Positions 1 to 64,000 of a stretch of DNA of 64,000 nucleotides are shown one piece after another. Each line of letters starts with the position of its first letter. The first letter of the stretch is position 1. The translations under genes and the position numbers were made by a program. Origin of the DNA: an uncultured Ignavibacteria bacterium (GTDB lineage: Bacteria > Bacteroidota > Ignavibacteria > SZUA-365); assembly GCA_913061095.1 (NCBI GenBank), contig CAJXVM010000006.1, positions 124,001 through 188,000 on the forward strand. Reading direction: 5' to 3'. The notes below the pieces were generated by a model. It made no database searches, was not told the origin of the DNA, and saw only the letters and a program-made list of their open reading frames with translations.

Positions 1-719
1 GCGGCCCCCTTCCCGAAATCACCTACGCCGGGATGATGGAGTATGACGGTGACATGCATATTCCCGAGAAGTACCTCGTCGAACCGCCCAGCATAGACCG
101 CACTATCGGACAGTATCTCTGCGCCGAAGGCGTGCGCTCATTCGCCATATCCGAAACACAGAAATACGGGCATGTCACCTATTTCTGGAACGGCAACAAT
201 TCCGGGTACATCGACGAGAATCTCGAAACCTACGTGGAGATTCCGTCCGACAAAATCGAGTTCGACAAGGCACCCATGATGAAGGCTCCGGAAATCACGG
301 ATCGATCGCTCGAACTGCTGGGAGAGGATTACCGTTTCGGACGCATCAATTTCGCAAACGGCGACATGGTCGGACACAGCGGCAGGCTGGAACCGGCGAT
401 CATCGCGGTCGAAACGGTGGATGCGGCTGTGGGCCGGCTTGTCGAAAGAGTGATGAAGTTGAATGGCGTCGTCATCATCACGGCGGATCACGGTAACTCG
501 GATGAGATGTTCACCGAAAAGAACGGCGAGCGTGTGCCGAAGACCAGTCACACGCTGAATCCCGTGCCCTTCTGCATTCTCGACAGCCGCGAACAGCGTC
601 CGTACGAGCTTGCCGACGTGGATAATCCGGGTCTCGCCAATGTGGCCGCGACAATCATGAATCTGCTCGGCTACGAAGCCCCGTCGGATTATGAGCCGTC
701 GCTGATTCGGATGAAGTAA
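1..719 (+). CDS. gpmI: 2,3-bisphosphoglycerate-independent phosphoglycerate mutase, C-terminal part (cut by window edge)
   Basis: Interconverts 3- and 2-phosphoglycerate in glycolysis and gluconeogenesis, a cytosolic two-manganese enzyme of the alkaline phosphatase superfamily. The reading frame is open from base 3, so the N-terminal half lies outside the window; about 238 residues of a protein usually near 510 are present. Visible metal-site motifs are NFANGDMVGH, ITADHGNSDEM and the TSHTLNPVPF histidine, in the usual order near the C terminus. The stop is followed after 5 bases by the rqcH start, so the two genes are probably co-transcribed. Identity is clear from motif order; only the missing N terminus, which carries the phosphoserine, cannot be checked. 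Confidence 0.95.
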   Translation, partial: GPLPEITYAGMMEYDGDMHIPEKYLVEPPSIDRTIGQYLCAEGVRSFAISETQKYGHVTYFWNGNNSGYIDENLETYVEIPSDKIEFDKAPMMKAPEITDRSLELLGEDYRFGRINFANGDMVGHSGRLEPAIIAVETVDAAVGRLVERVMKLNGVVIITADHGNSDEMFTEKNGERVPKTSHTLNPVPFCILDSREQRPYELADVDNPGLANVAATIMNLLGYEAPSDYEPSLIRMK

Positions 720-724
720 CACCG

Positions 725-2386
725 TTGTTTTCAAACTGGCTGACATACCGCGCGGTCGCTGCTGCGCTCGATGAACAGCTTACGGGTGCGGTCATTCGCG
801 AAGTCTTCACGCAGCAGAAAAACGAACTGGTAATCGTCTGTGAACGTGAGATCGGACCGGAGGTGCTGCAGTTCTCCGCGGAGCCGCGCTTCGCCTGGCT
901 GCTGCTCAAGCCGGAATTCGCGCGTGCGCGAAAAAATTCACTCGACCTGTTCCCCGACCTGATCGGCGACCGTGTCTCGCACGTCCGGATTGCGCGCGAC
1001 GACCGCATCATCCGCATCGCGCTCGAAAGCGGCCGTCTGCTGTTCGCCTTTCTCTTCCCCGTGCGCGCGAATCTCATCATGACCGACGGTGAAGGGACCG
1101 TCCTGGAGAGTTTCAAGCAGCATGATCCACCGGCGGACTGGATGCAGCTGGAGTACGACAACAGTATTCCGCACATCACCGAGGAAGCACTTCGTAGAAT
1201 CATCGCAGAGCATGCTGATACGGATATCCGCAGAGTGCTGCGGCGGCTTCGTCCCTGGCTCGCCGGCACGCTTGCCGATGAGCTGTTTCACCGCACGGAC
1301 ACCAATCCCGCCGAAGGCGGATCCGACCTTGACGAAACCGGGATTGAACGATTGGTCACGACCTTCACCGAGATGCTCGCGGAAAGTGCGCGCGGCGGCG
1401 GTCACGTGTACCTGCGGGACCATCATCCACTGCATGCCGCGCCGATTCCCCTGCATCACGTCGATGCGGAGGAACACGTGGAACAGCCGCTGCTGGAGGC
1501 GCTGTTCCTTTTCCTGCGGCGGCATTTCAGCGGCTCCGAGCATGAGCGCGTGCGAAAGCGCGTTCACGACCGTGTGGGACAGGAGCTTCAGCGGCTCCGA
1601 CGCGCATACGGCAAGCTCTCTCCGGAGAAGGAGCTGAAGCGGCAGGCAGACGAGTATGAAAAATTCGGCAACCTGCTGATGATTCATCTCTACGACCAAC
1701 CCGAACAGCCGGGGCGAATGACGGTGCCGGACATCTTCACCGATCCGCGGCTGGTGGTGACGATTCCCCTGAAGCGCCGCACGACGGTGCTGGAGAATGC
1801 GCAGCGATACTTCGGCAAGGCACAGCAGACACGGGCGTCACTGATTCACGTCCGTGAACGCGGCAAGGAGCTGTCGGCCCGCATCAATCAGCTGGAGGAT
1901 TTTCACGCCGCTACCGAATCCGCCGAATCACTGAACGAACTCAAATCGCTTTTCAAGGAGCATGAATCGCTGATGAGTGAACTTGGACTGACATCCAAAG
2001 GCGAAAAAGACGAATCTCCCTTTCCTTTCCGCCGCTTCGTCGTGACGGGCGGATTCGAAGTGTGGGCTGGAAAGAACAGCGCCAACAACGACCTTCTGAC
2101 GGTTCGGCACAGCCGTCCGAACGATATCTGGTTTCACACGCGCGGCGTGGGCGGATCGCATGTCGTGCTCAAGGTCGGCAGCGCCGCGGGTGATCCCTCG
2201 AAGGAAGCCATCCGCGAGGCGGCGGCGATCGCCGCGTACTACAGCAAGCATCGCAACGCGAAGCGCGTTCCCGTTGCATACACGGAAAAAAAATATGTGC
2301 GTAAGCCGAAAGGCGCTCCTCCCGGCACGGTGACAATTGATCGCGAGAAAGTGGTCATGGTGGATCCGGCACTGCCGGAAGGATAG
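725..2386 (+). CDS. rqcH: NFACT-family ribosome quality control factor RqcH
   Basis: 553 residues with a TTG start (LFSNWLTYRAV), 5 bases after gpmI. RqcH/NEMF proteins bind stalled 50S-peptidyl-tRNA complexes and add C-terminal alanine tails that mark the nascent chain for degradation; older annotations call the family fibronectin-binding protein A. The N-terminal NFACT-N region (about residues 1-210) is followed by a long helical, probably coiled-coil middle (about 250-410) and an NFACT-R domain (about 440-540) with the hallmark NDIWFHTRGVGGSHVVL. No better ATG lies near the amino end and the TTG start preserves the conserved beginning, so TTG is chosen. The length is typical of bacterial members. 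The gene ends at a convergent boundary with lptC. Family assignment is firm; tailing activity is by homology. Confidence 0.88.
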   Translation: MFSNWLTYRAVAAALDEQLTGAVIREVFTQQKNELVIVCEREIGPEVLQFSAEPRFAWLLLKPEFARARKNSLDLFPDLIGDRVSHVRIARDDRIIRIALESGRLLFAFLFPVRANLIMTDGEGTVLESFKQHDPPADWMQLEYDNSIPHITEEALRRIIAEHADTDIRRVLRRLRPWLAGTLADELFHRTDTNPAEGGSDLDETGIERLVTTFTEMLAESARGGGHVYLRDHHPLHAAPIPLHHVDAEEHVEQPLLEALFLFLRRHFSGSEHERVRKRVHDRVGQELQRLRRAYGKLSPEKELKRQADEYEKFGNLLMIHLYDQPEQPGRMTVPDIFTDPRLVVTIPLKRRTTVLENAQRYFGKAQQTRASLIHVRERGKELSARINQLEDFHAATESAESLNELKSLFKEHESLMSELGLTSKGEKDESPFPFRRFVVTGGFEVWAGKNSANNDLLTVRHSRPNDIWFHTRGVGGSHVVLKVGSAAGDPSKEAIREAAAIAAYYSKHRNAKRVPVAYTEKKYVRKPKGAPPGTVTIDREKVVMVDPALPEG

Positions 2387-2464
2387 ATCGCGCGGTGGCT
2401 TGTCGCCGCTGCCGGCGTCCGTGCTGCCATGCACCGGCGGAGTGCCACGGTACCCGCAGAGCCG

Positions 2465-3025
2465 TCAATCCTCGATACTCGCCTCGCCCGTGACCTTCCC
2501 GAATACCGTGTAGTTTTTCAGATCCTGATCGGCTTGAAAACCATATCCCTGAAGGCGTTCGGTGGGTGACGTGATGGTAACGAAGCGATCACCGCGCACG
2601 AGGCGATTGAGATTTTCCCAGTACATGTACTCGGTTTCCACGACGGTGCCACTGTCGGAGCGGAACACGACGTTGCCGTAGGCCTCGAGATCCTTGTGCT
2701 CGTCATATACCTTCCCCCGTTCCGCGGTGAGCACTGAGGTGTGTTCGCCGTCGCGTCCGAAAAAATCCACCACAAGGCCGGAATCCAGCAACGTCTCCTT
2801 GCGGTCTTCGTACATGCGGATATGCCCCGCGCGCAGGATGGCACGCACGCGGCCGGAATCCGAAAAGACCACCGTGGAATTCCAGCTCTCCTGGTCGGGG
2901 AGTTCCTCTGGGACGGTATCAGCGACGGTCGGTTTGACTTTCGCCTCTTCCTCGCAGGCCGCGATCGACAGCAGGATGATGAGGATGAATGCGGGGACAC
3001 TCCAGCGCACAGAATCAGTCGCCAT
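2465..3025 (-). CDS. lptC: LptC-like LPS export lipoprotein
   Basis: 186 residues from the ATG at 3025, which overlaps the end of ruvB by 11 bases; a longer upstream frame exists but would run into ruvB. A short basic N terminus and hydrophobic segment end in the lipobox-like SIAAC, so the protein is probably a lipoprotein. The remainder shows OstA/LptC character: [44 protein letters not shown] and [19 protein letters not shown], the repeating beta-jellyroll pattern of LptA/LptC. In the family this protein bridges LptB2FG and LptA in carrying lipopolysaccharide across the periplasm. A lipid anchor instead of a TM anchor is common in Bacteroidota-like LptC. No other lpt gene is nearby. Confidence 0.8.
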
Positions 3026-4073
3026 CGCGCTCTCCGGAGAAAAGACCGGGCTGATCACGTTTGCTGCGCGGCTGTTTGCCCATCAGGGAATAGGCGGCCG
3101 GCGTCAGTTCGCGTCCGCGCGGTGTGCGATGGATATACCCCTCCTGGATGAGATAGGGCTCGTAGACTTCCTCGATCGTGCCTGGCTCCTCGCCGACGGC
3201 GATGGCGAGCGTGTTGATACCGACCGGACCACCGCCGTACTTGTCGAGCATGCAGTGCAGGATCCGCTTGTCCATGTCATCGAGACCGTACTCGTCCACC
3301 TCGAGTGCGTTCAGTGCGTGATCGGCGATGTCACGTGTAATGACGCCGTCTCCGATGACCTGCGCGAAATCGCGCGCCCGACGCAGGAGGCGATTGGCGA
3401 TGCGCGGTGTACCGCGTGAACGGCGTGCGATTTCGCCGGCGCCTCCCTCTTCGTCGATGGCGATGTCGAGAATGCGCGCCGAGCGAAGCACGATGCGCTT
3501 GAGCTGGCGGACGTCATAGTAGTCGAGACGGTTCGTGATGCCGAAACGGGCACGCAGCGGAGCAGTCAGCAGTCCCGCGCGCGTGGTCGCGCCGATGAGC
3601 GTGAACGGCTTGAGCTCGATCTGGACGCTACGGGCATTTGGGCCCGTATCGATCATGATATCCAGCGTGAAATCCTCCATGGCCGAGTAGAGGTACTCTT
3701 CGACCACCGGGGAAAGGCGGTGGATTTCATCGATGAACAGTGTATCGCCCTCCTCCAGGCCGGTGACGAGTCCGGCAAGGTCGCCGGGTTTGTCGAGCAC
3801 GGGACCGGAGGTCATTTTCATCGATGCGCCCATCTCGCCCGAGATGATATGCGCGAGTGTGGTCTTGCCGAGGCCCGGCGGACCGGTGAGCAGTACGTGG
3901 TCGAGGGCTTCGCCGCGCTGTTTCGCAGCGGTAATGAAGATGTGGAGGTTGTCGACAATGTTCTGCTGACCGACAAAATCCTCGAAGCGCATCGGCCGCA
4001 GGGTCTGTTCGAAATCCCTGTCATCGCTGCGCGGACCGGGCGTTGTCAGATCGTTTTTACGATGTTTATCCAT
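3015..4073 (-). CDS. ruvB: Holliday junction branch-migration helicase RuvB
   Basis: 352 residues, normal family length. RuvB is the hexameric AAA+ motor that, with RuvA, drives branch migration of Holliday junctions in recombinational repair. Visible motifs in order are Walker [13 protein letters not shown], Walker [11 protein letters not shown], sensor 1 [10 protein letters not shown], the arginine-finger region APLRARFG, sensor 2 [13 protein letters not shown] and a C-terminal winged helix ending in [12 protein letters not shown]. The last bases overlap the lptC start, so lptC is probably translationally coupled. The asparaginase-like gene and era lie upstream on the same strand with short gaps; ruvA and ruvC are not in the window. 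Confidence 0.98.
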
Positions 4074-4121
4074 GGATGCGTATTGCTGTTATCGACGCGT
4101 ATGCAGCGGCTGTGATCGCGT

Positions 4122-5243
4122 TCAAGGACGTTCATAAAGATAGGCCGTGTCGAGCAGCCGGCTTTCACCGCCATCATTGACGGCGTAGGTACGGCCGGAC
4201 CAGATGGAAGCAGCGCCGTGCTCGCCGCGCAGGTTGAGCGCGTAGAAATTCACGTTGAACGCGGGCCTGCCCTGCTCATCGAGAAGGCGCTTCATTTTCG
4301 TCTGTTCCGCGATGCGGCGGCAGGCGAAAAGACAGGCGTCGGTAGGAGCATCACCCTGCCGCATGCGCTCGACGATCAGGAAACTCGCCAGTGACTGCAG
4401 GTTTGCCTCCCCGCGTCCAGTGGATCCGGCGGCTCCGACGGCATTGTCAACATAGAGTCCTGCCCCGAGAATCGGTGAATCACCCACCCGGCCCGGGATC
4501 TTGAATGCGAGGCCGCTGGTCGTGGTGACGCCGGATACTTCACCCGCCTCATTGACACCGAGACAGTTGATCGTGCCGGTCGGACGCTCCATCTCCGCCT
4601 CGCGCTGCATCTCGAATTCGTGAAGCGCTCCGATGTCACGGTCCTCGGATGTATGCGGCGGCAGCCAGTCGTCTTTCGCGCTCAGGTTTTCCTTCCAGCG
4701 CAGCCACTCTTCGCGGGCAGCGTCGGTGAGCAGATTTTCCTCGCGAAAGCCGTGGGCGCGTGCAAAGCGCAGTGCGCCCTCCCCGACGAGAAGCACATGG
4801 TCAGTGCGTTCCATGACGGTTTTCGCGACGAGCGAAGGATTCTTGATGTTGCGCAGGGCGGCAACGCCCGCACCACGCATGGTCGGACCGTGCATCACGC
4901 AGGAATCCAATTCCACGATACCGTCCTCGTTGGGCAATCCGCCGTAGCCGACAGTCATGTCCTCCGGATCATTCTCAACGATATTCACACCGGCGATGAC
5001 CGCATTGAGGGTATCCTCGCCCGCCCGCATGCGCTCGACGGCGCGCTGCGTGGCTCCGAGTCCGTTCGCGCTGGCAATGGAAAGTGGACGCGGTCCCTCC
5101 GCACGCAGTCCGTTGAATGTATTCACGGTTCTGCCGGACGGCGTTCCGCGCGCGAGCAGCGTATCGGGTCGCACCGCGGCGCCTGCGCCGAGCAGGGCTG
5201 CAAGTTTCAGAAAGAGTCTGCGAGAGGGACCGTTCTGTGTCAT
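4122..5243 (-). CDS. Tat-exported isoaspartyl peptidase / glycosylasparaginase-family Ntn hydrolase
   Basis: 373 residues. The N terminus PSRRLFLKLAALLGAGAA is a twin-arginine signal, so the enzyme is predicted to fold before export to the periplasm. The body is an asparaginase-2 family N-terminal-nucleophile hydrolase: GTINCLGVNEAGEVSG contains the Gly-Thr autocleavage site, and the following threonine would become the nucleophile of the beta chain; GLAFKIPGRVGDSPILGAG and GSTGRGEANLQ are the substrate-pocket blocks seen in glycosylasparaginases. In this family the substrates are N4-(GlcNAc)-asparagine, beta-aspartyl peptides or asparagine; the GRVGDSP block favours the glycosylasparaginase branch. 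It sits between era and ruvB, 48 bases upstream of ruvB, without an obvious functional link. Exact substrate is uncertain. Confidence 0.85.
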   Translation of the reverse strand: MTQNGPSRRLFLKLAALLGAGAAVRPDTLLARGTPSGRTVNTFNGLRAEGPRPLSIASANGLGATQRAVERMRAGEDTLNAVIAGVNIVENDPEDMTVGYGGLPNEDGIVELDSCVMHGPTMRGAGVAALRNIKNPSLVAKTVMERTDHVLLVGEGALRFARAHGFREENLLTDAAREEWLRWKENLSAKDDWLPPHTSEDRDIGALHEFEMQREAEMERPTGTINCLGVNEAGEVSGVTTTSGLAFKIPGRVGDSPILGAGLYVDNAVGAAGSTGRGEANLQSLASFLIVERMRQGDAPTDACLFACRRIAEQTKMKRLLDEQGRPAFNVNFYALNLRGEHGAASIWSGRTYAVNDGGESRLLDTAYLYERP

Positions 5244-5278
5244 GGATGATCCTTGGCGTGCTGTGTTGTGCTTTTTGC

Positions 5279-6223
5279 TCAGTATCCCAATCGGCGAACC
5301 CAGGCCGCACTGTCACGCCAGCCCTCGCGGATACGCACGTGCAGGTCGAGAAACACGCGGCGGTCGAGAAAGTCCTCGATATCCTGCCGTGCCGCCGTGC
5401 CGATATTCTTGATGGCGGCGCCGCCGCGACCGATAATAATGCGCTTCTGGCTCTCCCGTTCCACGATGATCTCCGCGGCGATGTAGTCGCGGTCCTCCTC
5501 CTCGCGGTATTCCACGATGTAGACATCCGTGGCGTACGGCACTTCCTGGCGGAACTGTTCGAAGATCTTTTCCCGGATCATCTCCGAAACGAAGAATCGC
5601 TCGGGCTGATCGGAGAGCATGTCGGGCGGATACAGCGGCGGACCCTGCGGCAGCAGCTTTTCAAGCGACGCGAGGAGACCATCCACACCATCATTGACCA
5701 GCGCACTGATCGGGATGACTTCCTCAAAGGCATATGCCGTGGCGGTGCGTTCGATGAGCGGCAGCAGCTGCTTCTTGTCGGACACGAGGTCAACTTTGTT
5801 CAGCACGGCGATGACCGGCCGCCCGGCCTCCTGCAGCAACTGGCGCAGTCCGTCGGGGAGCTCCCGTCCGCTCTCGATGGCCCGCGGCGCATCGACGAGC
5901 AGGCAGCAGGCGTCGGCATCGGCGATGGCCGCATGCGCCGCATTGACCATGGATTCCTGCAGTTCGTATTTGGGCTGTATCAGTCCGGGCGTATCGATGA
6001 AGATGACCTGATGCGACTCGGCGGTATGAAACCCGAGCACGCGGCGGCGCGTGGTCTGCGGCTTGGCGGTGACGATGGAGATCTTCATGCCGAGCATGGC
6101 GTTCATCAGGGTAGATTTCCCCGCGTTGGGAGCGCCGATCAGCGCAACGTAGCCGCAGCGAAAGTCTTCCGGTATGTTCGTAAAATCGTCCAGTATCGCT
6201 CCAGAGCGTGTGTGTACTGCCAT
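5279..6223 (-). CDS. era: Era-family GTPase (16S rRNA / 30S maturation)
   Basis: 314 residues. Era couples GTP hydrolysis to 16S rRNA 3-prime-end processing and 30S subunit assembly. G motifs are visible: G1 GAPNAGKSTL, G2 within TAKPQTTRRR, G3 DTPGLIQ, G4 NKVDL and G5 ISALVNDG. The C-terminal KH domain contains the RNA-binding loop RIIIGRGGAAIKNIG and ends with the family's WVRRLGY. The N-terminal extension of about 22 residues before the GTPase core is slightly longer than in E. coli; the ATG at 6223 is the only good start. Divergent from rsmA, another 16S rRNA factor, so the 67-base gap between them should hold both promoters. Confidence 0.96.
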   Translation of the reverse strand: MAVHTRSGAILDDFTNIPEDFRCGYVALIGAPNAGKSTLMNAMLGMKISIVTAKPQTTRRRVLGFHTAESHQVIFIDTPGLIQPKYELQESMVNAAHAAIADADACCLLVDAPRAIESGRELPDGLRQLLQEAGRPVIAVLNKVDLVSDKKQLLPLIERTATAYAFEEVIPISALVNDGVDGLLASLEKLLPQGPPLYPPDMLSDQPERFFVSEMIREKIFEQFRQEVPYATDVYIVEYREEEDRDYIAAEIIVERESQKRIIIGRGGAAIKNIGTAARQDIEDFLDRRVFLDLHVRIREGWRDSAAWVRRLGY

Positions 6224-6290
6224 TCAACATAGACGATTCACCCCGGAATCGCAATCTCCTGGCGCACGGTCGAAATTCGTATCTTGCTGC

Positions 6291-7100
6291 ATGAACACCG
6301 CTCCGTATCGACCGAAAAAGTCGCTGGGACAGCATTTCCTGCACGACGGGAATATCGCCCGGAAGATTGTCGCCGAACTCGATCCGCAGCCCGGAGATCA
6401 TGTCGTTGAAATTGGTCCGGGTCCCGGCATGCTGACTGCCCTGCTTGCGGAGCATGACATGACACTCACGGCCGTGGAAATCGACGTGCGTGCCGTGGAA
6501 GACCTGCGCCGGCGCTTCCCGACTGAGCGTTTCCCGCGGGTGCATGTCATCCATGCCGACATCCTTTCATGGGATATCGCGGCAGCGCATCTTCCCGGTG
6601 CAGCGCCGCTGCGCTTCATCGGCAATCTTCCATACAACATCACCAGCCAGATCCTCTTCCGTCTTTTTGACAGCGCGGATCACATCACCGACGCCGTGCT
6701 GATGATGCAGCGGGAAGTTGCCGAGCGGCTCACCGCGAAACCGGGCGGCAAGGATTACGGCATCCTCTCGGTATTCACGCAGCTGCACGGCGCGGTGCGG
6801 CGCAGTTTCAACGTGTCGCCGAACGTGTTCACGCCGCGTCCCGCGGTATGGTCCAGCGTGGTGCATCTGCATCTGCACCCGGAGCGATTGGCGCATATTC
6901 AAAATTATTCGTTTTTTAGAGGTATCGTTAAAGCAACCTTCGGACAGCGAAGGAAGACTGTCGCAAATTCCCTTCGGCACATGGGGATCGATCGTGATGC
7001 CATGGGTTCCGAAGCAGAACGGTATCTGACGAAGCGGCCGGAGCAGCTTTCGGTCGATGATTTCATCATTCTCAGCAACAGCATCACCGCGCATGACTGA
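6291..7100 (+). CDS. rsmA: 16S rRNA (adenine1518-N6/adenine1519-N6)-dimethyltransferase
   Basis: 269 residues from the ATG at 6291 (MNTAPYRPKKSLGQHFL); an upstream in-frame extension to 6174 runs into the era start and is rejected because the conserved KKSLGQHFL block normally lies near the N terminus. RsmA (KsgA) dimethylates two adjacent adenines in helix 45 of 16S rRNA at a late stage of 30S assembly. SAM-binding motif I is VVEIGPGPGMLT, motif IV is IGNLPYNIT, and the C-terminal domain includes FGQRRKTVANSLR. The stop overlaps the mgtE start by 8 bases, indicating coupled translation. Divergent from era, which acts on the same rRNA end. Confidence 0.96.
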   Translation: MNTAPYRPKKSLGQHFLHDGNIARKIVAELDPQPGDHVVEIGPGPGMLTALLAEHDMTLTAVEIDVRAVEDLRRRFPTERFPRVHVIHADILSWDIAAAHLPGAAPLRFIGNLPYNITSQILFRLFDSADHITDAVLMMQREVAERLTAKPGGKDYGILSVFTQLHGAVRRSFNVSPNVFTPRPAVWSSVVHLHLHPERLAHIQNYSFFRGIVKATFGQRRKTVANSLRHMGIDRDAMGSEAERYLTKRPEQLSVDDFIILSNSITAHD

Positions 7101-8511
7101 CAACCGCGACGAACATATTCACGACGAGGACATAGTATTCGATTCCGTCGACGGCGTGCAGTCCACCACAACCATCGCGGACGAGGAACTGCTCGAAGAC
7201 ATCGACGTGCTGGTGAAAACGCGCTCCAGCGCGGCACTGATGAACATCCTCACCGACCTGCACTCCGCGGACATCGCCGCCATCCTCAACGAGCTCGAGG
7301 AAGAGGAAGCGCAGTACCTGTTTGAACTGCTGCCGCCCGAGGAGGCCTCGGAAGTGCTGCTGGATCTCCATGAGCACGTGCGCGAAGATCTGCTGGAGGA
7401 TCTCAGTGCAAAGCGCCTCACCGACATCGTCGAGGAACTGGATTCGGACGACGCGGTGGACATCGTTGCGGAAATCGACGAGGACATCGCCGAGCAGATT
7501 CTCGAGAAACTCGAACCGGAGGATTCCGCCGAACTGCGCGAGCTGCTGGCCTATGGCGAGGAGACGGCCGGCGGACTGATGGCGACCGAGTTTGCCACGG
7601 TGCTGATCACCGGCACCGTGGAAGACGCCATCGAGTCGGTGCGCGACACCGCTGAGGAGACGCCCGACATCTACGAAGTGTACGTCATCGACGAGGATGG
7701 CACGCTGCGCGGTGTGATCGACCTGAAAAATCTCCTGCTCGTCAAGCGGCACACGAGCGTTTCTGATATCATGGATCCCGAAGTCATCAGTGTCCGCACC
7801 GACGTCGACCAGGAGGATGTCGCCAACGTCATGCGCAAATACGATCTGCTGACGCTTCCCGTCGTGAATGATGAGAATATCCCCGTCGGCATCATCACCT
7901 TCGACGACATCGCCGACGTCATCCACGAGGAGGCGCAGGAGGATATTCAGCGCATGTCGGGTATCGTCGACGATGTCGATTCCTCCTCGACCATTTTCGG
8001 CATTTTTCGCGGCCGCCTTCCCTGGCTGCTGGTGGGATTCGCAGGCGAGCTGCTTGCGGCCATCGTGCTGAGCAGCTTCGAGGTACAGCTCGGCAAAGTG
8101 CTGGCCGCCGCATTTTTCATTCCCGTCATCATGGCCATGGGCGGGAACGCGGGGATTCAGGCCTCTTCAATTGTGGTGCGCGGACTTGCGACAGGGGAAC
8201 TCGCCCTGAGCCGCACCTTCCGGCGGCTGCTGCGGGAATTCACCGCGGCAACCATAAACGGCACCATATGCAGCGCATTGCTCTTTGGCGTGGTGTATTT
8301 CTGGATGGGGGATGCGGCGTTCGGTCTGACGGTGGGGCTTTCCCTCCTCGTTGTCATCACGAATGCCACGCTTGTCGGCGCCACGGTTCCGCTCTTCCTC
8401 GACCGCATGAACATCGATCCCGCCCTTGCCACGGGTCCGTTCATCACAACGTCAAACGATGCCCTCGGCCTGTTCATTTACCTCGGCTTTCTGACGCTGA
8501 TCTACCTGTAA
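7093..8511 (+). CDS. mgtE: MgtE-family magnesium channel
   Basis: 472 residues from the ATG at 7093; an in-frame start at 7057 would lie inside rsmA. MgtE is a dimeric Mg2+ channel gated by cytosolic magnesium. The very acidic N-terminal helical domain (about 30-160, with LEEEEAQYLFELLPPEEASEVL) is followed by two CBS domains (about 165-290, including YEVYVIDEDGTLRGVIDL and LLTLPVVNDENIPVGIITFDDI), a connecting helix, and five membrane helices (about 310-470) containing the pore segment FFIPVIMAMGGNAGIQASSIVVRGLATG. This is the full normal architecture. Translational coupling with rsmA is likely because of the 8-base overlap; the sequence shows no sign of a magnesium riboswitch. Confidence 0.95.
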   Translation: MTDNRDEHIHDEDIVFDSVDGVQSTTTIADEELLEDIDVLVKTRSSAALMNILTDLHSADIAAILNELEEEEAQYLFELLPPEEASEVLLDLHEHVREDLLEDLSAKRLTDIVEELDSDDAVDIVAEIDEDIAEQILEKLEPEDSAELRELLAYGEETAGGLMATEFATVLITGTVEDAIESVRDTAEETPDIYEVYVIDEDGTLRGVIDLKNLLLVKRHTSVSDIMDPEVISVRTDVDQEDVANVMRKYDLLTLPVVNDENIPVGIITFDDIADVIHEEAQEDIQRMSGIVDDVDSSSTIFGIFRGRLPWLLVGFAGELLAAIVLSSFEVQLGKVLAAAFFIPVIMAMGGNAGIQASSIVVRGLATGELALSRTFRRLLREFTAATINGTICSALLFGVVYFWMGDAAFGLTVGLSLLVVITNATLVGATVPLFLDRMNIDPALATGPFITTSNDALGLFIYLGFLTLIYL

Positions 8512-8646
8512 CCGTAGGGAAAAACACGGGGAAATCGTACTTTGAATTTCTGTATCGGACGGGGAAAAAACATCCATTCCCGCTGAAACAGATATGTGAC
8601 TGTCATCAGCTTGTGCGGCCGGAGGCCGCTGCCGCTCCGTAATCAC

Positions 8647-9609
8647 ATGAAACGGATTCTTCTTTCCTACAACACGACCGATCTCGTCAATACGGGATTT
8701 TTCATCCTGCTCAGCATCGCCATGCTGATCTGGCAGGATGCGAGTCCGCTGTGGCCGCTGTTCATCGGGGTCAATCTCGCCGTTCTCGTCGCTATCGGCA
8801 TCCTTGCCCGATTCGCGGAGCTGCGCGGAGCGGTGTGGAACCTGCTGCACGGGTTTTACATGATGCTCTGCATCCCGATCGCCTTCAAGGAAATGTATTT
8901 CCTCGTGCCGGCCATTCATCCGGTGGATTTCGACGCAGCGCTGATTGCCATCGACCGCATCCTCTTCGGCACGGATGTCACGGTCTGGCTCAAAGGCTGG
9001 TCGCATCCACTGCTGACGGAAATCCTGCAGATGGCATATGCCAGCTATTACCTCCTCCCGCTGATCCTGGCGGTGGATTTTTACCGCAAGAAACGTGTCC
9101 GCGCGTTCAAGACGGTCTTCCTCTTCGTGATTCTGGGATTCTATCTGTCCTATTTCGGGTATGTGTCGGTGCCGGCTATCGGTCCCCGCTTCACCCAGCA
9201 TGAATTCGAACAGAAGGATGTCGATCTCCCGGGTGTCCTGCTCACACCCTACCTGCGCGACTACACGAATACCGGTGAATCCATTCCCCCCGGGACGGAA
9301 TTCCCCGCCGCGAAGGTGCAGCGGGACGTGTTTCCCAGCGGCCACACACAGATCACGCTGCTTGTCATTTTCCTCGCCTTCCGCTTCCGTGCCCGCGCAC
9401 GCTGGTTCCTGGGCGTGACGGGATCACTGCTCATCATCGCAACCGTCTATCTGCGATATCACTACGTCATCGATCTGTTCGCCGGAGCGCTGTTCGCCTG
9501 GATGACCGTGGAACTGGGCATCCTGCTCGACGATTGGTGGACCCGCTGGAAACTGCGACAGGTCAGCAGGCAGTCATTTGCACTGCGGCAATCCGGAACG
9601 CAGGAGTAA
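8647..9609 (+). CDS. PAP2-superfamily integral membrane phosphatase (Aur1/inositol-phosphotransferase-like)
   Basis: 320 residues from the ATG at 8647; a GTG 51 bases upstream is less likely because the first transmembrane segment follows the ATG closely. Six or so hydrophobic segments surround two of the PAP2 phosphatase signatures: RDVFPSGHTQI (the PSGH loop) and RYHYVIDLFAG (histidine and aspartate of motif 3). The usual KxxxxxxRP first motif is not obvious, which resembles the PAP2_3 branch that includes inositolphosphorylceramide synthases. Likely acts on an isoprenoid or phospholipid phosphate at the membrane surface. The 135-base gap from mgtE contains nothing recognisable. Family assignment is good, substrate unknown. 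Confidence 0.75.
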   Translation: MKRILLSYNTTDLVNTGFFILLSIAMLIWQDASPLWPLFIGVNLAVLVAIGILARFAELRGAVWNLLHGFYMMLCIPIAFKEMYFLVPAIHPVDFDAALIAIDRILFGTDVTVWLKGWSHPLLTEILQMAYASYYLLPLILAVDFYRKKRVRAFKTVFLFVILGFYLSYFGYVSVPAIGPRFTQHEFEQKDVDLPGVLLTPYLRDYTNTGESIPPGTEFPAAKVQRDVFPSGHTQITLLVIFLAFRFRARARWFLGVTGSLLIIATVYLRYHYVIDLFAGALFAWMTVELGILLDDWWTRWKLRQVSRQSFALRQSGTQE

Positions 9610-9639
9610 TTCGCAGCCCCCCCTGACCAGTCACCTGAC

Positions 9640-12105
9640 CTACTGAACAACAAACGGCCGGCTGTGGACAGACGATCCCGCGGTGAGACGGAGGAAATAC
9701 ACTCCCGAAGGCAGCCGCTGCGCGGAGATCCCGGCATGGTGCACACCCGGACCGCTTTCCTGCGCGGTAATGACGGCCACCCGCTTTCCCAGCGCATTGA
9801 ACAATTCCACACGCGCAAACGCGGCCTTTTTCAGAGCGTAGCGAACCGTGGCACGTCCGGAGACGGGATGCGGCGCGATATCGAGAATCATCGCCTCGCG
9901 CCCGGGTTGCGCCGGTTGTGTATCGATCCCGGTCGAGATTCCGGGACGGTAGACCGACGCCTGTCCCTGATACTCCTGCTCCCAGGAATCGACAAGCGCG
10001 GTGAAGCCGGTGGTGACGACATCGCCGCGGTTCCGCATCTCGGCCAGGGGTGCGAGAACGGTATCCTCAACGGCATTCATTCCGCCCGGCATGAGCAGGT
10101 CGGCCGGCGGGATATGGATGGAAAGCGTCAGCATGCTGTCCGGCGGGATGGCCGCGCTTCTGCGCAGTGAAACCAGTTCCGCGAGGCCCGTCATGTCGCC
10201 GGTGTACTGTCCGACGCAGCGGATGTTGCCGGCCGGATCGTGATCAAAGAAATGCCAGCGGTCGGCGGGACGCCAGACGCCGCTCACGACGGGATCGTTG
10301 ACATGATTGGGCGTGCCGCTGCCCATGAGAATGTCGCCCCGCCACGACGCCCACGGGAAACGGCTGCCGGGCTGTGCCGTGCGGAAACGATCCCACTGCT
10401 GGAACTGCGGAAGCTCCGGATCCCAGATATGTCCACCGATCACCGTACTGCCGCCGACCCCGAGGGAATCGAGCAGATGCGCCACGTCGGTGTAGTTGTA
10501 CCCCTGCTTCTTATGCGAGTGGGGATCGATGGCGACACCGCGGTCGTCACGCAGCCAGGTAAGCAGCGGCTTGCCGCCGGTTTCCGGGGAATCGAGTCCC
10601 GGCTCGAAGCGGAGCGTGGCGAGGAGGAATTTCCAGTCCGGCTGCAGGCTCCAGGAAATTCCATGCGCGGCCGTGCGGTTCGCGAACGCGACGCAGGCGT
10701 CGCGCATGCGCATGTACTGCGCGCGGGCTTCGGGCGTATCGAGATCCGCCTGCGGCAGGTTGTCTTCGATATGCGTGAACAGCACCACCTGCACCGGCGG
10801 CTCGGACGGAATGAACTGTTCGAGGGGAAGGCGCTGATACCTGACCGCCCACTCCCCGTCGCGGTTGTCGAACCATGCCACGGCAAGCGTGTCATTGTGG
10901 ATGGCGATCGCATGAAAAATCTGATCACGCTCCACACTTGTTCCAATGGGGTGATGCGTACCGATCAGCTGCCAGTCCGTGTCGAAAAATGAAAGGTACA
11001 GCCATCTTCTTCCCGAGGATTCCGGCCGGCTCCAGGCAACGAGCGTGCGTCCGGCACTGAGCTTCAGAATCCGAGCGTCCGGATACACTCTGTCGTAGGA
11101 CGAATAGACACGAACGTCGGAACAGATGAGGATCTGATCCCGAAACGCTCCGGAAGCGTCGTACCGCCTGACCGCGAGACTGTCGCTGCCGGGCAGCAGC
11201 ATCGGGATGTCCAGGGCGCCGTCATCGTAAGCAATGATGCTATTGAACGCTTCCATCTGATCGCCGATCAGCGTATCCAGTATGTGTTCATCAGCAACGT
11301 CACCGGTTTGCGGATCGAGGCGCAAACGCGTGAGCAGATTCTCCGAGGAGTAGAAAGACAGGCGTTCCCTGCGTACGAGATAGCGGGCTCCGGAGGGAGC
11401 GATTCCCCCGACAAGGATGTCGGTGAAGTGCTCCGTCCCGGGCGATTTATCTGTCCATGCTTCTGATTCGTCCGTCGTATATCGATAGAGGGTATCGCCG
11501 GGTCCAAGGCAAGCCCATTGATGCTCCATATACCCAACAGCGGGACGAGTTCCACCAGGAGTAATATCCGAGACGGATACATCCGCGCACAGGAGTATTG
11601 ATTCACCTGATCGTACGGATTGCACGGAACGGATACCGCGCGTGATCCCCCCTTCATCCGCGATGATGACATGACGGCCGCCCGCTGCGAACAGCGTGTC
11701 CGTGCTGTCGATGACCTGGACGAGATCCGAAATCCGAAAGTAGTACTTCGAAACGAAATGGGAACGTGGATAGATGAGATCCATGACGGAATCCCGCTGC
11801 TCCAGGAAGGCCCAGCGGTCATCCGATAACGCGGACTGGATGTTGAACCGTCCAGCAGCGTCTCCTTCGACCCCGATCGGGACACCTGCCGGAGAGAGGA
11901 ACCGGGACCATGCGGTATCCTTTCTGGGGTTCTTGTACAGATACGTTGACACAAGTGACATCCCACTGGGTGCGACCGAAATCCGCAACGGCATTTCGGG
12001 CCGTGTGAGAGGCGTATCATTGAGTCCAATTTCGGGTGTCTGTGCCGATGCCGTATTCAGGCATGCAAGCATCAGCACGGCAATCCCGCAAAAAACATGA
12101 CGCAT
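9640..12105 (-). CDS. T9SS-secreted protein with polysaccharide-deacetylase-like domain
   Basis: 821 residues from the ATG at 12105, which starts a clear signal peptide (MRHVFCGIAVLMLACLNTASAQ); a longer frame upstream runs across the tRNA and terminators and is rejected. Residues about 25-480 look like an extracellular beta-rich or propeller-type region with no catalytic motif I recognise. The next section resembles a NodB/deacetylase-type beta/alpha barrel: VVLFTHIEDN near its start and VAIDPHSHKKQGYNY further on could supply metal-binding Asp and His residues. The last 80 residues are a T9SS C-terminal sorting domain (PHPVSGRATVRYAL ... GVYFLRLTAG), so the protein should be exported to the cell surface. 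A promoter precedes it. Enzymatic role is inferred only from the His/Asp pattern. Confidence 0.7.
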   Translation of the reverse strand: MRHVFCGIAVLMLACLNTASAQTPEIGLNDTPLTRPEMPLRISVAPSGMSLVSTYLYKNPRKDTAWSRFLSPAGVPIGVEGDAAGRFNIQSALSDDRWAFLEQRDSVMDLIYPRSHFVSKYYFRISDLVQVIDSTDTLFAAGGRHVIIADEGGITRGIRSVQSVRSGESILLCADVSVSDITPGGTRPAVGYMEHQWACLGPGDTLYRYTTDESEAWTDKSPGTEHFTDILVGGIAPSGARYLVRRERLSFYSSENLLTRLRLDPQTGDVADEHILDTLIGDQMEAFNSIIAYDDGALDIPMLLPGSDSLAVRRYDASGAFRDQILICSDVRVYSSYDRVYPDARILKLSAGRTLVAWSRPESSGRRWLYLSFFDTDWQLIGTHHPIGTSVERDQIFHAIAIHNDTLAVAWFDNRDGEWAVRYQRLPLEQFIPSEPPVQVVLFTHIEDNLPQADLDTPEARAQYMRMRDACVAFANRTAAHGISWSLQPDWKFLLATLRFEPGLDSPETGGKPLLTWLRDDRGVAIDPHSHKKQGYNYTDVAHLLDSLGVGGSTVIGGHIWDPELPQFQQWDRFRTAQPGSRFPWASWRGDILMGSGTPNHVNDPVVSGVWRPADRWHFFDHDPAGNIRCVGQYTGDMTGLAELVSLRRSAAIPPDSMLTLSIHIPPADLLMPGGMNAVEDTVLAPLAEMRNRGDVVTTGFTALVDSWEQEYQGQASVYRPGISTGIDTQPAQPGREAMILDIAPHPVSGRATVRYALKKAAFARVELFNALGKRVAVITAQESGPGVHHAGISAQRLPSGVYFLRLTAGSSVHSRPFVVQ

Positions 12106-12148
12106 GGAAATCCCCCGCAGGCGGTTGACGCAAAACATTGTGATGTAC

Positions 12149-12177
12149 ATTATAAGGAGTTCATCATCCGGATTCAA
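12149..12177 (-). promoter_or_regulatory. Sigma-70-like promoter of the T9SS protein gene
   Basis: On the minus strand a -35 box TTGAAT (12177-12172), a 17-base spacer and a perfect -10 box TATAAT (12154-12149) lie 44 bases before the signal-peptide start at 12105. They stand just downstream of the hairpin terminator at 12189-12214, so the gene appears to be transcribed independently of the tRNA. The box sequences follow the general bacterial consensus rather than the TAnnTTTG element typical of Bacteroidota. Confidence 0.65.
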
Positions 12178-12188
12178 GCACAAATAAA

Positions 12189-12214
12189 CCGGCAGTACGC
12201 GAACGCACTGCCGG
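12189..12214 (-). terminator. Hairpin terminator with UUCG tetraloop
   Basis: On the minus strand an 11-base-pair stem (CCGGCAGTGCG paired with CGTACTGCCGG, one G-U pair) closes a TTCG tetraloop and is followed by TTTATTTG. It lies 20 bases beyond a first terminator and just upstream of the next promoter, so it probably serves as a backup stop insulating the T9SS gene from tRNA transcription. Confidence 0.7.
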
Positions 12215-12234
12215 CAGCATTGGGAGGGTAAAGC

Positions 12235-12259
12235 AAAACCGCACCCGAGGTGCGGTTTT
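12235..12259 (-). terminator. Rho-independent terminator of tRNA-Gly
   Basis: Perfect 11-base inverted repeat AAAACCGCACC / GGTGCGGTTTT with a 3-base loop, beginning one base past the tRNA 3-prime end. On the minus strand the stem ends in TTTTGCTTT, the U-tract expected for intrinsic termination. Confidence 0.85.
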
Positions 12260-12260
12260 G

Positions 12261-12333
12261 AGCGGGAAACGAGACTCGAACTCGCGACATCAACCTTGGC
12301 AAGGTTGCGCTCTACCAACTGAGCTATTCCCGC
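12261..12333 (-). tRNA. tRNA-Gly (GCC)
   Basis: Read on the minus strand, the 73-base sequence folds as a cloverleaf: acceptor stem GCGGGAA with TTCCCGC and a T discriminator, D-arm GCTC/GAGC with AGTTGGTA loop, anticodon stem CAACC/GGTTG with loop TTGCCAA giving anticodon GCC, and T-arm GCGAG/CTCGT with TTCGAGT loop. The CCA end is not encoded (CAA follows), so it must be added after transcription. It is a single-gene unit with its own promoter and terminator. Confidence 0.97.
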
Positions 12334-12337
12334 CTGT

Positions 12338-12357
12338 CACCTCAGTACCCTGAGGTG
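12338..12357 (-). other. Inverted repeat in the 5-prime leader of tRNA-Gly
   Basis: A perfect 8-base inverted repeat, CACCTCAG/CTGAGGTG with a 4-base loop, lies 5 bases before the mature tRNA 5-prime end and at about the expected transcription start. It could form a leader hairpin removed with RNase P cleavage, or be a protein-binding palindrome at the promoter. Confidence 0.5.
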
Positions 12358-12363
12358 AATACA

Positions 12364-12392
12364 AATATAGGAATCGACGTGAGAAAATGCAA
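12364..12392 (-). promoter_or_regulatory. Promoter of tRNA-Gly
   Basis: On the minus strand a -35 box TTGCAT (12392-12387), a 17-base spacer and TATATT (12369-12364). The extended sequence TATATTTG (12369-12362) also matches the Bacteroidota -7 consensus TAnnTTTG. Transcription would begin close to the inverted repeat at 12338-12357. Confidence 0.6.
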
Positions 12393-12430
12393 GATCCGGT
12401 GTCAGAATGTTGCCGCATCCCGCACACGGA

Positions 12431-13798
12431 TCACACGAAATCATCCTTGTGCAGGTGGTGCTTGCGCATCTTCTTGACGAAGTTCGTGCGCTCGACGCCG
12501 AGCTGCTCGGCCGCGCGGGTCTGATTGCCGCCGTTTGCACGCAGGGCCTCGATGATGAGCTTCTTTTCAAACTCCTCGACCTGCTCCATGAGCGGACGAT
12601 TGTCGATCTGAAACGCCCGCTGTCCCTGGATCTCGGCCTTCAGCGCATGCGCCACGGTGTGGACGTCGATTTCCTCGGCTTCCGCAAAGATGGCGAGCTT
12701 GGTGACCACGCTGTCGAGTTCACGCACGTTGCCGCGCCAGTCCTGCTTCCCGAGCAGCTCCAGCGCCGCCGGTGAAAAGAAATGATGCTGCAGGTCATGC
12801 TCCTTGCAGGCATTCGCCAGAAGATGATGCACGAGGGGCGCGATGTCTTCGGGACGATCGCGCAGGGGCGGCACATGCATGGCGAACTTGTTGAGCCGGA
12901 AATACAGGTCATCGCGGAATTCGCCCTTTTCGATCAGCTCGGGGAGATTTTTGTTCGTCGCGCTGATCACGCGCACGTCCACTTCGCGTTCCTGCGTATC
13001 ACCCACGCGCCGCACTTTCTGATTGTTGAGCACATGGAGCAGTTTCTGCTGAAAGGTCACCGTGGTGTTGCCGATCTCGTCGAGGAAAATCGTGCCGCCG
13101 TCGGCGATTTCGAACAGCCCCTTCTTGTCGGCATGCGCGCCGGTGAACGATCCCTTGATGTGTCCGAACAGTTCCGATTCGAGCAGTGTCTCGGTCAGCG
13201 TGCCGCAGTCGACGCTGACAAAGGGCATGTCACGCCGCGCGCTGAGACGATGAATCGATTTCGCGATCATCTCCTTCCCGACACCGCTTTCGCCCGTGAT
13301 CAGCACCGATACGGTCGTCTTCGCCACCTTCTCCGCCATGCCCATGATCTGTTCGATGGACTTGCTCGCGGAGACGATGCCGAGATCCTTCATGACCTCT
13401 TCGATGGTGTTGGACATCGTTTTCGGACGCTTCGACTCGATGGCCTGCTTGACGGATTCCCGCAGCTGCACCAGGTCGATAGGCTTCGCGAGGAAGGAAA
13501 ACGAACCTTTTTTAGCGGTCTCGATTGCCACGGGGATGTTGTACGCCTGTCCCGTGATCATGATGACGGGGATTTCGGGATGATTCTGCACAATTTCCGT
13601 GAGCACCTGCCGGCCGTCCATCTGCGGCATGAGAATGTCAAGAAGCACCAGGTCGACCTGCTCCACCTGCAGCAGTTCGAGGGCCTCGACGGGATTCTGC
13701 CGCACGACGGTCCGGTAGCCTGAATGCTCGAGGATATCCGACACGGTCTGGCAGAAATCCTCTTCGTCATCGACGATAAGAATGGTGGGTTGTTCCAT
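12431..13798 (-). CDS. NtrC-family sigma-54-dependent response regulator
   Basis: 455 residues. The receiver domain (1-120) has the acidic pocket VDDEED, phospho-acceptor Asp54 in LVLLDILMP, T82 and K105. The AAA+ domain (about 140-380) has Walker A GESGVGKE (169-176), the sigma-54 contact loop GSFTGA (216-221) in place of the usual GAFTGA, Walker B GGTIFLDEIG and the arginine region FRDDLYFRLN. A Fis-type helix-turn-helix (about 415-447, NQTRAAEQLGVERTNFVKKM) closes the protein. It lies 8 bases downstream of a histidine kinase gene, its evident partner, at the end of the pyrF-larC-kinase-regulator unit. It should activate sigma-54 promoters; target genes are not evident here. Confidence 0.92.
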   Translation of the reverse strand: MEQPTILIVDDEEDFCQTVSDILEHSGYRTVVRQNPVEALELLQVEQVDLVLLDILMPQMDGRQVLTEIVQNHPEIPVIMITGQAYNIPVAIETAKKGSFSFLAKPIDLVQLRESVKQAIESKRPKTMSNTIEEVMKDLGIVSASKSIEQIMGMAEKVAKTTVSVLITGESGVGKEMIAKSIHRLSARRDMPFVSVDCGTLTETLLESELFGHIKGSFTGAHADKKGLFEIADGGTIFLDEIGNTTVTFQQKLLHVLNNQKVRRVGDTQEREVDVRVISATNKNLPELIEKGEFRDDLYFRLNKFAMHVPPLRDRPEDIAPLVHHLLANACKEHDLQHHFFSPAALELLGKQDWRGNVRELDSVVTKLAIFAEAEEIDVHTVAHALKAEIQGQRAFQIDNRPLMEQVEEFEKKLIIEALRANGGNQTRAAEQLGVERTNFVKKMRKHHLHKDDFV

Positions 13799-13806
13799 GG
13801 GGTATT

Positions 13807-15102
13807 TCAGAATTTTGTAACCGGTAAACGAATCTGGAATGTGGTGCCAAGTCCCGGGGAGGAATTAAAGGTGATTTCCCCGTGATGTTCCTGAATGATC
13901 TTCTGGACGATGACCAGTCCGAGACCGGTCCCGCCCTTGCTGTGCGTGGAGAAGGGACGGAAAATGCTCTTCTTCACATCCTCGTCCATACCCACGCCGG
14001 TGTCCTGGATAGTGATTTCCACGTACTCGCCCGGACGGTTGATCCACTGTCCCGGCGCGGTGGCGATAATGATGCGTCCGTCACGCGACCCCACCGCACG
14101 GATCGCATTGTCGAGCAGGTTTTCCACGGCCTCCGGAAAATGCGCGATGTCGATACCGACTTTCGGAAGGTTGCGGTACAGGTGCGTGATGATTTCCACG
14201 TTGCGCGTCACCTTCGATCGGTATTCGTCCGCGATATTCTGCAGCACGATGTTGACGTCGTTGGGGAGCAGGTTCATCTGCTCCTTGTTGGCGAGCCGGG
14301 TCAGGTTGTGCACGATTTCATTGAGCTTGCGCGACTCGCCCACGATGCGGTCGATGTAGCGACCGGTTTCCTCGCTCGGACTGCCCTCCTGCTCGTTGAG
14401 CAGCATTTCGAGATGCTGCGCGGTGAGCGTGATCGTCGACAGCGGTGTTTTCGCCTTGTGCGCCACGTGCTGGGCCACACCGGACCAGTTGACGCGGCGA
14501 TCTTTCTCGATCGCCTCGGTGATGTCGGAAATGATCATGATGAAGCCGTCGAGCCGCTTGCTCTCACTGTACAGCGGATAGGCTTTCACGATCATCGTGC
14601 GCATCACCTTGCCCTGATTGAACACCACTTCCCGCTCCACCGCGTGACGCGAATTCCGCAGCTCCTCGAAGATCTCGAGAATCTCCGGGGATGGCGCGTT
14701 CTTCAGGTAGTAGGAGTACTCCTCCGACATCGATACGTATTCGTCGAGACCGAGCAGCAGCTTTGCTGCGCGGTTCATCATCTGGATGTCGGATGAACGG
14801 TCGAAGATGATGACGGCGTTGGACTGCAGCGAATCGAACACGCGCTGCTCATGTCGCGCGAGGTTGCGCGCGTAGTTCCGCATGCCGATCACGAAGCCGA
14901 ACACCACGATGAGCAGAATGGCCGTTTCGGTGCGGTAATGTTCCCAGAGAATCGAGAGGCTGAATTTCTCCTCGAAATACTCCTCGATCACCATGTCACG
15001 CACCTCCGGCGGCACTTCCGCGGGCGTGACGAGCGGCTCCTGCGCCTGCAGTGCAAGCGGCAGGAAAAACAGAATGGCGAGGATATGGATGCGTCTGATC
15101 AT
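13807..15102 (-). CDS. NtrB-like sensor histidine kinase
   Basis: 431 residues. An N-terminal signal-like segment (MIRRIHILAILFFLPLALQAQ) and a second membrane helix (about 60-74) leave only about 40 residues outside the membrane, too little for a classical sensor domain. A PAS-like domain (about 88-200) follows. The H box is VAHKAKTPLSTI with His215, an unusual variant of HEIKNPL; the ATP-binding domain shows the N box NLLDNAIRAVG, DTGVGMDEDV and STHSKGGTGLGL. The start overlaps the larC stop by 4 bases and the cognate sigma-54 regulator follows after 8 bases. Signal is unknown; the cytosolic PAS domain is the likely sensor. Confidence 0.9.
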   Translation of the reverse strand: MIRRIHILAILFFLPLALQAQEPLVTPAEVPPEVRDMVIEEYFEEKFSLSILWEHYRTETAILLIVVFGFVIGMRNYARNLARHEQRVFDSLQSNAVIIFDRSSDIQMMNRAAKLLLGLDEYVSMSEEYSYYLKNAPSPEILEIFEELRNSRHAVEREVVFNQGKVMRTMIVKAYPLYSESKRLDGFIMIISDITEAIEKDRRVNWSGVAQHVAHKAKTPLSTITLTAQHLEMLLNEQEGSPSEETGRYIDRIVGESRKLNEIVHNLTRLANKEQMNLLPNDVNIVLQNIADEYRSKVTRNVEIITHLYRNLPKVGIDIAHFPEAVENLLDNAIRAVGSRDGRIIIATAPGQWINRPGEYVEITIQDTGVGMDEDVKKSIFRPFSTHSKGGTGLGLVIVQKIIQEHHGEITFNSSPGLGTTFQIRLPVTKF

Positions 15103-16289
15103 GAGTCGCTTTTCAAGGATGACAGATCCTCAGTGATCTGTCTGTAGACCTGAATTAACGGAAGATTCCGCTCACGCGCAATGCGCCGGCATTCTTCATA
15201 CTCCGGCACGCGTGTGCGGTGTTCCCCGCGATGAATGACTTTCACGTTAACCTGCCCGAAACGCGTGTCCGCAAGCTGCTGCTCGCGAGCAAGGATACGG
15301 CGCACGATCGGCTGCACGCGAATGCCGGACGTGGTCGTTTCGGCATACATGATGCCGAGCAATGCCTCACGATGTTCCTCATCCGCGAGCACGCTGAGCA
15401 CGTATGCGGGACGCCCCTTTTTCATCAGCACCGGCGTCAGCCACGCGTCGCGCGCTCCCGACGCGATCAGCCGCTCGAGCACATGAGGATACAGTTCCGG
15501 GTTCATGTCGTCGATGTTGGTGTCGAGCTGCAGCAGCCGCTCTTCCGCAGGAGTGTCGGGAATCGAGCCCACGAGAAGACGCAGCAGGTTCGGCGTTCCG
15601 GGAATATCTTTCGATCCCGCGCCATAGCCGACAGCGGAGACAGTAAACGGCACATCACCGGGCAGTAGTCCTTCCGAAAGCGTCGCCGTGATCGTGGCTC
15701 CGGTCGGCGTGGTCAGTTCATGGGGGATGTCCGTCAGTGCGATCGGGTAATTCCGGAGTATTTCCATTGTGGCGGGAGCGGGCACGGGCATGCGACCGTG
15801 CTGGGTCTCGACTGTGCCTCCCGACCCGGTGCGCACGGCCGACGTATACACCCGCTCGACGCCGAGCAGGTCGAGGCAGATCGCCGCGCCGACGATGTCA
15901 ACGATGGAATCCACCGCACCGACTTCGTGAAAGTGCACTTCCTCCACCGTCGTGCCGTGCACATGCGCCTCGGCACGCGCAAGCGTCAGGAACATCGCCT
16001 TCGCGCGGTCGCGCACGGATTCCGAAAGCGTGCTGCCGTCGATGATACGGACGATATCCTCGTATCCCCGGTGATGATGTTCGTGTCCCCCGCCGTCGAT
16101 GTCGACGTCGATTTTCACCGCGGTGATGTGACTGCGGGATATCGTGCGCCGTGCCAGTGTGTATCCTTCAAGCGGAAGTTTGCGCAGTTCCTCGCGCAGT
16201 GCTTCGAAAGACACACCGGCGTCGACGCAGGCGCCGAGCGTCATGTCGCCGCTGATGCCGGAGATGATATCGAAGTAGGCGATTCTCAT
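15099..16289 (-). CDS. larC: LarC: nickel insertion protein for the nickel-pincer nucleotide cofactor
   Basis: 396 residues as one uninterrupted frame, whereas lactobacillar LarC is made by a programmed frameshift. LarC is a CTP-dependent cyclometallase that inserts nickel into the pyridinium dithio-mononucleotide of lactate racemase-type enzymes. Visible are the N-terminal YFDIISGISGDMTLGA, a His-rich metal segment (DGGGHEHHHRGYEDI), VHFHEVGAVDSIVDIVGA and the C-terminal LDTNIDDMNPELYPHVLERL and MKKGRPAYVLSVL blocks. It overlaps pyrF upstream and the sensor kinase downstream by 4 bases each. No larA, larB or larE is in the window, so the enzyme it serves is not known from here. Confidence 0.93.
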   Translation of the reverse strand: MRIAYFDIISGISGDMTLGACVDAGVSFEALREELRKLPLEGYTLARRTISRSHITAVKIDVDIDGGGHEHHHRGYEDIVRIIDGSTLSESVRDRAKAMFLTLARAEAHVHGTTVEEVHFHEVGAVDSIVDIVGAAICLDLLGVERVYTSAVRTGSGGTVETQHGRMPVPAPATMEILRNYPIALTDIPHELTTPTGATITATLSEGLLPGDVPFTVSAVGYGAGSKDIPGTPNLLRLLVGSIPDTPAEERLLQLDTNIDDMNPELYPHVLERLIASGARDAWLTPVLMKKGRPAYVLSVLADEEHREALLGIMYAETTTSGIRVQPIVRRILAREQQLADTRFGQVNVKVIHRGEHRTRVPEYEECRRIARERNLPLIQVYRQITEDLSSLKSDS

Positions 16290-17101
16290 CCTGCCGTACG
16301 GAAGCGGTTGATCGTATCACGCAGATCGATCGCTGCGCTGCGGGCGGCATCGGCAAAATCCTCTCCGCCGCCGGCGTAAATGATGCCGCGGCTGGAATTG
16401 AATACACCGCGCATCCCCCCGGCAGTCGTGCCGCCGCGGACGGATTTCTCCACATCGCCGCCCTGCGCACCGAGTCCGGGAATGAGCAGGGGCAGATCTC
16501 CAACCATGCCGCGAATATCCTCGAGTTCCGAAGGATGCGTGGCACCGACCACGAAACCGAGATTGTTCGCGTCATTCCACTCCTGCGCCGTGCGGATGAC
16601 GTGCCGGTACAGCGGATCGCCGTCGATTTCGAGGTACTGGAAATCCTGTGATCCTTTGTTCGATGTCAGTGCGAGAAGGAACACCCCTCGATCCTCGTAG
16701 CGCAGAAACGGTTCCACGGAATCGCGTCCCATGTAGGGCGCCACGGTTGCGGCGTCGAAGCCGAAATCGTCGAACAGCGCGCGGGCGTACATCAGGGCGG
16801 TGTTGCCGATATCACCGCGCTTCGCATCGCCGATGGTGACGACATCGTCGGGAATCATCTCGAGCGTCTGCCGCACGATGTCGTAGCCGCCACGGCCGAG
16901 GGACTCGTAGAATGCCAGGTTGAGCTTGTAGCTCTGGGCGATGTCGGCCGTCGCCTCGATGATGCCGCGATTGAACAGCAGCACACCATCGTCACGCCCT
17001 CGCAGATGATCAGGTATTTTCAACGGATCCGTGTCGAGGCCGACGCAGACAAGGCTGTCATGCGTCGTCGTGATATTGTCCAGTTTCTCGTAAAAGCGCA
17101 T
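16286..17101 (-). CDS. pyrF: Orotidine 5-prime-phosphate decarboxylase (type 2)
   Basis: 271 residues, typical of the longer type-2 PyrF. It decarboxylates OMP to UMP in the last step of de novo pyrimidine synthesis. Seen are the N-terminal VCVGLDTDPLKIP, the catalytic lysine and aspartate motif TIGDAKRGDIGNTA, APYMGRDSVEPF, and LIPGLGAQGGD near the phosphate-binding loop. First gene of the minus-strand unit leading into larC with a 4-base overlap. The 151-base gap upstream, shared divergently with the DUF971 gene, is AT-rich near the start and probably holds promoters for both, but I cannot pick boxes with confidence. Confidence 0.96.
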   Translation of the reverse strand: MRFYEKLDNITTTHDSLVCVGLDTDPLKIPDHLRGRDDGVLLFNRGIIEATADIAQSYKLNLAFYESLGRGGYDIVRQTLEMIPDDVVTIGDAKRGDIGNTALMYARALFDDFGFDAATVAPYMGRDSVEPFLRYEDRGVFLLALTSNKGSQDFQYLEIDGDPLYRHVIRTAQEWNDANNLGFVVGATHPSELEDIRGMVGDLPLLIPGLGAQGGDVEKSVRGGTTAGGMRGVFNSSRGIIYAGGGEDFADAARSAAIDLRDTINRFRTAG

Positions 17102-17252
17102 CAGATGCTTCAGTTTTGTCGAAAAATGTGTAACATGTAAAAATAGATTCCTGCCGCATCAAAGGCAAAGGAATCCGGTGTCCCGGACTGCAGACGCCCC
17201 ACGCCTGCGGAATCCGCGCCGATGTCTCACGCGTTCATTCAGTTCTGGAATC

Positions 17253-17606
17253 ATGTCCGCACCCGTACCCACCAAGATACGCCTCAGCGAGGATCGCAAG
17301 GCGATGCTGATCACCTGGTCTGACGGACTCGAGTGCAGCTATCCCATGCCCCTGCTCCGAAAAAACTGTCCCTGCGCCACCTGCATTACTGACCGCGAGG
17401 AAAAGGGCGCATTTTACATCCCCCTGTTCACTGCGGACGCACTGCGCCTTGAGAACGTGAGGCAGCAGGGCCGCTATGCAATTCAGCTGACCTGGGGCGA
17501 CGGCCATCATACCGGCATCTACGATTTCCCCTATTTACGGCGGCTCTGTCCCGAACTGCAGGATGCCGCATCCGAGCGACAGGATAATAGCGAAGCGGAG
17601 TCGTGA
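17253..17606 (+). CDS. DUF971 (GBBH-like N-terminal) domain protein
   Basis: 117 residues from the ATG at 17253; a GTG 75 bases upstream would add low-complexity residues outside the domain. The protein is a single DUF971 domain, the fold at the N terminus of gamma-butyrobetaine hydroxylase. Visible are LSEDRKAMLITWSDG, the Cys cluster NCPCATCITDREE and WGDGHHTGIYDFPYLRRLC. Stand-alone DUF971 proteins are widespread and sometimes linked with Fe-S cluster metabolism, but their function is not settled. Its stop overlaps the GTG start of mfd by 4 bases, so the two are translationally coupled. Confidence 0.85.
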   Translation: MSAPVPTKIRLSEDRKAMLITWSDGLECSYPMPLLRKNCPCATCITDREEKGAFYIPLFTADALRLENVRQQGRYAIQLTWGDGHHTGIYDFPYLRRLCPELQDAASERQDNSEAES

Positions 17607-20600
17607 CTGCGGAGAAGCATCCTGCCGACCGCGAGCGGGAGCCCGATGTTCGTCTCCTCGAACGCTTCCGCCATTTGCCGCTCGCCGCATCCATCGCGGC
17701 TCAGCTGCCGGAACCCGCATCCTGCCTGCAGCTCAGGGGCGTGTACGGTTCGCTGAAGGGCATTCTGCTCGCCGACCTTTTCCGCATCGGCAGTCGGCAG
17801 CTCGTCGTTATCGCGGCTGACACCGCTTCCGCACAGGAGCTGTGGAATGACATGTCGCTCATCCTCGGTGACGATCAGGTGCTCTTCATCGGCGAGCGAT
17901 TCTCCCGCACGCAGAAGCAGATCCGCAACATCACGAGCACATTCGCCGAGAACGCCGACACGCTGCGCTTCCTGACCGAATCACCCGAGCGCGTGGTCAT
18001 CACGGACATCCGCACGGCGCTGCAGGAATTTCCGTCCGTGCAGGACATCCGCGAGCAGTCCACACATATTCGTACCGGACAGCAGATCCCGCAGATGGAA
18101 TTGATCCGGCAGGTTGCGTTCGGCGGATTCGAGCAGTCGGATTTTGTGGCCAGCACGGGGGAATACGCCGTGCGCGGGGGAATCGTGGATATTTTTCCGG
18201 TAGGATACGACAATCCCCTGCGCATCGAGTTCTTCGGTGATGAGATCGACTCCATACGCGAATTCGACGCGCTCAGTCAGCGATCCATTCGTCCGATGGA
18301 AGAGGCCGCCTTTGTCACCTCGCTGTTCCTCGATGACGAGCCGCGCGTACACAGCCGCATGCCCGAGTTCTTCGACGAACGCGCCCTGCTGGTGATCGAC
18401 GGCATTGAGTCCGTGCGGCAGCAGGCCGAGGAACAGGAACAGTCCGCGGTGCTCGAGCAGCTTCGCACGCGTCACGGTACGGTTCTATTTGGTGTCATCG
18501 AGCAGGAGTGCGCGCAGACGCTCGACGCCGGCGCTGAATCCCAGCCGTCGGTCAACGGATCGATCCGGCTGCTGCAGGAGACGCTGCTGCGTCTGCAGGA
18601 AGAGGGATACGAGACCGTCCTCGTCGCCGATTCCGCGCAGCAGGCCGAACGGCTGGAGGATCTGCTGCACAGCGCCGCCGACGGCGATGACGAAGATCGC
18701 CCGGCCTTTCCCGCACTGCATCACGACGTGCGCTACTGTCCGCTCACCGAAGGATTCATCCTCCCCTCCGCCCGGCTCGCCGTGCTGACCGAACATCAGG
18801 TATTCAACCGCCATCACATCCGCAAGCGCGCCACGCGCGGACATCGCGGACTGTCATTGCGGGAAATGAAGCAGCTGCGCATCGGCGATTTCGTCGTTCA
18901 TGCCGACAAGGGGATCGGCAAGTTCATCGGCTTTGAAACCATCACGGTCAGCGGCGGACTGCAGGAAACCGCGAAGCTGCTGTACGCCGACGACGACACG
19001 CTGTACGTGAACCTGAATTACATCAACAAGCTGCAGAAATACAGCTCCGAGGAGGGCCACACGCCGCAGCTCTCCAAGCTCGGCAGCGGTGCATGGGAGC
19101 GGCTGCGTGCGAAGACGAAGAAGCGCATCAAGGACATCGCACGCGACCTGATCCAGCTCTATGCGCGGCGGAAGATGTCGGAGGGCTACGCGTTCTCGCC
19201 CGACGGTCAGTGGCAGAAGGAACTAGAGGCATCGTTCATCTACGAAGACACGCCCGATCAGGCCAAAGCGACCGTTGACGTGAAAAATGACATGGAGGAA
19301 GCGGTACCGATGGACCGCCTGGTCTGCGGCGATGTCGGATATGGCAAGACCGAGGTCGCCGTGCGGGCGGCATTCAAGGCCGTGGTTGACGGCAAGCAGG
19401 TCGCCGTACTCGTACCCACGACCATTCTGGCACAGCAGCACTATCACACCTTCCGCGACCGCCTGAACCGCTATTCCGTATTCGTCGAATCCCTTTCACG
19501 CTTCAAGTCGCGCAGGCAGCAGCAGGAGATCCTGGAAAAGCTCAAACGCGGCAGTATCGACATCGTCATCGGCACGCATCGCATGCTGAGCAGGGATGTT
19601 GCGTTTCGCGATCTCGGTCTGCTGGTCGTCGACGAGGAGCACCGCTTCGGCGTCACCGCCAAGGAAAAACTGCGGGAGCTGCGCGCCAGTGTCGACACGA
19701 TGACAATGACCGCCACGCCGATTCCGCGCACGCTGAACTTCTCCCTGCTGGGCGCGCGCGATCTCTCCGTTATCGAAACACCGCCGAAGAACCGTCTCCC
19801 CATCATCACGCATATCCTCCCCTTCGAACGCGACACAATTGTCGAGGGCGTCGAACGTGAACTCGAGCGCGGCGGTCAGGTCTTTTTCGTTCACGACAAG
19901 GTGCAGGACCTCGATCACCTCGCCGACGTGTTGCGGAATTACCTTCCCGGCGTGCGCATCTCCACCGCACACGGTCAGATGAAGTCTTCGGAACTCGAGC
20001 GCGTGATGATGCGCTTTCTCGAACGCAAAGTGGACGTGCTCGTGGCGACAAAAATCATCGAGAGCGGTCTCGACATCCCGAACGCGAACACGATTTTCAT
20101 CAACAACGCGAATCATTTCGGCCTGGCCGAACTGTATCAGCTGCGCGGCCGCGTGGGACGCTCGAACACGCAGGCCTGGGCATTCCTGCTGATACCGCCG
20201 CAGTCGAAACTGACGCGCGACGCCCTCAAGCGCATGCAGGCGATCGAGGAATTCTCGGAACTCGGAACCGGTTTCCAGCTGGCCATGCGTGATCTCGAAA
20301 TCCGCGGTGCGGGCAATCTGCTCGGTGCGGAACAGAGCGGATTCATCACCGAGATCGGTTTCGAGCTGTACATGCAGACGCTCGAGGAGGCCGTCGACGA
20401 ACTCAAGTCTGAGGAATTCGAGGGACTGTTCAAGGAGGAGGAAGAAGCCATGCGTCCTCGCGCGGACGTCGTCATGGAACTCGGTCTCGACAGCTATCTC
20501 CCCCATACCTATATCAGCAACGCCACGGAGCGCTTCGATCTCTACAAGCGGCTCTACAACTGTGAGACGGATGAGGAGATCGAGTCCATCGCACAGGAAC

Positions 20601-20944
20601 TGGCCGACCGCTTCGGCTCGCTGCCCGAGGAGGCACAGTCGCTGATCTTTTCGGTGCGTGTCCGGCTCATCGCTGCGCGCATCCGTCTGGCGCGCGTGAC
20701 GCTCGAACAGGGGCGCCTCAACATCGCCCTGCCGCCGCAGGATGACGAGCTCTTTTATGAGCGTCATTTCCAGCAGTTGATGGCCTGGGTACTCGACAAC
20801 AAGGATCGTGCGAAGCTCGAGCAGGATGCGCGGCAGGTGCGCATCATCGTGCAGCAGGTTCATTCTCCCGAGGAAGTGCGCGCGCTGCTGTTCGAGTTCG
20901 AAGCCATTGTGTCACAGGAAACGGAGGGTTCCGATGCAGAATGA
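17603..20944 (+). CDS. mfd: Transcription-repair coupling factor Mfd
   Basis: 1113 residues, GTG start overlapping the DUF971 stop. Mfd removes RNA polymerase stalled at lesions and recruits UvrA. The N-terminal UvrB-like region (about 1-330) includes GEYAVRGGIVDIFPVGYDNPLRIEFFGDEIDS-type sequence without a nuclease function; the RNA-polymerase-interacting domain lies near 430-500 (GDFVVHADKGIGKFIG); the superfamily 2 translocase follows with Walker A CGDVGYGKTEVAVRAAFKA, LLVVDEEHRFG, TATPIPRTLNFSLLGARD and LVATKIIESGLDIPNANT; the C-terminal D7 domain completes the normal architecture. The end overlaps the next gene by 11 bases. No damage to the frame is visible. Confidence 0.97.
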   Translation: MTAEKHPADREREPDVRLLERFRHLPLAASIAAQLPEPASCLQLRGVYGSLKGILLADLFRIGSRQLVVIAADTASAQELWNDMSLILGDDQVLFIGERFSRTQKQIRNITSTFAENADTLRFLTESPERVVITDIRTALQEFPSVQDIREQSTHIRTGQQIPQMELIRQVAFGGFEQSDFVASTGEYAVRGGIVDIFPVGYDNPLRIEFFGDEIDSIREFDALSQRSIRPMEEAAFVTSLFLDDEPRVHSRMPEFFDERALLVIDGIESVRQQAEEQEQSAVLEQLRTRHGTVLFGVIEQECAQTLDAGAESQPSVNGSIRLLQETLLRLQEEGYETVLVADSAQQAERLEDLLHSAADGDDEDRPAFPALHHDVRYCPLTEGFILPSARLAVLTEHQVFNRHHIRKRATRGHRGLSLREMKQLRIGDFVVHADKGIGKFIGFETITVSGGLQETAKLLYADDDTLYVNLNYINKLQKYSSEEGHTPQLSKLGSGAWERLRAKTKKRIKDIARDLIQLYARRKMSEGYAFSPDGQWQKELEASFIYEDTPDQAKATVDVKNDMEEAVPMDRLVCGDVGYGKTEVAVRAAFKAVVDGKQVAVLVPTTILAQQHYHTFRDRLNRYSVFVESLSRFKSRRQQQEILEKLKRGSIDIVIGTHRMLSRDVAFRDLGLLVVDEEHRFGVTAKEKLRELRASVDTMTMTATPIPRTLNFSLLGARDLSVIETPPKNRLPIITHILPFERDTIVEGVERELERGGQVFFVHDKVQDLDHLADVLRNYLPGVRISTAHGQMKSSELERVMMRFLERKVDVLVATKIIESGLDIPNANTIFINNANHFGLAELYQLRGRVGRSNTQAWAFLLIPPQSKLTRDALKRMQAIEEFSELGTGFQLAMRDLEIRGAGNLLGAEQSGFITEIGFELYMQTLEEAVDELKSEEFEGLFKEEEEAMRPRADVVMELGLDSYLPHTYISNATERFDLYKRLYNCETDEEIESIAQELADRFGSLPEEAQSLIFSVRVRLIAARIRLARVTLEQGRLNIALPPQDDELFYERHFQQLMAWVLDNKDRAKLEQDARQVRIIVQQVHSPEEVRALLFEFEAIVSQETEGSDAE

Positions 20945-21986
20945 CCTGCGCAGTCGCAACAGGGAACGCCGCACCGCGTGGTTCATCGCCGCGGTGATGG
21001 TTGCCGCGCTCCTGTACTTTGCATCACAGGGCGGCATCCTCCGCGACCTCCTGTCAACGGAGGAAGCACCGCCGGAGGAATATGCCGACCGTTCCGCGAT
21101 CACCCGCCGCGCGGTGGAACTGCCGCTGGATTTTCCTGGCTACGAACGAGCACGCATCAGCAGCGCAACCACCGTTCTGCGCGCGAACGCCGTGAACTGG
21201 GTGGTGCTGCGCGTCCCACTCTGGATTCCTTCCCCACGCGGCATCGAGTACAGCAGTTTCGACCTGCGCCGGATCGAACAGGCCGTGCGGCAGCTCAAGG
21301 ATGCGGGATTCGGCGTCTCCATCGCACCGGTGTACTGGGACGGCGACAGCCTGCGGGCCGCGCCCTCCTTTCTTCCGCCGCGCGCGTTTTTCCGTGGATA
21401 CCGTGTCATGCTCCTCGACATGGCAGCCGCCGCCGCGTCCGCCTCGGCCGATGCGCTGCTGCTTGACGGACTCTTCGGTTTCGGCAGTGTCACCGCGGGT
21501 TCCTGGCTGCAGCTGCTCACGGATATCCGCGGCCGCTTCCCGGGCAGCATCGAAGCGCGCATGGACTCCGGTTTCACGCCGCAGCTCTACCTGCGGCATA
21601 TCGATGGCGCACATCTCTCTTCCGATCTCGGACGTGTGACTACGCTTCGGAAGGAGCGCGACGATGCCCGGATCTATCTGCAGCTGCCGTCGAAGGACGA
21701 ATATGCATCTTCGGTGGAAGCGTGGCAGCCGGTGCTCGTCACTGCCGATGACGTGCTGCAGGCTGCAATACAGTTGATATCACAGGAGGAGGATCGTGCG
21801 GAAACGGAAGGTTTTACGCTGACCGGAATGCAGGCATACAGGCAGCTGCTGCGGAAGGACAGTCCGCTCGCGCGCGCGATGAGCAATCGTCGCCAGCGTG
21901 GATTGATCCGTGAACTGAAAAGTCGGCAGCAGGAGCTTCTGCCCGCTGCGCCGACGAATTCAGAGCCGAATGCTCATCGCGAATGA
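20934..21986 (+). CDS. Membrane-anchored putative TIM-barrel protein of unknown function
   Basis: 350 residues from the ATG at 20934, preceded by a GGAGG-like site and overlapping mfd by 11 bases. A short basic N terminus precedes one membrane helix (about 15-32, WFIAAVMVAALLYFASQGG), so the main domain is predicted to be periplasmic. That domain alternates strands and helices in a beta/alpha-barrel pattern (NWVVLRVPLWIP, LKDAGFGVSIAPVYWDG, SADALLLDGLFGFG) reminiscent of GH113-like or related glycosidases, but no convincing pair of catalytic acids stands out. The C terminus is helical and charged. I do not recognise the family. It shares its last 27 bases with the convergent gene. Confidence 0.6.
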   Translation: MQNDLRSRNRERRTAWFIAAVMVAALLYFASQGGILRDLLSTEEAPPEEYADRSAITRRAVELPLDFPGYERARISSATTVLRANAVNWVVLRVPLWIPSPRGIEYSSFDLRRIEQAVRQLKDAGFGVSIAPVYWDGDSLRAAPSFLPPRAFFRGYRVMLLDMAAAAASASADALLLDGLFGFGSVTAGSWLQLLTDIRGRFPGSIEARMDSGFTPQLYLRHIDGAHLSSDLGRVTTLRKERDDARIYLQLPSKDEYASSVEAWQPVLVTADDVLQAAIQLISQEEDRAETEGFTLTGMQAYRQLLRKDSPLARAMSNRRQRGLIRELKSRQQELLPAAPTNSEPNAHRE

Positions 21987-22583
21987 CCACAGGAAATATC
22001 TGCGCACACCCGTTGCCTCGGGGGGCGTTCCATCGGGATTGTAGTAGTACGCACGTGCGCCGCGGTCGAGTTGCACACGATACTGCAGCTCGTAAAACGC
22101 AAATGACGTCACGTACTGCACGCCGAGGTAGAAGAACGATCGCTTGCCGAGCGAATTCATCTCCCGCACATACTTGTATTCCTGATGATCACCGACATCG
22201 GGCAAATCCCGCTCCCAGGTGGGATCGAAACTCCCGCCCGCATTGAGAGAAAACGGGATTGGCGGACGCAGCCGAAGCACAGCATCGATGGTCATTGTCG
22301 GCCAGAGCACACTCACACCCGGACGAAAGATGATGTACCACGAACGGATCGGCTGCGCAAGCATGAGATCCCACGTACCGGTGACACCGGCGGAAATGTC
22401 CGCGCTGGTCTGATGCTGCCGGAAATTGTGCCACAACAGCAGGGGTCCGACGGCGGGACCGGTCTTTATCCAGGATTCGTTCCGAAGGATGTCGGTCGTG
22501 GTGCCGTCCTGCGCGGCAAGCGGCGCTGAGACGAACATCACGAGAAGCATGGTGACTGCCGTGAAGAGGCTGCGCTTTTTCAT
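21960..22583 (-). CDS. Secreted putative outer-membrane beta-barrel protein of unknown function
   Basis: 207 residues with a clear signal peptide (MKKRSLFTAVTMLLVMFVSAPLAAQ). The mature part has alternating hydrophobic and polar residues with many aromatics (YIIFRPGVSVLWPTMTIDAVLRL, FYLGVQYVTSFAFYELQYRVQL) and ends in an aromatic-rich strand ...FAMSIRL, a plausible outer-membrane barrel of 8 to 10 strands. No named family is recognised. The start overlaps the stop of the dehydrogenase-like gene by 4 bases, so it is the last member of the ftsY-mutL-icmF unit. A link to acyl-CoA metabolism is not suggested by the sequence itself. Confidence 0.6.
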   Translation of the reverse strand: MKKRSLFTAVTMLLVMFVSAPLAAQDGTTTDILRNESWIKTGPAVGPLLLWHNFRQHQTSADISAGVTGTWDLMLAQPIRSWYIIFRPGVSVLWPTMTIDAVLRLRPPIPFSLNAGGSFDPTWERDLPDVGDHQEYKYVREMNSLGKRSFFYLGVQYVTSFAFYELQYRVQLDRGARAYYYNPDGTPPEATGVRRYFLWSFAMSIRL

Positions 22584-23290
22584 TCTGACAATGCCATTTT
22601 TTTCAAAAGGGATGCCGGCCGGTAGCGCTCACCGCCGAGTTCTTCGTGCATGGCACGCAGGATCGTATACAGGTTGCGCCAGCCGATGCGATGTCCCCAG
22701 CTGATCGGCCCCCCGCCGGGCAGCGCGACACGCAGAAGTGCATCCATGGATTCCTGCCCCGTGATATCCTGCTGACAGACCAGCACGGCCTCGTTGATCA
22801 TCACCGCCAGCATGCGCGGCGTGACCATACCGACTTCATCACGAACGACCTCCATGCGCTTGCCGATGCCTGCAAAGAAATCCGTGAGGATTTCCTGATG
22901 GCCATGCTTCGCGCCATATGGAAAACAAACCTCCGCGAAATCCGACGTCGTGAGTCCCGGCAGAGCGGCAAAACCGACGATGCGGTCCGCCCCGCCGACA
23001 CGCGCGGTCAGTTCCGTCGCCGTGACCGCAGCCGTGTTACAGAGAACCGGTGCGTCACTGTTGATTTCCGCAAGCACATCGCTGAGAATCAGGCGGCGCT
23101 TCTTCGACGTGCGCACGTGCAGATCGATGACAAGATCAATGTGCGGCGCTTCGTCCAGCGCGTGCACGGTCTGCACCTCTGCGTCGACCGTTTTCTTCAT
23201 GCCCCGGCCATATACGATGCACTCATGCTCCGCGCAGACCTCGAGCCATTCCTTGATCAGTCCGACCGGACCGGTAAAAAGGATTGTCAT
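22580..23290 (-). CDS. 3-hydroxyacyl-CoA dehydrogenase-family protein, catalytically degenerate
   Basis: 236 residues, shorter than the usual 280 or more. The C-terminal half carries the family signature: MLAVMINEAVLVCQQDI, LPGGGPISWGHRIGWRNLY and GGERYRPASLLKKM. Aligned by spacing with human HADH (Ser137, His158, Glu170, Asn208), the corresponding positions here are Ala87 (NTAA), Ala108 (GFAALPG), Glu120 and Pro158 (GMVTPR), so three of four catalytic residues are missing. The N-terminal Rossmann loop reads TGPVGLI and lacks GxGxxG. It is therefore likely a pseudoenzyme that binds acyl-CoA or acts as a partner. It follows icmF by 24 bases and overlaps the next gene by 4, so a role linked to the mutase is plausible but unproven. 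Confidence 0.72.
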   Translation of the reverse strand: MTILFTGPVGLIKEWLEVCAEHECIVYGRGMKKTVDAEVQTVHALDEAPHIDLVIDLHVRTSKKRRLILSDVLAEINSDAPVLCNTAAVTATELTARVGGADRIVGFAALPGLTTSDFAEVCFPYGAKHGHQEILTDFFAGIGKRMEVVRDEVGMVTPRMLAVMINEAVLVCQQDITGQESMDALLRVALPGGGPISWGHRIGWRNLYTILRAMHEELGGERYRPASLLKKMALSE

Positions 23291-23314
23291 AATGTTCAGC
23301 TCCTCAATGTGTAC

Positions 23315-26300
23315 TTACATACTCCGCCGGTACTGGCCGCCGACTTCGTACAGCGCGCCGGAGATCTGTCCGAGCGAAGCGACCTTCACGCATTCGAGCA
23401 GCTCGTCGAACACGTTGCGATGCTCCTGCGCGGCGTGTTGTACCGCCGCGAGCGCCTCTGATCCACCGCCCTCGTTCCGCTTCTGGAACGCGCGCACGTT
23501 GGCGATCTGCTGCCGCTTTTCATCTTCCGTCGAACGGATCAGCTCGATCGGCTCCTCCTCGCGCCGGCGCAGATGCGCGGGACGAAGGAAGGTATTCACG
23601 CCGACGATGGGCAGGTCACCCGAATGTTTCCTGTGCTCGTACACCATCGACTCTTCCTGGATCTTGCCGCGCTGATACATCGTCTCCATGGCACCCAGCA
23701 CGCCACCGCGGTCGGAAATGCGCCGGAACTCCGCGAGCACGGCCTCCTCGACGAGGTCCGTCAGCTCTTCGATGATGAAGGATCCCTGCAGCGGATTCTC
23801 GTTCTTCGCGAGCCCGAGTTCCTTGTTGATGATCATCTGAATGGCCAGCGCCCGCCGCACGCTTTCCTCGGTCGGCGTAGTGATCGCCTCGTCATACGCG
23901 TTCGTATGCAGCGAGTTGCAGTTGTCGTAAATCGCGTACAGCGCCTGCAGCGTCGTGCGGATGTCATTGAAGTCGATCTCCATCGCATGCAAGCTGCGGC
24001 CGCTGGTCTGGATGTGGTACTTCAGCTTCTGCGAACGGTCGTTGCCGCCGTAAAGACGTTTCATCGCGACGGACCAGATGCGCCGCGCCACGCGTCCGAT
24101 GACGGCGTATTCGGCGTCGATGCCGTTGGAGAAAAAGTACGACAGATTCGGGGCGAACTCGTCGATGTGCATGCCGCGCGAGAGATAGTACTCCACGTAG
24201 GTGAAACCGTTCGCGAGGGTGAAGGCCAGCTGCGTGATGGGATTCGCTCCGGCCTCTGCAATGTGATAGCCGCTGATGGAGACCGAATAGTAGTTGCGCA
24301 CCCTGTTGCGCACGAAGTTCTGCTGAATGTCGCCCATCATGCGCAGGGCGAACTCCGTGGAGAAAATGCAGGTGTTCTGTGCCTGGTCTTCCTTCAGGAT
24401 GTCAGCCTGGACGGTACCGCGCACAACCGACATGCTCTCCGCACGGATGCGTTCGTATTCCTCCCGCGGCAGGATGCCCTTCGCCACGAAGAAATCCCCG
24501 GAAACACCGAGCGTCCCGAGGCCGAAATAGCGATGCACGCCGGCGCCCTTTTCGAACTGCGCGGGGTCGTTGAGTTCGGCGAGCAGTTCAGGTAGCGTCG
24601 GTGCACCGGTATATACAGGGCGCTCCATGTTCACCGCCGCGTATTGTTCGTCGATCGCCTTCTGCGCCTGCTCGAATTTCCCGTTGAGCACCAGCCACCG
24701 CTCCACCTGCTGGTCGATCGCGGTGTTCATGAACATGGCCAATATCATCGGAGCGGGACCGTTGATGGTCATCGACACCGAGGTGTTCGGCGCAGTCAGA
24801 TCGAAGCCGCAGTAGAGCTTCTTCATGTCGTCGAGCGTGCAGATGCTGACGCCCGAGTTGCCGATCTTTCCGTAGATGTCGGGACGCTCGGCCGGATCCT
24901 CGCCGTAAAGCGTGACGGAATCGAACGCGGTTGAGAGACGCGCGGCCGGGAGTCCCTCGGAAACATAGTGGAAGCGCTTGTTCGTCCGCTCCGGTGTACC
25001 CTCGCCCGCAAACATGCGCGTGGGATCTTCTCCCTCGCGCTTGAACGGAAAGACGCCGCCGGTATAGGGAAAACTGCCGGGCACATTTTCCAGGAGTATC
25101 CATCGCAGGATATCTCCGCGGTCGCGGTACTGCGGCAGGGACACGCGCGGGATGCGCGTTCCCGACAGCGACGTGCGCGCGAGCGTGTTGACGATTTCGC
25201 GGTCGCGGACACGCGTGGTCAGCGTATCCCTGGAGTACGCCTCCTTTGCATCCTCCCATTTTTCAAGCAGGTCGCGGTTCTCCGGTGCCACCTTGTCGCG
25301 GAAATAGGTGATCTGCGCATCGAGCACGTCAAGCAGCTCCTGCCGCACTTCCTTCGAACCGATTTCCACCACACCTCCCTCGCCGGAAATCTGCAACTCC
25401 CGCCGTTCGCCGGATTCCACCAGCGAAGCGCGCGCGCCTTCGAGCTGATCCCAGCGTCGCGCGAACTCCGCCTGCTCATCCACCCACTTCTTGTACTCCT
25501 GCAGCGCGTCGGCGATGTCGGAGAGATAGCGTGAACGCTCCGGGGGAATGATCGCGGCCTTGTCGGGCAGGGCATGGTCGCGGCCGAGATCGGTCTGCCA
25601 GTCCACACGGGTTTCTTTCTTCAGCGTCTGCACGATGTGGAAAAACAGGTGATTGGTCCCGGCATCGTTGAACTGACTCGCGATGGTCGGATACACAGGA
25701 ATGTCGTCTTCCTCCGCCTCCCACAGGCCTCGGTTGCGCCGCACCTGCTTACGGATATCACGCAGTGCGTCTTCCGCCCCGCGCTTCTCGTATTTATTCA
25801 GTACGACGATATCGGCCAGGTCGAGCATATCAATCTTCTCGAGCTGCGTCTGCGCCCCGTATTCCGGCGTCATCACGTACATGGACACATCCACCAGGTC
25901 GACGATGGCGGAGTCGCTCTGGCCGATGCCCGCGGTCTCCACGATGACCAGTCCGTATCCGGCGACTTTGCAGAGATCGATTGCGCGGTGCAGCGCCGCC
26001 GAGGTGGCGGTGTTCGCCGCACGCGTGGCGAAGGAGCGCATGAACACACGTTCGTGTCCTTCCGGCGCGGTCGCGGCAATGGCATTCATGCGGATGCGGT
26101 CGCCCAGCAGCGCCCCGCCCGTGCGCCGCTTCGACGGGTCCACAGAGAGAATCGCGATATGCAGGTCGGGAAATTCCCGCAGAAAACGACGCACGATCTC
26201 GTCGGTCAGCGATGACTTTCCTGCTCCACCGGTGCCGGTGATGCCGAGCACGGGAATGATCGTGTCCCCGGAAGGTTCGACTGTCACCTCCTCATGATGT

Positions 26301-26866
26301 TCCAGCGCCGTGAGTGCGCTGGCGAAAAGTCGGCGGTCGGATTTCAGCTCACCGTTCACCTGTGACGCCGGTTTCCCGCTGACAAGCAGTGTACCGTCAC
26401 CGACGGTGAGGCGTTCGTCGTGCCCTGTCTCGTAGTCGCAGGCCTCAAGCACGGTGTTGATCATGCCCTGCAGGCCCATCTGCCGTCCGTCCTCCGGAGA
26501 GAACACGTGATCGATGCCATAGGCGTGCAGTTCGTCGATTTCGTTCTGCACGATCACTCCGCCGCCACCGGCGAAAATCTTGATATGCCCGGCACCGCGC
26601 TGCTCGAGGAGATCCTTCATGTATTTGAGATACTCCATGTGGCCGCCCTGGTACGAGCTGATGGCAATGCCCTGGGCATCCTCGTGCACGGCGGCATCCA
26701 CGATCTCGGCAACGGAACGGTTGTGGCCGAGATGGATGATTTCCGCGCCGCTGGACTGCAGGATGCGGCGCATGATATTGATGCTCGCGTCATGGCCGTC
26801 GAACAGCGAGGCGGCCGTCACGAGACGGATCTTGTTTTTCGGAGTGTAGGCCTGTACGTCTTGCAT
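23315..26866 (-). CDS. icmF: Fused isobutyryl-CoA mutase IcmF (B12 mutase plus G-protein chaperone)
   Basis: 1183 residues from the ATG at 26866; a longer frame would enter mutL. IcmF proteins use coenzyme B12 to rearrange isobutyryl-CoA and n-butyryl-CoA and fuse three parts: an N-terminal B12 domain (about 10-145) with [15 protein letters not shown], where the histidine replaces the lower axial base; a MeaB-like GTPase (about 205-480) with P-loop GTGGAGKSS (211-218), which loads and protects the cofactor; and a substrate barrel (about 560 to the end) with [21 protein letters not shown] and [17 protein letters not shown]. The order B12-GTPase-substrate is diagnostic of IcmF rather than methylmalonyl-CoA mutase. 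Close relatives can also act on pivalyl- or isovaleryl-CoA. It lies 25 bases after mutL and before a degenerate acyl-CoA dehydrogenase-type protein. Confidence 0.95.
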
Positions 26867-26891
26867 GATGGAAATGAAGCGTTGTGAATTG

Positions 26892-28838
26892 TTATCCTGT
26901 TCTTCCAAATCGGCGGTCGAGTTCGTCGAGCGAGAGCTTGACGAGAATCGGGCGTCCGTGGGGACACGCGTACGGATTCGAGGTTGCAAACAACTGATCG
27001 AGCAGCACCTGCATCTCGGGCGGCGCGAGCTTGTCTCCGGCCTTGATGGCCGCGCGGCAGCCGTAGGACGCCGCCACCATGTGGCGTACGTCGGTCACAC
27101 CCGAGGTCTGGTATTCCTTGTACTGTTCGAGCATTTCCTCGAGAATGCTTTCTTCCATGCCCGGACGCACGTCCTGTGGCACGGCCTCGACCGTCACGAA
27201 ATTCGGCGCCTCGAGCCGGAGCACGAAGCCGAGATGTTCGAGCTCTTCACGCAACTCGCTCAGCAGCGCGAAGTCGCCCGGTGATACCCGGAACTCATGC
27301 TCGAACAGCAGCTGCTGCGAGAAGGGCGCGGCTTCCTGAAGGGCGGCAAGGCCCTTCTCGTAGAGGATGCGCTCGTGCGCGACATGCTGATCGATGATCA
27401 TGAGGCCCGACTTGATCGGTGTGAAAAGATACTTGTTATGCAGCTGCCAGAGAAACTGCGTGTCAGACACCGGTTTCTCGCTCGGAAGAATGATGGTCCG
27501 GTCACTGCTGCCATCGCTGTGACCGCCGCCTTCCCCGCCGGCATCCTGCTGCCCGCCGTCCTGTCCCGCATCGATGTTCATCGAGCGGAAGAGGTCGTCG
27601 ATCTGCCGGGCGTCCATACGCGAACCGCTGCCCGGACGCTCATCCATCCCCCTGCTGAGCGAGGAGAAAGAATCATAACGTGGCTCGGCCGGCGCTCCCC
27701 CGGTCTCCTGCCGTCCGGAACGCATGCGATCCGCTCCCGGTTCGCTGAATCCCTGCTCCCCCTGCCCCTCCGGATGCCCGGCGTCGGTGGCCCGCTGCTG
27801 CTCGCGAAATTCCACCGATGGCGTGAGATCGAAATGATACAGGCTGCGCCGTACAACGGCGTTGAGAATGGTGTACATGTTGCGCTCGTTGCTGAACTTG
27901 ACCTCCAGCTTGGAGGGGTGCACGTTGACGTCCACCTGGCGGGGATCGACGTTCAGGAAGAGCATGTACATCGGGAATGCACCCTGGTCGAGCATGTGCT
28001 CGTAGGCACTGACCACCGCGTGATTGAGCAGGCGGCTGACGACATAGCGGCCGTTAACAAAGAGGAACTGCTCGCCGCGGGATTTCTTCGCGAAGGCCGG
28101 ACGCCCGACATACCCGGTGATCGTAATCAGATCGGTTTCCTCCTGCACCGGGAGCAGGGATTCGGCCACACGGTCGCCGTACAGGTAGGAGATGCGACCC
28201 GGAAGATCCGCCGGCATCGCGTCATAAATCGTGCTGCCGTCGGAGATGAAGGTCACGCGCACATGCGGATTCGAGAGCACGAAACGCTGCACCGTATCGG
28301 TGATGTGCCGGTATTCCGTCGCGTTGGATTTGAGAAACTGCCGTCGGGCGGGTGTGTTGTAAAAAAGATTGCGCACGCTGATTGATGTACCGACGGGACC
28401 TTCGGTCTTGTCCGGCGGATCGATGCTTCCTCCTTCGATCCGCAGCAGTGTTGCGACTTCCTGATCCGCTGTGCGTGTGCGCAGCTCGACCTTCGCCACC
28501 GAGGAAATCGATGGCAGCGCTTCGCCGCGAAATCCGAAGGTCATGATGCGCTCGAGATCCTCGAGGCTGCGAATTTTGCTCGTGGCGTGGCGCTCGAATG
28601 CCGTGTGCGCGTCTTCTTCAGTCATCCCGCAGCCATCGTCGATAACCTGGATCAGCGTCTTTCCGGCGTTGCCGATGACGACGGTCACGTGTTCGGCGCC
28701 GGCGTCGATGGCATTCTCCATGAGTTCCTTTACCACGGACTCCGGACGCTGCACGACTTCACCCGCCGCAATCTGATTCGCCAGGTGCTGGGGGAGTTTC
28801 TGAATGGATGTCACGTTATCGCCGGGCATGAAAGTCAC
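26892..28838 (-). CDS. mutL: DNA mismatch repair protein MutL with endonuclease motif
   Basis: 648 residues with a GTG start at 28838 that overlaps the preceding stop by 4 bases; an ATG at 28829 is an alternative. The GHL ATPase domain (about 1-340) shows [47 protein letters not shown] and [14 protein letters not shown] glycine- and aspartate-rich linker (about 360-450) precedes the dimerisation domain, where [12 protein letters not shown] (near 475), [12 protein letters not shown] and ACPHGRPI match the metal-dependent nicking site of methyl-independent MutL proteins. So the organism should use MutL nicking rather than MutH. Part of the ftsY-orf-mutL-icmF unit. Confidence 0.96.
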
Positions 28839-29029
28839 TGCAGATAGCTGTACAACAGGTACACGAGAATGAACATGATGATAAGAATGATGAACGGTCT
28901 GTGGCCTTTGCGGCGCGGAGGACGCTCGAAACGGAAGCGCCGACGTCGGCGCTCGGCTTCATCCTTGCTTGGATCATAGTACCGCGGCGTATATTCGAAC
29001 CGCCGGTTCTGCGGCTTGCGCATGAACAT
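28835..29029 (-). CDS. Small basic single-pass membrane protein between ftsY and mutL
   Basis: 64 residues from the ATG at 29029, which has an excellent AGGAGG site 7 bases upstream, 17 bases after the ftsY stop. An N-terminal Arg-rich cytosolic part (FEYTPRYYDPSKDEAERRRRR, RPPRRKGHRP) is followed by one C-terminal hydrophobic helix ([19 protein letters not shown]), giving a tail-anchored-like topology. Stop overlaps the mutL start by 4 bases, so it is translated between two housekeeping genes and is very likely real. The positive cytosolic segment next to ftsY could bind ribosomes or RNA, which is speculation. No named family recognised. Confidence 0.75.
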   Translation of the reverse strand: MFMRKPQNRRFEYTPRYYDPSKDEAERRRRRFRFERPPRRKGHRPFIILIIMFILVYLLYSYLQ

Positions 29030-29045
29030 GATGCGTCCTCCTGCA

Positions 29046-30041
29046 TCAGCTTTCGGGAACATCTTCTTCAACCGTGATCTCGTCGTCCGTGCGAAGGCTG
29101 CCGAACAGCGCCTGCACGAACGCATCCTCATCGAACACCTGAAGATCGTCGATCTTCTCGCCAACACCAATGTACTTCACGGGAATGGACATCTCACTGC
29201 TGATCCCGATCACCACGCCGCCCTTGGCAGTGCCGTCGAGTTTGGTGACGGCCATCCCCGTTACACCCACCGCATCGGTGAAGATCTTTGCCTGCTGAAT
29301 GGCATTCTGTCCCGTTGTCGCGTCGAGTACGAGCAGCACTTCATGCGGTGCGTCGGGCATAAGCTTCGCCATCACGCGCTTGATTTTCTTGAGCTCTTCC
29401 ATCAGGTTCGACTTCGTATGCAGGCGTCCCGCCGTGTCAACGATCACGACGTCCGACTTGCGCGAGAGTGCCGACTGCAGCGTATCGAAGGCGACGGCTG
29501 CGGGATCGGAGCCATGTTTCTGCTGAATGATGTCGACGCCCGCGCGCTGCGCCCAGACCTCCAGCTGCTCGTTTGCGGCGGCGCGGAAGGTGTCGGCTGC
29601 TCCGATGATGACACTCTTTCCCGCGGTGCGGTAATTGTATGCCAGCTTGCCGATGGTCGTGGTCTTCCCCACACCGTTGACGCCGACGACCATGATGACA
29701 TAGGGCGACACATCTTTCGGGATCTCGATGGCGACACCGTCGGTCTCGATTTCGTGTCCCTGGAACAGTGCCGAGATTTCATCGCGCAGCAGACGATGCA
29801 GTTCGGAGGCATCCTCGTAGCGCTCGCGCCGCACGCGCTCGCGGAGGTTGTCGATGATACGCGAAGTGGTGGCGACGCCGACATCACCGAGAATCAGCAC
29901 CTCTTCGATTTCATCGAGCAGTTCATCGTCGATTTTCCGCTTTGCCTTGATAACGCGCGTTACTTTCCCCATGACGGATTCGCGCGTTTTTGTCAGGCCT
30001 TCCTTGAGGCGGGAGAACTTCAGCTTGTCGAGAAAACCCAT
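29046..30041 (-). CDS. ftsY: Signal recognition particle receptor FtsY
   Basis: 331 residues. FtsY is the SRP receptor GTPase that brings ribosome-nascent-chain complexes to the translocon. The protein has the short N domain (about 1-110), the G domain with P-loop [26 protein letters not shown] (the insertion box), [29 protein letters not shown] and the closing [18 protein letters not shown]. It lacks the long acidic A domain of E. coli FtsY, as in most non-enteric bacteria. First gene of the minus-strand unit continuing into the small membrane protein, mutL and icmF. Confidence 0.97.
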
Positions 30042-30129
30042 AGTGTTCGTGTTCCAGGTCGATGATTGATGAATGAATCAGCGGAACATCACTGTCCGCC
30101 TGTTTGTGAGATGCGTCCGCGGACGGAAA

Positions 30130-30147
30130 GGATCGCAGCAGCGATCC
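30130..30147 (-). terminator. Weak candidate terminator after pgsA
   Basis: A 7-base inverted repeat GGATCGC/GCGATCC with a 4-base loop is followed on the minus strand only by TTTCC, 18 bases past the pgsA stop. It lies in the 123-base gap before ftsY, where little else is visible. Confidence 0.3.
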
Positions 30148-30164
30148 CGCAGAACGCTCCGCGG

Positions 30165-30755
30165 TCACGCGCGCTTTTTTCCGTGCGCCCGCAGCAGTTT
30201 GACATAGCGCTCGCCGTACATGTAGAGCGAGGCGACGATGAGTCCGAGACTGATCAGCATCAGCATGGTGAAGAGCGTGTCTCGCCCACCGTCACTGAAA
30301 ATGGCCGCCATCAGCACCAGCCCGATGGAGACCACCGTTGCCTTGCCCAGCATGTTGCTCTGCACGGTAATGCCCGTGCGGCTGCGCAGATGCAGTCCGC
30401 CGAACAAAATGATCACATCGCGCGCCACGACGACGAGGACGAACCACAACGGCAGCAGGTGTTCCGCGACCATTATGACCACCGCGACGATGATGAAGAT
30501 CTTGTCGGCGAGCGGATCGATGATGCGACCAAGTTTCGATTCACCTTCGAATGTCCGTGCGATCCAGCCATCGAGCAGATCCGTTGCGTAGGCGATCAGG
30601 GCGATCGCGCCGAGCAGGAGCTGGTTTTGATGCACATCCTGAAGGAGCAGCGCAAATGGAATCACGAGAAGCACACGCAGGAAGCTGAGCATGTTCGAGG
30701 GCGTCCAGATGCGGTCCGGGAGCTGTGCCTTCGATGAAGCCTTCTTTTTTGCCAT
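30165..30755 (-). CDS. pgsA: CDP-alcohol phosphatidyltransferase (probable phosphatidylglycerophosphate synthase)
   Basis: 196 residues, about four or five membrane helices. The family catalytic motif D-x2-D-G-x2-A-R-x8-G-x3-D-x3-D is complete as DLLDGWIARTFEGESKLGRIIDPLADK with all aspartates (written here across 27 residues in the protein at about 59-85; key residues are D59, D62, G63, A66, R67, G76, D80 and D84 by approximate count). Such enzymes condense CDP-diacylglycerol with glycerol-3-phosphate. It follows the subtilase gene by only 6 bases. Assignment to PgsA rather than another CDP-alcohol transferase rests on length and motif context. Confidence 0.85.
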   Translation of the reverse strand: MAKKKASSKAQLPDRIWTPSNMLSFLRVLLVIPFALLLQDVHQNQLLLGAIALIAYATDLLDGWIARTFEGESKLGRIIDPLADKIFIIVAVVIMVAEHLLPLWFVLVVVARDVIILFGGLHLRSRTGITVQSNMLGKATVVSIGLVLMAAIFSDGGRDTLFTMLMLISLGLIVASLYMYGERYVKLLRAHGKKRA

Positions 30756-30761
30756 GATGGT

Positions 30762-33700
30762 TTACCGAATGATTGCGAATTTTCCGATCACTGCCTCGAC
30801 GTCGCGTCCCTCCGCGTCGGTACCGCTTGCACGATATACGTAGACGCCCGCCGGCACGCGCTGCCCTTTCCTGTCACGCAGATCCCAGGGGGTACCGCCG
30901 TTGCCGTCCTTCTCCTCCACCTCGGCGACGAACAGCCCTGAAAGCGTGTAGATGCGGATCGTGGCGCGCGGGGTGAGATTGGCAAAGGTGATAAAATCCT
31001 GTGCGTGCTCGGGCTTGAGCGGACTCGGATACACGAACACGTCATCGAGCGTCTGGCGGTTGAGAATGACCCCGGCCGTGCTTCCGGGACCGTCGCCGAT
31101 GATGGCTCCGGATTCGCAGCGCACCCCGCGTACCTGCAGCACGTACTCCTGTCCGAGCGCACCCACCGGCGTGTCGTCGGTGATGAAGATGCTGACGCGG
31201 CGCGGCTCCTCGCTGTCGGGACGCGCCTCGGCCACCGTGCCGGCGGGCAGAAAGGTGTAGTTGGCGGCCGTTCCGGCGCTGGCGGCCTCCACAGCCGCAC
31301 TGAACCAGACATCGAACCGCCGCGGCGGGATATATTCAACGCGTTCGATGTAACATTCGTTGATGACCGGCGCGCGCACTTCGACCGGACCGTAACTGCG
31401 CCGGGCAAACGGGATTCCTTCGCCGTCGCGCAGTCCCTCAACCGTGAGTCCGTAATCCCCGTCCTCCAGCGTCCCGAAAGAGAGCAGCAGCGTTCGTTCA
31501 TCGAGCAGGGCAACACTTTCCGGCTCACGCTGACTCTCCAGAAGGAACGATCGCTTCCCGGGTATCCGGGTGCCCATGTCCTGCGAGACAAAGACACGGA
31601 ACTGCGCTTCCTGGGCATACGCGATACTGTCGACAACCGGCTCCGCATGGGGACGAAGCACGCGCGTGAACACGAGCGGGCTCTCCGCAGGCGTCCGTGT
31701 CGTATCGCGAGAACTGACCGCGTACTGATAGCGCCTGCCGGGCTCCAGCGAAGGATCGGACAGCGAGATCGATGCCGCGAAGCTGCCCATCAATTCGAGC
31801 GGACCACCGTCCACCGCGCGATAAAGGCGATACTCCGGCGACGGCGCGCCAATGCTCCATTCGAGCTGCACCGTCTCCGCATCCCGGTATTCGACGGAAA
31901 TCGCGCGCGGCGGTTCGGGACCGGTGTACGGGAGATCACGTTCGAAGAACACGATGCTGTCGGGCGTGGCGACGGCGAGTTCCGGGATGCCGTTACCGTC
32001 GAAGTCAGCGATGACAGTCGCATCGGTGTTGACCAGCGGATACTGCCAGATGGTGCCGAATTCCTGTTGTCCGGCATCATAATCGATGACATACAGCTCC
32101 GGGAAGGATGTGATCACCAGCTCGTCAGCCGCGTCGCCATCGAGATTGCCCGCGGCGATGCTGTTTTGAATGCGCGTGAACGATCCGTACTGGGCGCTTT
32201 CGGTCACGCCGTGAAACTGCATACTCCAGAGCACCTCGAGTTCGTTGCGTGCATCAAGCTGAAATATCCCGAAATACCAGAACGGCACGACGTCGTCAGA
32301 CAGCGTGCGGAAGCCGAGTGCGAACTCATCCCGCCCGTCCCCGTCGAAATCACCCGAAGCGACGAACTCGCTCCCGAGTGTAAACGCATTCTCCGTGCCC
32401 CAGATGAAATCGTACGTCCCGTTCGGCTGATGCTCGCCGATGAAGAAGTCGCCGTCGCCATCGCCGAGCAGAATGTCGGGACGGCCGTTGGCGTTGAAAT
32501 CACCGAAGGCGGCCCGCGGAGCGCTGAAGGTGTTCCGCGGTCCGTTGTCGACACCCGTGGAATTGACGAGGCGCGCTTCCTCCACCATGTCGCTGCCATT
32601 CCAAGAGAACACACCGAAGGTGGAATCATCGATCACCGCGAGCACCTCGCGTTTGCCGTCACCGTCCACGTCGTGGATGTCGACGGACCAGAAATCGCCG
32701 TCGACGGTGTCGGACCAGATTTTCTCTTCGGGAAATCCTCCCGCTCGCCCTCTGTAGAGAAATCCATTCCGCACGAAGGATGTCAGCAACTCGGGCGCGC
32801 CATCCCCGTCGAGATCGCCCGAACCCCGCGGGAACTCCTGTCCCTGCTTTCCCTCATCCACGCGGATGAAGCCGTTTCCGTTGAACTCCCAGGCGTTGAA
32901 GGCGTTGTCGTCTTCGAGACTGTTGGCCAGAAGTTCCGGCCGACCGTTGCCGTTGAGATCCGGCGTCCCGCGGGCGAGGCGGCTCAGCGGCAGACCGTAT
33001 GGTTTGATGCTGAAGCCGAAAGCGCTCACCGGTGATGGGATGCTGATCGTGAAATTGCTACCGTCGGTTTCGCGGGCGACGGACTCAAGCCCCACGGCAT
33101 TCTCCGCACTGATATAGAATTCATAGCCGCGTCCCGTGCGGAAATATTTCGGTCCCATGTAGATGTGATGGGACGTACCGATGAACAGATTGTTCTCCGT
33201 CTCCCCCTCCGCCGACACCCAGCGCCAGGGCGCCGAAGAACCCTCCTCGCGATACCACACCTTGCCCAGTGTAGGTTCGTCCGTCGTGAATCCAACGGCG
33301 ATCCCGTACGCGGCACCTTCCAGCGCTGGCACAAGCGCCGCGCCGAGAATACGCGGCGGCGTGCGGTCGATATGCAGCACGACACGGTCGTCGATCGACG
33401 TGCCGCGATTGCTTTCGGCGGCGAGTCGGAGCGTATAAGTTGTGTCGGGGAGATCCATGATATCCCACACGGCCAGCGTATCCGCCACGGCCTGCGCGGC
33501 CACGAATCCGGTGATATCCCGCCAGCTGCGGGGATTCTCACCGATGCCGTACTGCAGGCGGAACCCGTTCATCACCGGCGATGCCGCCGTTCCGGTCACC
33601 ACGATGCGCTCGGCGTTGGTGGCGAAATCCGTGCGCGGAGCGGTAATGCGCACCACGGAGGGATTGTCGAGGCGGACGGACCGGTCGACGCGCAGCAGTC

Positions 33701-35111
33701 CGGCGCCGTAGCGGTCATCCCATCCCTGCGTTCCGAGATCCTCCGCGCCGGCGAGCAGGATGCCGCGGACATCTTCTGGCGTGAAATCGGGATGGCGCGA
33801 GAGGATCAGTGCCGCGGCTCCTGCCACAAACGGTGCAGCCGCCGACGTGCCGTAGAAGCGCGTGTAGCGTCCCTCGGTGTCGGTCGTGAGGATATCGGCG
33901 CCGGGTGCGGCCAGATCGATGGTGGGACCGAAATTGGAAAAACCGGCGAGGATGTCATTGGACGCCGTGGCACTCACGGAAATCGTTTCATCGTACGCGC
34001 TGGGATAGTGCAGGCGCGAGGACTGCGAATTTCCTGCGGAAGTCACGAGCACGACGCCGCGGGCATACGCATAGCGGATGACATCGCGCAGCACACGCGA
34101 ATAGACGACGTCGCCGAAGCTCATGTTCACCACGCGCACCCCCTGAGAAACGGCATAGGCCAGGGCGCGGGCGACATCGCTCTCCGCGCCGACACCGCGC
34201 GCGTCGAAGGCGCGCAATGTCATGATGCGGCAGTCCGGTGCGACACCCGCAATACCTGCGTCGTTATCGGTCGCCGCTCCGAGGATGCCGGCAACGCTGC
34301 TGCCGTGTCCCATTTCATCGTACGGGACAGGATCCTGCTCGAAGTAGTCGCCGCCAGCCGCGTTGCTGACCTGTGGCTGATCCACGAAGTCGTATCCCAC
34401 CACGTCGTCAACGAAGCCGTTGCCGTCGTCATCGATGCCGTCGAGATCGCCCGCGAGGCCGCCGCGCATTTCATCCGACGGCCACGGCTGAAAATATCCG
34501 TCGCCGTTGCGGTCTTCAGCGGCGTTAATCCAGTGCTGGCTGCGCAGGTCCTCGTGATCGAAATCAATGCCGGTATCGATCACACCGATGATCACATCCG
34601 TGGAACCACGGGTGATATCCCACGATTCCTCCATGCCGATACGCCGCGTTCCCCACTGTTCGCTCCATGCGGAATCATTCGGCACGAAATGCAGACGCAG
34701 ATAACGCTCGCGCCATACCGCCGTGACGCCGGGCAGTGCCGCCAGTTCTCCGGTCACGCGATCCGCGTCGCTCTCCGCGGCTGGTGTGAGCAGGAGCGTA
34801 CGCGAGAGCGGCATCTCCTGAGAGGCTGCGGCTTTTGCGAACATGCCCGACGCAGCATGCAGGGATTGCACGTATGCGATACCCAGCCGGTCGAAGGCCG
34901 ACTGCAGCGCGGAATCGGGCATCCGCATCCCCCGGCTGTCGACCGTCGCACTTACGTCGCCGGACATCTGCAGCAGAATGCGGCCGGTATACTCGGGCTG
35001 TTCCGCCGATGCTGACCGGGATGCAGGCGACTGCGCATTGAGCGATGTCGCCAGGAGCAGAGCGGAGCAGGCGAGCGTCAGGGTCCATATGGCTCTGTGA
35101 ATTCGGAGCAT
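30762..35111 (-). CDS. T9SS-secreted subtilisin-like serine protease with FG-GAP repeats
   Basis: 1449 residues. A signal peptide (cleavage after about residue 26) precedes a fervidolysin-like propeptide and an S8 protease domain (about 165-480) with a complete triad: Asp179 (VIDTGIDFDHEDL), His269 (MGHGSSVAG), Asn361 in the oxyanion hole (SAGNSQ) and Ser423 (GTSAAAPFVAG). An acidic DxDG-rich insert lies between Asp and His. The middle third holds FG-GAP/VCBS-type repeats (for example DLNGNGRPELLANS, GDLDGDGAPELL, GDFNANGRPDILLGDGDGD), likely calcium-binding beta-propeller blades. Fibronectin/Ig-like parts follow, and a T9SS sorting domain (YPSPLKPEHAQ ... GVYVYRASG) ends it. Start overlaps the purF stop by one base (TGATG), an odd partner for a housekeeping gene. 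Confidence 0.92.
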   Translation of the reverse strand: MLRIHRAIWTLTLACSALLLATSLNAQSPASRSASAEQPEYTGRILLQMSGDVSATVDSRGMRMPDSALQSAFDRLGIAYVQSLHAASGMFAKAAASQEMPLSRTLLLTPAAESDADRVTGELAALPGVTAVWRERYLRLHFVPNDSAWSEQWGTRRIGMEESWDITRGSTDVIIGVIDTGIDFDHEDLRSQHWINAAEDRNGDGYFQPWPSDEMRGGLAGDLDGIDDDGNGFVDDVVGYDFVDQPQVSNAAGGDYFEQDPVPYDEMGHGSSVAGILGAATDNDAGIAGVAPDCRIMTLRAFDARGVGAESDVARALAYAVSQGVRVVNMSFGDVVYSRVLRDVIRYAYARGVVLVTSAGNSQSSRLHYPSAYDETISVSATASNDILAGFSNFGPTIDLAAPGADILTTDTEGRYTRFYGTSAAAPFVAGAAALILSRHPDFTPEDVRGILLAGAEDLGTQGWDDRYGAGLLRVDRSVRLDNPSVVRITAPRTDFATNAERIVVTGTAASPVMNGFRLQYGIGENPRSWRDITGFVAAQAVADTLAVWDIMDLPDTTYTLRLAAESNRGTSIDDRVVLHIDRTPPRILGAALVPALEGAAYGIAVGFTTDEPTLGKVWYREEGSSAPWRWVSAEGETENNLFIGTSHHIYMGPKYFRTGRGYEFYISAENAVGLESVARETDGSNFTISIPSPVSAFGFSIKPYGLPLSRLARGTPDLNGNGRPELLANSLEDDNAFNAWEFNGNGFIRVDEGKQGQEFPRGSGDLDGDGAPELLTSFVRNGFLYRGRAGGFPEEKIWSDTVDGDFWSVDIHDVDGDGKREVLAVIDDSTFGVFSWNGSDMVEEARLVNSTGVDNGPRNTFSAPRAAFGDFNANGRPDILLGDGDGDFFIGEHQPNGTYDFIWGTENAFTLGSEFVASGDFDGDGRDEFALGFRTLSDDVVPFWYFGIFQLDARNELEVLWSMQFHGVTESAQYGSFTRIQNSIAAGNLDGDAADELVITSFPELYVIDYDAGQQEFGTIWQYPLVNTDATVIADFDGNGIPELAVATPDSIVFFERDLPYTGPEPPRAISVEYRDAETVQLEWSIGAPSPEYRLYRAVDGGPLELMGSFAASISLSDPSLEPGRRYQYAVSSRDTTRTPAESPLVFTRVLRPHAEPVVDSIAYAQEAQFRVFVSQDMGTRIPGKRSFLLESQREPESVALLDERTLLLSFGTLEDGDYGLTVEGLRDGEGIPFARRSYGPVEVRAPVINECYIERVEYIPPRRFDVWFSAAVEAASAGTAANYTFLPAGTVAEARPDSEEPRRVSIFITDDTPVGALGQEYVLQVRGVRCESGAIIGDGPGSTAGVILNRQTLDDVFVYPSPLKPEHAQDFITFANLTPRATIRIYTLSGLFVAEVEEKDGNGGTPWDLRDRKGQRVPAGVYVYRASGTDAEGRDVEAVIGKFAIIR

Positions 35112-36616
35112 CAGGTCTCGTGTTCATCCTTGCGCATGTTTTCCTCCACGGGCACGGGATACTTCCCGGTGAAACATCCGGTGCAGTACCCACGTTTGCC
35201 CTCATGACTGACGGTACTGAGCAGTTTATCCACCGAAAGATAGGCCAGCGTATCGGCGCCGATTTCCTCGCGGATTTTCTCCACGTCACCACCGTTCTGA
35301 TGCGCGATGAGCGCTTCGCGGTCGGGGAAATCCATGCCGTAGGGACAGCCGCTGACGATGGGCGGCGAACTGATGCGCACGTGGATTTCGCGCGGATTCG
35401 CCTCCCGGATGAGATTGATCAGCAAACGACTCGTCGTGCCGCGCACGATGGAGTCGTCGATGATCACAACCTTTCGTCCTTCGATCACGCCCTTGACCGT
35501 GTTGAATTTCATGCGGACCTTCACCTCACGCTTTTCCTGTCCGGGCTGGATGAAGGTGCGTCCGATGTAGTGATTCCGGATGAGACCGATTTCGTAGCGC
35601 GCGTCGATTCCCTGCTTGACGCTGCTGCGCACAAAACCCACCGCCGCGGTGTTGGAGCTGTCGGGCACCGACATGATGAATACCGGGTCGTCCTCGTCGC
35701 CCTGCACGGGACTTTCCTCCGCCAGGGCCTTCCCGAGACGGCGGCGGATCTTGTCGACGTTCTCTTCGAAAATGCGCGAGTCGGGCCGCGAGAAATAGAT
35801 GTATTCGAAAATGCAGTGGTGGTACTGCTCGGGCTGATGCGTCAACCAGCGCTGTACCGGCTCGCCGTTGCGATCCATGCGGCGGTCGAAGAACAGCACT
35901 TCGCCGGGAGCGACGTCGCGCACGTATTCCGCCTGCATGATATCGAGCGCGCAGGTCTCGGAGGCTACCACCCAGGCGTCGCCCCGGCGGCCGAGACACA
36001 GCGGCCGGAACCCGTGCGGATCCCGCGCGGCGATCAGCGTGTCACCGTGCATCATGACGAGCGAATACGCACCGCGCACGCTATTGAGGGCATCCATGAT
36101 GCGGTCCTCGGGTGTGCTGGCTTTGCTGCGGGCGGTCAGATGCAGGAAGACCTCGGTATCGGTCGACGTCTGGAAAATCGTCCCTTCATCCTGCAACTCC
36201 CTGCGAAGCGACCGGGTGTTGGTAAGATTTCCGTTGTGTGCCACGGCCAGCTGTCCGTCACGGTAATTGACCATGAACGGCTGAATATTCTCAAGATTGT
36301 CGGATCCCGTGGTGGAATAACGGTTGTGCCCGATAGCGACATCCCCGGTGAGCAGATCGGTGAGGATTTCCTGGTCGGAGAATACTTCGGTGACGAGACC
36401 CGGTCCCTTGTAGATTCGCAGCTTGGACGCGGCGTGCGTTTCGGAAGCGCTTGTGCAGGAAACGATGCCCGTGGCTTCCTGTCCGCGATGCTGCAGGGCG
36501 TGCAGTCCGTAATACGTGAGTGTCGAAGCGGCGGTATCGCCGTAGACACCGACGAGGGCGCAGTTGGATCGCGGCTTGTCGATTTCTTCGAACGGGGGAT
36601 GTGTGGAGTTGATCAT
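35111..36616 (-). CDS. purF: Amidophosphoribosyltransferase
   Basis: 501 residues from the ATG at 36616; a GTG 9 bases earlier is also possible. PurF makes phosphoribosylamine from PRPP and glutamine, the first step of purine synthesis. After an 18-residue propeptide the class II glutamine amidotransferase begins at the catalytic cysteine in KPRSNCALVGVYGD, as in Bacillus-type PurF. The PRPP site is VVIIDDSIVRGTTSRLLI. The C-terminal GYCTGCFTGKYP supplies cysteines of the [4Fe-4S] cluster found in the oxygen-sensitive Bacillus class. One-base overlap with the protease gene downstream. Confidence 0.97.
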   Translation of the reverse strand: MINSTHPPFEEIDKPRSNCALVGVYGDTAASTLTYYGLHALQHRGQEATGIVSCTSASETHAASKLRIYKGPGLVTEVFSDQEILTDLLTGDVAIGHNRYSTTGSDNLENIQPFMVNYRDGQLAVAHNGNLTNTRSLRRELQDEGTIFQTSTDTEVFLHLTARSKASTPEDRIMDALNSVRGAYSLVMMHGDTLIAARDPHGFRPLCLGRRGDAWVVASETCALDIMQAEYVRDVAPGEVLFFDRRMDRNGEPVQRWLTHQPEQYHHCIFEYIYFSRPDSRIFEENVDKIRRRLGKALAEESPVQGDEDDPVFIMSVPDSSNTAAVGFVRSSVKQGIDARYEIGLIRNHYIGRTFIQPGQEKREVKVRMKFNTVKGVIEGRKVVIIDDSIVRGTTSRLLINLIREANPREIHVRISSPPIVSGCPYGMDFPDREALIAHQNGGDVEKIREEIGADTLAYLSVDKLLSTVSHEGKRGYCTGCFTGKYPVPVEENMRKDEHET

Positions 36617-36651
36617 GCGATACACTGTTGATGATATGCGGCACGGCCGTT

Positions 36652-37716
36652 TCAGCAGCGGCCGTCCCTGTTTCCGATGCGTATGTGATTGGAATAAATC
36701 CAGCCTCTGTCTTCGATCCAGGCCTCGAGGCGCCAGGCGCCCGGTTCGCGCACGGCGTGTGTCAGCTCCCGCGTGTGCGCCTCTTTTTCCACCTCGCCGT
36801 TGCGGAGCAGCCGCAGCTGCGCCTCGGCCGGCAGTTCCGCATGCAGGGCCAGTTTTCCCTCGCCGGGAAATTCAATGAAATCTCCTTGCTGCCAGGTTTC
36901 CGTGGCGGAGGTCGCGTAGAACGCGAATCCGCGGGCGTCGCCATAGTAGGAATTCGCGATGAAACAGCGTCCCCGGCGGAGGGCTTCGTATATGCGGCGG
37001 CTGTCCTCGACGAAATGCTCCTCATCCATCTTGCGCAGGGGTTCGTCGAGCAATACATGCGTGTGGACGGATTTGAACATCACCTTGTACGGAAACACCT
37101 CGACATCGAAAAAGCCCATGACGTCGGCCTTGTGTGCGTGCGCGTCCGTGCCGCCGATACCCACGACCCGCCGCGTGCGATTGAGCGCATCCCAGCGCGC
37201 GAGGGTTTTGGACGGGGGCGCCGTAATCGAACGCAGGGGATGGATGAAACGGTTGAACTTGTTCTCCTCGGTAAGGCCTTCCATCCACTCGCTCATGTGA
37301 TTCCAGATTTCGATCCCGTCGAAATCCTCGCTGTCCCATGCATTCCAGGGATACGGCGGATGCTCGGGCATGCTGCTGCGCTCTTCGTCGGGATGCGCGA
37401 TGAAGCCGACGCCGCCCCGCTCGCGGACCCGACGCACGTATTCCTGCGCCGGGATGCGCACGCCGACGGTTTTGTCGAGTCCGAAGGCGAGATAGTGATT
37501 TTCATCCGCGCGATCATTGATTTCATAACCGATAAGCACCATGACATTATCGTACCACCCCTCCCAGCCGTCCTTTTTTGGACGCAGCGTGTTGTGATCC
37601 GTCATCATGATGAAATCCAGTCCGACCTCGGACGCGGCCCGGATGATGTCCGGAAATGTCCCCGTACCGTCGGAGTATTTCGAGTGGATATGAACGGCGC
37701 CGATGTATTCGTGCAT
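36652..37716 (-). CDS. PHP-domain metal-dependent hydrolase
   Basis: 354 residues from the ATG at 37716, chosen because the metal-binding HIHSKYSDG motif follows directly; a longer frame to 37788 would add a hydrophobic run of low likelihood. The PHP signature residues are seen in HIHSKYSDG, MMTDHNTL, FIAHPDEERSS and GIGGTDAHAHK, a tri-metal phosphoesterase site. The C-terminal 100 residues form a beta-rich domain. PHP proteins include histidinol phosphatases, polymerase exonucleases and 3-prime,5-prime-nucleoside phosphatases; this subfamily without polymerase is a phosphoesterase of unassigned substrate. Gap of 35 bases to purF suggests co-transcription. Confidence 0.85.
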   Translation of the reverse strand: MHEYIGAVHIHSKYSDGTGTFPDIIRAASEVGLDFIMMTDHNTLRPKKDGWEGWYDNVMVLIGYEINDRADENHYLAFGLDKTVGVRIPAQEYVRRVRERGGVGFIAHPDEERSSMPEHPPYPWNAWDSEDFDGIEIWNHMSEWMEGLTEENKFNRFIHPLRSITAPPSKTLARWDALNRTRRVVGIGGTDAHAHKADVMGFFDVEVFPYKVMFKSVHTHVLLDEPLRKMDEEHFVEDSRRIYEALRRGRCFIANSYYGDARGFAFYATSATETWQQGDFIEFPGEGKLALHAELPAEAQLRLLRNGEVEKEAHTRELTHAVREPGAWRLEAWIEDRGWIYSNHIRIGNRDGRC

Positions 37717-37894
37717 TGTAGAATTGCCAAACAATAGCAAAACAAAAATGTACGACTGACCGCCTGAAAATACAAGGCGGGACGCCATGACCTGCGACCT
37801 CCTAACTCTCTGTATTTCCGTACATTACCACGATCCAACTCATCAATTTTCTGCCGGCCGGCTTGCATTTCAGCCAAAAAAGCCGCACATTCGA

Positions 37895-37935
37895 TTTAAC
37901 CATGGTTAAAATTTTTTTTAGGGTCGGTTAAAATG
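37895..37935 (+). promoter_or_regulatory. Candidate operator of the DtxR-family regulator
   Basis: The perfect 16-base palindrome TTTAACCATGGTTAAA (37895-37910) is followed 22 bases later by a second half site GGTTAAAATGG (37926-37936) that overlaps the regulator's start codon at 37933. Two direct copies of GGTTAAAAT one half-turn pair apart (22 bp) fit two dimers binding on the same face. The palindrome has the length and GC-core shape of DtxR/MntR boxes, so autorepression is likely. The 216-base gap upstream is otherwise AT-rich. Confidence 0.7.
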
Positions 37936-38643
37936 GCCACACGATCTGCGGAGCAGTATCTGAAAGTCCTTCTGGCATTCGAAGGCAGTGAAAACGTCAC
38001 CATGACACAGATCGCCCAGCGGCTCGGAGTGTCATCGGCGTCCGTGACCGGCATGGCGAAGCGGCTGTCGTCGAAGGGACTGCTGCGTCACCAGCCGTAC
38101 GGGGGGATCGAGCTGACACCCGAGGGACGCGATATCGCCGTTCGCCTGCTGCGACGGCATCGCATCGCGGAACTGTATCTGTTTGAAAAGCTCTCGTATC
38201 CGCTGTACCTCGTGCATGATGAAGCGGACGCTCTCGAGCATCACATGTCGGATTATCTCGAAGAGCGCATGTCCGAGGCACTCGAGAATCCGGTGTATGA
38301 TCCCCACGGTCATCCCATTCCCGGCGTCGACGGGCAGTTGCCGGAAGTTGCGGGACGCTCCCTGCCCGAGGCTCCCCTCGAAGAGACCTTCCACGTTGCG
38401 TCGGTTCCCGACAGCGATCCGCTCTTTCTGCGGCACCTTGTGGATATCGGCTGCGTTCCGGGTGCGCAGCTCCAGGTGACCTATGCGAGTCCGGAGACCT
38501 CCACCGTCAGCTTCCGTATCAGAGACAACATTCACAGTGTCTCAGAAGACAAAGCAGGTGATATCCTGCTCTGTTCCCCCGGCGAGCAGCAGTCCCGCTG
38601 CTTCGATGATTTCCTTTCACATATGAAATCCCTCGGTGATTGA
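37933..38643 (+). CDS. DtxR/MntR-family metal-dependent transcriptional repressor
   Basis: 236 residues: N-terminal winged helix (about 1-65; MTQIAQRLGVSSASVTGMAKRL), dimerisation and metal-binding domain (about 66-140, with VHDEADALEHHMSD and NPVYDPHGHPIPG) and C-terminal FeoA/SH3-like domain (about 155-225). In DtxR the metal ligands are Met10, Cys102, Glu105 and His106; here the equivalent positions are Gln8, Asp, Glu and His, and MntR's Asp8/Glu11 become Gln8/Lys11. So the metal preference cannot be read from known members. It begins an operon with two outer-membrane barrel proteins and overlaps a perfect palindrome. Start chosen at the ATG that follows the operator half site. Confidence 0.9.
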   Translation: MATRSAEQYLKVLLAFEGSENVTMTQIAQRLGVSSASVTGMAKRLSSKGLLRHQPYGGIELTPEGRDIAVRLLRRHRIAELYLFEKLSYPLYLVHDEADALEHHMSDYLEERMSEALENPVYDPHGHPIPGVDGQLPEVAGRSLPEAPLEETFHVASVPDSDPLFLRHLVDIGCVPGAQLQVTYASPETSTVSFRIRDNIHSVSEDKAGDILLCSPGEQQSRCFDDFLSHMKSLGD

Positions 38644-38644
38644 C

Positions 38645-39526
38645 ATGCAGCAACGCAGGAACGCTCTATCCATCATATTCGTCCTCATACTCCTGGCGGG
38701 GACCGCTTCCCACGCCCAGCAGGTCGAACCCCTCGTGACCGATCGTCCCGACCAGACGGAGTCCGCTTCCATTGTCCCCGCGGGCTGGCTGCAGATCGAG
38801 GCGGGTTACCTGCAGGAGTCCCTCGCGCAGCGGGCCCATGCACTTGACGGCACGCCGCACGACAATGCCGTCTCCGGCACGAGCATGCAGATCCCCGGCA
38901 TACTGCTGCGCTTCGGTGTGACCGACGTCATGGAATTGCGTGTGGGGACTGCGTATATGCGCGAGGAATTCGATCGCGATCCCGCGATATTCGACCCGAC
39001 GAACCGGGGCGACATCGCCGAAACGATCGAACTCGGCGGTCTGTCGCCGCTGTCTCTCGGACTTAAAGCGCTGCTCCTTGCCGAGCGCGGGTGGATCCCG
39101 CAGACCGCGGTGCTCGCCTCAGTCACCGTTCCCGGCACCGGCAGCGAAGACTTCGATCAGAATTACCTCGCACAGGAATTCCGTCTCGCGTTTGCGCACA
39201 CACTCAGTGAGCGCCTGTCACTCGGCTACAATCTCGGCGTCAGCAACGACGAGAGCGCAGTCGCGCATACCGGATTCTATTCTCTCGCACTCGGTGCGGG
39301 TGTCACGGATGCGCTCGGGCTGTTTGTCGAAATCTTTGGCGACCTTCCCGGCGACGCTCCTCCCGTGCACAAATTCGACGCGGGAGCGACCTGGCTGCTC
39401 TCGCCCGACCTGCAGCTCGACGCCTCGGGAGGAATGACATTCGCGGAGGATGAGAACGGCACCCATCTCCGCATGGAGCACTTCATCAGCGCGGGCGTTT
39501 CCTGGCGTTTCCGCCTCCGCGACTGA
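38645..39526 (+). CDS. Outer-membrane transporter-like beta-barrel protein (first paralog)
   Basis: 293 residues from the ATG at 38645, one base after the regulator stop; a GTG at 38636 overlapping that stop is also possible. A signal peptide (ends ...GTASHAQ) is followed by the LVTDRPDQTESASIVPAGWLQ start and the barrel pattern of the PF13557-like transporter family (GLKALLLAERGWIPQTAVLASV, FRLAFAHTLSERLSLGYNLGV, FVEIFGDLP). Members occur in outer membranes and are often linked with substrate uptake. Co-transcription with the DtxR regulator suggests metal-dependent control. The next gene is a clear paralog. Confidence 0.8.
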   Translation: MQQRRNALSIIFVLILLAGTASHAQQVEPLVTDRPDQTESASIVPAGWLQIEAGYLQESLAQRAHALDGTPHDNAVSGTSMQIPGILLRFGVTDVMELRVGTAYMREEFDRDPAIFDPTNRGDIAETIELGGLSPLSLGLKALLLAERGWIPQTAVLASVTVPGTGSEDFDQNYLAQEFRLAFAHTLSERLSLGYNLGVSNDESAVAHTGFYSLALGAGVTDALGLFVEIFGDLPGDAPPVHKFDAGATWLLSPDLQLDASGGMTFAEDENGTHLRMEHFISAGVSWRFRLRD

Positions 39527-39548
39527 TCGCTGCGACTTCCGCGGATTG

Positions 39549-39608
39549 CAGCGATTCTTCACGGTTTTCAGCGATTCATCACGATTTTCAGCAATTCATC
39601 ACGATTTT
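39549..39608 (+). repeat. Three tandem 20-base repeats between barrel paralogs
   Basis: Units starting at 39549, 39569 and 39589 read cagcgattcttcacggtttt, cagcgattcatcacgatttt and cagcaattcatcacgatttt; identity to the middle copy is 18/20 and 19/20. They fill most of the gap between the first paralog stop and the second start at 39623. Could be slippage products or an mRNA-level element such as a protein-binding array. Confidence 0.9.
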
Positions 39609-39622
39609 CGGGATTCCGACGT

Positions 39623-40510
39623 ATGCGTTTTCATCTTCCTATCGTATTTCTGGGATTCATGTTCATCGCGCATCCCCTCGCGGCGCAGCAGGACTACGCA
39701 CCGGATCGCCCGGGCAGAACCATCCCGACGACGATCGTACCGGAAGGATCAGTCGCCTTCGAGGCAGGATTCTCCTGGAGCCGGGCCGAATTCACGCCGC
39801 GGGCACCGGAGCGCTTCCAGTCCGAGGTTCCCATCTACCGGCATGACATATGGCTGCTGCCGGCGGGACTGATGCGCGTCGGACTCGGTGAGGGGTTTGA
39901 GCTGCGCCTGTCATCCTCTCATACGCGCTGGCTGTGGGAATACGATCCGGACTACTTCGACGGCGACAACGTCGATGATCCCTGGCTGGAGGGAAGCGAT
40001 CCCGGCGTGGCCCCGCTGCACGTGGCGATAAAGTCGGCACTGCTCACCGAGCGCGGATGGATTCCGAACGCCACCATGGTGGCCGGTCTGTCCGTCCCTC
40101 TCACCGGCACCCCGGCCTACCAGGTAACCTATCTCGCCCCGGATTTCGCGCTCGCGTTTTCCCACACACTTTCACCCTCCCTCACACTGGGATATCACGT
40201 CGGCGTGCGCTGGGACGGCGAAATCGTCAATCCCATCGGTTACTACGCCGCGTCATTCGGTGTGGCGGTATCCGAGGATCTGTCGGTGTTCGTCGAGGCC
40301 TTCGGCGACCTGCCGGGTTACGCGCCGCCGCAGCACGCCGTTGACGCCGGCATCGCATGGAACGCGGTCGGGGATCTAACCGTCGACGCCGCATTCGGAC
40401 TCGGGGCCACCGATCCGGAGGAGACCTCCTCGAATCCCCGATGGTTGTCCATTTACACGATGGATTATTTCGCCGAGGTGGGGGTGTCGTGGCGGCTCAT
40501 GCTCTGGTGA
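39623..40510 (+). CDS. Outer-membrane transporter-like beta-barrel protein (second paralog)
   Basis: 295 residues with signal peptide (MRFHLPIVFLGFMFIAHPLAAQ). Shares the same blocks as its neighbour: YAPDRPGRTIPTTIVPEGSV at the N terminus, KSALLTERGWIPNATMVAGL, FALAFSHTLSPSLTLGYHVGV and FVEAFGDLPGYAPP, so the two arose by tandem duplication. It extends to a terminal strand ...VSWRLML, typical of outer-membrane barrels. Third gene of the DtxR-type operon. A bidirectional hairpin terminator follows 8 bases beyond the stop. Confidence 0.8.
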   Translation: MRFHLPIVFLGFMFIAHPLAAQQDYAPDRPGRTIPTTIVPEGSVAFEAGFSWSRAEFTPRAPERFQSEVPIYRHDIWLLPAGLMRVGLGEGFELRLSSSHTRWLWEYDPDYFDGDNVDDPWLEGSDPGVAPLHVAIKSALLTERGWIPNATMVAGLSVPLTGTPAYQVTYLAPDFALAFSHTLSPSLTLGYHVGVRWDGEIVNPIGYYAASFGVAVSEDLSVFVEAFGDLPGYAPPQHAVDAGIAWNAVGDLTVDAAFGLGATDPEETSSNPRWLSIYTMDYFAEVGVSWRLMLW

Positions 40511-40517
40511 AAAAATG

Positions 40518-40556
40518 AACCCCGCCGCACTTCGACAGGCTCTGTGTGACGGGGTT
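40518..40556 (+). terminator. Bidirectional hairpin terminator
   Basis: AACCCCG (40518-40524) pairs with CGGGGTT (40550-40556). On the plus strand TGTTTG follows; on the minus strand the stem is followed by CATTTTTTC, so it can terminate both the barrel operon and the sodB transcript. The 110 bases up to sodB contain only two imperfect copies of a GTGTGACG-G-GGT motif (about 40542 and 40564). Confidence 0.65.
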
Positions 40557-40662
40557 GTTTGCTCAGTGTGACGCGGTGATTCGCTCGGTGCACCGCGCAA
40601 TCCTCCCTATGCGAAGGTTGATCCGCCCGGTGTGACGGCGACTGTCAGCGCAGCGAGTTCGC

Positions 40663-41253
40663 CTACTTGAACTGCTGATTGACCCACTTCCAGTTGACGA
40701 CATCCCAGAATCCCTCAATGAATTTCGGACGGGCATTGCGATAATCGATGTAGTACGCATGCTCCCAGACATCAATCGTGAACAGTGCCGTCTTGTTGTG
40801 ATGCAGTGGCGTGTCTGCGTTGGAAAGCGGGAGAATTTCCAGTTTTTCCTCCGCATTGTAGGCAAGCCATGCCCATCCGCTTCCGAACAGTGTAGCCGCC
40901 GCCTGGCTGAACTGCTCTTTGAATTCCTTGAATCCCCCGAAATCGCGCTCAATGAGCGTCGCGATGCGTCCATCGGGCTCACCGCCGCCGTCAGGCGACA
41001 TGCAGTTCCAGAAAAAACTGTGATTCCAGTGCTGCGCCGTATTGTTGAACAGTCCGGTGTTGCCCTGCGCCGCTGCGCGCGTGATCACCTCTTCGAGCGG
41101 CATGCCGTCGTAATCAGTGTTCTCGATCAGGTTGTTGGCCTTAGTGACATACGCAGCATGATGTTTGCCGTGATGGTAGTCGAAGGTTTCCTCGCTGAGG
41201 AAGGGTTTGAGTGCATCTTTGGTGTAGGGGAGATCGGGGAGTGAAAATGGCAT
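40663..41253 (-). CDS. sodB: Iron superoxide dismutase
   Basis: 196 residues. Dismutates superoxide in the cytosol. Metal ligands are visible in LSEETFDYHHGKHHAAY, NNTAQHWNHSFFW and FTIDVWEHAYYIDYRNARP. The active-site glutamine sits in NNTAQHWNH, the position that typifies iron rather than manganese enzymes, so sodB is preferred. The start has a good GGAGG site 5 bases upstream. Its leader contains a separated inverted repeat followed by a T-run (41272-41326), which may be a regulatory structure. Downstream is the bidirectional terminator shared with the DtxR operon. Confidence 0.95.
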   Translation of the reverse strand: MPFSLPDLPYTKDALKPFLSEETFDYHHGKHHAAYVTKANNLIENTDYDGMPLEEVITRAAAQGNTGLFNNTAQHWNHSFFWNCMSPDGGGEPDGRIATLIERDFGGFKEFKEQFSQAAATLFGSGWAWLAYNAEEKLEILPLSNADTPLHHNKTALFTIDVWEHAYYIDYRNARPKFIEGFWDVVNWKWVNQQFK

Positions 41254-41271
41254 AGTGCCTCCGTGAAAAAA

Positions 41272-41326
41272 ATTGGAGAATCAGTGTTGAATCGGAATAA
41301 GAGATATCACACGTGTATTCTCCAAT
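41272..41326 (-). promoter_or_regulatory. Terminator-like inverted repeat in the sodB upstream region
   Basis: ATTGGAGAA (minus strand 41326-41318) and TTCTCCAAT (41280-41272) form a perfect 9-base stem with a 37-base loop, followed by TTTTTT and then the CACGGAGG ribosome-binding site of sodB. It may terminate the LiaF-like transcript or act as an attenuator in the sodB leader. Confidence 0.5.
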
Positions 41327-41384
41327 CTAGGGAATTCGTCGCCAAAGGCAAGCGGCGGGATACTCCCTCCCCCGACCTGAGGAT

Positions 41385-42074
41385 TCAGTTCTTAATTTCC
41401 ACTCCTCCCAGAATCGCCTGACCGCGAAGGATGAGCCTTTTCTTCCCCGCGTCGCGGGGATGCGTCTTGTTTTCGAAACCGCCGAGCAATGCGGTGCCTT
41501 CCAGCACGACCGTCCACTCCTGCGAAATCCGCAGTTCAACGCCGCCCATGAAGGCGAACACCTCGAGCACGGCATCCTCCCCTTCCGGAATATCGGCTTC
41601 ACGCAGATCAACGGAGTGCCCGCCGAGCACGGCGCTGATCGATCCTCCGCGGAAATGCTTCGTGGTGCAGGTCTGTTCCATGCCGCCGAGTACGGCGGTG
41701 CCGCTGACCACATCCGTGGCGTCGGCATCGGCGGGGACCGTGCTCCCGGAGGTTGTCCGGAGGACAATCGCCGCTCCGGCGGCAATCAACAGCAGCGGCC
41801 ACAGTGCCCAGAATTCGATGTTCACAATGTCCATGCGGTTCAGCAGCATGAATATTCCGATTACCGCGACAGTGCCGCCGATCAGACGTCCGTCGCTGCC
41901 GCCGGGCTGGACGGCTTTCAGTCCGCCAAACAGCACGAGCAGCGCCGGCCAGTAACGCAGAATCCGGGCGGCATCGAACACAGCGAAATTATCGAGCAGA
42001 AACAGCACGCCAACAAGCAGCAGGACGACGCCGATAACGGTCCGGGATGTCAGGGAATAGGTCTTATCACTCAT
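41385..42074 (-). CDS. LiaF-like membrane protein (LiaF transmembrane and C-terminal domains)
   Basis: 229 residues. Four hydrophobic segments in the first 105 residues (for example VIGVVLLLVGVLFLLDNFAV) resemble the LiaF transmembrane domain, and the second half contains glycine-rich beta-helical repeats (VLGGMEQ, SAVLGGHSVDLREADI, FMGGVELRI, LLGGFENK, AILGGVEI) of the LiaF C-terminal domain. In Firmicutes LiaF inhibits a cell-envelope stress kinase; in Bacteroidota homologs the role is largely unstudied. No liaR/liaS pair is next to it; it lies between mscS and sodB. Family resemblance is good, function open. Confidence 0.78.
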   Translation of the reverse strand: MSDKTYSLTSRTVIGVVLLLVGVLFLLDNFAVFDAARILRYWPALLVLFGGLKAVQPGGSDGRLIGGTVAVIGIFMLLNRMDIVNIEFWALWPLLLIAAGAAIVLRTTSGSTVPADADATDVVSGTAVLGGMEQTCTTKHFRGGSISAVLGGHSVDLREADIPEGEDAVLEVFAFMGGVELRISQEWTVVLEGTALLGGFENKTHPRDAGKKRLILRGQAILGGVEIKN

Positions 42075-42208
42075 CGCAATGCTCCAGTGTCGTCATAGAT
42101 GCAGAAATCACTGTCGAGGGATACGCATGGAAGCGGTGCGGGTTGCACGCAGCCCGCAATTCGAGAGTCGAACAGAGATTTTGTCGATCAGGAATCCCTG
42201 AAAACGGA

Positions 42209-42242
42209 GGAAGACCGCCCCCGGAGAAGAGGACGGTCTTCC
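42209..42242 (-). terminator. Hairpin terminator downstream of mscS
   Basis: GGAAGACCG (42209-42217) and CGGTCTTCC (42234-42242) form a perfect 9-base stem 18 bases past the mscS stop, followed on the minus strand by TCCGTTTTC. It separates mscS from the LiaF-like gene; the rest of this 185-base gap has no clear feature. Confidence 0.6.
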
Positions 42243-42259
42243 GGAATGTGTGTGATATG

Positions 42260-43072
42260 TCAGTTATTCTGCTGAAACAGGTGCACGTCGGTCTGCGGGA
42301 AGGGAATGGAAATGCCTTCCTCGTCGAAACGCAGTTTCATGCGCTCCATGATGTCCCAGTACACACTCCAGTAATCAGCGGTTTTCACCCAGGGACGCAC
42401 GGCGAAGTTGACGCTGCTGTCAGCGAGCTCGAGCACGCCGATCGTCGGTGCGGGATCCTTGAGCACGCGCTCGTCGCTGCTGATGACCTCGGTCATGATT
42501 TCCTTCGCCTTCTTGATGTCGTCTCCGTATCCGATGCCGAACACAAAGTCAATGCGGCGCTTCTGCTCAACGGAGTAATTCGTGATACTGCCCCCGGTCA
42601 CCTGACCGTTCGGCAGAATGATGATCTTGTTGTCGGGTGTTCGCAGTGTGGTCGTAAAGACCGATACCTCCTCGACCGTACCGGCAACGCCCCCGGCCTC
42701 GACATAATGCCCGGCCACGAACGGTTTGAAAATAATGATCATCACGCCGGAGGCGAAGTTCGACAGCGATCCCTGCAGGGCGAGACCGACAGCGAGACCG
42801 GCAGCACCGATAATGGCCACAAGCGAGGTGGTGTCCACCCCGAGCTGACCGATCGCGGCGATGAACACGACGGCCATCAGCAGCGCATACACGATATTGG
42901 ACATGAAACGCGAAAGTGTCTCATCGACACCGCGCTTTTTCAGGACTTTACCGAACACGCTTCGGATACCCTTGACTACCCACCGTCCGAGTATGATGAT
43001 GAGAAGTGCAATGACGATATCCAGCGCATAGAGCTGAATCGCGTCTTCGAGATAGTTGATGAGCGTCTGCAT
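42260..43072 (-). CDS. mscS: Small-conductance mechanosensitive channel, MscS family
   Basis: 270 residues from the ATG at 43072, which has an AGAGGAGGAATATG site; a frame starting at 43105 lacks one. Typical E. coli-type length. Three transmembrane helices include the pore helix GAAGLAVGLALQGSLSNFASGVMIIIF with the Gly/Ala-rich packing pattern; the beta domain contains VAGTVEEVSVFTTTLRTPDNKIIILPNG. Opens on membrane tension and releases solutes in hypo-osmotic shock. It follows a permease gene by 66 bases. Confidence 0.95.
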   Translation of the reverse strand: MQTLINYLEDAIQLYALDIVIALLIIILGRWVVKGIRSVFGKVLKKRGVDETLSRFMSNIVYALLMAVVFIAAIGQLGVDTTSLVAIIGAAGLAVGLALQGSLSNFASGVMIIIFKPFVAGHYVEAGGVAGTVEEVSVFTTTLRTPDNKIIILPNGQVTGGSITNYSVEQKRRIDFVFGIGYGDDIKKAKEIMTEVISSDERVLKDPAPTIGVLELADSSVNFAVRPWVKTADYWSVYWDIMERMKLRFDEEGISIPFPQTDVHLFQQNN

Positions 43073-43138
43073 ATTCCTCCTCTGAGATGTGAATATTTGA
43101 TTCAATCCGGAATGTTTCCGTGAATAAACAATTGCTCG

Positions 43139-45265
43139 TCAGGATTTCGCCCCATTCTTCCGCAGTCTGCTGCGTTTCTGCACGGAGAGAAAACGCGAGC
43201 GAAATTCCCGTATGGCCTGCGGGTCGCCGATGACCGTGAGCCGGTCACCCTCCTCCACAACGGTGCTGCCGCGCGGCACGATGATGTCGTCACCGCGACG
43301 GAGCCATGTCACCAGACACCCCTCCGGGAATTCCATCTCCCGGAGAGCATGTCCAATCATTTCTCCGGTCTTCTGCTCCCTCTGCACGAGCACCGACAGC
43401 GATCGCTCGTCCTGGAGCAGTGTTTCCTTCAATTCTTCGGTGCTCTTCGCGGATTCCCAGGAAGGAATGAAACTATCGTCATCGACCCTTCCGGCGATCT
43501 GTGCGAGAATGCGGAGGTGCTGTCCGGGATCGCGTTCAGGACTGACAAGAAAGAAAGTCGCTGTCACTTCCTCCTCCTCTTCCCTTCCGGTCAGGGGATT
43601 GTTGAAGCAGATATGAATCCCCTTCCGGCCGCGGACGAGGATCATTTCCGCCTGATCGAGTCCGTCAACGCGCATATGCGGCAGCGCGACGCCGTGCGTG
43701 ACGGGCGTGGCGCCGATGCGCGTGCCCTCCATGATCTGCTGGCTGATTTCCGCGGGTGAGTGCGGCACCGTGCGGGAAAGCCACCCGGACACCTGGTCCA
43801 CGACATCGGTGAATTCCACATGATCCCTGAGGTCGATAACCATGCTGCGCGCGACGATCTGGTCGAAGGGATCCTCCTCGCGCAATCCCTTCTCCTTCAT
43901 GATACCGCGGAGTTCGTAGTCGAGTCCGTCGTACCGCTGCCTTCCCAGGCGCTCGAATACATGGTAGATCGCGCCGGTCCGGCCGATCTGTCCCTTTGCA
44001 TAGTATGCGTACCAGAGCAGAGCGGCCGCTACGAGTCCGACCGTGAAAAGAATGGACATCATTCCCATCGTCATGATCAGCACCAGCGGAGCGACGATGC
44101 CCAGGATCTGCATCCACGGATACAGCGGCGATTTGTATCCGGGATCGTACGACTCGATATGGCTTTCGCGCATGACGATAACGGCGAGTGACACGAGGGC
44201 GAACATCAGGAGCTGAAAGGAGCTGGCGAGCTTCGCGATGCCGGCCGGATCGAAAATGAGCAGAATGGCAACGATGACACCGAGCGTAATGAGAATGGAC
44301 ACCATTGGCGTGCCTTTCCTCGTCAGGCGGTAGAACACCCGCGGCATGAGATGGTCGCGCGCCATGGCGAGCGGATATCGTGATGCGCTGAGCATACCCG
44401 CATTCGAAACGGATACAAAGGCAGCCAGTGCCGCAAGCGACACGAGCACTGCCCCCGTTCTGCCGAGCGACCGTTCCGCTGCGGTGGCGACCGGCGTGAG
44501 ATCGCCGGCGAGTTCCTCCATCGGCAGCACGCCGACCAAGACGACGGTGCCCAGCACATAAATCACGAGAGCACTGCCAAGCGCGAGGAACACTCCGAGA
44601 GGAAGGTTGCGCTCGGGATTCTGCACTTCCTCGGACAGGCTGGCGACTTTTGTGACCCCGATGTAGCTGATGTAGACAAGCCCCGAGGTGGAAAGCAGCG
44701 CGGTGGTGCCCGCATCGAAAAAGCCTTCGAAATGCGCGGCGTGAAGATGGCTTGTACCGTCACCGATGAAAACGGCAAGTATGGCCAGCAGGACGGTAAC
44801 GAGCACGACCTGGAATCGGCCGCTCGTTCCGGCTCCGACGATGTTGAGCCCGGCGAGCGCGACAGCGATGGCGACGGCAATGGGCACCATCGGCACTTCC
44901 GGAAAAAACAGCGCAATGTAGGCGCCCATGCCCACGAGCGCGAACGAGACCTTCAGCACCAACGCGAGCCATGTGCCGATGCCGCCGATCATGCCGGTGA
45001 CCGGACCGAGGGTACGGTCGAGGAAATAATACACGCCTCCGGCGCGCGGCATTGCCGTGCCGAGCTCAACGATGCTGAACATGGCGGGGATGAGCGGGAT
45101 CGCGGCGATCATGTAGGCGAGAATCATTGCCGGTCCCGCCTGCGCGGCGGCGATGCCGGGCAGGAGAAAAAAGCCCGCACTCAGCGTCGTGCCAGCGCCA
45201 ATGGCGAACACGTCGATGAGGCGCAGTTCCTTTTTCAGTCGTCGCTGTTTCCGGACTTCTCGCAC
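43139..45265 (-). CDS. Amino-acid permease fused to PTS EIIA-like and RCK_C (TrkA-C) domains
   Basis: About 708 residues if started at the GTG at 45265, which has a GGGAG site upstream; a longer ATG frame begins at 45337. The first 430 residues are an APC-superfamily permease of 12 helices (IDVFAIGAGTTLSAGFFLLPG, SEEVQNPERNLPLGVFLAL). A PTS EIIA type-2 domain follows (about 460-600) with its candidate phospho-histidine in GVALPHMRVDG, then a RCK_C domain (about 630-690, WLRRGDDIIVPRGSTVVEEGDRLTVIG). Both extra domains would lie in the cytosol and may gate transport by phosphorylation or ligand. No other PTS genes are in the window. Substrate unknown. Confidence 0.88.
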   Translation of the reverse strand: MREVRKQRRLKKELRLIDVFAIGAGTTLSAGFFLLPGIAAAQAGPAMILAYMIAAIPLIPAMFSIVELGTAMPRAGGVYYFLDRTLGPVTGMIGGIGTWLALVLKVSFALVGMGAYIALFFPEVPMVPIAVAIAVALAGLNIVGAGTSGRFQVVLVTVLLAILAVFIGDGTSHLHAAHFEGFFDAGTTALLSTSGLVYISYIGVTKVASLSEEVQNPERNLPLGVFLALGSALVIYVLGTVVLVGVLPMEELAGDLTPVATAAERSLGRTGAVLVSLAALAAFVSVSNAGMLSASRYPLAMARDHLMPRVFYRLTRKGTPMVSILITLGVIVAILLIFDPAGIAKLASSFQLLMFALVSLAVIVMRESHIESYDPGYKSPLYPWMQILGIVAPLVLIMTMGMMSILFTVGLVAAALLWYAYYAKGQIGRTGAIYHVFERLGRQRYDGLDYELRGIMKEKGLREEDPFDQIVARSMVIDLRDHVEFTDVVDQVSGWLSRTVPHSPAEISQQIMEGTRIGATPVTHGVALPHMRVDGLDQAEMILVRGRKGIHICFNNPLTGREEEEEVTATFFLVSPERDPGQHLRILAQIAGRVDDDSFIPSWESAKSTEELKETLLQDERSLSVLVQREQKTGEMIGHALREMEFPEGCLVTWLRRGDDIIVPRGSTVVEEGDRLTVIGDPQAIREFRSRFLSVQKRSRLRKNGAKS

Positions 45266-45408
45266 ACCAACTCCCGGTTCATGGAGATGCTCTGTGGAAC
45301 ACAAACTGTCCGGAATCAGACAGCTTGCGTGGAACACGTCGTGTTTGCTCCCTTCATTATTGGCATTTGGGGGCTAAAAAGCAATACGCGCCGCAGCACA
45401 GCGGCAGC

Positions 45409-46506
45409 TCAGCGCTCTGCCTTCTCGTCTCCGAGACAGGTGCCGACACCACGCGCGCTCTGTATCCATGGGTGATCGAGCGGCACGCTTTTCCGGTTCC
45501 CCACAATGTCTTTCAGCGGCACCGCTTCCACATCCTCTCCCCTGGCGGCAACCATGACACCGTACTGTCCCTCGCGGACGAAATCCGCGCAGGCGTTCCC
45601 GATGCGCGTCGCCAGCAGGCGGTCGTATGCCGTCGGCGCGCCACCGCGCTGCAGGTGGCCGAGAATGGTGACGCGGGATTCCAGTCCGGTACGCTCCTCC
45701 AGCTCACGCGCGAGCCGCATGGTGTGACCGTCGCCTGACGGTTCTGAGCCATCGCGTCCGTTCTGCTGTTTTTTCCCCTTTGCGGCAATTTCATCCGGAT
45801 CGCGTGGCTGCGCTCCCTCCGCGACGACAATGATGCTGAAGTTCTTTCCCCCGCGGCTGCGCCGGAGAATGGAATCGGACACGTACCCGACTTCGTAAGG
45901 GATTTCCGGGATGAGGATCACGTCGGCGCCGCCGGCCACGCCGGATCCGAGGGCAAGCCAGCCGGTGTTGTGTCCCATGACCTCGAGCACGATAATGCGG
46001 TGATGACTGTGGGCCGTGCTGTGCAGCCGGTCGATCGCCTCCGTCGCGATGCCGAGTGCCGTATCGAATCCGATCGTCGTATCGGTACCCGCGAGATCGT
46101 TGTCAATGGTTTTCGGCAGGGTGATGATGTTGAGTCCTTTTTCGAGCAGACGAAACGCGTTTTTATGCGTCCCACCGCCCCCGATGCAGACGAGTGCGTC
46201 GAGGTGATGCTTGTGATAATTCTCGACGATCACATCGGTCATGTCAAGCGTCTTGCCGCCCACGGGCATGCGATGCGGCTTTTCGCGGCTGGTGCCAAGC
46301 ATGGTACCGCCCATGGTCAGGATTCCCGACAGGTTGTCCCTGTTCAGACGGATAATGCGATTTTCCACCAGTCCGCGAAATCCGTCACGGAAACCGATGA
46401 CATTCATCCCGTATTTGCCGATCGCGGCTTTGCCGAGCGCACGGATCGCCGCGTTCAGGCCGGGACTGTCGCCGCCTGCGGTAAGTACTCCAACTGCTTT
46501 GGTCAT
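45409..46506 (-). CDS. pfkA: 6-phosphofructokinase with atypical GGGGT motif
   Basis: 365 residues. Phosphorylates fructose-6-phosphate in glycolysis. Key blocks: [16 protein letters not shown] (phosphate loop), [27 protein letters not shown] with the catalytic aspartates, EVMGHNTG, and [10 protein letters not shown]. In E. coli numbering, position 103 is Gly instead of Asp, 104 is Gly as in ATP enzymes, and 124 is Lys as in many PPi enzymes, so phosphoryl donor and metal handling are not obvious. A weak promoter (TTGCCC, 18 bases, TATCTT) lies about 50 bases upstream at 46583-46554. A weak hairpin just past the stop (45390-45405) could be a terminator. Confidence 0.93.
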
Positions 46507-46586
46507 GTCTGTGCCGGATTGAATTCTGGGTGCGTGGGTCGGTCGTGCACTGCAAGATACGGCCTCAGCCGGTCGAGGGCAACGAC

Positions 46587-46642
46587 CGGGAGCCTATCCG
46601 CCTCCGCTGCGCTACGACGGACCTTCGACAGTTCGGAACCCA
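46587..46642. repeat. Dispersed intergenic repeat, copy 1
   Basis: About 55 bases between pfkA and the polyferredoxin gene match the intergenic sequence at 60783-60838 closely. Shared core: GAGCC-ATCCGCCT-CGCTGCGCTACG-CGGACC-TCG-CAG--CGGA-CC. The centre has an inverted repeat TCCGCC/GGCGGA in the second copy, here weakened by one mismatch. Confidence 0.8.
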
Positions 46643-46665
46643 CGGCCGCTGCGGGACGAACGGGA

Positions 46666-48354
46666 TCAGCGCTCCTCGGCCGCCCGTCCGCGGTTCTGTT
46701 CGAGCAGGATGCGGTTCTTCGTGTTCCGCGTTTCCCCGACTGCCGTGACATAGATGGCCGGCGCACCTTTGACGGGACACGCATAGGTGCAGGCACCGCA
46801 GCCCACGCAGAGCGCGGGATCCACATGCGGACGCTTCAGATACAGATATTCGCCCTCGCGCGTGATCACTTCCGCCTCTTCGAAATAGATCGCTTTCGGT
46901 GTGGTCGGACACCATTCCTCGCAGACGATGCATTCCTTCCCCATTGCCCAGGGCAGACAGCGGCCGAAATCATAGAACGCCGTGCCGATGCGCAGTGGCG
47001 GACCCGCCGTTTCCTCCTTCCCCGCGGGCGGCACCCAGTTCTTTTCTTCCTCGGTGAGCTCATCGATGGCGCCGGTCGGACACACCTGCGAGCAGAGCAC
47101 GCAGGTCGGCTCGCAATACCCGATACGCGGCATGAGCATCGGCGACCAGATGCCCTCCGCACCCGCCTGCATCAGCGTCGGATGCAACGCGTTATTGGGA
47201 CAGACATTCATGCACTCCCCGCAGCGGATACAGCGCGAGAGGAATTCCCGCTCCGGCAGCGATCCCGGTGGACGCACAAGCGATGGATCGGGCGTGCGGT
47301 CGGGATTGGTGGCCGCGCGCAGCAGCGGAACCGTGAGCACACCCGCACCGGCCGTGGTCAGCACCGCGCGGCGCGTGAGGCTGACCTTCTGCGTCGTCTC
47401 TTCCCGCTTCGGGAAAAACGTGAAGTCGATGCCGGATTCCGGACAGCTCGCCACGCAGTTCATGCATAGATGGCAGTCGGTCTGATGCCAGGTCAGCCCG
47501 GGCTGCGGGTTGTCGCCACCCTGGCAGTGCATTGCGCAGCGATTGCAGTCGGTGCATAGCGAAGCACGCTTCTCGAGTCCGAGGATCGACGTCTTTGAAA
47601 ACACGCCGAGCAGAGCTCCCAGCGGACAGAGGCCGCGGCACCAGAAGCGCGTGATGAAACGGTTCGCAAGCAGGATTCCAATGAAAATCAATAGAATCAG
47701 AAAGGTCTGCTCGAAGACAACCGTCTCCGCGCGAATGAGCACGGCATGCACGACCCAGGCGATGGGTGTGAGAAGAATGGAAAACGGTCCGAGATCCGCG
47801 TACAGGCTCCAGCTGTAGAGATCATGCGTGAGCACGTTGTACGCAGGTAGCACGACCAGCGCCATCGATCGCGTCAGCAGTGCGATCGGATCGAGAAAAC
47901 CGATTAGCAGCGATCCGAAAAGCGCCGCGCCGAGCACGAAGGCGAGGATCCCGTATTTCCAGTTCTGATATGATTTCCATCGGTTGCTCTCCAGCCGCTG
48001 CCTCCCTTTCAACCTGCCCGAACGCATCGAGGCGATCATCTGGTTGATCGTGCCCATCGGACACATCCAGCCGCAGAAAAAGCGTCCGAGGAAGAGCGTT
48101 CCGACGATGATGATGACCGCGAGAAAGAGGTTGCGGTACAGTGAATGCGTGGCAATCACCGTGCTGACGGCAACGAGCGGATCGAGTTCGAGGAACAGCT
48201 CGACGGGCGCCGAGATCTCCGGGACCTCGTCGGGACTGTCGAGCGCGTCGATATTCGTCTGGAGGAGGAGATAGAAAAACAACAGGAGAAAAAAGCCCTG
48301 CGAGATGCGGCGCATCCATCGCAGGCGGCGGTAGCGTTGGAACGATGACGGCAT
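46666..48354 (-). CDS. Membrane polyferredoxin, NapH/NapG-like 4Fe-4S protein
   Basis: 562 residues. The N-terminal half has about five membrane helices and two CxxxCP motifs (FFCGWMCPMG and FWCRGLCPLG) of the NapH/NosR-type quinol oxidase module, then many 4Fe-4S motifs: CTDCNRCAMHC, CHLCMNCVASCP, CIRCGECMNVCP, CVLCSQVCP, CIVCEEWCP and CVGCGACTYACP. A twin-arginine-like LTRRAVLTTAGAGVL lies between the membrane part and the later clusters, consistent with fusion of NapH and NapG-like modules. Likely moves electrons between quinol pool and an exported oxidoreductase. Lies 18 bases downstream of a DUF362 gene, a recurring pairing. No terminal reductase is present. Confidence 0.85.
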   Translation of the reverse strand: MPSSFQRYRRLRWMRRISQGFFLLLFFYLLLQTNIDALDSPDEVPEISAPVELFLELDPLVAVSTVIATHSLYRNLFLAVIIIVGTLFLGRFFCGWMCPMGTINQMIASMRSGRLKGRQRLESNRWKSYQNWKYGILAFVLGAALFGSLLIGFLDPIALLTRSMALVVLPAYNVLTHDLYSWSLYADLGPFSILLTPIAWVVHAVLIRAETVVFEQTFLILLIFIGILLANRFITRFWCRGLCPLGALLGVFSKTSILGLEKRASLCTDCNRCAMHCQGGDNPQPGLTWHQTDCHLCMNCVASCPESGIDFTFFPKREETTQKVSLTRRAVLTTAGAGVLTVPLLRAATNPDRTPDPSLVRPPGSLPEREFLSRCIRCGECMNVCPNNALHPTLMQAGAEGIWSPMLMPRIGYCEPTCVLCSQVCPTGAIDELTEEEKNWVPPAGKEETAGPPLRIGTAFYDFGRCLPWAMGKECIVCEEWCPTTPKAIYFEEAEVITREGEYLYLKRPHVDPALCVGCGACTYACPVKGAPAIYVTAVGETRNTKNRILLEQNRGRAAEER

Positions 48355-48372
48355 GAATCGCTGGTCGCTTCG

Positions 48373-49347
48373 TTACACGGTGATTTCTTCGGTCGGAATG
48401 TCGCGCCATACGGAGGTGCCGAGTCCACGGCGTTCCGCCAGCCCGAGCCAGGGCATTTCGTCGGGTGTCATGTCGAAAAACAGCTCTCCCGCGCATGCGT
48501 CGATCGCGGTCTGCTCGGTGGAGGCAAGCAGCATCTTCCGCTCTTCGACGTCGGCGAGGCTCCCTCCCTGGGGACCGTTTCGCAGCAGCACCCGCCAGGC
48601 GTCGACGATCACGAGCGTCGGACGCAGAAACGCGGCGAGATCCACGAGGCTGTGGTGAATTTCCTGATGCAGGCGGCTTCGATTGCCCCCGAGGATGCCG
48701 TAGAGATTCTTCATGCCGAGCGTGGCACGTGTGAGTCCGTGATGTTTCGCGATGGGAAGGTTGATAAAGCGGTCGGCTTCGAGGTAGATGTCATAGACAT
48801 CCTGGCGTCCGAGCATCTCCCCTCCCATGTTCACTTCCCGGAAACGTGCCTCCTGCGGCAGCTGCACTTCCGCGCCGGCCTCGCGCGCGGCCGCGGCGAT
48901 TCCGCTGCGGTTGAAACAGCGTTTCGGGTCGTTGCAGGTGATATCGGTGACGACGACGCGCTCTGCGCCGGCTTCCACGCACTGGCGCACAACCTCCGCG
49001 ACCACGCCGGGATTGGTGTTCGCTGCCTGCTCGGGACGACGGTCCCAGCCGATATTCGGCTTGACGACGACCGTCTCACCCGGCTGCACGAACGTGCTCA
49101 TCCCGCCAAAGGCGGTGATCGCCGCGGCCGCCATTTTCGCAGGGTCTTCACCCCGGACGATCATCAGGCGATCTTCGACTCCGGCGACGCGCAGGTCGCG
49201 GGACACCGGCGCATCGTCCTTCCGGTCAAACGGTCTGCGTACGGGTTCGTGCAGCATCCATGCACCGCCGACGGCGAACGCGGCGAAACCGGCCGCCTTG
49301 CCGGTGCGCTCCATGAAATCTCTTCTGCTGATCTTGTCGTATGGCAT
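48373..49347 (-). CDS. DUF362 family protein with Tat signal
   Basis: 324 residues. A twin-arginine signal (ISRRDFMERTGKAAGFAAFAV) indicates export in folded form. The DUF362 domain shows VVVKPNIGWDRRPEQAANTNP, ADRFINLPIAKHHGLTRATLGMKNLYG and ends without the ferredoxin extension seen in some members. DUF362 proteins often act beside iron-sulfur oxidoreductases, though their reaction is unclear. A perfect AAGGAGGT ribosome site is 3 bases before the ATG. Forms a two-gene unit with the polyferredoxin gene. Confidence 0.82.
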   Translation of the reverse strand: MPYDKISRRDFMERTGKAAGFAAFAVGGAWMLHEPVRRPFDRKDDAPVSRDLRVAGVEDRLMIVRGEDPAKMAAAAITAFGGMSTFVQPGETVVVKPNIGWDRRPEQAANTNPGVVAEVVRQCVEAGAERVVVTDITCNDPKRCFNRSGIAAAAREAGAEVQLPQEARFREVNMGGEMLGRQDVYDIYLEADRFINLPIAKHHGLTRATLGMKNLYGILGGNRSRLHQEIHHSLVDLAAFLRPTLVIVDAWRVLLRNGPQGGSLADVEERKMLLASTEQTAIDACAGELFFDMTPDEMPWLGLAERRGLGTSVWRDIPTEEITV

Positions 49348-49476
49348 GGGACCTCCTTACAGGACCATAAGATAGGGATTTCTTTTTTCATCGCAAGGGC
49401 TGCTGCGTCCGCCGGCGGCTGACGGGATGCGTACCCTCCGACGGAGGGAAGCGCGGAATGCGGGAACAGTCTGTGC

Positions 49477-52332
49477 TCAGGACGGTCGCTGGACGAAGCG
49501 CGCGACAAGTTCCTGCAGCTGTTTGACGCGGAACGGTTTCGGCAGGTATTCGCTGCATCCTGCCTCGAGACTGCGGCGGCGATCATCGGCGAAGGCGTGC
49601 GCCGTCACGGCGATGATCGGGATATCGGGGACACGGGAATGCTGACGAATGCGCCGGGTGAGCTGCAGACCGTCCTCCTCACCGCGGAGCGAAATATCCA
49701 TGAGAATGAGATCGAAACGCTCGCTGGCGAGAATCTCCCACGCCTCCTCCGCGCTCTCGGCAAACTTCAGGGAACACGACGCATGCAGAATGAGCCTGAG
49801 AAATTTCTGTGTCTCGTGATCATCTTCCACGACGAGCAGCACGGGACGATGGTCATCGGCATTGCTTTCCCCGGGAGGTTCCGCTGCCACCTGTTCCTCC
49901 CCGGCGTGATCCAGCAGCGGAAGAGACAGTGTGAAGGTCGTTCCGACGCCCTTGCGACTCTTCACCGAAACAGTGCCGCCGTTGACCTCGATATAGCGCT
50001 TGGTCAGCGTCAGTCCGAGACCGAGTCCGTCATAGGGACGTGTGTACCCACCTTCCTCCTGGGAAAACGACTGGTACAGCCGCTGTATGTACTGGTCCGT
50101 CATTCCGATGCCGGAATCCTCGACCACGAGGGCCACCTGATTTTCCTGCTCCCGCACGGAAACGGTGATATCGCCGCTGTCGGTGAACTTCACCGCGTTG
50201 TCGAGGATGTTCCGGAGGGATTGTGCGACGGAATACCGGTCGATCGTCGTACGCAGATCCGCATTACCGGGACGCAGTTCAAGCTGCAGGTCCTTTTCCC
50301 TTGCCAGCGGACGCAGTTCCTCCACCACTTCGAAGGCCAGATCATAGAGCACGCATTCTTCCTTGCTGATTGAATACGTTCCGGCTTCGAGGATGGAGAG
50401 ATTGAGGATCTGGTCGACCGTTCGAAGCAGCCGCCGCACAGCGAGGTCGACCTTGGTGAAATGATCGGTTTCTTCGGCTGTGAGACGATCACGCAGATCG
50501 GTTTGCAGCAGTCCGAAATACCCCATGATGATATTCAGCGGCGTCCGGATCTCGTGGGAAATGTTCGTCAGGAATGCGTGCTTGAGACTGTCGGCCTGTT
50601 CCGCCAGTTCCTTGGACTCGATCAGCTCGCGCTCAATGCGTTTCCAGTTCGTGATGTCAAGCATGAAGCCGAGGCCGTACGGGGCGACATCCGGTCCGTA
50701 TTCCAGCGGAGCCGCGCGGATGGCCACGTCCACTTCCTTCTCACTCGTGCTGACAACATACTCGCCCTCGTACGAGCCCACTTCCCCCTGCAGTGCGGCC
50801 TGCAATGAGGGCAGAATGCGGCGGTCCCTGATCAGGTGAAGATCCAACCCTTCGAGTTTTTCGCGAGACGAACCGAGAATTTCAATGAACGCTTCGTTGA
50901 ACTGCAGCAGTCTCATGTCGCTGTCATAGAGAAAGACTCCAACCGGCAGGCGCTCGAACAGCAGGCGGTACTTTTCCTCGGATCGCGCCAGCTCGTGATT
51001 GAGATCACTGAGCTGAAGATTCATTTCGCGGATTTCCTCGTTTTTCGACTCGAGAGAGCGGTTGGCCCGCGCCTTGAGGCGCAGCAGCGACAACGCGATG
51101 AGAGACACGATACCGAGAAGAATCGCGACGATGAGGACAAAAATGATGAAGTCCTGGCTGCGGGAGTGTTCGTAGTCTTGCCGCACCTGGTCCTGCTTCT
51201 GCTGCCCGTACAGCATCCCCGCCTCGCGCAGAAACCGCGGGGTGACGAGTGCGCGCAGAGAGTCGCGGATGCGTACCGCGGAGCGATAGTGCGCCAGTGC
51301 AGTTTCTGCCTGTCCGCGACGATCCGCGAGCAGTGACAGTTCCTCGAGGACGTCCGCGACCAGCGCAGCATTCTGCATATCACGCGCGATGCTGCGTGCG
51401 CGCTCCAGCACCTCGCGGGCCCTGTCGAGCCTGCCCAGTAAGCGATTGGCAGCACCGATATTCCTGCTGACCGCAGCGATCAGTCCGCGATCGCCGACCT
51501 CTTCGGCTACGTTCAGCGCTTCCTCGAAATACTCGAGTGCGCGCGTATTCTCATTCCGCAGGAGATGCACGCTGCCGATGTCGTTAAGCGATTCAGCGAC
51601 GGGTCGTGTAAGCAGGCCGAGCCGTTTCTGCTGTGCGAGTGATTTCTGATAGACGGTCAGTGCGGAATCGAGAGCACCCCGTCGGACATACATGTCGCCG
51701 ATGCTGTTGTAGGATTCGGCGATCCCCGGGCGATGCTCTTCCCGGAGCCGGAGATCCAGCGCGCGCTGATGCATCTGCCATGCCTCCGCCGTCTCGCCGA
51801 GCGCATGCAATACCTCCGCCACATCATGCAGCGCCTGCGCCTTTCCCACATCGTTCCCGAGTGAATCGAACAGCGCGGCCGCGCGCAGATGAATTTTCAA
51901 TGCACGATCATAGCGATGAAGGGCTGCAAGCGCTGTTCCGATACCGTTATGGAGTCGCGCCCGCAGTTGCGGATCCTTCAGTCTCACCGCCATCGGCATG
52001 GCACGCCAATATGTACGCAGCGCCGCATCATGTTTCCCGGCCTGCTGATAGGCCTGCGCAAGTAATTCCTCTGCGCTGATATGCCGCCGGTCATCCCCCG
52101 CCACGCTCGCCGCGCGCGCGGCCAGCGCAGCGGCCGCTTCCGGATCCGCATCGATGAGCACCCGTGCGCTGTCGACGAGCACGCGGAAGGAATCCTGCTG
52201 CGCAGCGGCATGGGTTCCGCTTCCCACCACCGCAAGCAGCAGGAATCCGGGAATCAAACGCAGAACCGCAGAACTGATGAAGGACACTGGTGGCGAATCC
52301 ATTGTGAAGCGTGAAATATGCCAATGTTTCAT
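49477..52332 (-). CDS. Hybrid histidine kinase with TPR sensor, PAS and receiver domains
   Basis: 951 residues; M at 52332 or 52302 are both possible starts. Signal peptide, then an extracytoplasmic block of TPR repeats (about 70-380, for example ARLHNGIGTALAALHRYDRALKIHL and AESYNSIGDMYVRRGALDSALTVYQKSL), a membrane helix (about 395-418), a coiled linker, a PAS domain (about 450-570), HisKA with ISHEIRTPLNIIMGY, an ATPase domain (NILDNAVKF, EDSGIGM, DGLGLGLTLTK) and a C-terminal receiver with phospho-Asp in LILMDISLR. This Bacteroidota-style architecture senses proteins or peptides outside and signals via phosphorelay. No partner gene adjoins it. Confidence 0.92.
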   Translation of the reverse strand: MKHWHISRFTMDSPPVSFISSAVLRLIPGFLLLAVVGSGTHAAAQQDSFRVLVDSARVLIDADPEAAAALAARAASVAGDDRRHISAEELLAQAYQQAGKHDAALRTYWRAMPMAVRLKDPQLRARLHNGIGTALAALHRYDRALKIHLRAAALFDSLGNDVGKAQALHDVAEVLHALGETAEAWQMHQRALDLRLREEHRPGIAESYNSIGDMYVRRGALDSALTVYQKSLAQQKRLGLLTRPVAESLNDIGSVHLLRNENTRALEYFEEALNVAEEVGDRGLIAAVSRNIGAANRLLGRLDRAREVLERARSIARDMQNAALVADVLEELSLLADRRGQAETALAHYRSAVRIRDSLRALVTPRFLREAGMLYGQQKQDQVRQDYEHSRSQDFIIFVLIVAILLGIVSLIALSLLRLKARANRSLESKNEEIREMNLQLSDLNHELARSEEKYRLLFERLPVGVFLYDSDMRLLQFNEAFIEILGSSREKLEGLDLHLIRDRRILPSLQAALQGEVGSYEGEYVVSTSEKEVDVAIRAAPLEYGPDVAPYGLGFMLDITNWKRIERELIESKELAEQADSLKHAFLTNISHEIRTPLNIIMGYFGLLQTDLRDRLTAEETDHFTKVDLAVRRLLRTVDQILNLSILEAGTYSISKEECVLYDLAFEVVEELRPLAREKDLQLELRPGNADLRTTIDRYSVAQSLRNILDNAVKFTDSGDITVSVREQENQVALVVEDSGIGMTDQYIQRLYQSFSQEEGGYTRPYDGLGLGLTLTKRYIEVNGGTVSVKSRKGVGTTFTLSLPLLDHAGEEQVAAEPPGESNADDHRPVLLVVEDDHETQKFLRLILHASCSLKFAESAEEAWEILASERFDLILMDISLRGEEDGLQLTRRIRQHSRVPDIPIIAVTAHAFADDRRRSLEAGCSEYLPKPFRVKQLQELVARFVQRPS

Positions 52333-52480
52333 TTCTGCGTCAAGGGCGTCACAGCCCCGCGCTCCATTTCATTCGAAACGGAAATCGACGTACATTTTAC
52401 AGATTCATCCGGCGCATTTCCACGCTGCAGGGCAACGCGGCATGCGCCTTCTCCACGCATCCTGAAGACAATACACGCTC

Positions 52481-53077
52481 ATGGTTGACAACATCCCCCT
52501 GAAGAATCTTCCGCAGGACACCGGCTGGATCGAAGTCGTCTGCGGAAGCATGTTCAGCGGCAAGACCGAAGAACTGATCCGGCGGCTGCGCCGCGCCCAG
52601 ATCGCGAAACAGCGCGTCGCCATTTTCAAACCCGCAATCGACACGCGCTACGCCGAAGACCGCATTGTTTCGCACAGCGGCGTTTCTCTCCCTTCCGTTA
52701 CCGTCTCCAGCGCCGCGGAGATCCTCGAGAAAGCCGGCGACGTAGACGTGGTCGGCATTGACGAGGCCCAGTTTTTCGACCTTGACCTGGTGCGGGTCTG
52801 CGAAGAGCTTGCTGACAAAGGACACCGGGTGATCGTGGCCGGGCTCGACCAGGATTATCTCGCCCAGCCGTTCGAACCGATGCCGCAGCTGCTCGCCATC
52901 GCCGAATACATCACCAAGACCCTCGCCATCTGCATGGTCTGCGGCAATCCCGCCAATCGCACACAGCGCGTGACCAGGCGCTCTGAACGGGTACTCGTCG
53001 GCGCGGCCGACTCTTACGAAGCACGCTGCCGCAACTGTTTCACCACCGACCTCGAACAGGTCAGCAGGGCCGAATGA
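52481..53077 (+). CDS. tdk: Thymidine kinase (type II)
   Basis: 198 residues. Phosphorylates thymidine in the salvage pathway. Walker [15 protein letters not shown], the magnesium-site DEAQFF, lasso-loop [11 protein letters not shown] and zinc cysteines CMVCG...CRNC are visible. The stop overlaps the nupC start by 4 bases, making it the first gene of a nucleoside salvage operon (tdk-nupC-punA). The 148-base gap divides it from the divergent hybrid kinase. Confidence 0.96.
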
Positions 53078-54429
53078 TCGAGAGCATCGGACGCGGCATA
53101 CTCGGCATGATGCTCATCCTGGGCATCGCGGTGCTCTTCTCCCGGAGCAGAAGGAGCATCAACTGGCCGCTTGTCGTAAAAGGCCTGTCGATTCAGCTCT
53201 TCTTCGGCATCCTCGTTATCAAGGGCGCTGCTCTCGGCTCGATCTGGGCGCCGCTCGGCTGGCCAAAGGTCGCCTTTGACTTTCTGAGCCGCGCCTTCGT
53301 CAAGCTGCTCTCCTTCACCACGCAGGGCGCCTCGTTCATCTTCGGTGACCTGGCGTACAGTCCGGGCGAACCCGCCTCGCTCGGCTTCTTCTTCGCCTTC
53401 CAGGTGCTGCCCACCATCATTTTCTTCGCCTCTCTGATGTCGGTCATGTACTATCTCGGCATCATGCAGAAAGTGGTGCAGGGCATGGCCTGGATCATGG
53501 TCAAGCTGCTCGGCACCAGCGGCGCGGAATCGCTCTCGAATACGGCCAACGTCTTTGTCGGCCAGACCGAAGCGCCGCTTATGATCCGTCCATTCCTGAA
53601 GGATCTCACCGAGTCGGAACTGCTGACGGTCATGGTCGGCGGACTCGCCACCATCGCCGGCGGCGTGATGGCCGCATACGTTCAGATGCTCGGATTCGCC
53701 TACGCTGAACTGCACGGCGTCACCATCACAGAGGCGCAGGTCGGCTTCGCCGCACAGCTGCTCGGCGCCAGCATCATGGCCGCGCCGGCGGGGCTCGTAC
53801 TGAGTAAAGTCCTGCTGCCGGAAACCGGCAATCCGGTCACGCTCGGTCATGTTCGGGTTCCCAAAGAGAAGAATGCCTCCAACCTGATCGATGCGGCCGC
53901 GACCGGGGCTTCGGAGGGACTGCAGCTTGCGCTCAACATCGCGGCCATGCTGCTCGCCTTCATCGCGCTGATCGCCCTGTCGAATTACCTGCTCGGTCTC
54001 GTCGGACGCATCGGTGATCTGAACACCTTTCTCATCTCGGTATTCGGCAAACCCCTCAGCCTCGAACTGTTGTTCGGCATCGTCCTGCAATACATCGCCT
54101 TCGGCATCGGCTTCCCCTGGGCGGAATCCTTCCAGGTCGGAAGCCTGATGGGTACCAAGCTCGTGCTCAACGAATTCGTCGCCTACTTTGAAATGTCGGA
54201 AATGCTCAAGGCGGGCACACTGTATTCCGACAAGGCCATTACCATGGCGGCCTTCGCGCTCTGCGGTTTCGCCAATTTTTCATCCATCGCCATTCTCATG
54301 GGCGGGCTCGGTCCGCTCGCCCCGTCACGGCGCAAAGACATCTCCCGCCTCGGCGTCCGCGCTCTGCTCGGCGGCACGCTCGCCACGATGATGACCGCGA
54401 CCATCGCCGGCATTCTCACGGGATTCTGA
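53074..54429 (+). CDS. nupC: Concentrative nucleoside transporter (NupC family)
   Basis: 451 residues with about ten membrane segments. CNT-family blocks are [34 protein letters not shown] and [21 protein letters not shown], containing the substrate- and sodium-site residues. Imports nucleosides with a cation gradient, supplying tdk and the downstream phosphorylase. Its start overlaps tdk by 4 bases and its stop overlaps punA by one base (TGATG). Cation specificity cannot be told from sequence alone. Confidence 0.93.
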
Positions 54430-55247
54430 TGCAGCACGCCGACGCGACAATTCCCGCCCCCCTGCGCGCCGCGCTGGAGAATTTCACCGGCGGCAGCGTG
54501 GATGCCGCGATCATTCTTGGATCGGGTCTCGGGGATTTCGCCTCACGGCTCGACTGCCAGCGCAGCATTTCGACGCAGGAGCTGCCGGGGTATCCGCGTT
54601 CCACCGTACCCGGACATGCTGGGAAACTTCACCTCTGCCGCAGCGGTAACGAACGGCTGCTGCTTTTTCAGGGACGCGTTCATGGTTATGAAGGATACAC
54701 GCCTGAAGAAACCATCCTCCCCGTGCGCATCGCTGCCGCGCTCGGAGCCCGGCGCCTGCTGGTGACCAACGCCGCCGGAGGACTTCATCCCTCATTCGAT
54801 GCTGGCGATCTGATGCTGATCAGAGACGTACTGCCGCTTCCCGTCTCGCAGCTGCTTCCGCTTGAGCGGCTCTTCCCTTCGGAACACGGACCGCGGCACA
54901 CACCGTTGCTCAGTTCATCCCTCATGAACACTGCCCGTTCCGCGTCGGATGCATCGGGAGTCGCGCTGCGGGAGGGTGTGTACGCGTATGCTGCGGGGCC
55001 GAGTTATGAAACCCCCGCCGAGATCGCCTTTTACCGACTCGCCGGAGCAGACGCCGTCGGCATGTCAACCGTGCCGGAACTCTTCGCCGCACGTCATGCC
55101 GGACTGCAGACGCTCGGCATCTCCTGTATTACGAACAAGTCCGTTACCGTCCGCCAGCGCGTCTCACACGACGAGGTGACCTCCGTCGCGGCACGCGTCT
55201 CGGAAGATTTCTCGCGCCTCGTCCTCAGCATTCTTTCCCGCTGGTGA
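54429..55247 (+). CDS. punA: Purine-nucleoside phosphorylase
   Basis: 272 residues, trimeric-type family. Phosphorolyses purine nucleosides to base plus ribose-1-phosphate. Motifs: ILGSGLGDFASRL, VPGHAGKLHLC, GRVHGYEGY, TNAAGGLHPSFDAGDLMLI, AGPSYETPAEIAFYRLAGADAVGMSTVPE and GLQTLGISCITNKS. Third gene of the salvage operon, one-base overlap with nupC and a 4-base overlap or 5-base gap to the next gene depending on its start. Confidence 0.95.
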   Translation: MQHADATIPAPLRAALENFTGGSVDAAIILGSGLGDFASRLDCQRSISTQELPGYPRSTVPGHAGKLHLCRSGNERLLLFQGRVHGYEGYTPEETILPVRIAAALGARRLLVTNAAGGLHPSFDAGDLMLIRDVLPLPVSQLLPLERLFPSEHGPRHTPLLSSSLMNTARSASDASGVALREGVYAYAAGPSYETPAEIAFYRLAGADAVGMSTVPELFAARHAGLQTLGISCITNKSVTVRQRVSHDEVTSVAARVSEDFSRLVLSILSRW

Positions 55248-55252
55248 TTCCG

Positions 55253-57541
55253 ATGTCACGTATCCCCGTCATGCTGCTGCTTCTCCTGCTGTGCGGCCTT
55301 TCCGCGCTGGCACAGGACACCACGTCGATCGACCTGCGCGGGCGCGCGGCGTTTCGCACGGGCGACGACGATGTCTGGCGCAGCAAATTCATCGACGAGG
55401 AGCAGGGATGGAATTTCATCCGCGTCCCGGGCGCATGGGAGCGCAACGGCTTTCCGCTCACCGACGGATTCGCCTGGTACCGCTTCCGCTTCCGCATCCC
55501 GGAAGAAATGCGCGACGATTCGCTGCTCCTTGTCATGAGCGGTGTGGACGACGCGGATGAGACCTTCCTGAACGGCGTGATGGTCGGGAAAACCGGCGCC
55601 TTTCCACCTGATGTGCGATCCGAGCTGCACTCCCTGCGCGTCTATCCCCTTCCCCGATTCATTCGCGAGGAATACAATCTCCTTGCCGTGCGGGTGTTCG
55701 ACATGGGAAACGAGGGCGGAATCACGGGATCGATCGTCCGCATCATTCGTGCGGATTCGATGCATCGCGTTCTCGATGAGATCGTCGATGCGCCACCTGT
55801 CGCGCCCCCGCGTTTCATATCCAGCGGCACGATGGCTTCCGCCATCGATCCCGATAGCGGCACTGTGCGCTGGACCCATCCCCACCTGTTCTCCGCCATG
55901 ACCGGCGAGCTCGAGACGTCAACGATCCTGAGCGGACTCGCACTGGACATTGATGACCGCAATGGGGCACGGCCGTTCATCCCGTTGGAAGCAGGCTATG
56001 TCGACGGCACCGGAATCTATCATGCGCGCAACGCTGACGGGACGGACGTGTACTGGTATCATCCGCTCAGCGTGAAGGAGCGCGTCCTTGTTACCGCGGT
56101 GCGACCACCGTCCGGTTATGAGGGCGACATTGCGCTGCGTTTCGTCATGGAGCGTCCGTACTGGCGTTACGAGGAACGCCGACACGATGAGGCCGGCACG
56201 GAGATCACCTATCACATCCTCGTCTACAATTCCTGCTGTACGGAACTGGTGGATAGAGACATGGAGGAATTCCTCGGGAATGGCACACGTGGCTATACGA
56301 TCGAGGCGCAGATGAAGGCGTGGCAGGATCTGCTCGTGAGCGCCCGTTTCCTGCCGGATATTCTCACCGAGAACGAACGACGTGTGTACCGCCGCTCCGT
56401 CGCCACGCTGCTACAGGCACAGGTGCGGGAAAACGGCATCGGCGCCGGACAGATCGTCACGGCGCTTCGTCCCCCGGGCAGCGCCGTGGCCGTGCCGGCT
56501 AATCAGCTGCTCGCCGCCGAAGCGCTCGCCGCCGCAGGACTGCATGACGCCGCGGAGGATGCAATCGCCTTCTTCAGCCGCGCCGAGCACGGTGCGTACA
56601 CCCTGTATGACGTCCTCGGCGAGGAGCACGGCGTCGGTTACCCGTATCTTGTGAGTCCGGCGCGGTATTACGGAAATGGCATGGAATGGCACTGGCAGCG
56701 TCCCGATGATGCCGTGCTGCGTTACGACGGCATGCCTCGCTACATTCTCGCGGTGGAAGCGCTGCGCGCCGAGCGATCCGCACGCGCCATCACCGAGGGA
56801 TGGACGTTTTCCGACAGCGCATTTATCGCACCGTTCTGGCCCGCACTCTCCGCCCGTGTTGCGGATGTGATCATGTATCGCCTCGACAGCAGCGGTCTGA
56901 TCATCCAGGACGACAGTCCCTGGGGCGCCGGTCTCTCGGACCTCCCCGGCGCCTACGCCACCGTGCTGGCGGCACGCTCGCTGGGCATCGCGCGGGATTA
57001 CGCCTCGTTGATGGGAGATGATTTGAAGGGATATCTGTACGGCGAGGCTGCTCGACGCGCGGTGGCGGGACTGCGCCGTCTCGCCCGCGGGCTGATCGAA
57101 CAGGAGTCGGCCGAAGAGCTCACTGCCCTGCAGCAGCGGATGTTTCATCCGCTCATCGCCGATGCCGTATCGCTCGGCGTGTTCGAACCGGGCAGCGCCG
57201 AGGCCGCGCTGGCTCTCGACATCGTCGAGCGCGGTTTTGCAATCGAGGATTCACCCTTCATGTACCGCGCCGAGCCGGGTGGAGACTGGTTCGCGCGCCA
57301 GGCACGGCCGCAGCTCGCCCTCCGTCTCGCACGCGCCTTTGCCGCCGCCGGCGAACTCGAGCGAGCCGAACGGCTGTTCGCCGCCGTCACCGCACGGGCC
57401 GCGCGGCACGACGGACTCCTTCCGGAACTCGTCGAACCGGTATCGGGCAACTGGTACGGCGGCATCCCCCATATACCCACCGCGGCGGACTATATCCTCA
57501 CCGCCGAACGCATCGCACTGGAACGGATCGAGCGACGCTGA
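55253..57541 (+). CDS. Secreted protein: galactose-binding-like jelly roll plus six-hairpin-like domain, unknown function
   Basis: 762 residues from the ATG at 55253 with signal peptide (MSRIPVMLLLLLLCGLSALAQ); a GTG at 55244 overlaps the punA stop. Residues about 20-165 form a carbohydrate-esterase or beta-galactosidase-type jelly roll (WNFIRVPGAWERNGFPLTDGFAWYRF, NLLAVRVFDMGNEGG). The rest, with helical repeats and GAGLSDLPGAYATVLAARSLGIARD, recalls six-hairpin glycosidases such as GH15 or GH63, but I see no certain catalytic acids. Placement behind nucleoside salvage genes is not explained by carbohydrate binding. No T9SS tail. Function unknown. Confidence 0.6.
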   Translation: MSRIPVMLLLLLLCGLSALAQDTTSIDLRGRAAFRTGDDDVWRSKFIDEEQGWNFIRVPGAWERNGFPLTDGFAWYRFRFRIPEEMRDDSLLLVMSGVDDADETFLNGVMVGKTGAFPPDVRSELHSLRVYPLPRFIREEYNLLAVRVFDMGNEGGITGSIVRIIRADSMHRVLDEIVDAPPVAPPRFISSGTMASAIDPDSGTVRWTHPHLFSAMTGELETSTILSGLALDIDDRNGARPFIPLEAGYVDGTGIYHARNADGTDVYWYHPLSVKERVLVTAVRPPSGYEGDIALRFVMERPYWRYEERRHDEAGTEITYHILVYNSCCTELVDRDMEEFLGNGTRGYTIEAQMKAWQDLLVSARFLPDILTENERRVYRRSVATLLQAQVRENGIGAGQIVTALRPPGSAVAVPANQLLAAEALAAAGLHDAAEDAIAFFSRAEHGAYTLYDVLGEEHGVGYPYLVSPARYYGNGMEWHWQRPDDAVLRYDGMPRYILAVEALRAERSARAITEGWTFSDSAFIAPFWPALSARVADVIMYRLDSSGLIIQDDSPWGAGLSDLPGAYATVLAARSLGIARDYASLMGDDLKGYLYGEAARRAVAGLRRLARGLIEQESAEELTALQQRMFHPLIADAVSLGVFEPGSAEAALALDIVERGFAIEDSPFMYRAEPGGDWFARQARPQLALRLARAFAAAGELERAERLFAAVTARAARHDGLLPELVEPVSGNWYGGIPHIPTAADYILTAERIALERIERR

Positions 57542-57659
57542 GCTCTCGTGCGTTCGGCAGCGGATGAATTCTTCATCACTTGTCATGCGAACGCGTAATA
57601 CCGTATATTCCGTGCACCGCCGCGCGCGGTGTGTCTTGTCCTACAGCACATTCAGTCGT

Positions 57660-59531
57660 ATGCAATCTGACAGAGAGCGCCGTTTTCTGTTTCGCCGGTT
57701 CATTGGGGACTTTCGTCCCGTCCCGCATTTCCGTCCCCTCGCGGACTTCCGTCCCGCAATCCTGATTCTCACGCTTCTCCTGCTGCAGTTCCTGCGGCCC
57801 GTGTCGCTGTCGGCGCAGGAAGACGCCAGCCGCACCACTCCCCGCTCGGCGTTCCGCACCTTCCTGGTGAACATGATAGTTTACAGCAGTGATACGACGG
57901 AGGCGGCGAAGGAGAAGGCGATCCGCACCGCGATCGAGGCACTGGATCTGAGCGACATCCCCCCCAGCCTGCGGGAGGACCAGGGCGTTGATCTGGCGCG
58001 TGATCTCAAGAGCTTTCTCGACCGTTACGAACTTGTCGATCTCGATGAAATTCCCGACGAATACGGCGCGGATCGCTACGTATGGCGCAAGCCGATGAAG
58101 GATACGGAGATCGCACTCGTGCGAGACGACGACAGCCTCTGGACGTTCTCGCGGAAAACCGTGCTTTCTCTCCCTGCGCTGCTGGAGATGGTACAGGGTC
58201 GCGAGGTAGTCGAGGGCGTTGAAGCGACAATCCGGCCCGACACCTTCCCCGACTGGCTGCGGAGCAAGCTGCCGGAATCCCTGCTGAACAAGACCGTGTA
58301 CTTCGAAAACTGGCAGTGGATCGGACTGATCATCGTCGTGCTGCTCGGTGTCATCGTCGAGCGCATCGTGGTCAACATTTTCAGCCGCTGGATCATTCGC
58401 TTCATCAATCAGAGCAAGGCCCGAGCGGATTTCAAGCTCAACACGCAGCTGATCAAGCCACTGGGGATATTTGCCATGTCACTGGTCTGGTCGCTGCTGC
58501 TGCATCCGCTCGACCTCCCACTGCAGGCGAACACGATTCTCTTCTTCGCGGTGCAGCTCGTCATCGTGGCAAGCGGTGTCTGGGCGGTGTACCGGCTGGT
58601 GGATTTAATCGCCAGCTACTTCGAGAGTCTCGCCAAGCGCACCGAGTCGAAATTCGATGATCTGCTCGTACCGATGATCCGCCGCGCGATGAAAATCATC
58701 GTCGTGGCCTTCGGACTGCTGTTTATCGCCGACAACTTCAATATCGACATCACCAGCCTGCTGGCAGGACTCGGCATCGGCGGTATCGCCTTCGCCCTGG
58801 CCGCGAAGGACACGGTGGAAAACGTGTTCGGCTCACTGACCGTCATGTTCGACAAGCCCTTCGAAATCGGCGACTGGATCAAGATCAACGATCTCGAGGG
58901 CACGGTCGAGGAGGTCGGTTTCCGCTCGACGCGCATCCGAACGTTCTACAATTCACAGATCACCATCCCGAACTCGAATCTCGTCAGCACAGCCGTCGAC
59001 AACCTCGGCCGGCGGCGGTACCGGCGCCTGTCCACAAAGCTCGGCGTGCAGTATGACACACCGCCGGAGAAAATCGACGCGTTCTGTGAAGGCGTGCGTG
59101 AGATCATCCGCCGGCACCCGTACACCCGCAAGGATTTCTACATGGTGTACTTCAACGAGTTCGCGGATTTCTCGCTGAACATCCTGCTGTACGTATTTCA
59201 CGAGACACCCGACTGGGCCACCGAGCTGCGTGAGCGCCACCGGCTTCTGCGCGACATCATCCGTCTTGCGAAGCGTCTCGGTGTGGAATTCGCATTCCCG
59301 ACACAGACACTGCATGTGTCGAGTCTCCCTCAGCCCATGCACATCACCAACGAGCCTCCTCGTCCCGCATCGGTATCCCGGTCAACGGAGGAAGCCATGG
59401 TCATCGGGCGCCGCGAGGCCGAAGCGCTGCTCGCGGAGGATATCGACGAAACCGTCCCGCCCCCGGTCGCATTCGGCGAACCGGAAAGCATGCTGGCGGA
59501 TTTTCATAGAGGATCGAAGTCTGAACAGTAA
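57660..59531 (+). CDS. Large MscS-family mechanosensitive channel
   Basis: 623 residues from the ATG at 57660; a frame open since 57162 is a shadow of the previous gene. A basic N terminus with FRP repeats, a signal-like segment ending in SLSAQ and a 180-residue soluble domain precede the membrane part (about 215-400). The pore helix and beta domain read GLGIGGIAFALAAKDTVENVFGSL, KPFEIGDWIKINDLEGTVEEVGFRSTRI and YNSQITIPNSNLV. An acidic tail of about 70 residues follows. It is longer than the mscS at 42260 and probably detects tension with regulatory domains. Second such channel in the window. Confidence 0.9.
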   Translation: MQSDRERRFLFRRFIGDFRPVPHFRPLADFRPAILILTLLLLQFLRPVSLSAQEDASRTTPRSAFRTFLVNMIVYSSDTTEAAKEKAIRTAIEALDLSDIPPSLREDQGVDLARDLKSFLDRYELVDLDEIPDEYGADRYVWRKPMKDTEIALVRDDDSLWTFSRKTVLSLPALLEMVQGREVVEGVEATIRPDTFPDWLRSKLPESLLNKTVYFENWQWIGLIIVVLLGVIVERIVVNIFSRWIIRFINQSKARADFKLNTQLIKPLGIFAMSLVWSLLLHPLDLPLQANTILFFAVQLVIVASGVWAVYRLVDLIASYFESLAKRTESKFDDLLVPMIRRAMKIIVVAFGLLFIADNFNIDITSLLAGLGIGGIAFALAAKDTVENVFGSLTVMFDKPFEIGDWIKINDLEGTVEEVGFRSTRIRTFYNSQITIPNSNLVSTAVDNLGRRRYRRLSTKLGVQYDTPPEKIDAFCEGVREIIRRHPYTRKDFYMVYFNEFADFSLNILLYVFHETPDWATELRERHRLLRDIIRLAKRLGVEFAFPTQTLHVSSLPQPMHITNEPPRPASVSRSTEEAMVIGRREAEALLAEDIDETVPPPVAFGEPESMLADFHRGSKSEQ

Positions 59532-59546
59532 CAGCCGGTCACTCTG

Positions 59547-60761
59547 ATGCGCTACACGAGCAACATTCAGCAGCTTCAGCATGACAGCCGCTACAAGGCG
59601 GCATCCGGACTGATGGAGCGCCTGCTGCACGGCGAGCTTCCGGAGATGTCGCTGCTGATCGAACTCTACGGTGTGCAGCCCGCGCAGATCCTGCACCGCG
59701 TATTCGCGCGTTTCCTCGAACAGCACGCCGAATCGTTCGGTCCCCCGCGGGAGCATGCCCATCACGCCTCCACGGAAATTTCCGCAGCCCGCAGCCAGAT
59801 CGAGGAATCCACCGACTTCCAGAAACTCCAGTTCCGCATCCTGCACCGGGAGGTGCCGGAAGTCGAGGAGCTCGAGCCATTTTACGGCGCATACTCGGAA
59901 CAGGTACGCACCATTCTGCAGCTGTTCATGGAACACCGTCTGCAGCGCAAGTGCGGCATCACCTCGGCGGCGCATCTCAACCGCGTCGGCGTCGTGGTCG
60001 GGAAAATCGGGATGGACAGTCCCAGCGAGCACCTCTACGCGACCGTCGGTGTCATGCACGACGCACTCGAGGATCTGCTCGACGAGGTGCGCGACGCGCA
60101 TGGCAACATTTATACCGTCAATGAGTACCAGACCTTCCTCGACCGCTACGCCTCGCCCGAACTGCACGAGCACGTGCGGCTGATCACGAATTTCTACGAC
60201 CTCCTGCTCTCGGAAATCCGTGCGCGCCTCAGTCAGGAAGATCATGCGATGAGCAAGAGCAACCTCATGTGGGCGCTCGAGGACATGTATCGCCACGAAC
60301 GGGTGGAAATCCATCCCTACCTCGAAAAGATGCACTATATCCTGGAAGGCGCGTCACTGGACGGCGACGTGTACGCGAAGGCGAAGTGGATCTGTTACAG
60401 CGAACTCTATATCCGTGAGATGGCCATATACACGCATTCACGGGGGGATTATCGCACGTTTGAAATCAAGGCCATCGATCTGTCGGACAACGGGCACGGA
60501 CGCGAAGCACTCGCGCTGGATTCCCGCATCAAGAACCTGCTCAAGCAGCAGATTTACGCGACGTACGGGTCAAGGCTGCAGTCCACCTGGCACGGTGTCA
60601 ACAACCGCGTCGCCGAACTGCAGGAAGATGCGCTCGTACACGCCGAGCACATCATCATCCGGGATTTCCTGCAGCAGCAGTCCTTTCTCGACTTCGCGAT
60701 GTCCACCCTGCTCAAAATCATTTCACTCAGGCCGATCCTCTTCACCGAGCGGCCACGCTGA
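59547..60761 (+). CDS. HD-domain protein with complete RelA/SpoT-type (p)ppGpp hydrolase signature
   Basis: 404 residues, 15 bases after the channel gene. The pattern of Rel/SpoT hydrolase domains is present: R134-K-C-G-x5-H143, H171-D172-A-L-E175-D176, and K308-A-I-D311-L-S-D-N315, matching Rel R44/H53, H77/D78, E81/D82 and D144/N148 (R to H spacing 9 and D to N spacing 4 are identical). The interval from HD to the last Asp is 139 residues instead of about 66, so an extra helical insertion of about 70 residues sits within the fold. No synthetase, TGS or ACT domain is present. The first 125 residues are helical and unassigned. It could hydrolyse ppGpp or another nucleotide 3-prime-pyrophosphate; activity is untested. 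Confidence 0.75.
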   Translation: MRYTSNIQQLQHDSRYKAASGLMERLLHGELPEMSLLIELYGVQPAQILHRVFARFLEQHAESFGPPREHAHHASTEISAARSQIEESTDFQKLQFRILHREVPEVEELEPFYGAYSEQVRTILQLFMEHRLQRKCGITSAAHLNRVGVVVGKIGMDSPSEHLYATVGVMHDALEDLLDEVRDAHGNIYTVNEYQTFLDRYASPELHEHVRLITNFYDLLLSEIRARLSQEDHAMSKSNLMWALEDMYRHERVEIHPYLEKMHYILEGASLDGDVYAKAKWICYSELYIREMAIYTHSRGDYRTFEIKAIDLSDNGHGREALALDSRIKNLLKQQIYATYGSRLQSTWHGVNNRVAELQEDALVHAEHIIIRDFLQQQSFLDFAMSTLLKIISLRPILFTERPR

Positions 60762-60782
60762 CAGCAACCTTCCACCGCCGGC

Positions 60783-60838
60783 CCGGAGCCCATCCGCCTT
60801 CGCTGCGCTACGGCGGACCATCGGCAGCCCGGAGCCAG
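60783..60838. repeat. Dispersed intergenic repeat, copy 2
   Basis: Second copy of the element at 46587-46642, here directly before the stop of the VWA protein gene and just after the HD gene. The centre has TCCGCC/GGCGGA (60793-60798, 60812-60817) as a perfect 6-base inverted repeat, and the ends are CCGGAGCC direct repeats (60783-60790, 60829-60836). Confidence 0.8.
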
Positions 60839-60840
60839 TC

Positions 60841-63800
60841 TTACTGCCTGACGATGCGCCGGGTATGCACCGTGGCGCCCGCCTGCACGCGCAGCAGGTA
60901 CACTCCGCGCGGCACCTGCGAGAGATCGATGCTGCGAGTGACCGTGCCGTGCGCGTGCGGTTCGCTGATGTCCGCGACCGGCTGACCCAGAATGTTCAGC
61001 ACTGTGATGCGCAGCGAGGCGACCTCGGGCAGCTCCGTCGACACCGTCACACGTCCGTGATTCGGATCGGGCCATGCCTCGATGCTGAACTCCCGCGCCA
61101 GAGAACGCACGCTGACGACGATCACCTCCATCGGATCAGACGCGCGCCAACATCCCGCCTCGTTGAACACGACGACGTGATAGTCTCCGTTGATCCGTGC
61201 GATATGTGTCTGGCGCGTCTCGCCGGCGAGCGCGATGCCATCGCGGTACCACTGATAGGCATGCGCGGAAGACGCGGTGAGTACATCGCCCTGCCGCGTG
61301 ACAATCGGTTTGTCCGGACGCGGCAGTACGACGACATCCAGCGTGTCGGACGTCCCGCTGCACCCCTCGTTCGTGTACACCGTGACCGCGTAGCGTCCTT
61401 CCCGGCGCACGACGATGCGGCCGACCGTCTCTCCGGAGTTCCAGTAATAATCCCTGTAACCTGGCGGCGCGCGCAGCACCACGCTGTCGCCTTCGCAGAG
61501 CGAGAGCGAACCGTCAATGTCGACCACGGGATCAATTTCGGGGCGTACAACAAGCGTCACGGTATCCGAACGCAGCACGCATCCGCCCGCGTCGGTGACA
61601 TCCACCCAGTAGTCCCCGCTCGCGTCGGCTTCGAGCATGCGTGTCGTATCCCCGGTACTCCAGGAATAGGCCGCGAATCCCGCGCCCGCATCGAAATCGA
61701 AGGTCTCGCCGAAGCAGACCACCTGCACCCCGGAGGGCTGCACGGAGGGACGCGGCGTGGTGACAATCTCAACGCTGTCGGGGACGGACGTGCAGCCGTT
61801 CGAGCCGGTGACCTTCAACCAGACCGTACCTGTCTGACGGACGAACACCTGGCGCGTCGTGGCGCCGGTGGACCACTCATAGCCGGCGAATCCGGCCGGA
61901 GCCTCGAGCAGCAGCGAGTCGCCCGGACAGAGAATCGGCAGTCCCTGCAGCATGATCGCGGCCTGCGGTCGAGGCCGCAGCGTCACCGTGACAGAATCCG
62001 ACCAGGCCGTACAGCCGGCGAGATTCGTGGCCATCACGGTGTAGCGGCCGGGCTGTGTCACGACGGCGATCCTTCCCGATACGCCATGCGACCAGCGATA
62101 GGATGCAAACCCCGCATCCGCCTCGAGCATCAGCGTGTCCCCCGCACAGAGATCCACCGTGCCGGACGGCGTCACCGTCACTACCGGATCATCGAGCACC
62201 ACGACAAGCGTATCGGAAAGCCCCGAGCAGCCGTTGGCGTCGATCACATCCACGAAATAACTGCCGGCATTCGTGACGGTGATTGTCGCGGTTGTGTCCC
62301 CTGTGGACCAGTGATACCGCTGGAACGGTTCCGTCGTCCCGAGCACGGCGTCCTTCCCCGCGCAAAGCGACAGCGTATCGGTCGCGGTGAGCTTCGGCGC
62401 AGCACCGGGGTACACCTCCACCAGGAACGGTGGAGACACAGCGGTGCGTCCGGCGTAATCCATCACCTCCACCGCATAGGCGCCATCATTGCGCACGGTG
62501 ATGCTGCGAGTCGTATCGCCGGTCGTCCATTTATAGCTGTCATATTCCTCCGTCACGCGCAGCGTCACCGAATCATCCGGACAGATGGATGCCGGTCCCA
62601 GCGCTTCCACAACCGGCCGCGGCGGAATAATGATGCGGATTTCGGTCGAATGCAGGCGCGGCACGATACAGCCCTTGTCCGCCTGTGTACTGATCTGCGA
62701 AATCGTTGTGACAATCGAATCCTGTCTGTCCTGAACCGCGAAACGCAGTGTGAAAAACGGTGAGGCCGGATTGACGAACACCGCGTCCGTGGAACTGATC
62801 AGGAAATTGCTACCGAAGGGAATCAGATTGACCGGCGTATTCTGCAGCGGGGATGCCTGCGGAATTTCCAGCGACCGCAGCTGGAGATGCGACTTGTTGA
62901 AATAAAATGCCAGATCGAATGGCTGCAGCACTTTCGTCCCCATGAACTGGGATTTGTTGATGAACATGATATCGACCGTCGCGCCCGCCTCCACAATCAG
63001 GCTGTCGGGACCGAAGATGTCGAGATCATACTGATTCGTGGGGATGGCCGGCCGCAGCACGTCGATGGAATCCTTTGCGCTGCCCCCGCAGACATTGTTC
63101 ACGGTGAGCATGGCTTTGTGGTAGGCACCGTCGGGACAGTCCACCTGGTACACCAGCTCACACTCCCGGAATCCATCCGAAATGAATTCGAATATTTCGC
63201 GATAGGTCTTCGGCAGATCGAGTGTGTCGTTGACCAGATGGAATCGTCCGCCGGTCGAATCGGCGATACGCTGCAGCGGTGCGGGATTGACCGCCGTTCC
63301 GATGGCGATGGTGATCACGCGAACGAAGTTGCTGCGGGCGAGCGCGATGATGTCATCGGGAGTTTTCGTGCTGGCATTGTCCGCTCCATCGGTCATTACC
63401 ACAACGGCCCTGCATGGATTCCCGCCATTACTGATCGCCTGATCGACGCCGGCATAGGCGGCGTCATAGACTGCCGTCCCGCCCGCCGGGGAATAACTGC
63501 TGAACGCGTTGTACAGCTGCTGTTTCTGCGTCGTCATCGGTACCTGCACCGTGACGGTCTGGTTGAAGAACAGGATCGCCGCCTCATCCGTGGTTCCGTT
63601 CATTTTGTCGATGAACGCCGTTCCGGCGCGCTGCGTGGCGATCATCCATTTCGACAGCATGCTGCCGCTCATGTCGAAGACCAGCGAGGTGGACATCGCA
63701 CAGTGCACCGTCGTGTCGGGACAGTTCTGCGAAAACGACTGCACGGGAAGACCGTCCTCGGTAAGTGTCAGATCAGCCGAGGAGTGCGACGGACTGAACA

Positions 63801-63942
63801 CGCCGCCGCAGCGGATGTCATAGAACAGGTGCACGTTCGGCCACTGCACCACCGCGCGCTTGGCATCCAGCACGGGCTGGGCCGCCGCGCCCACGGAGAG
63901 CAGGACGGTCAGTACGAGAAGGAACGGTAGAAATCGGCGCAT
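60841..63942 (-). CDS. T9SS-secreted VWA-domain protein with Ig-like repeats
   Basis: 1033 residues. Signal peptide (ends ...GAAAQ), then a von Willebrand A domain (about 85-270) with the metal-ion site DMSGSM, the TAVYDAAYAGVD and MTDGADN loops. After a linker domain come about six or seven PKD/Ig-like repeats of roughly 75-85 residues, each with CxGD...Y-x-W-S-T-G-x-T-T (for example YHWSTGDTTATITV, YEWSTGATTRQVFV). A T9SS sorting domain (WPDPNHGRVTVSTELPE ... GVYLLRVQAG) ends the protein. Probably a large surface adhesin or extracellular matrix binder. Its 58-base upstream end reaches the window edge. Confidence 0.9.
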   Translation of the reverse strand: MRRFLPFLLVLTVLLSVGAAAQPVLDAKRAVVQWPNVHLFYDIRCGGVFSPSHSSADLTLTEDGLPVQSFSQNCPDTTVHCAMSTSLVFDMSGSMLSKWMIATQRAGTAFIDKMNGTTDEAAILFFNQTVTVQVPMTTQKQQLYNAFSSYSPAGGTAVYDAAYAGVDQAISNGGNPCRAVVVMTDGADNASTKTPDDIIALARSNFVRVITIAIGTAVNPAPLQRIADSTGGRFHLVNDTLDLPKTYREIFEFISDGFRECELVYQVDCPDGAYHKAMLTVNNVCGGSAKDSIDVLRPAIPTNQYDLDIFGPDSLIVEAGATVDIMFINKSQFMGTKVLQPFDLAFYFNKSHLQLRSLEIPQASPLQNTPVNLIPFGSNFLISSTDAVFVNPASPFFTLRFAVQDRQDSIVTTISQISTQADKGCIVPRLHSTEIRIIIPPRPVVEALGPASICPDDSVTLRVTEEYDSYKWTTGDTTRSITVRNDGAYAVEVMDYAGRTAVSPPFLVEVYPGAAPKLTATDTLSLCAGKDAVLGTTEPFQRYHWSTGDTTATITVTNAGSYFVDVIDANGCSGLSDTLVVVLDDPVVTVTPSGTVDLCAGDTLMLEADAGFASYRWSHGVSGRIAVVTQPGRYTVMATNLAGCTAWSDSVTVTLRPRPQAAIMLQGLPILCPGDSLLLEAPAGFAGYEWSTGATTRQVFVRQTGTVWLKVTGSNGCTSVPDSVEIVTTPRPSVQPSGVQVVCFGETFDFDAGAGFAAYSWSTGDTTRMLEADASGDYWVDVTDAGGCVLRSDTVTLVVRPEIDPVVDIDGSLSLCEGDSVVLRAPPGYRDYYWNSGETVGRIVVRREGRYAVTVYTNEGCSGTSDTLDVVVLPRPDKPIVTRQGDVLTASSAHAYQWYRDGIALAGETRQTHIARINGDYHVVVFNEAGCWRASDPMEVIVVSVRSLAREFSIEAWPDPNHGRVTVSTELPEVASLRITVLNILGQPVADISEPHAHGTVTRSIDLSQVPRGVYLLRVQAGATVHTRRIVRQ

Positions 63943-64000
63943 GAGGCACCCCCGGAATATGTCAGAGTTACATGATTTCAGAAACAGGCGTTTTCAGGCT

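Follow-up and report, generated by a model that had tools for sequence, protein, structure and literature searches.

An orphaned homologue of the PaaH C-terminal half, probably non-catalytic, encoded behind icmF in an uncultured Ignavibacteria bacterium

PaaH (3-hydroxyadipyl-CoA dehydrogenase) consists of two fused 3-hydroxyacyl-CoA dehydrogenases (HADHs) that mimic a HADH dimer; its second Rossmann domain has neither catalytic residues nor an NAD cleft (PMC4498308). In HADH, His158 and Glu170 (human numbering) are the proton acceptor and anchor, and Asn208 belongs to the active-site stack (PMC10988713). The dimer interface is formed solely by the five-helix C-terminal domain, and the second C-terminal domain of FadB was judged not to be in contact with ligands (PMC6333283). 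In the human HADH dimer, the two loops between dimerization helices 2 and 3 (DH2-DH3) shape the pantetheine tunnel (PMC5715344). The dead half of PaaH was previously known as part of a fusion; it is found here as a separate gene in many Bacteroidota and in phenylacetate (paa) operons of Bacillota. Nothing specific on a split PaaH or on a HADH pseudoenzyme came from the literature searched, and looking for BbsCD as a comparable dehydrogenase with a dead subunit yielded nothing usable.

The window (the whole stretch of DNA analysed, 64,000 nucleotides of contig CAJXVM010000006.1) includes the following genes of one run:

23315..26866, (-) strand: icmF, encoding a fusion of isobutyryl-CoA mutase and GTPase; listed as ORF 23315-26989, with Met42 as the likely start
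22580..23290, (-) strand: stand-alone, PaaH-C-like pseudo-HADH, 236 aa; degenerate Rossmann domain ~1-150, five-helix dimerization domain ~155-235
21960..22583, (-) strand: next gene of the same run, 207 aa, signal-peptide-like N-terminus

For the icmF ORF, listed with its start at TTG 26989, Met42 (26866) is the probable start because relatives encode proteins of 1182-1192 aa. The ATG of the 207-aa gene overlaps the pseudo-HADH stop (ATGA). The 207-aa protein has no family match in Pfam or NCBIfam; a 58% identical copy of it is encoded behind the pseudo-HADH of G001 (genomes are numbered, G000 being that of the window).

The pseudo-HADH has the HADH fold. Its residues 154-233 correspond to Pfam 3HCDH, the C-terminal domain (E 1.9e-9, Pfam profile search), and its model is similar to solved HADHs, in line with the C-terminal HADH signature in the original prediction. 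The NAD-binding domain 3HCDH_N is sub-threshold (13.8 bits versus a Pfam cut-off of 22). With 14 homologues as input, AlphaFold2 gave a model with a mean pLDDT of 91.3 and a pTM of 0.88. Comparison with solved HADHs gives a Foldseek probability of 1.00; TM-scores by query length are mostly 0.75-0.82 (0.82 for human HADH, 1F0Y). Matches to PaaH fall in its second half, both in NCBIfam models (PRK08268 397-497, TIGR02279 395-497) and in the PDB (E. coli PaaH 3MOG, residues 373-469).

Catalytic positions were read from an alignment of 38 sequences (24 pseudo-sequences and 14 active homologues). Ala87, Ala108, Glu120 and Pro158 occupy the columns of human Ser137, His158, Glu170 and Asn208, exactly as had been proposed. 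The codons that carry the replacements, placed by this alignment, are:

23030..23032, (-) strand: Ala87, replaces the catalytic Ser
22964..22969, (-) strand: Ala108-Ala109; Ala108 replaces the catalytic His
22814..22819, (-) strand: Pro158-Arg159; Pro replaces the catalytic Asn

Ser and His are found in 14/14 active homologues and Asn in 13/14 (Thr in G000_C1); none of the three occurs in any of the 24 pseudo-sequences. Among catalytic Ser, His, Glu and Asn, only Glu (Glu120) is kept by the pseudo-HADH. Arg159 is invariant in the pseudo-sequences (24/24), and position 198 is Trp in all of them and Leu in 14/14 active ones. The NAD-binding loop (MTILFTGPVGLI) is reduced from GxGxxG to a single Gly (G7); the earlier reading of a lost motif in the N-terminal loop agrees with this and with the sub-threshold 3HCDH_N score. 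Sequencing or assembly error and chance were considered as sources of the missing residues and are ruled out, because the losses are common to 24 related sequences.

Ser, His, Asn and GxGxxG are gone clade-wide, yet the gene is under purifying selection. This supports, at the level of sequence, a non-catalytic HADH-fold protein, as the original prediction had it. It is very improbable that the protein is an active enzyme using the same cleft for new chemistry via Glu120, Lys144, Asp151 and Arg159: the four residues are invariant in alignment A1, but Asp151 and Arg159 are near-invariant in active HADHs too and are therefore probably structural, GxGxxG is lost, and all proton-shuttle residues except Glu are lost.

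The 24 pseudo-sequences, including PaaH-C (the C-terminal half of PaaH) of E. coli and Pseudomonas, share one side of a 100/100 branch of a maximum-likelihood tree; PaaH-N (the active half) and HBD are on the other. The order inside the pseudo clade is unreliable because the PaaH-C rows are long-branched. HADHs encoded beside pseudo-HADHs group with E. coli PaaH-N (100/100). On the evidence of tree and profile matches, the pseudo-HADH is a stand-alone homologue of the degenerate C-terminal half of PaaH, not a one-off dead enzyme. The residues were already lost in the ancestor shared with that half, and not for a role with IcmF.

Relatives with an active PaaH-N show the context of the pair. In Thermoactinomyces mirandus (L070) and Kroppenstedtia guangzhouensis (L071), paaA-paaB-paaC-(paaD)-paaK are followed by PaaH-N, pseudo-HADH, PaaJ and a PaaZ-like gene: PaaH is split into two genes within the phenylacetate operon. 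G016 encodes PaaF-like and PaaG-like proteins, HADH, pseudo-HADH and, further on, a thiolase of the 3-oxoadipyl-CoA type. The order is PaaG-like crotonase, icmF, HADH, pseudo-HADH in G012 and icmF, HADH, pseudo-HADH in G005; HADH and pseudo-HADH are adjacent in G018, G044 and G053. Linkage to PaaH-N was found in all of these genomes. PaaA and PaaC are absent from G018, G044 and G053, which keep the HADH pair; the pair is therefore not used only with the phenylacetate ring epoxidase. A third PaaH architecture, an active HADH with an extra C-terminal dimerization domain alone, without a second Rossmann domain (~390-425 aa), was seen in G032 (L063 5414-6595(-)), G021, G031, G040, G041 and G049.

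Eight genomes (G000-G004, G006, G008, G009) carry the pseudo-HADH as an orphan; the gene is open in all of them (62-79% identity). It lies directly behind icmF, except in G008, where a DUF169 gene is found between the two, and in G009, where the contig ends. The ORF in the G008 gap was examined as a possible decayed HADH and rejected, DUF169 being unrelated. PaaH-N was not found in the window genome nor in 7 close relatives, and homologues of PaaA and PaaC, present in G005 and G012, are absent from 8/8 orphan genomes; the genomes are mostly metagenome-assembled (completeness 87% for G002, 74% for G012). Besides the pseudo-HADH, just two 3HCDH proteins are encoded in the window genome, and neither belongs to the PaaH-N clade; within the family only G005 has PaaH-N, every other HADH falling outside that clade. 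In the orphans, the active half and the ring epoxidase are therefore gone and the dead half remains.

Selection on the orphan gene has been maintained. Pairwise dN/dS (Nei-Gojobori; approximate because dS is high) is 0.08-0.20 for the pseudo-HADH versus 0.05-0.12 for icmF and 0.14 for mutL. Among 7 orphans, identity averages 71% and 75% in the Rossmann halves, 81% in the C-terminal domain and 87% over the segment spanning helices 3 to 5; the dimerization domain is the best conserved part. This substitution pattern, close to that of icmF and mutL, disfavours the view that the gene is a functionless relic, decaying after the loss of its phenylacetate operon, as do the reading frame, open in every orphan, and the conservation of the C-terminal domain. 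The relic reading, to which the loss of catalytic partner and ring epoxidase, the degenerate tunnel loop and the loss of the pseudo-HADH gene in G010 would be favourable, is considered improbable.

The tunnel loop has the following position:

22709..22723, (-) strand: codons 190-194, loop that connects dimerization helices 2 and 3, placed by model and alignment

The flanking helices of the model are H179-189 and H195-202; DH2 and DH3 were assigned to them by helix order, not by superposition. The loop reads ALPGGGP: the G-x-N-Y-P motif is degenerate and one residue shorter than in other pseudo-HADHs. The same is found in 8/8 orphans, whereas the other 16 pseudo-sequences have G-x-N-[YFH]-P or a close variant. 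Mean identity of residues 190-194 is 45% among 7 orphans. The losses of partner, paa genes and loop lie on one tree branch and therefore count as a single event. The proposal that the protein binds acyl-CoA and holds butyryl-CoA is weakened, the motif of the loop that shapes the pantetheine tunnel in human HADH (PMC5715344) being lost in exactly the partner-less lineage. Simple holding of butyryl-CoA appears less likely because the loop expected to touch the CoA arm is degenerate.

The upstream neighbour is a genuine icmF, as indicated by NF045497 (1764 bits versus a cut-off of 1500) and by its best PDB match, 4XC6. When aligned to 4XC6, the protein has the B12 and GTPase motifs and a Phe/Gln pair, which we take to be the substrate residues of Icm type. 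Its stop lies 24 nt before the pseudo-HADH start, with a GAGGAG ribosome site between. The pseudo-HADH gene, with the same residues lost, is kept near icmF in 9/10 order-level genomes that hold it, and in the tenth the gene lies at a contig end; the expected conservation beside icmF was thus found. Within the family this adjacency is weak evidence because the ftsY, mutL and mfd flanks are also syntenic; the neighbourhood in G012, where the flanks differ, is better evidence. G010, a close relative, has a full icmF without pseudo-HADH, so that the gene is not present wherever icmF occurs. A decayed copy was looked for downstream of G010 icmF; none was found, the gene there encoding an FkbM-type methyltransferase.

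Several observations on icmF stand apart. IcmF is encoded by two genes in G048 (L060 4823-6865(-) and 8246-9658(-)) and also in G030, G039 and G057: a B12-binding and MeaB-type GTPase protein of 470 aa and a separate mutase of 680 aa; in G048 the two genes are separated by one for a DUF4397 protein. In G003, an in-frame TAG splits icmF (L034 8599-12150) into two ORFs (511 and 670 aa), the gene being either misassembled or truly broken. Window IcmF has ~60-70 residues (~776-842) where C. metallidurans IcmF (4XC6) has none.

The pseudo-HADH could now be a dedicated accessory subunit of IcmF (scaffold, regulator or assembly factor); this reading is tentative. It would account for a gene in the same run, with its own ribosome site 24 nt behind icmF, found beside icmF in two families whose outer flanks differ (that of G012 and that of the window), which stayed when the HADH partner and the paa genes went and was remodelled in exactly the lineage without the partner. 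It is opposed by the full icmF of G010, by the structure of C. metallidurans IcmF (4XC6), solved without such a subunit, and by family-wide synteny (ftsY, mutL, mfd), which makes adjacency cheap. The extra IcmF segment was considered as a docking site and rejected: it is also present in G010 and therefore does not track the pseudo-HADH gene, which counts against an IcmF subunit. The literature searched describes no HADH-like partner for IcmF. The fuller scenario, in which a dead phenylacetate-dehydrogenase half left after loss of pathway and active half was recruited as an accessory or regulatory subunit of IcmF, is rather doubtful.

The five-helix bundle, sole maker of HADH dimers (PMC6333283), is intact and best conserved. 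This would equally suit a mixed dimer formed in trans with the housekeeping 3-hydroxybutyryl-CoA dehydrogenase (C28:18458-19306), whose gene lies with thiolase and acyl-CoA dehydrogenase genes; the pseudo-HADH could then modulate the step that handles IcmF-made butyryl-CoA. Such a dimer is possible rather than probable, since the loop meant to complete the pantetheine tunnel of the partner is degenerate; moreover, that dehydrogenase occurs in the relatives G010 and G011, which lack the pseudo-HADH gene, and therefore does not need it. The present partner is about as likely to be IcmF as to be the housekeeping HADH; a homodimer is possible.

The following history is proposed. The ancestral pseudo-HADH would have been the dead half of a HADH pseudo-dimer, as suggested by fused PaaH and by the gene pairs. 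Its five-helix C-terminal bundle would have docked onto the bundle of the active PaaH-N subunit and, by homology to human HADH, its helix-2/helix-3 loop would have been lent to the pantetheine tunnel of PaaH-N. The view that the second C-terminal domain of FadB does not touch ligands (PMC6333283) counts against this last step. In an ancestor of the window's order, the PaaH-N/pseudo-HADH pair would have become positioned behind icmF. Within the family of the window, PaaH-N and the ring epoxidase of the phenylacetate pathway then disappeared, and the dead half stayed behind icmF under selection, with its dimerization bundle kept and its tunnel-loop motif lost. The protein may now work through this bundle as a protein-protein adaptor or regulatory subunit; a present-day role as protein-binding subunit fits best. 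Taken together, the pseudo-HADH is probably a PaaH-C orphan, formerly half of a pseudo-dimer, that outlived partner and pathway behind icmF and now serves as a protein-binding adaptor or regulator. The original interpretation is thereby kept for a non-catalytic protein conserved near icmF, and loses ground for acyl-CoA holding.

Being encoded by a separate gene, the dead half can be expressed, removed and mixed independently; split PaaH thus makes testable what a catalytically dead HADH half gives its partner. The orphan lineage is a natural experiment: selection outlasts partner and pathway, the tunnel loop is lost and the dimerization surface is kept. Binding of the pseudo-HADH to IcmF, if it does occur today, would clearly exemplify a pseudoenzyme that has changed clients.

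Among known systems, the closest is the C-terminal half of PaaH (3MOG; TIGR02279/PRK08268). Both belong to the same clade, have lost Ser/His/Asn and the NAD motif, and share the five-helix dimerization domain, Trp198, the RYR(P) signature and the absence of a C-terminal GKKxGxG tail. Unlike that half, the pseudo-HADH is a separate gene and not part of a fusion, its Rossmann part is less reduced (~150 residues versus 79 in 3MOG), its G-x-N-Y-P loop is degenerate and the active half is missing from the genome. Hbd (4KUE, 9FBD) and human HADH (1F0Y) share its overall fold (TM-score by query length ~0.8); unlike them, it has neither the catalytic and NAD-binding residues nor the helical insert between the Rossmann halves. 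Unlike IcmF accessory factors, it resembles neither MeaB-type G-proteins nor adenosyltransferases. In domain E/HAD-C2 of MFE1 and FadB-type enzymes, as here, a second non-catalytic HADH dimerization domain replaces the second subunit of the dimer (PMC10988713, PMC6333283); those domains lie at the C-terminus of a single polypeptide that has no second Rossmann domain, whereas the pseudo-HADH is free-standing.
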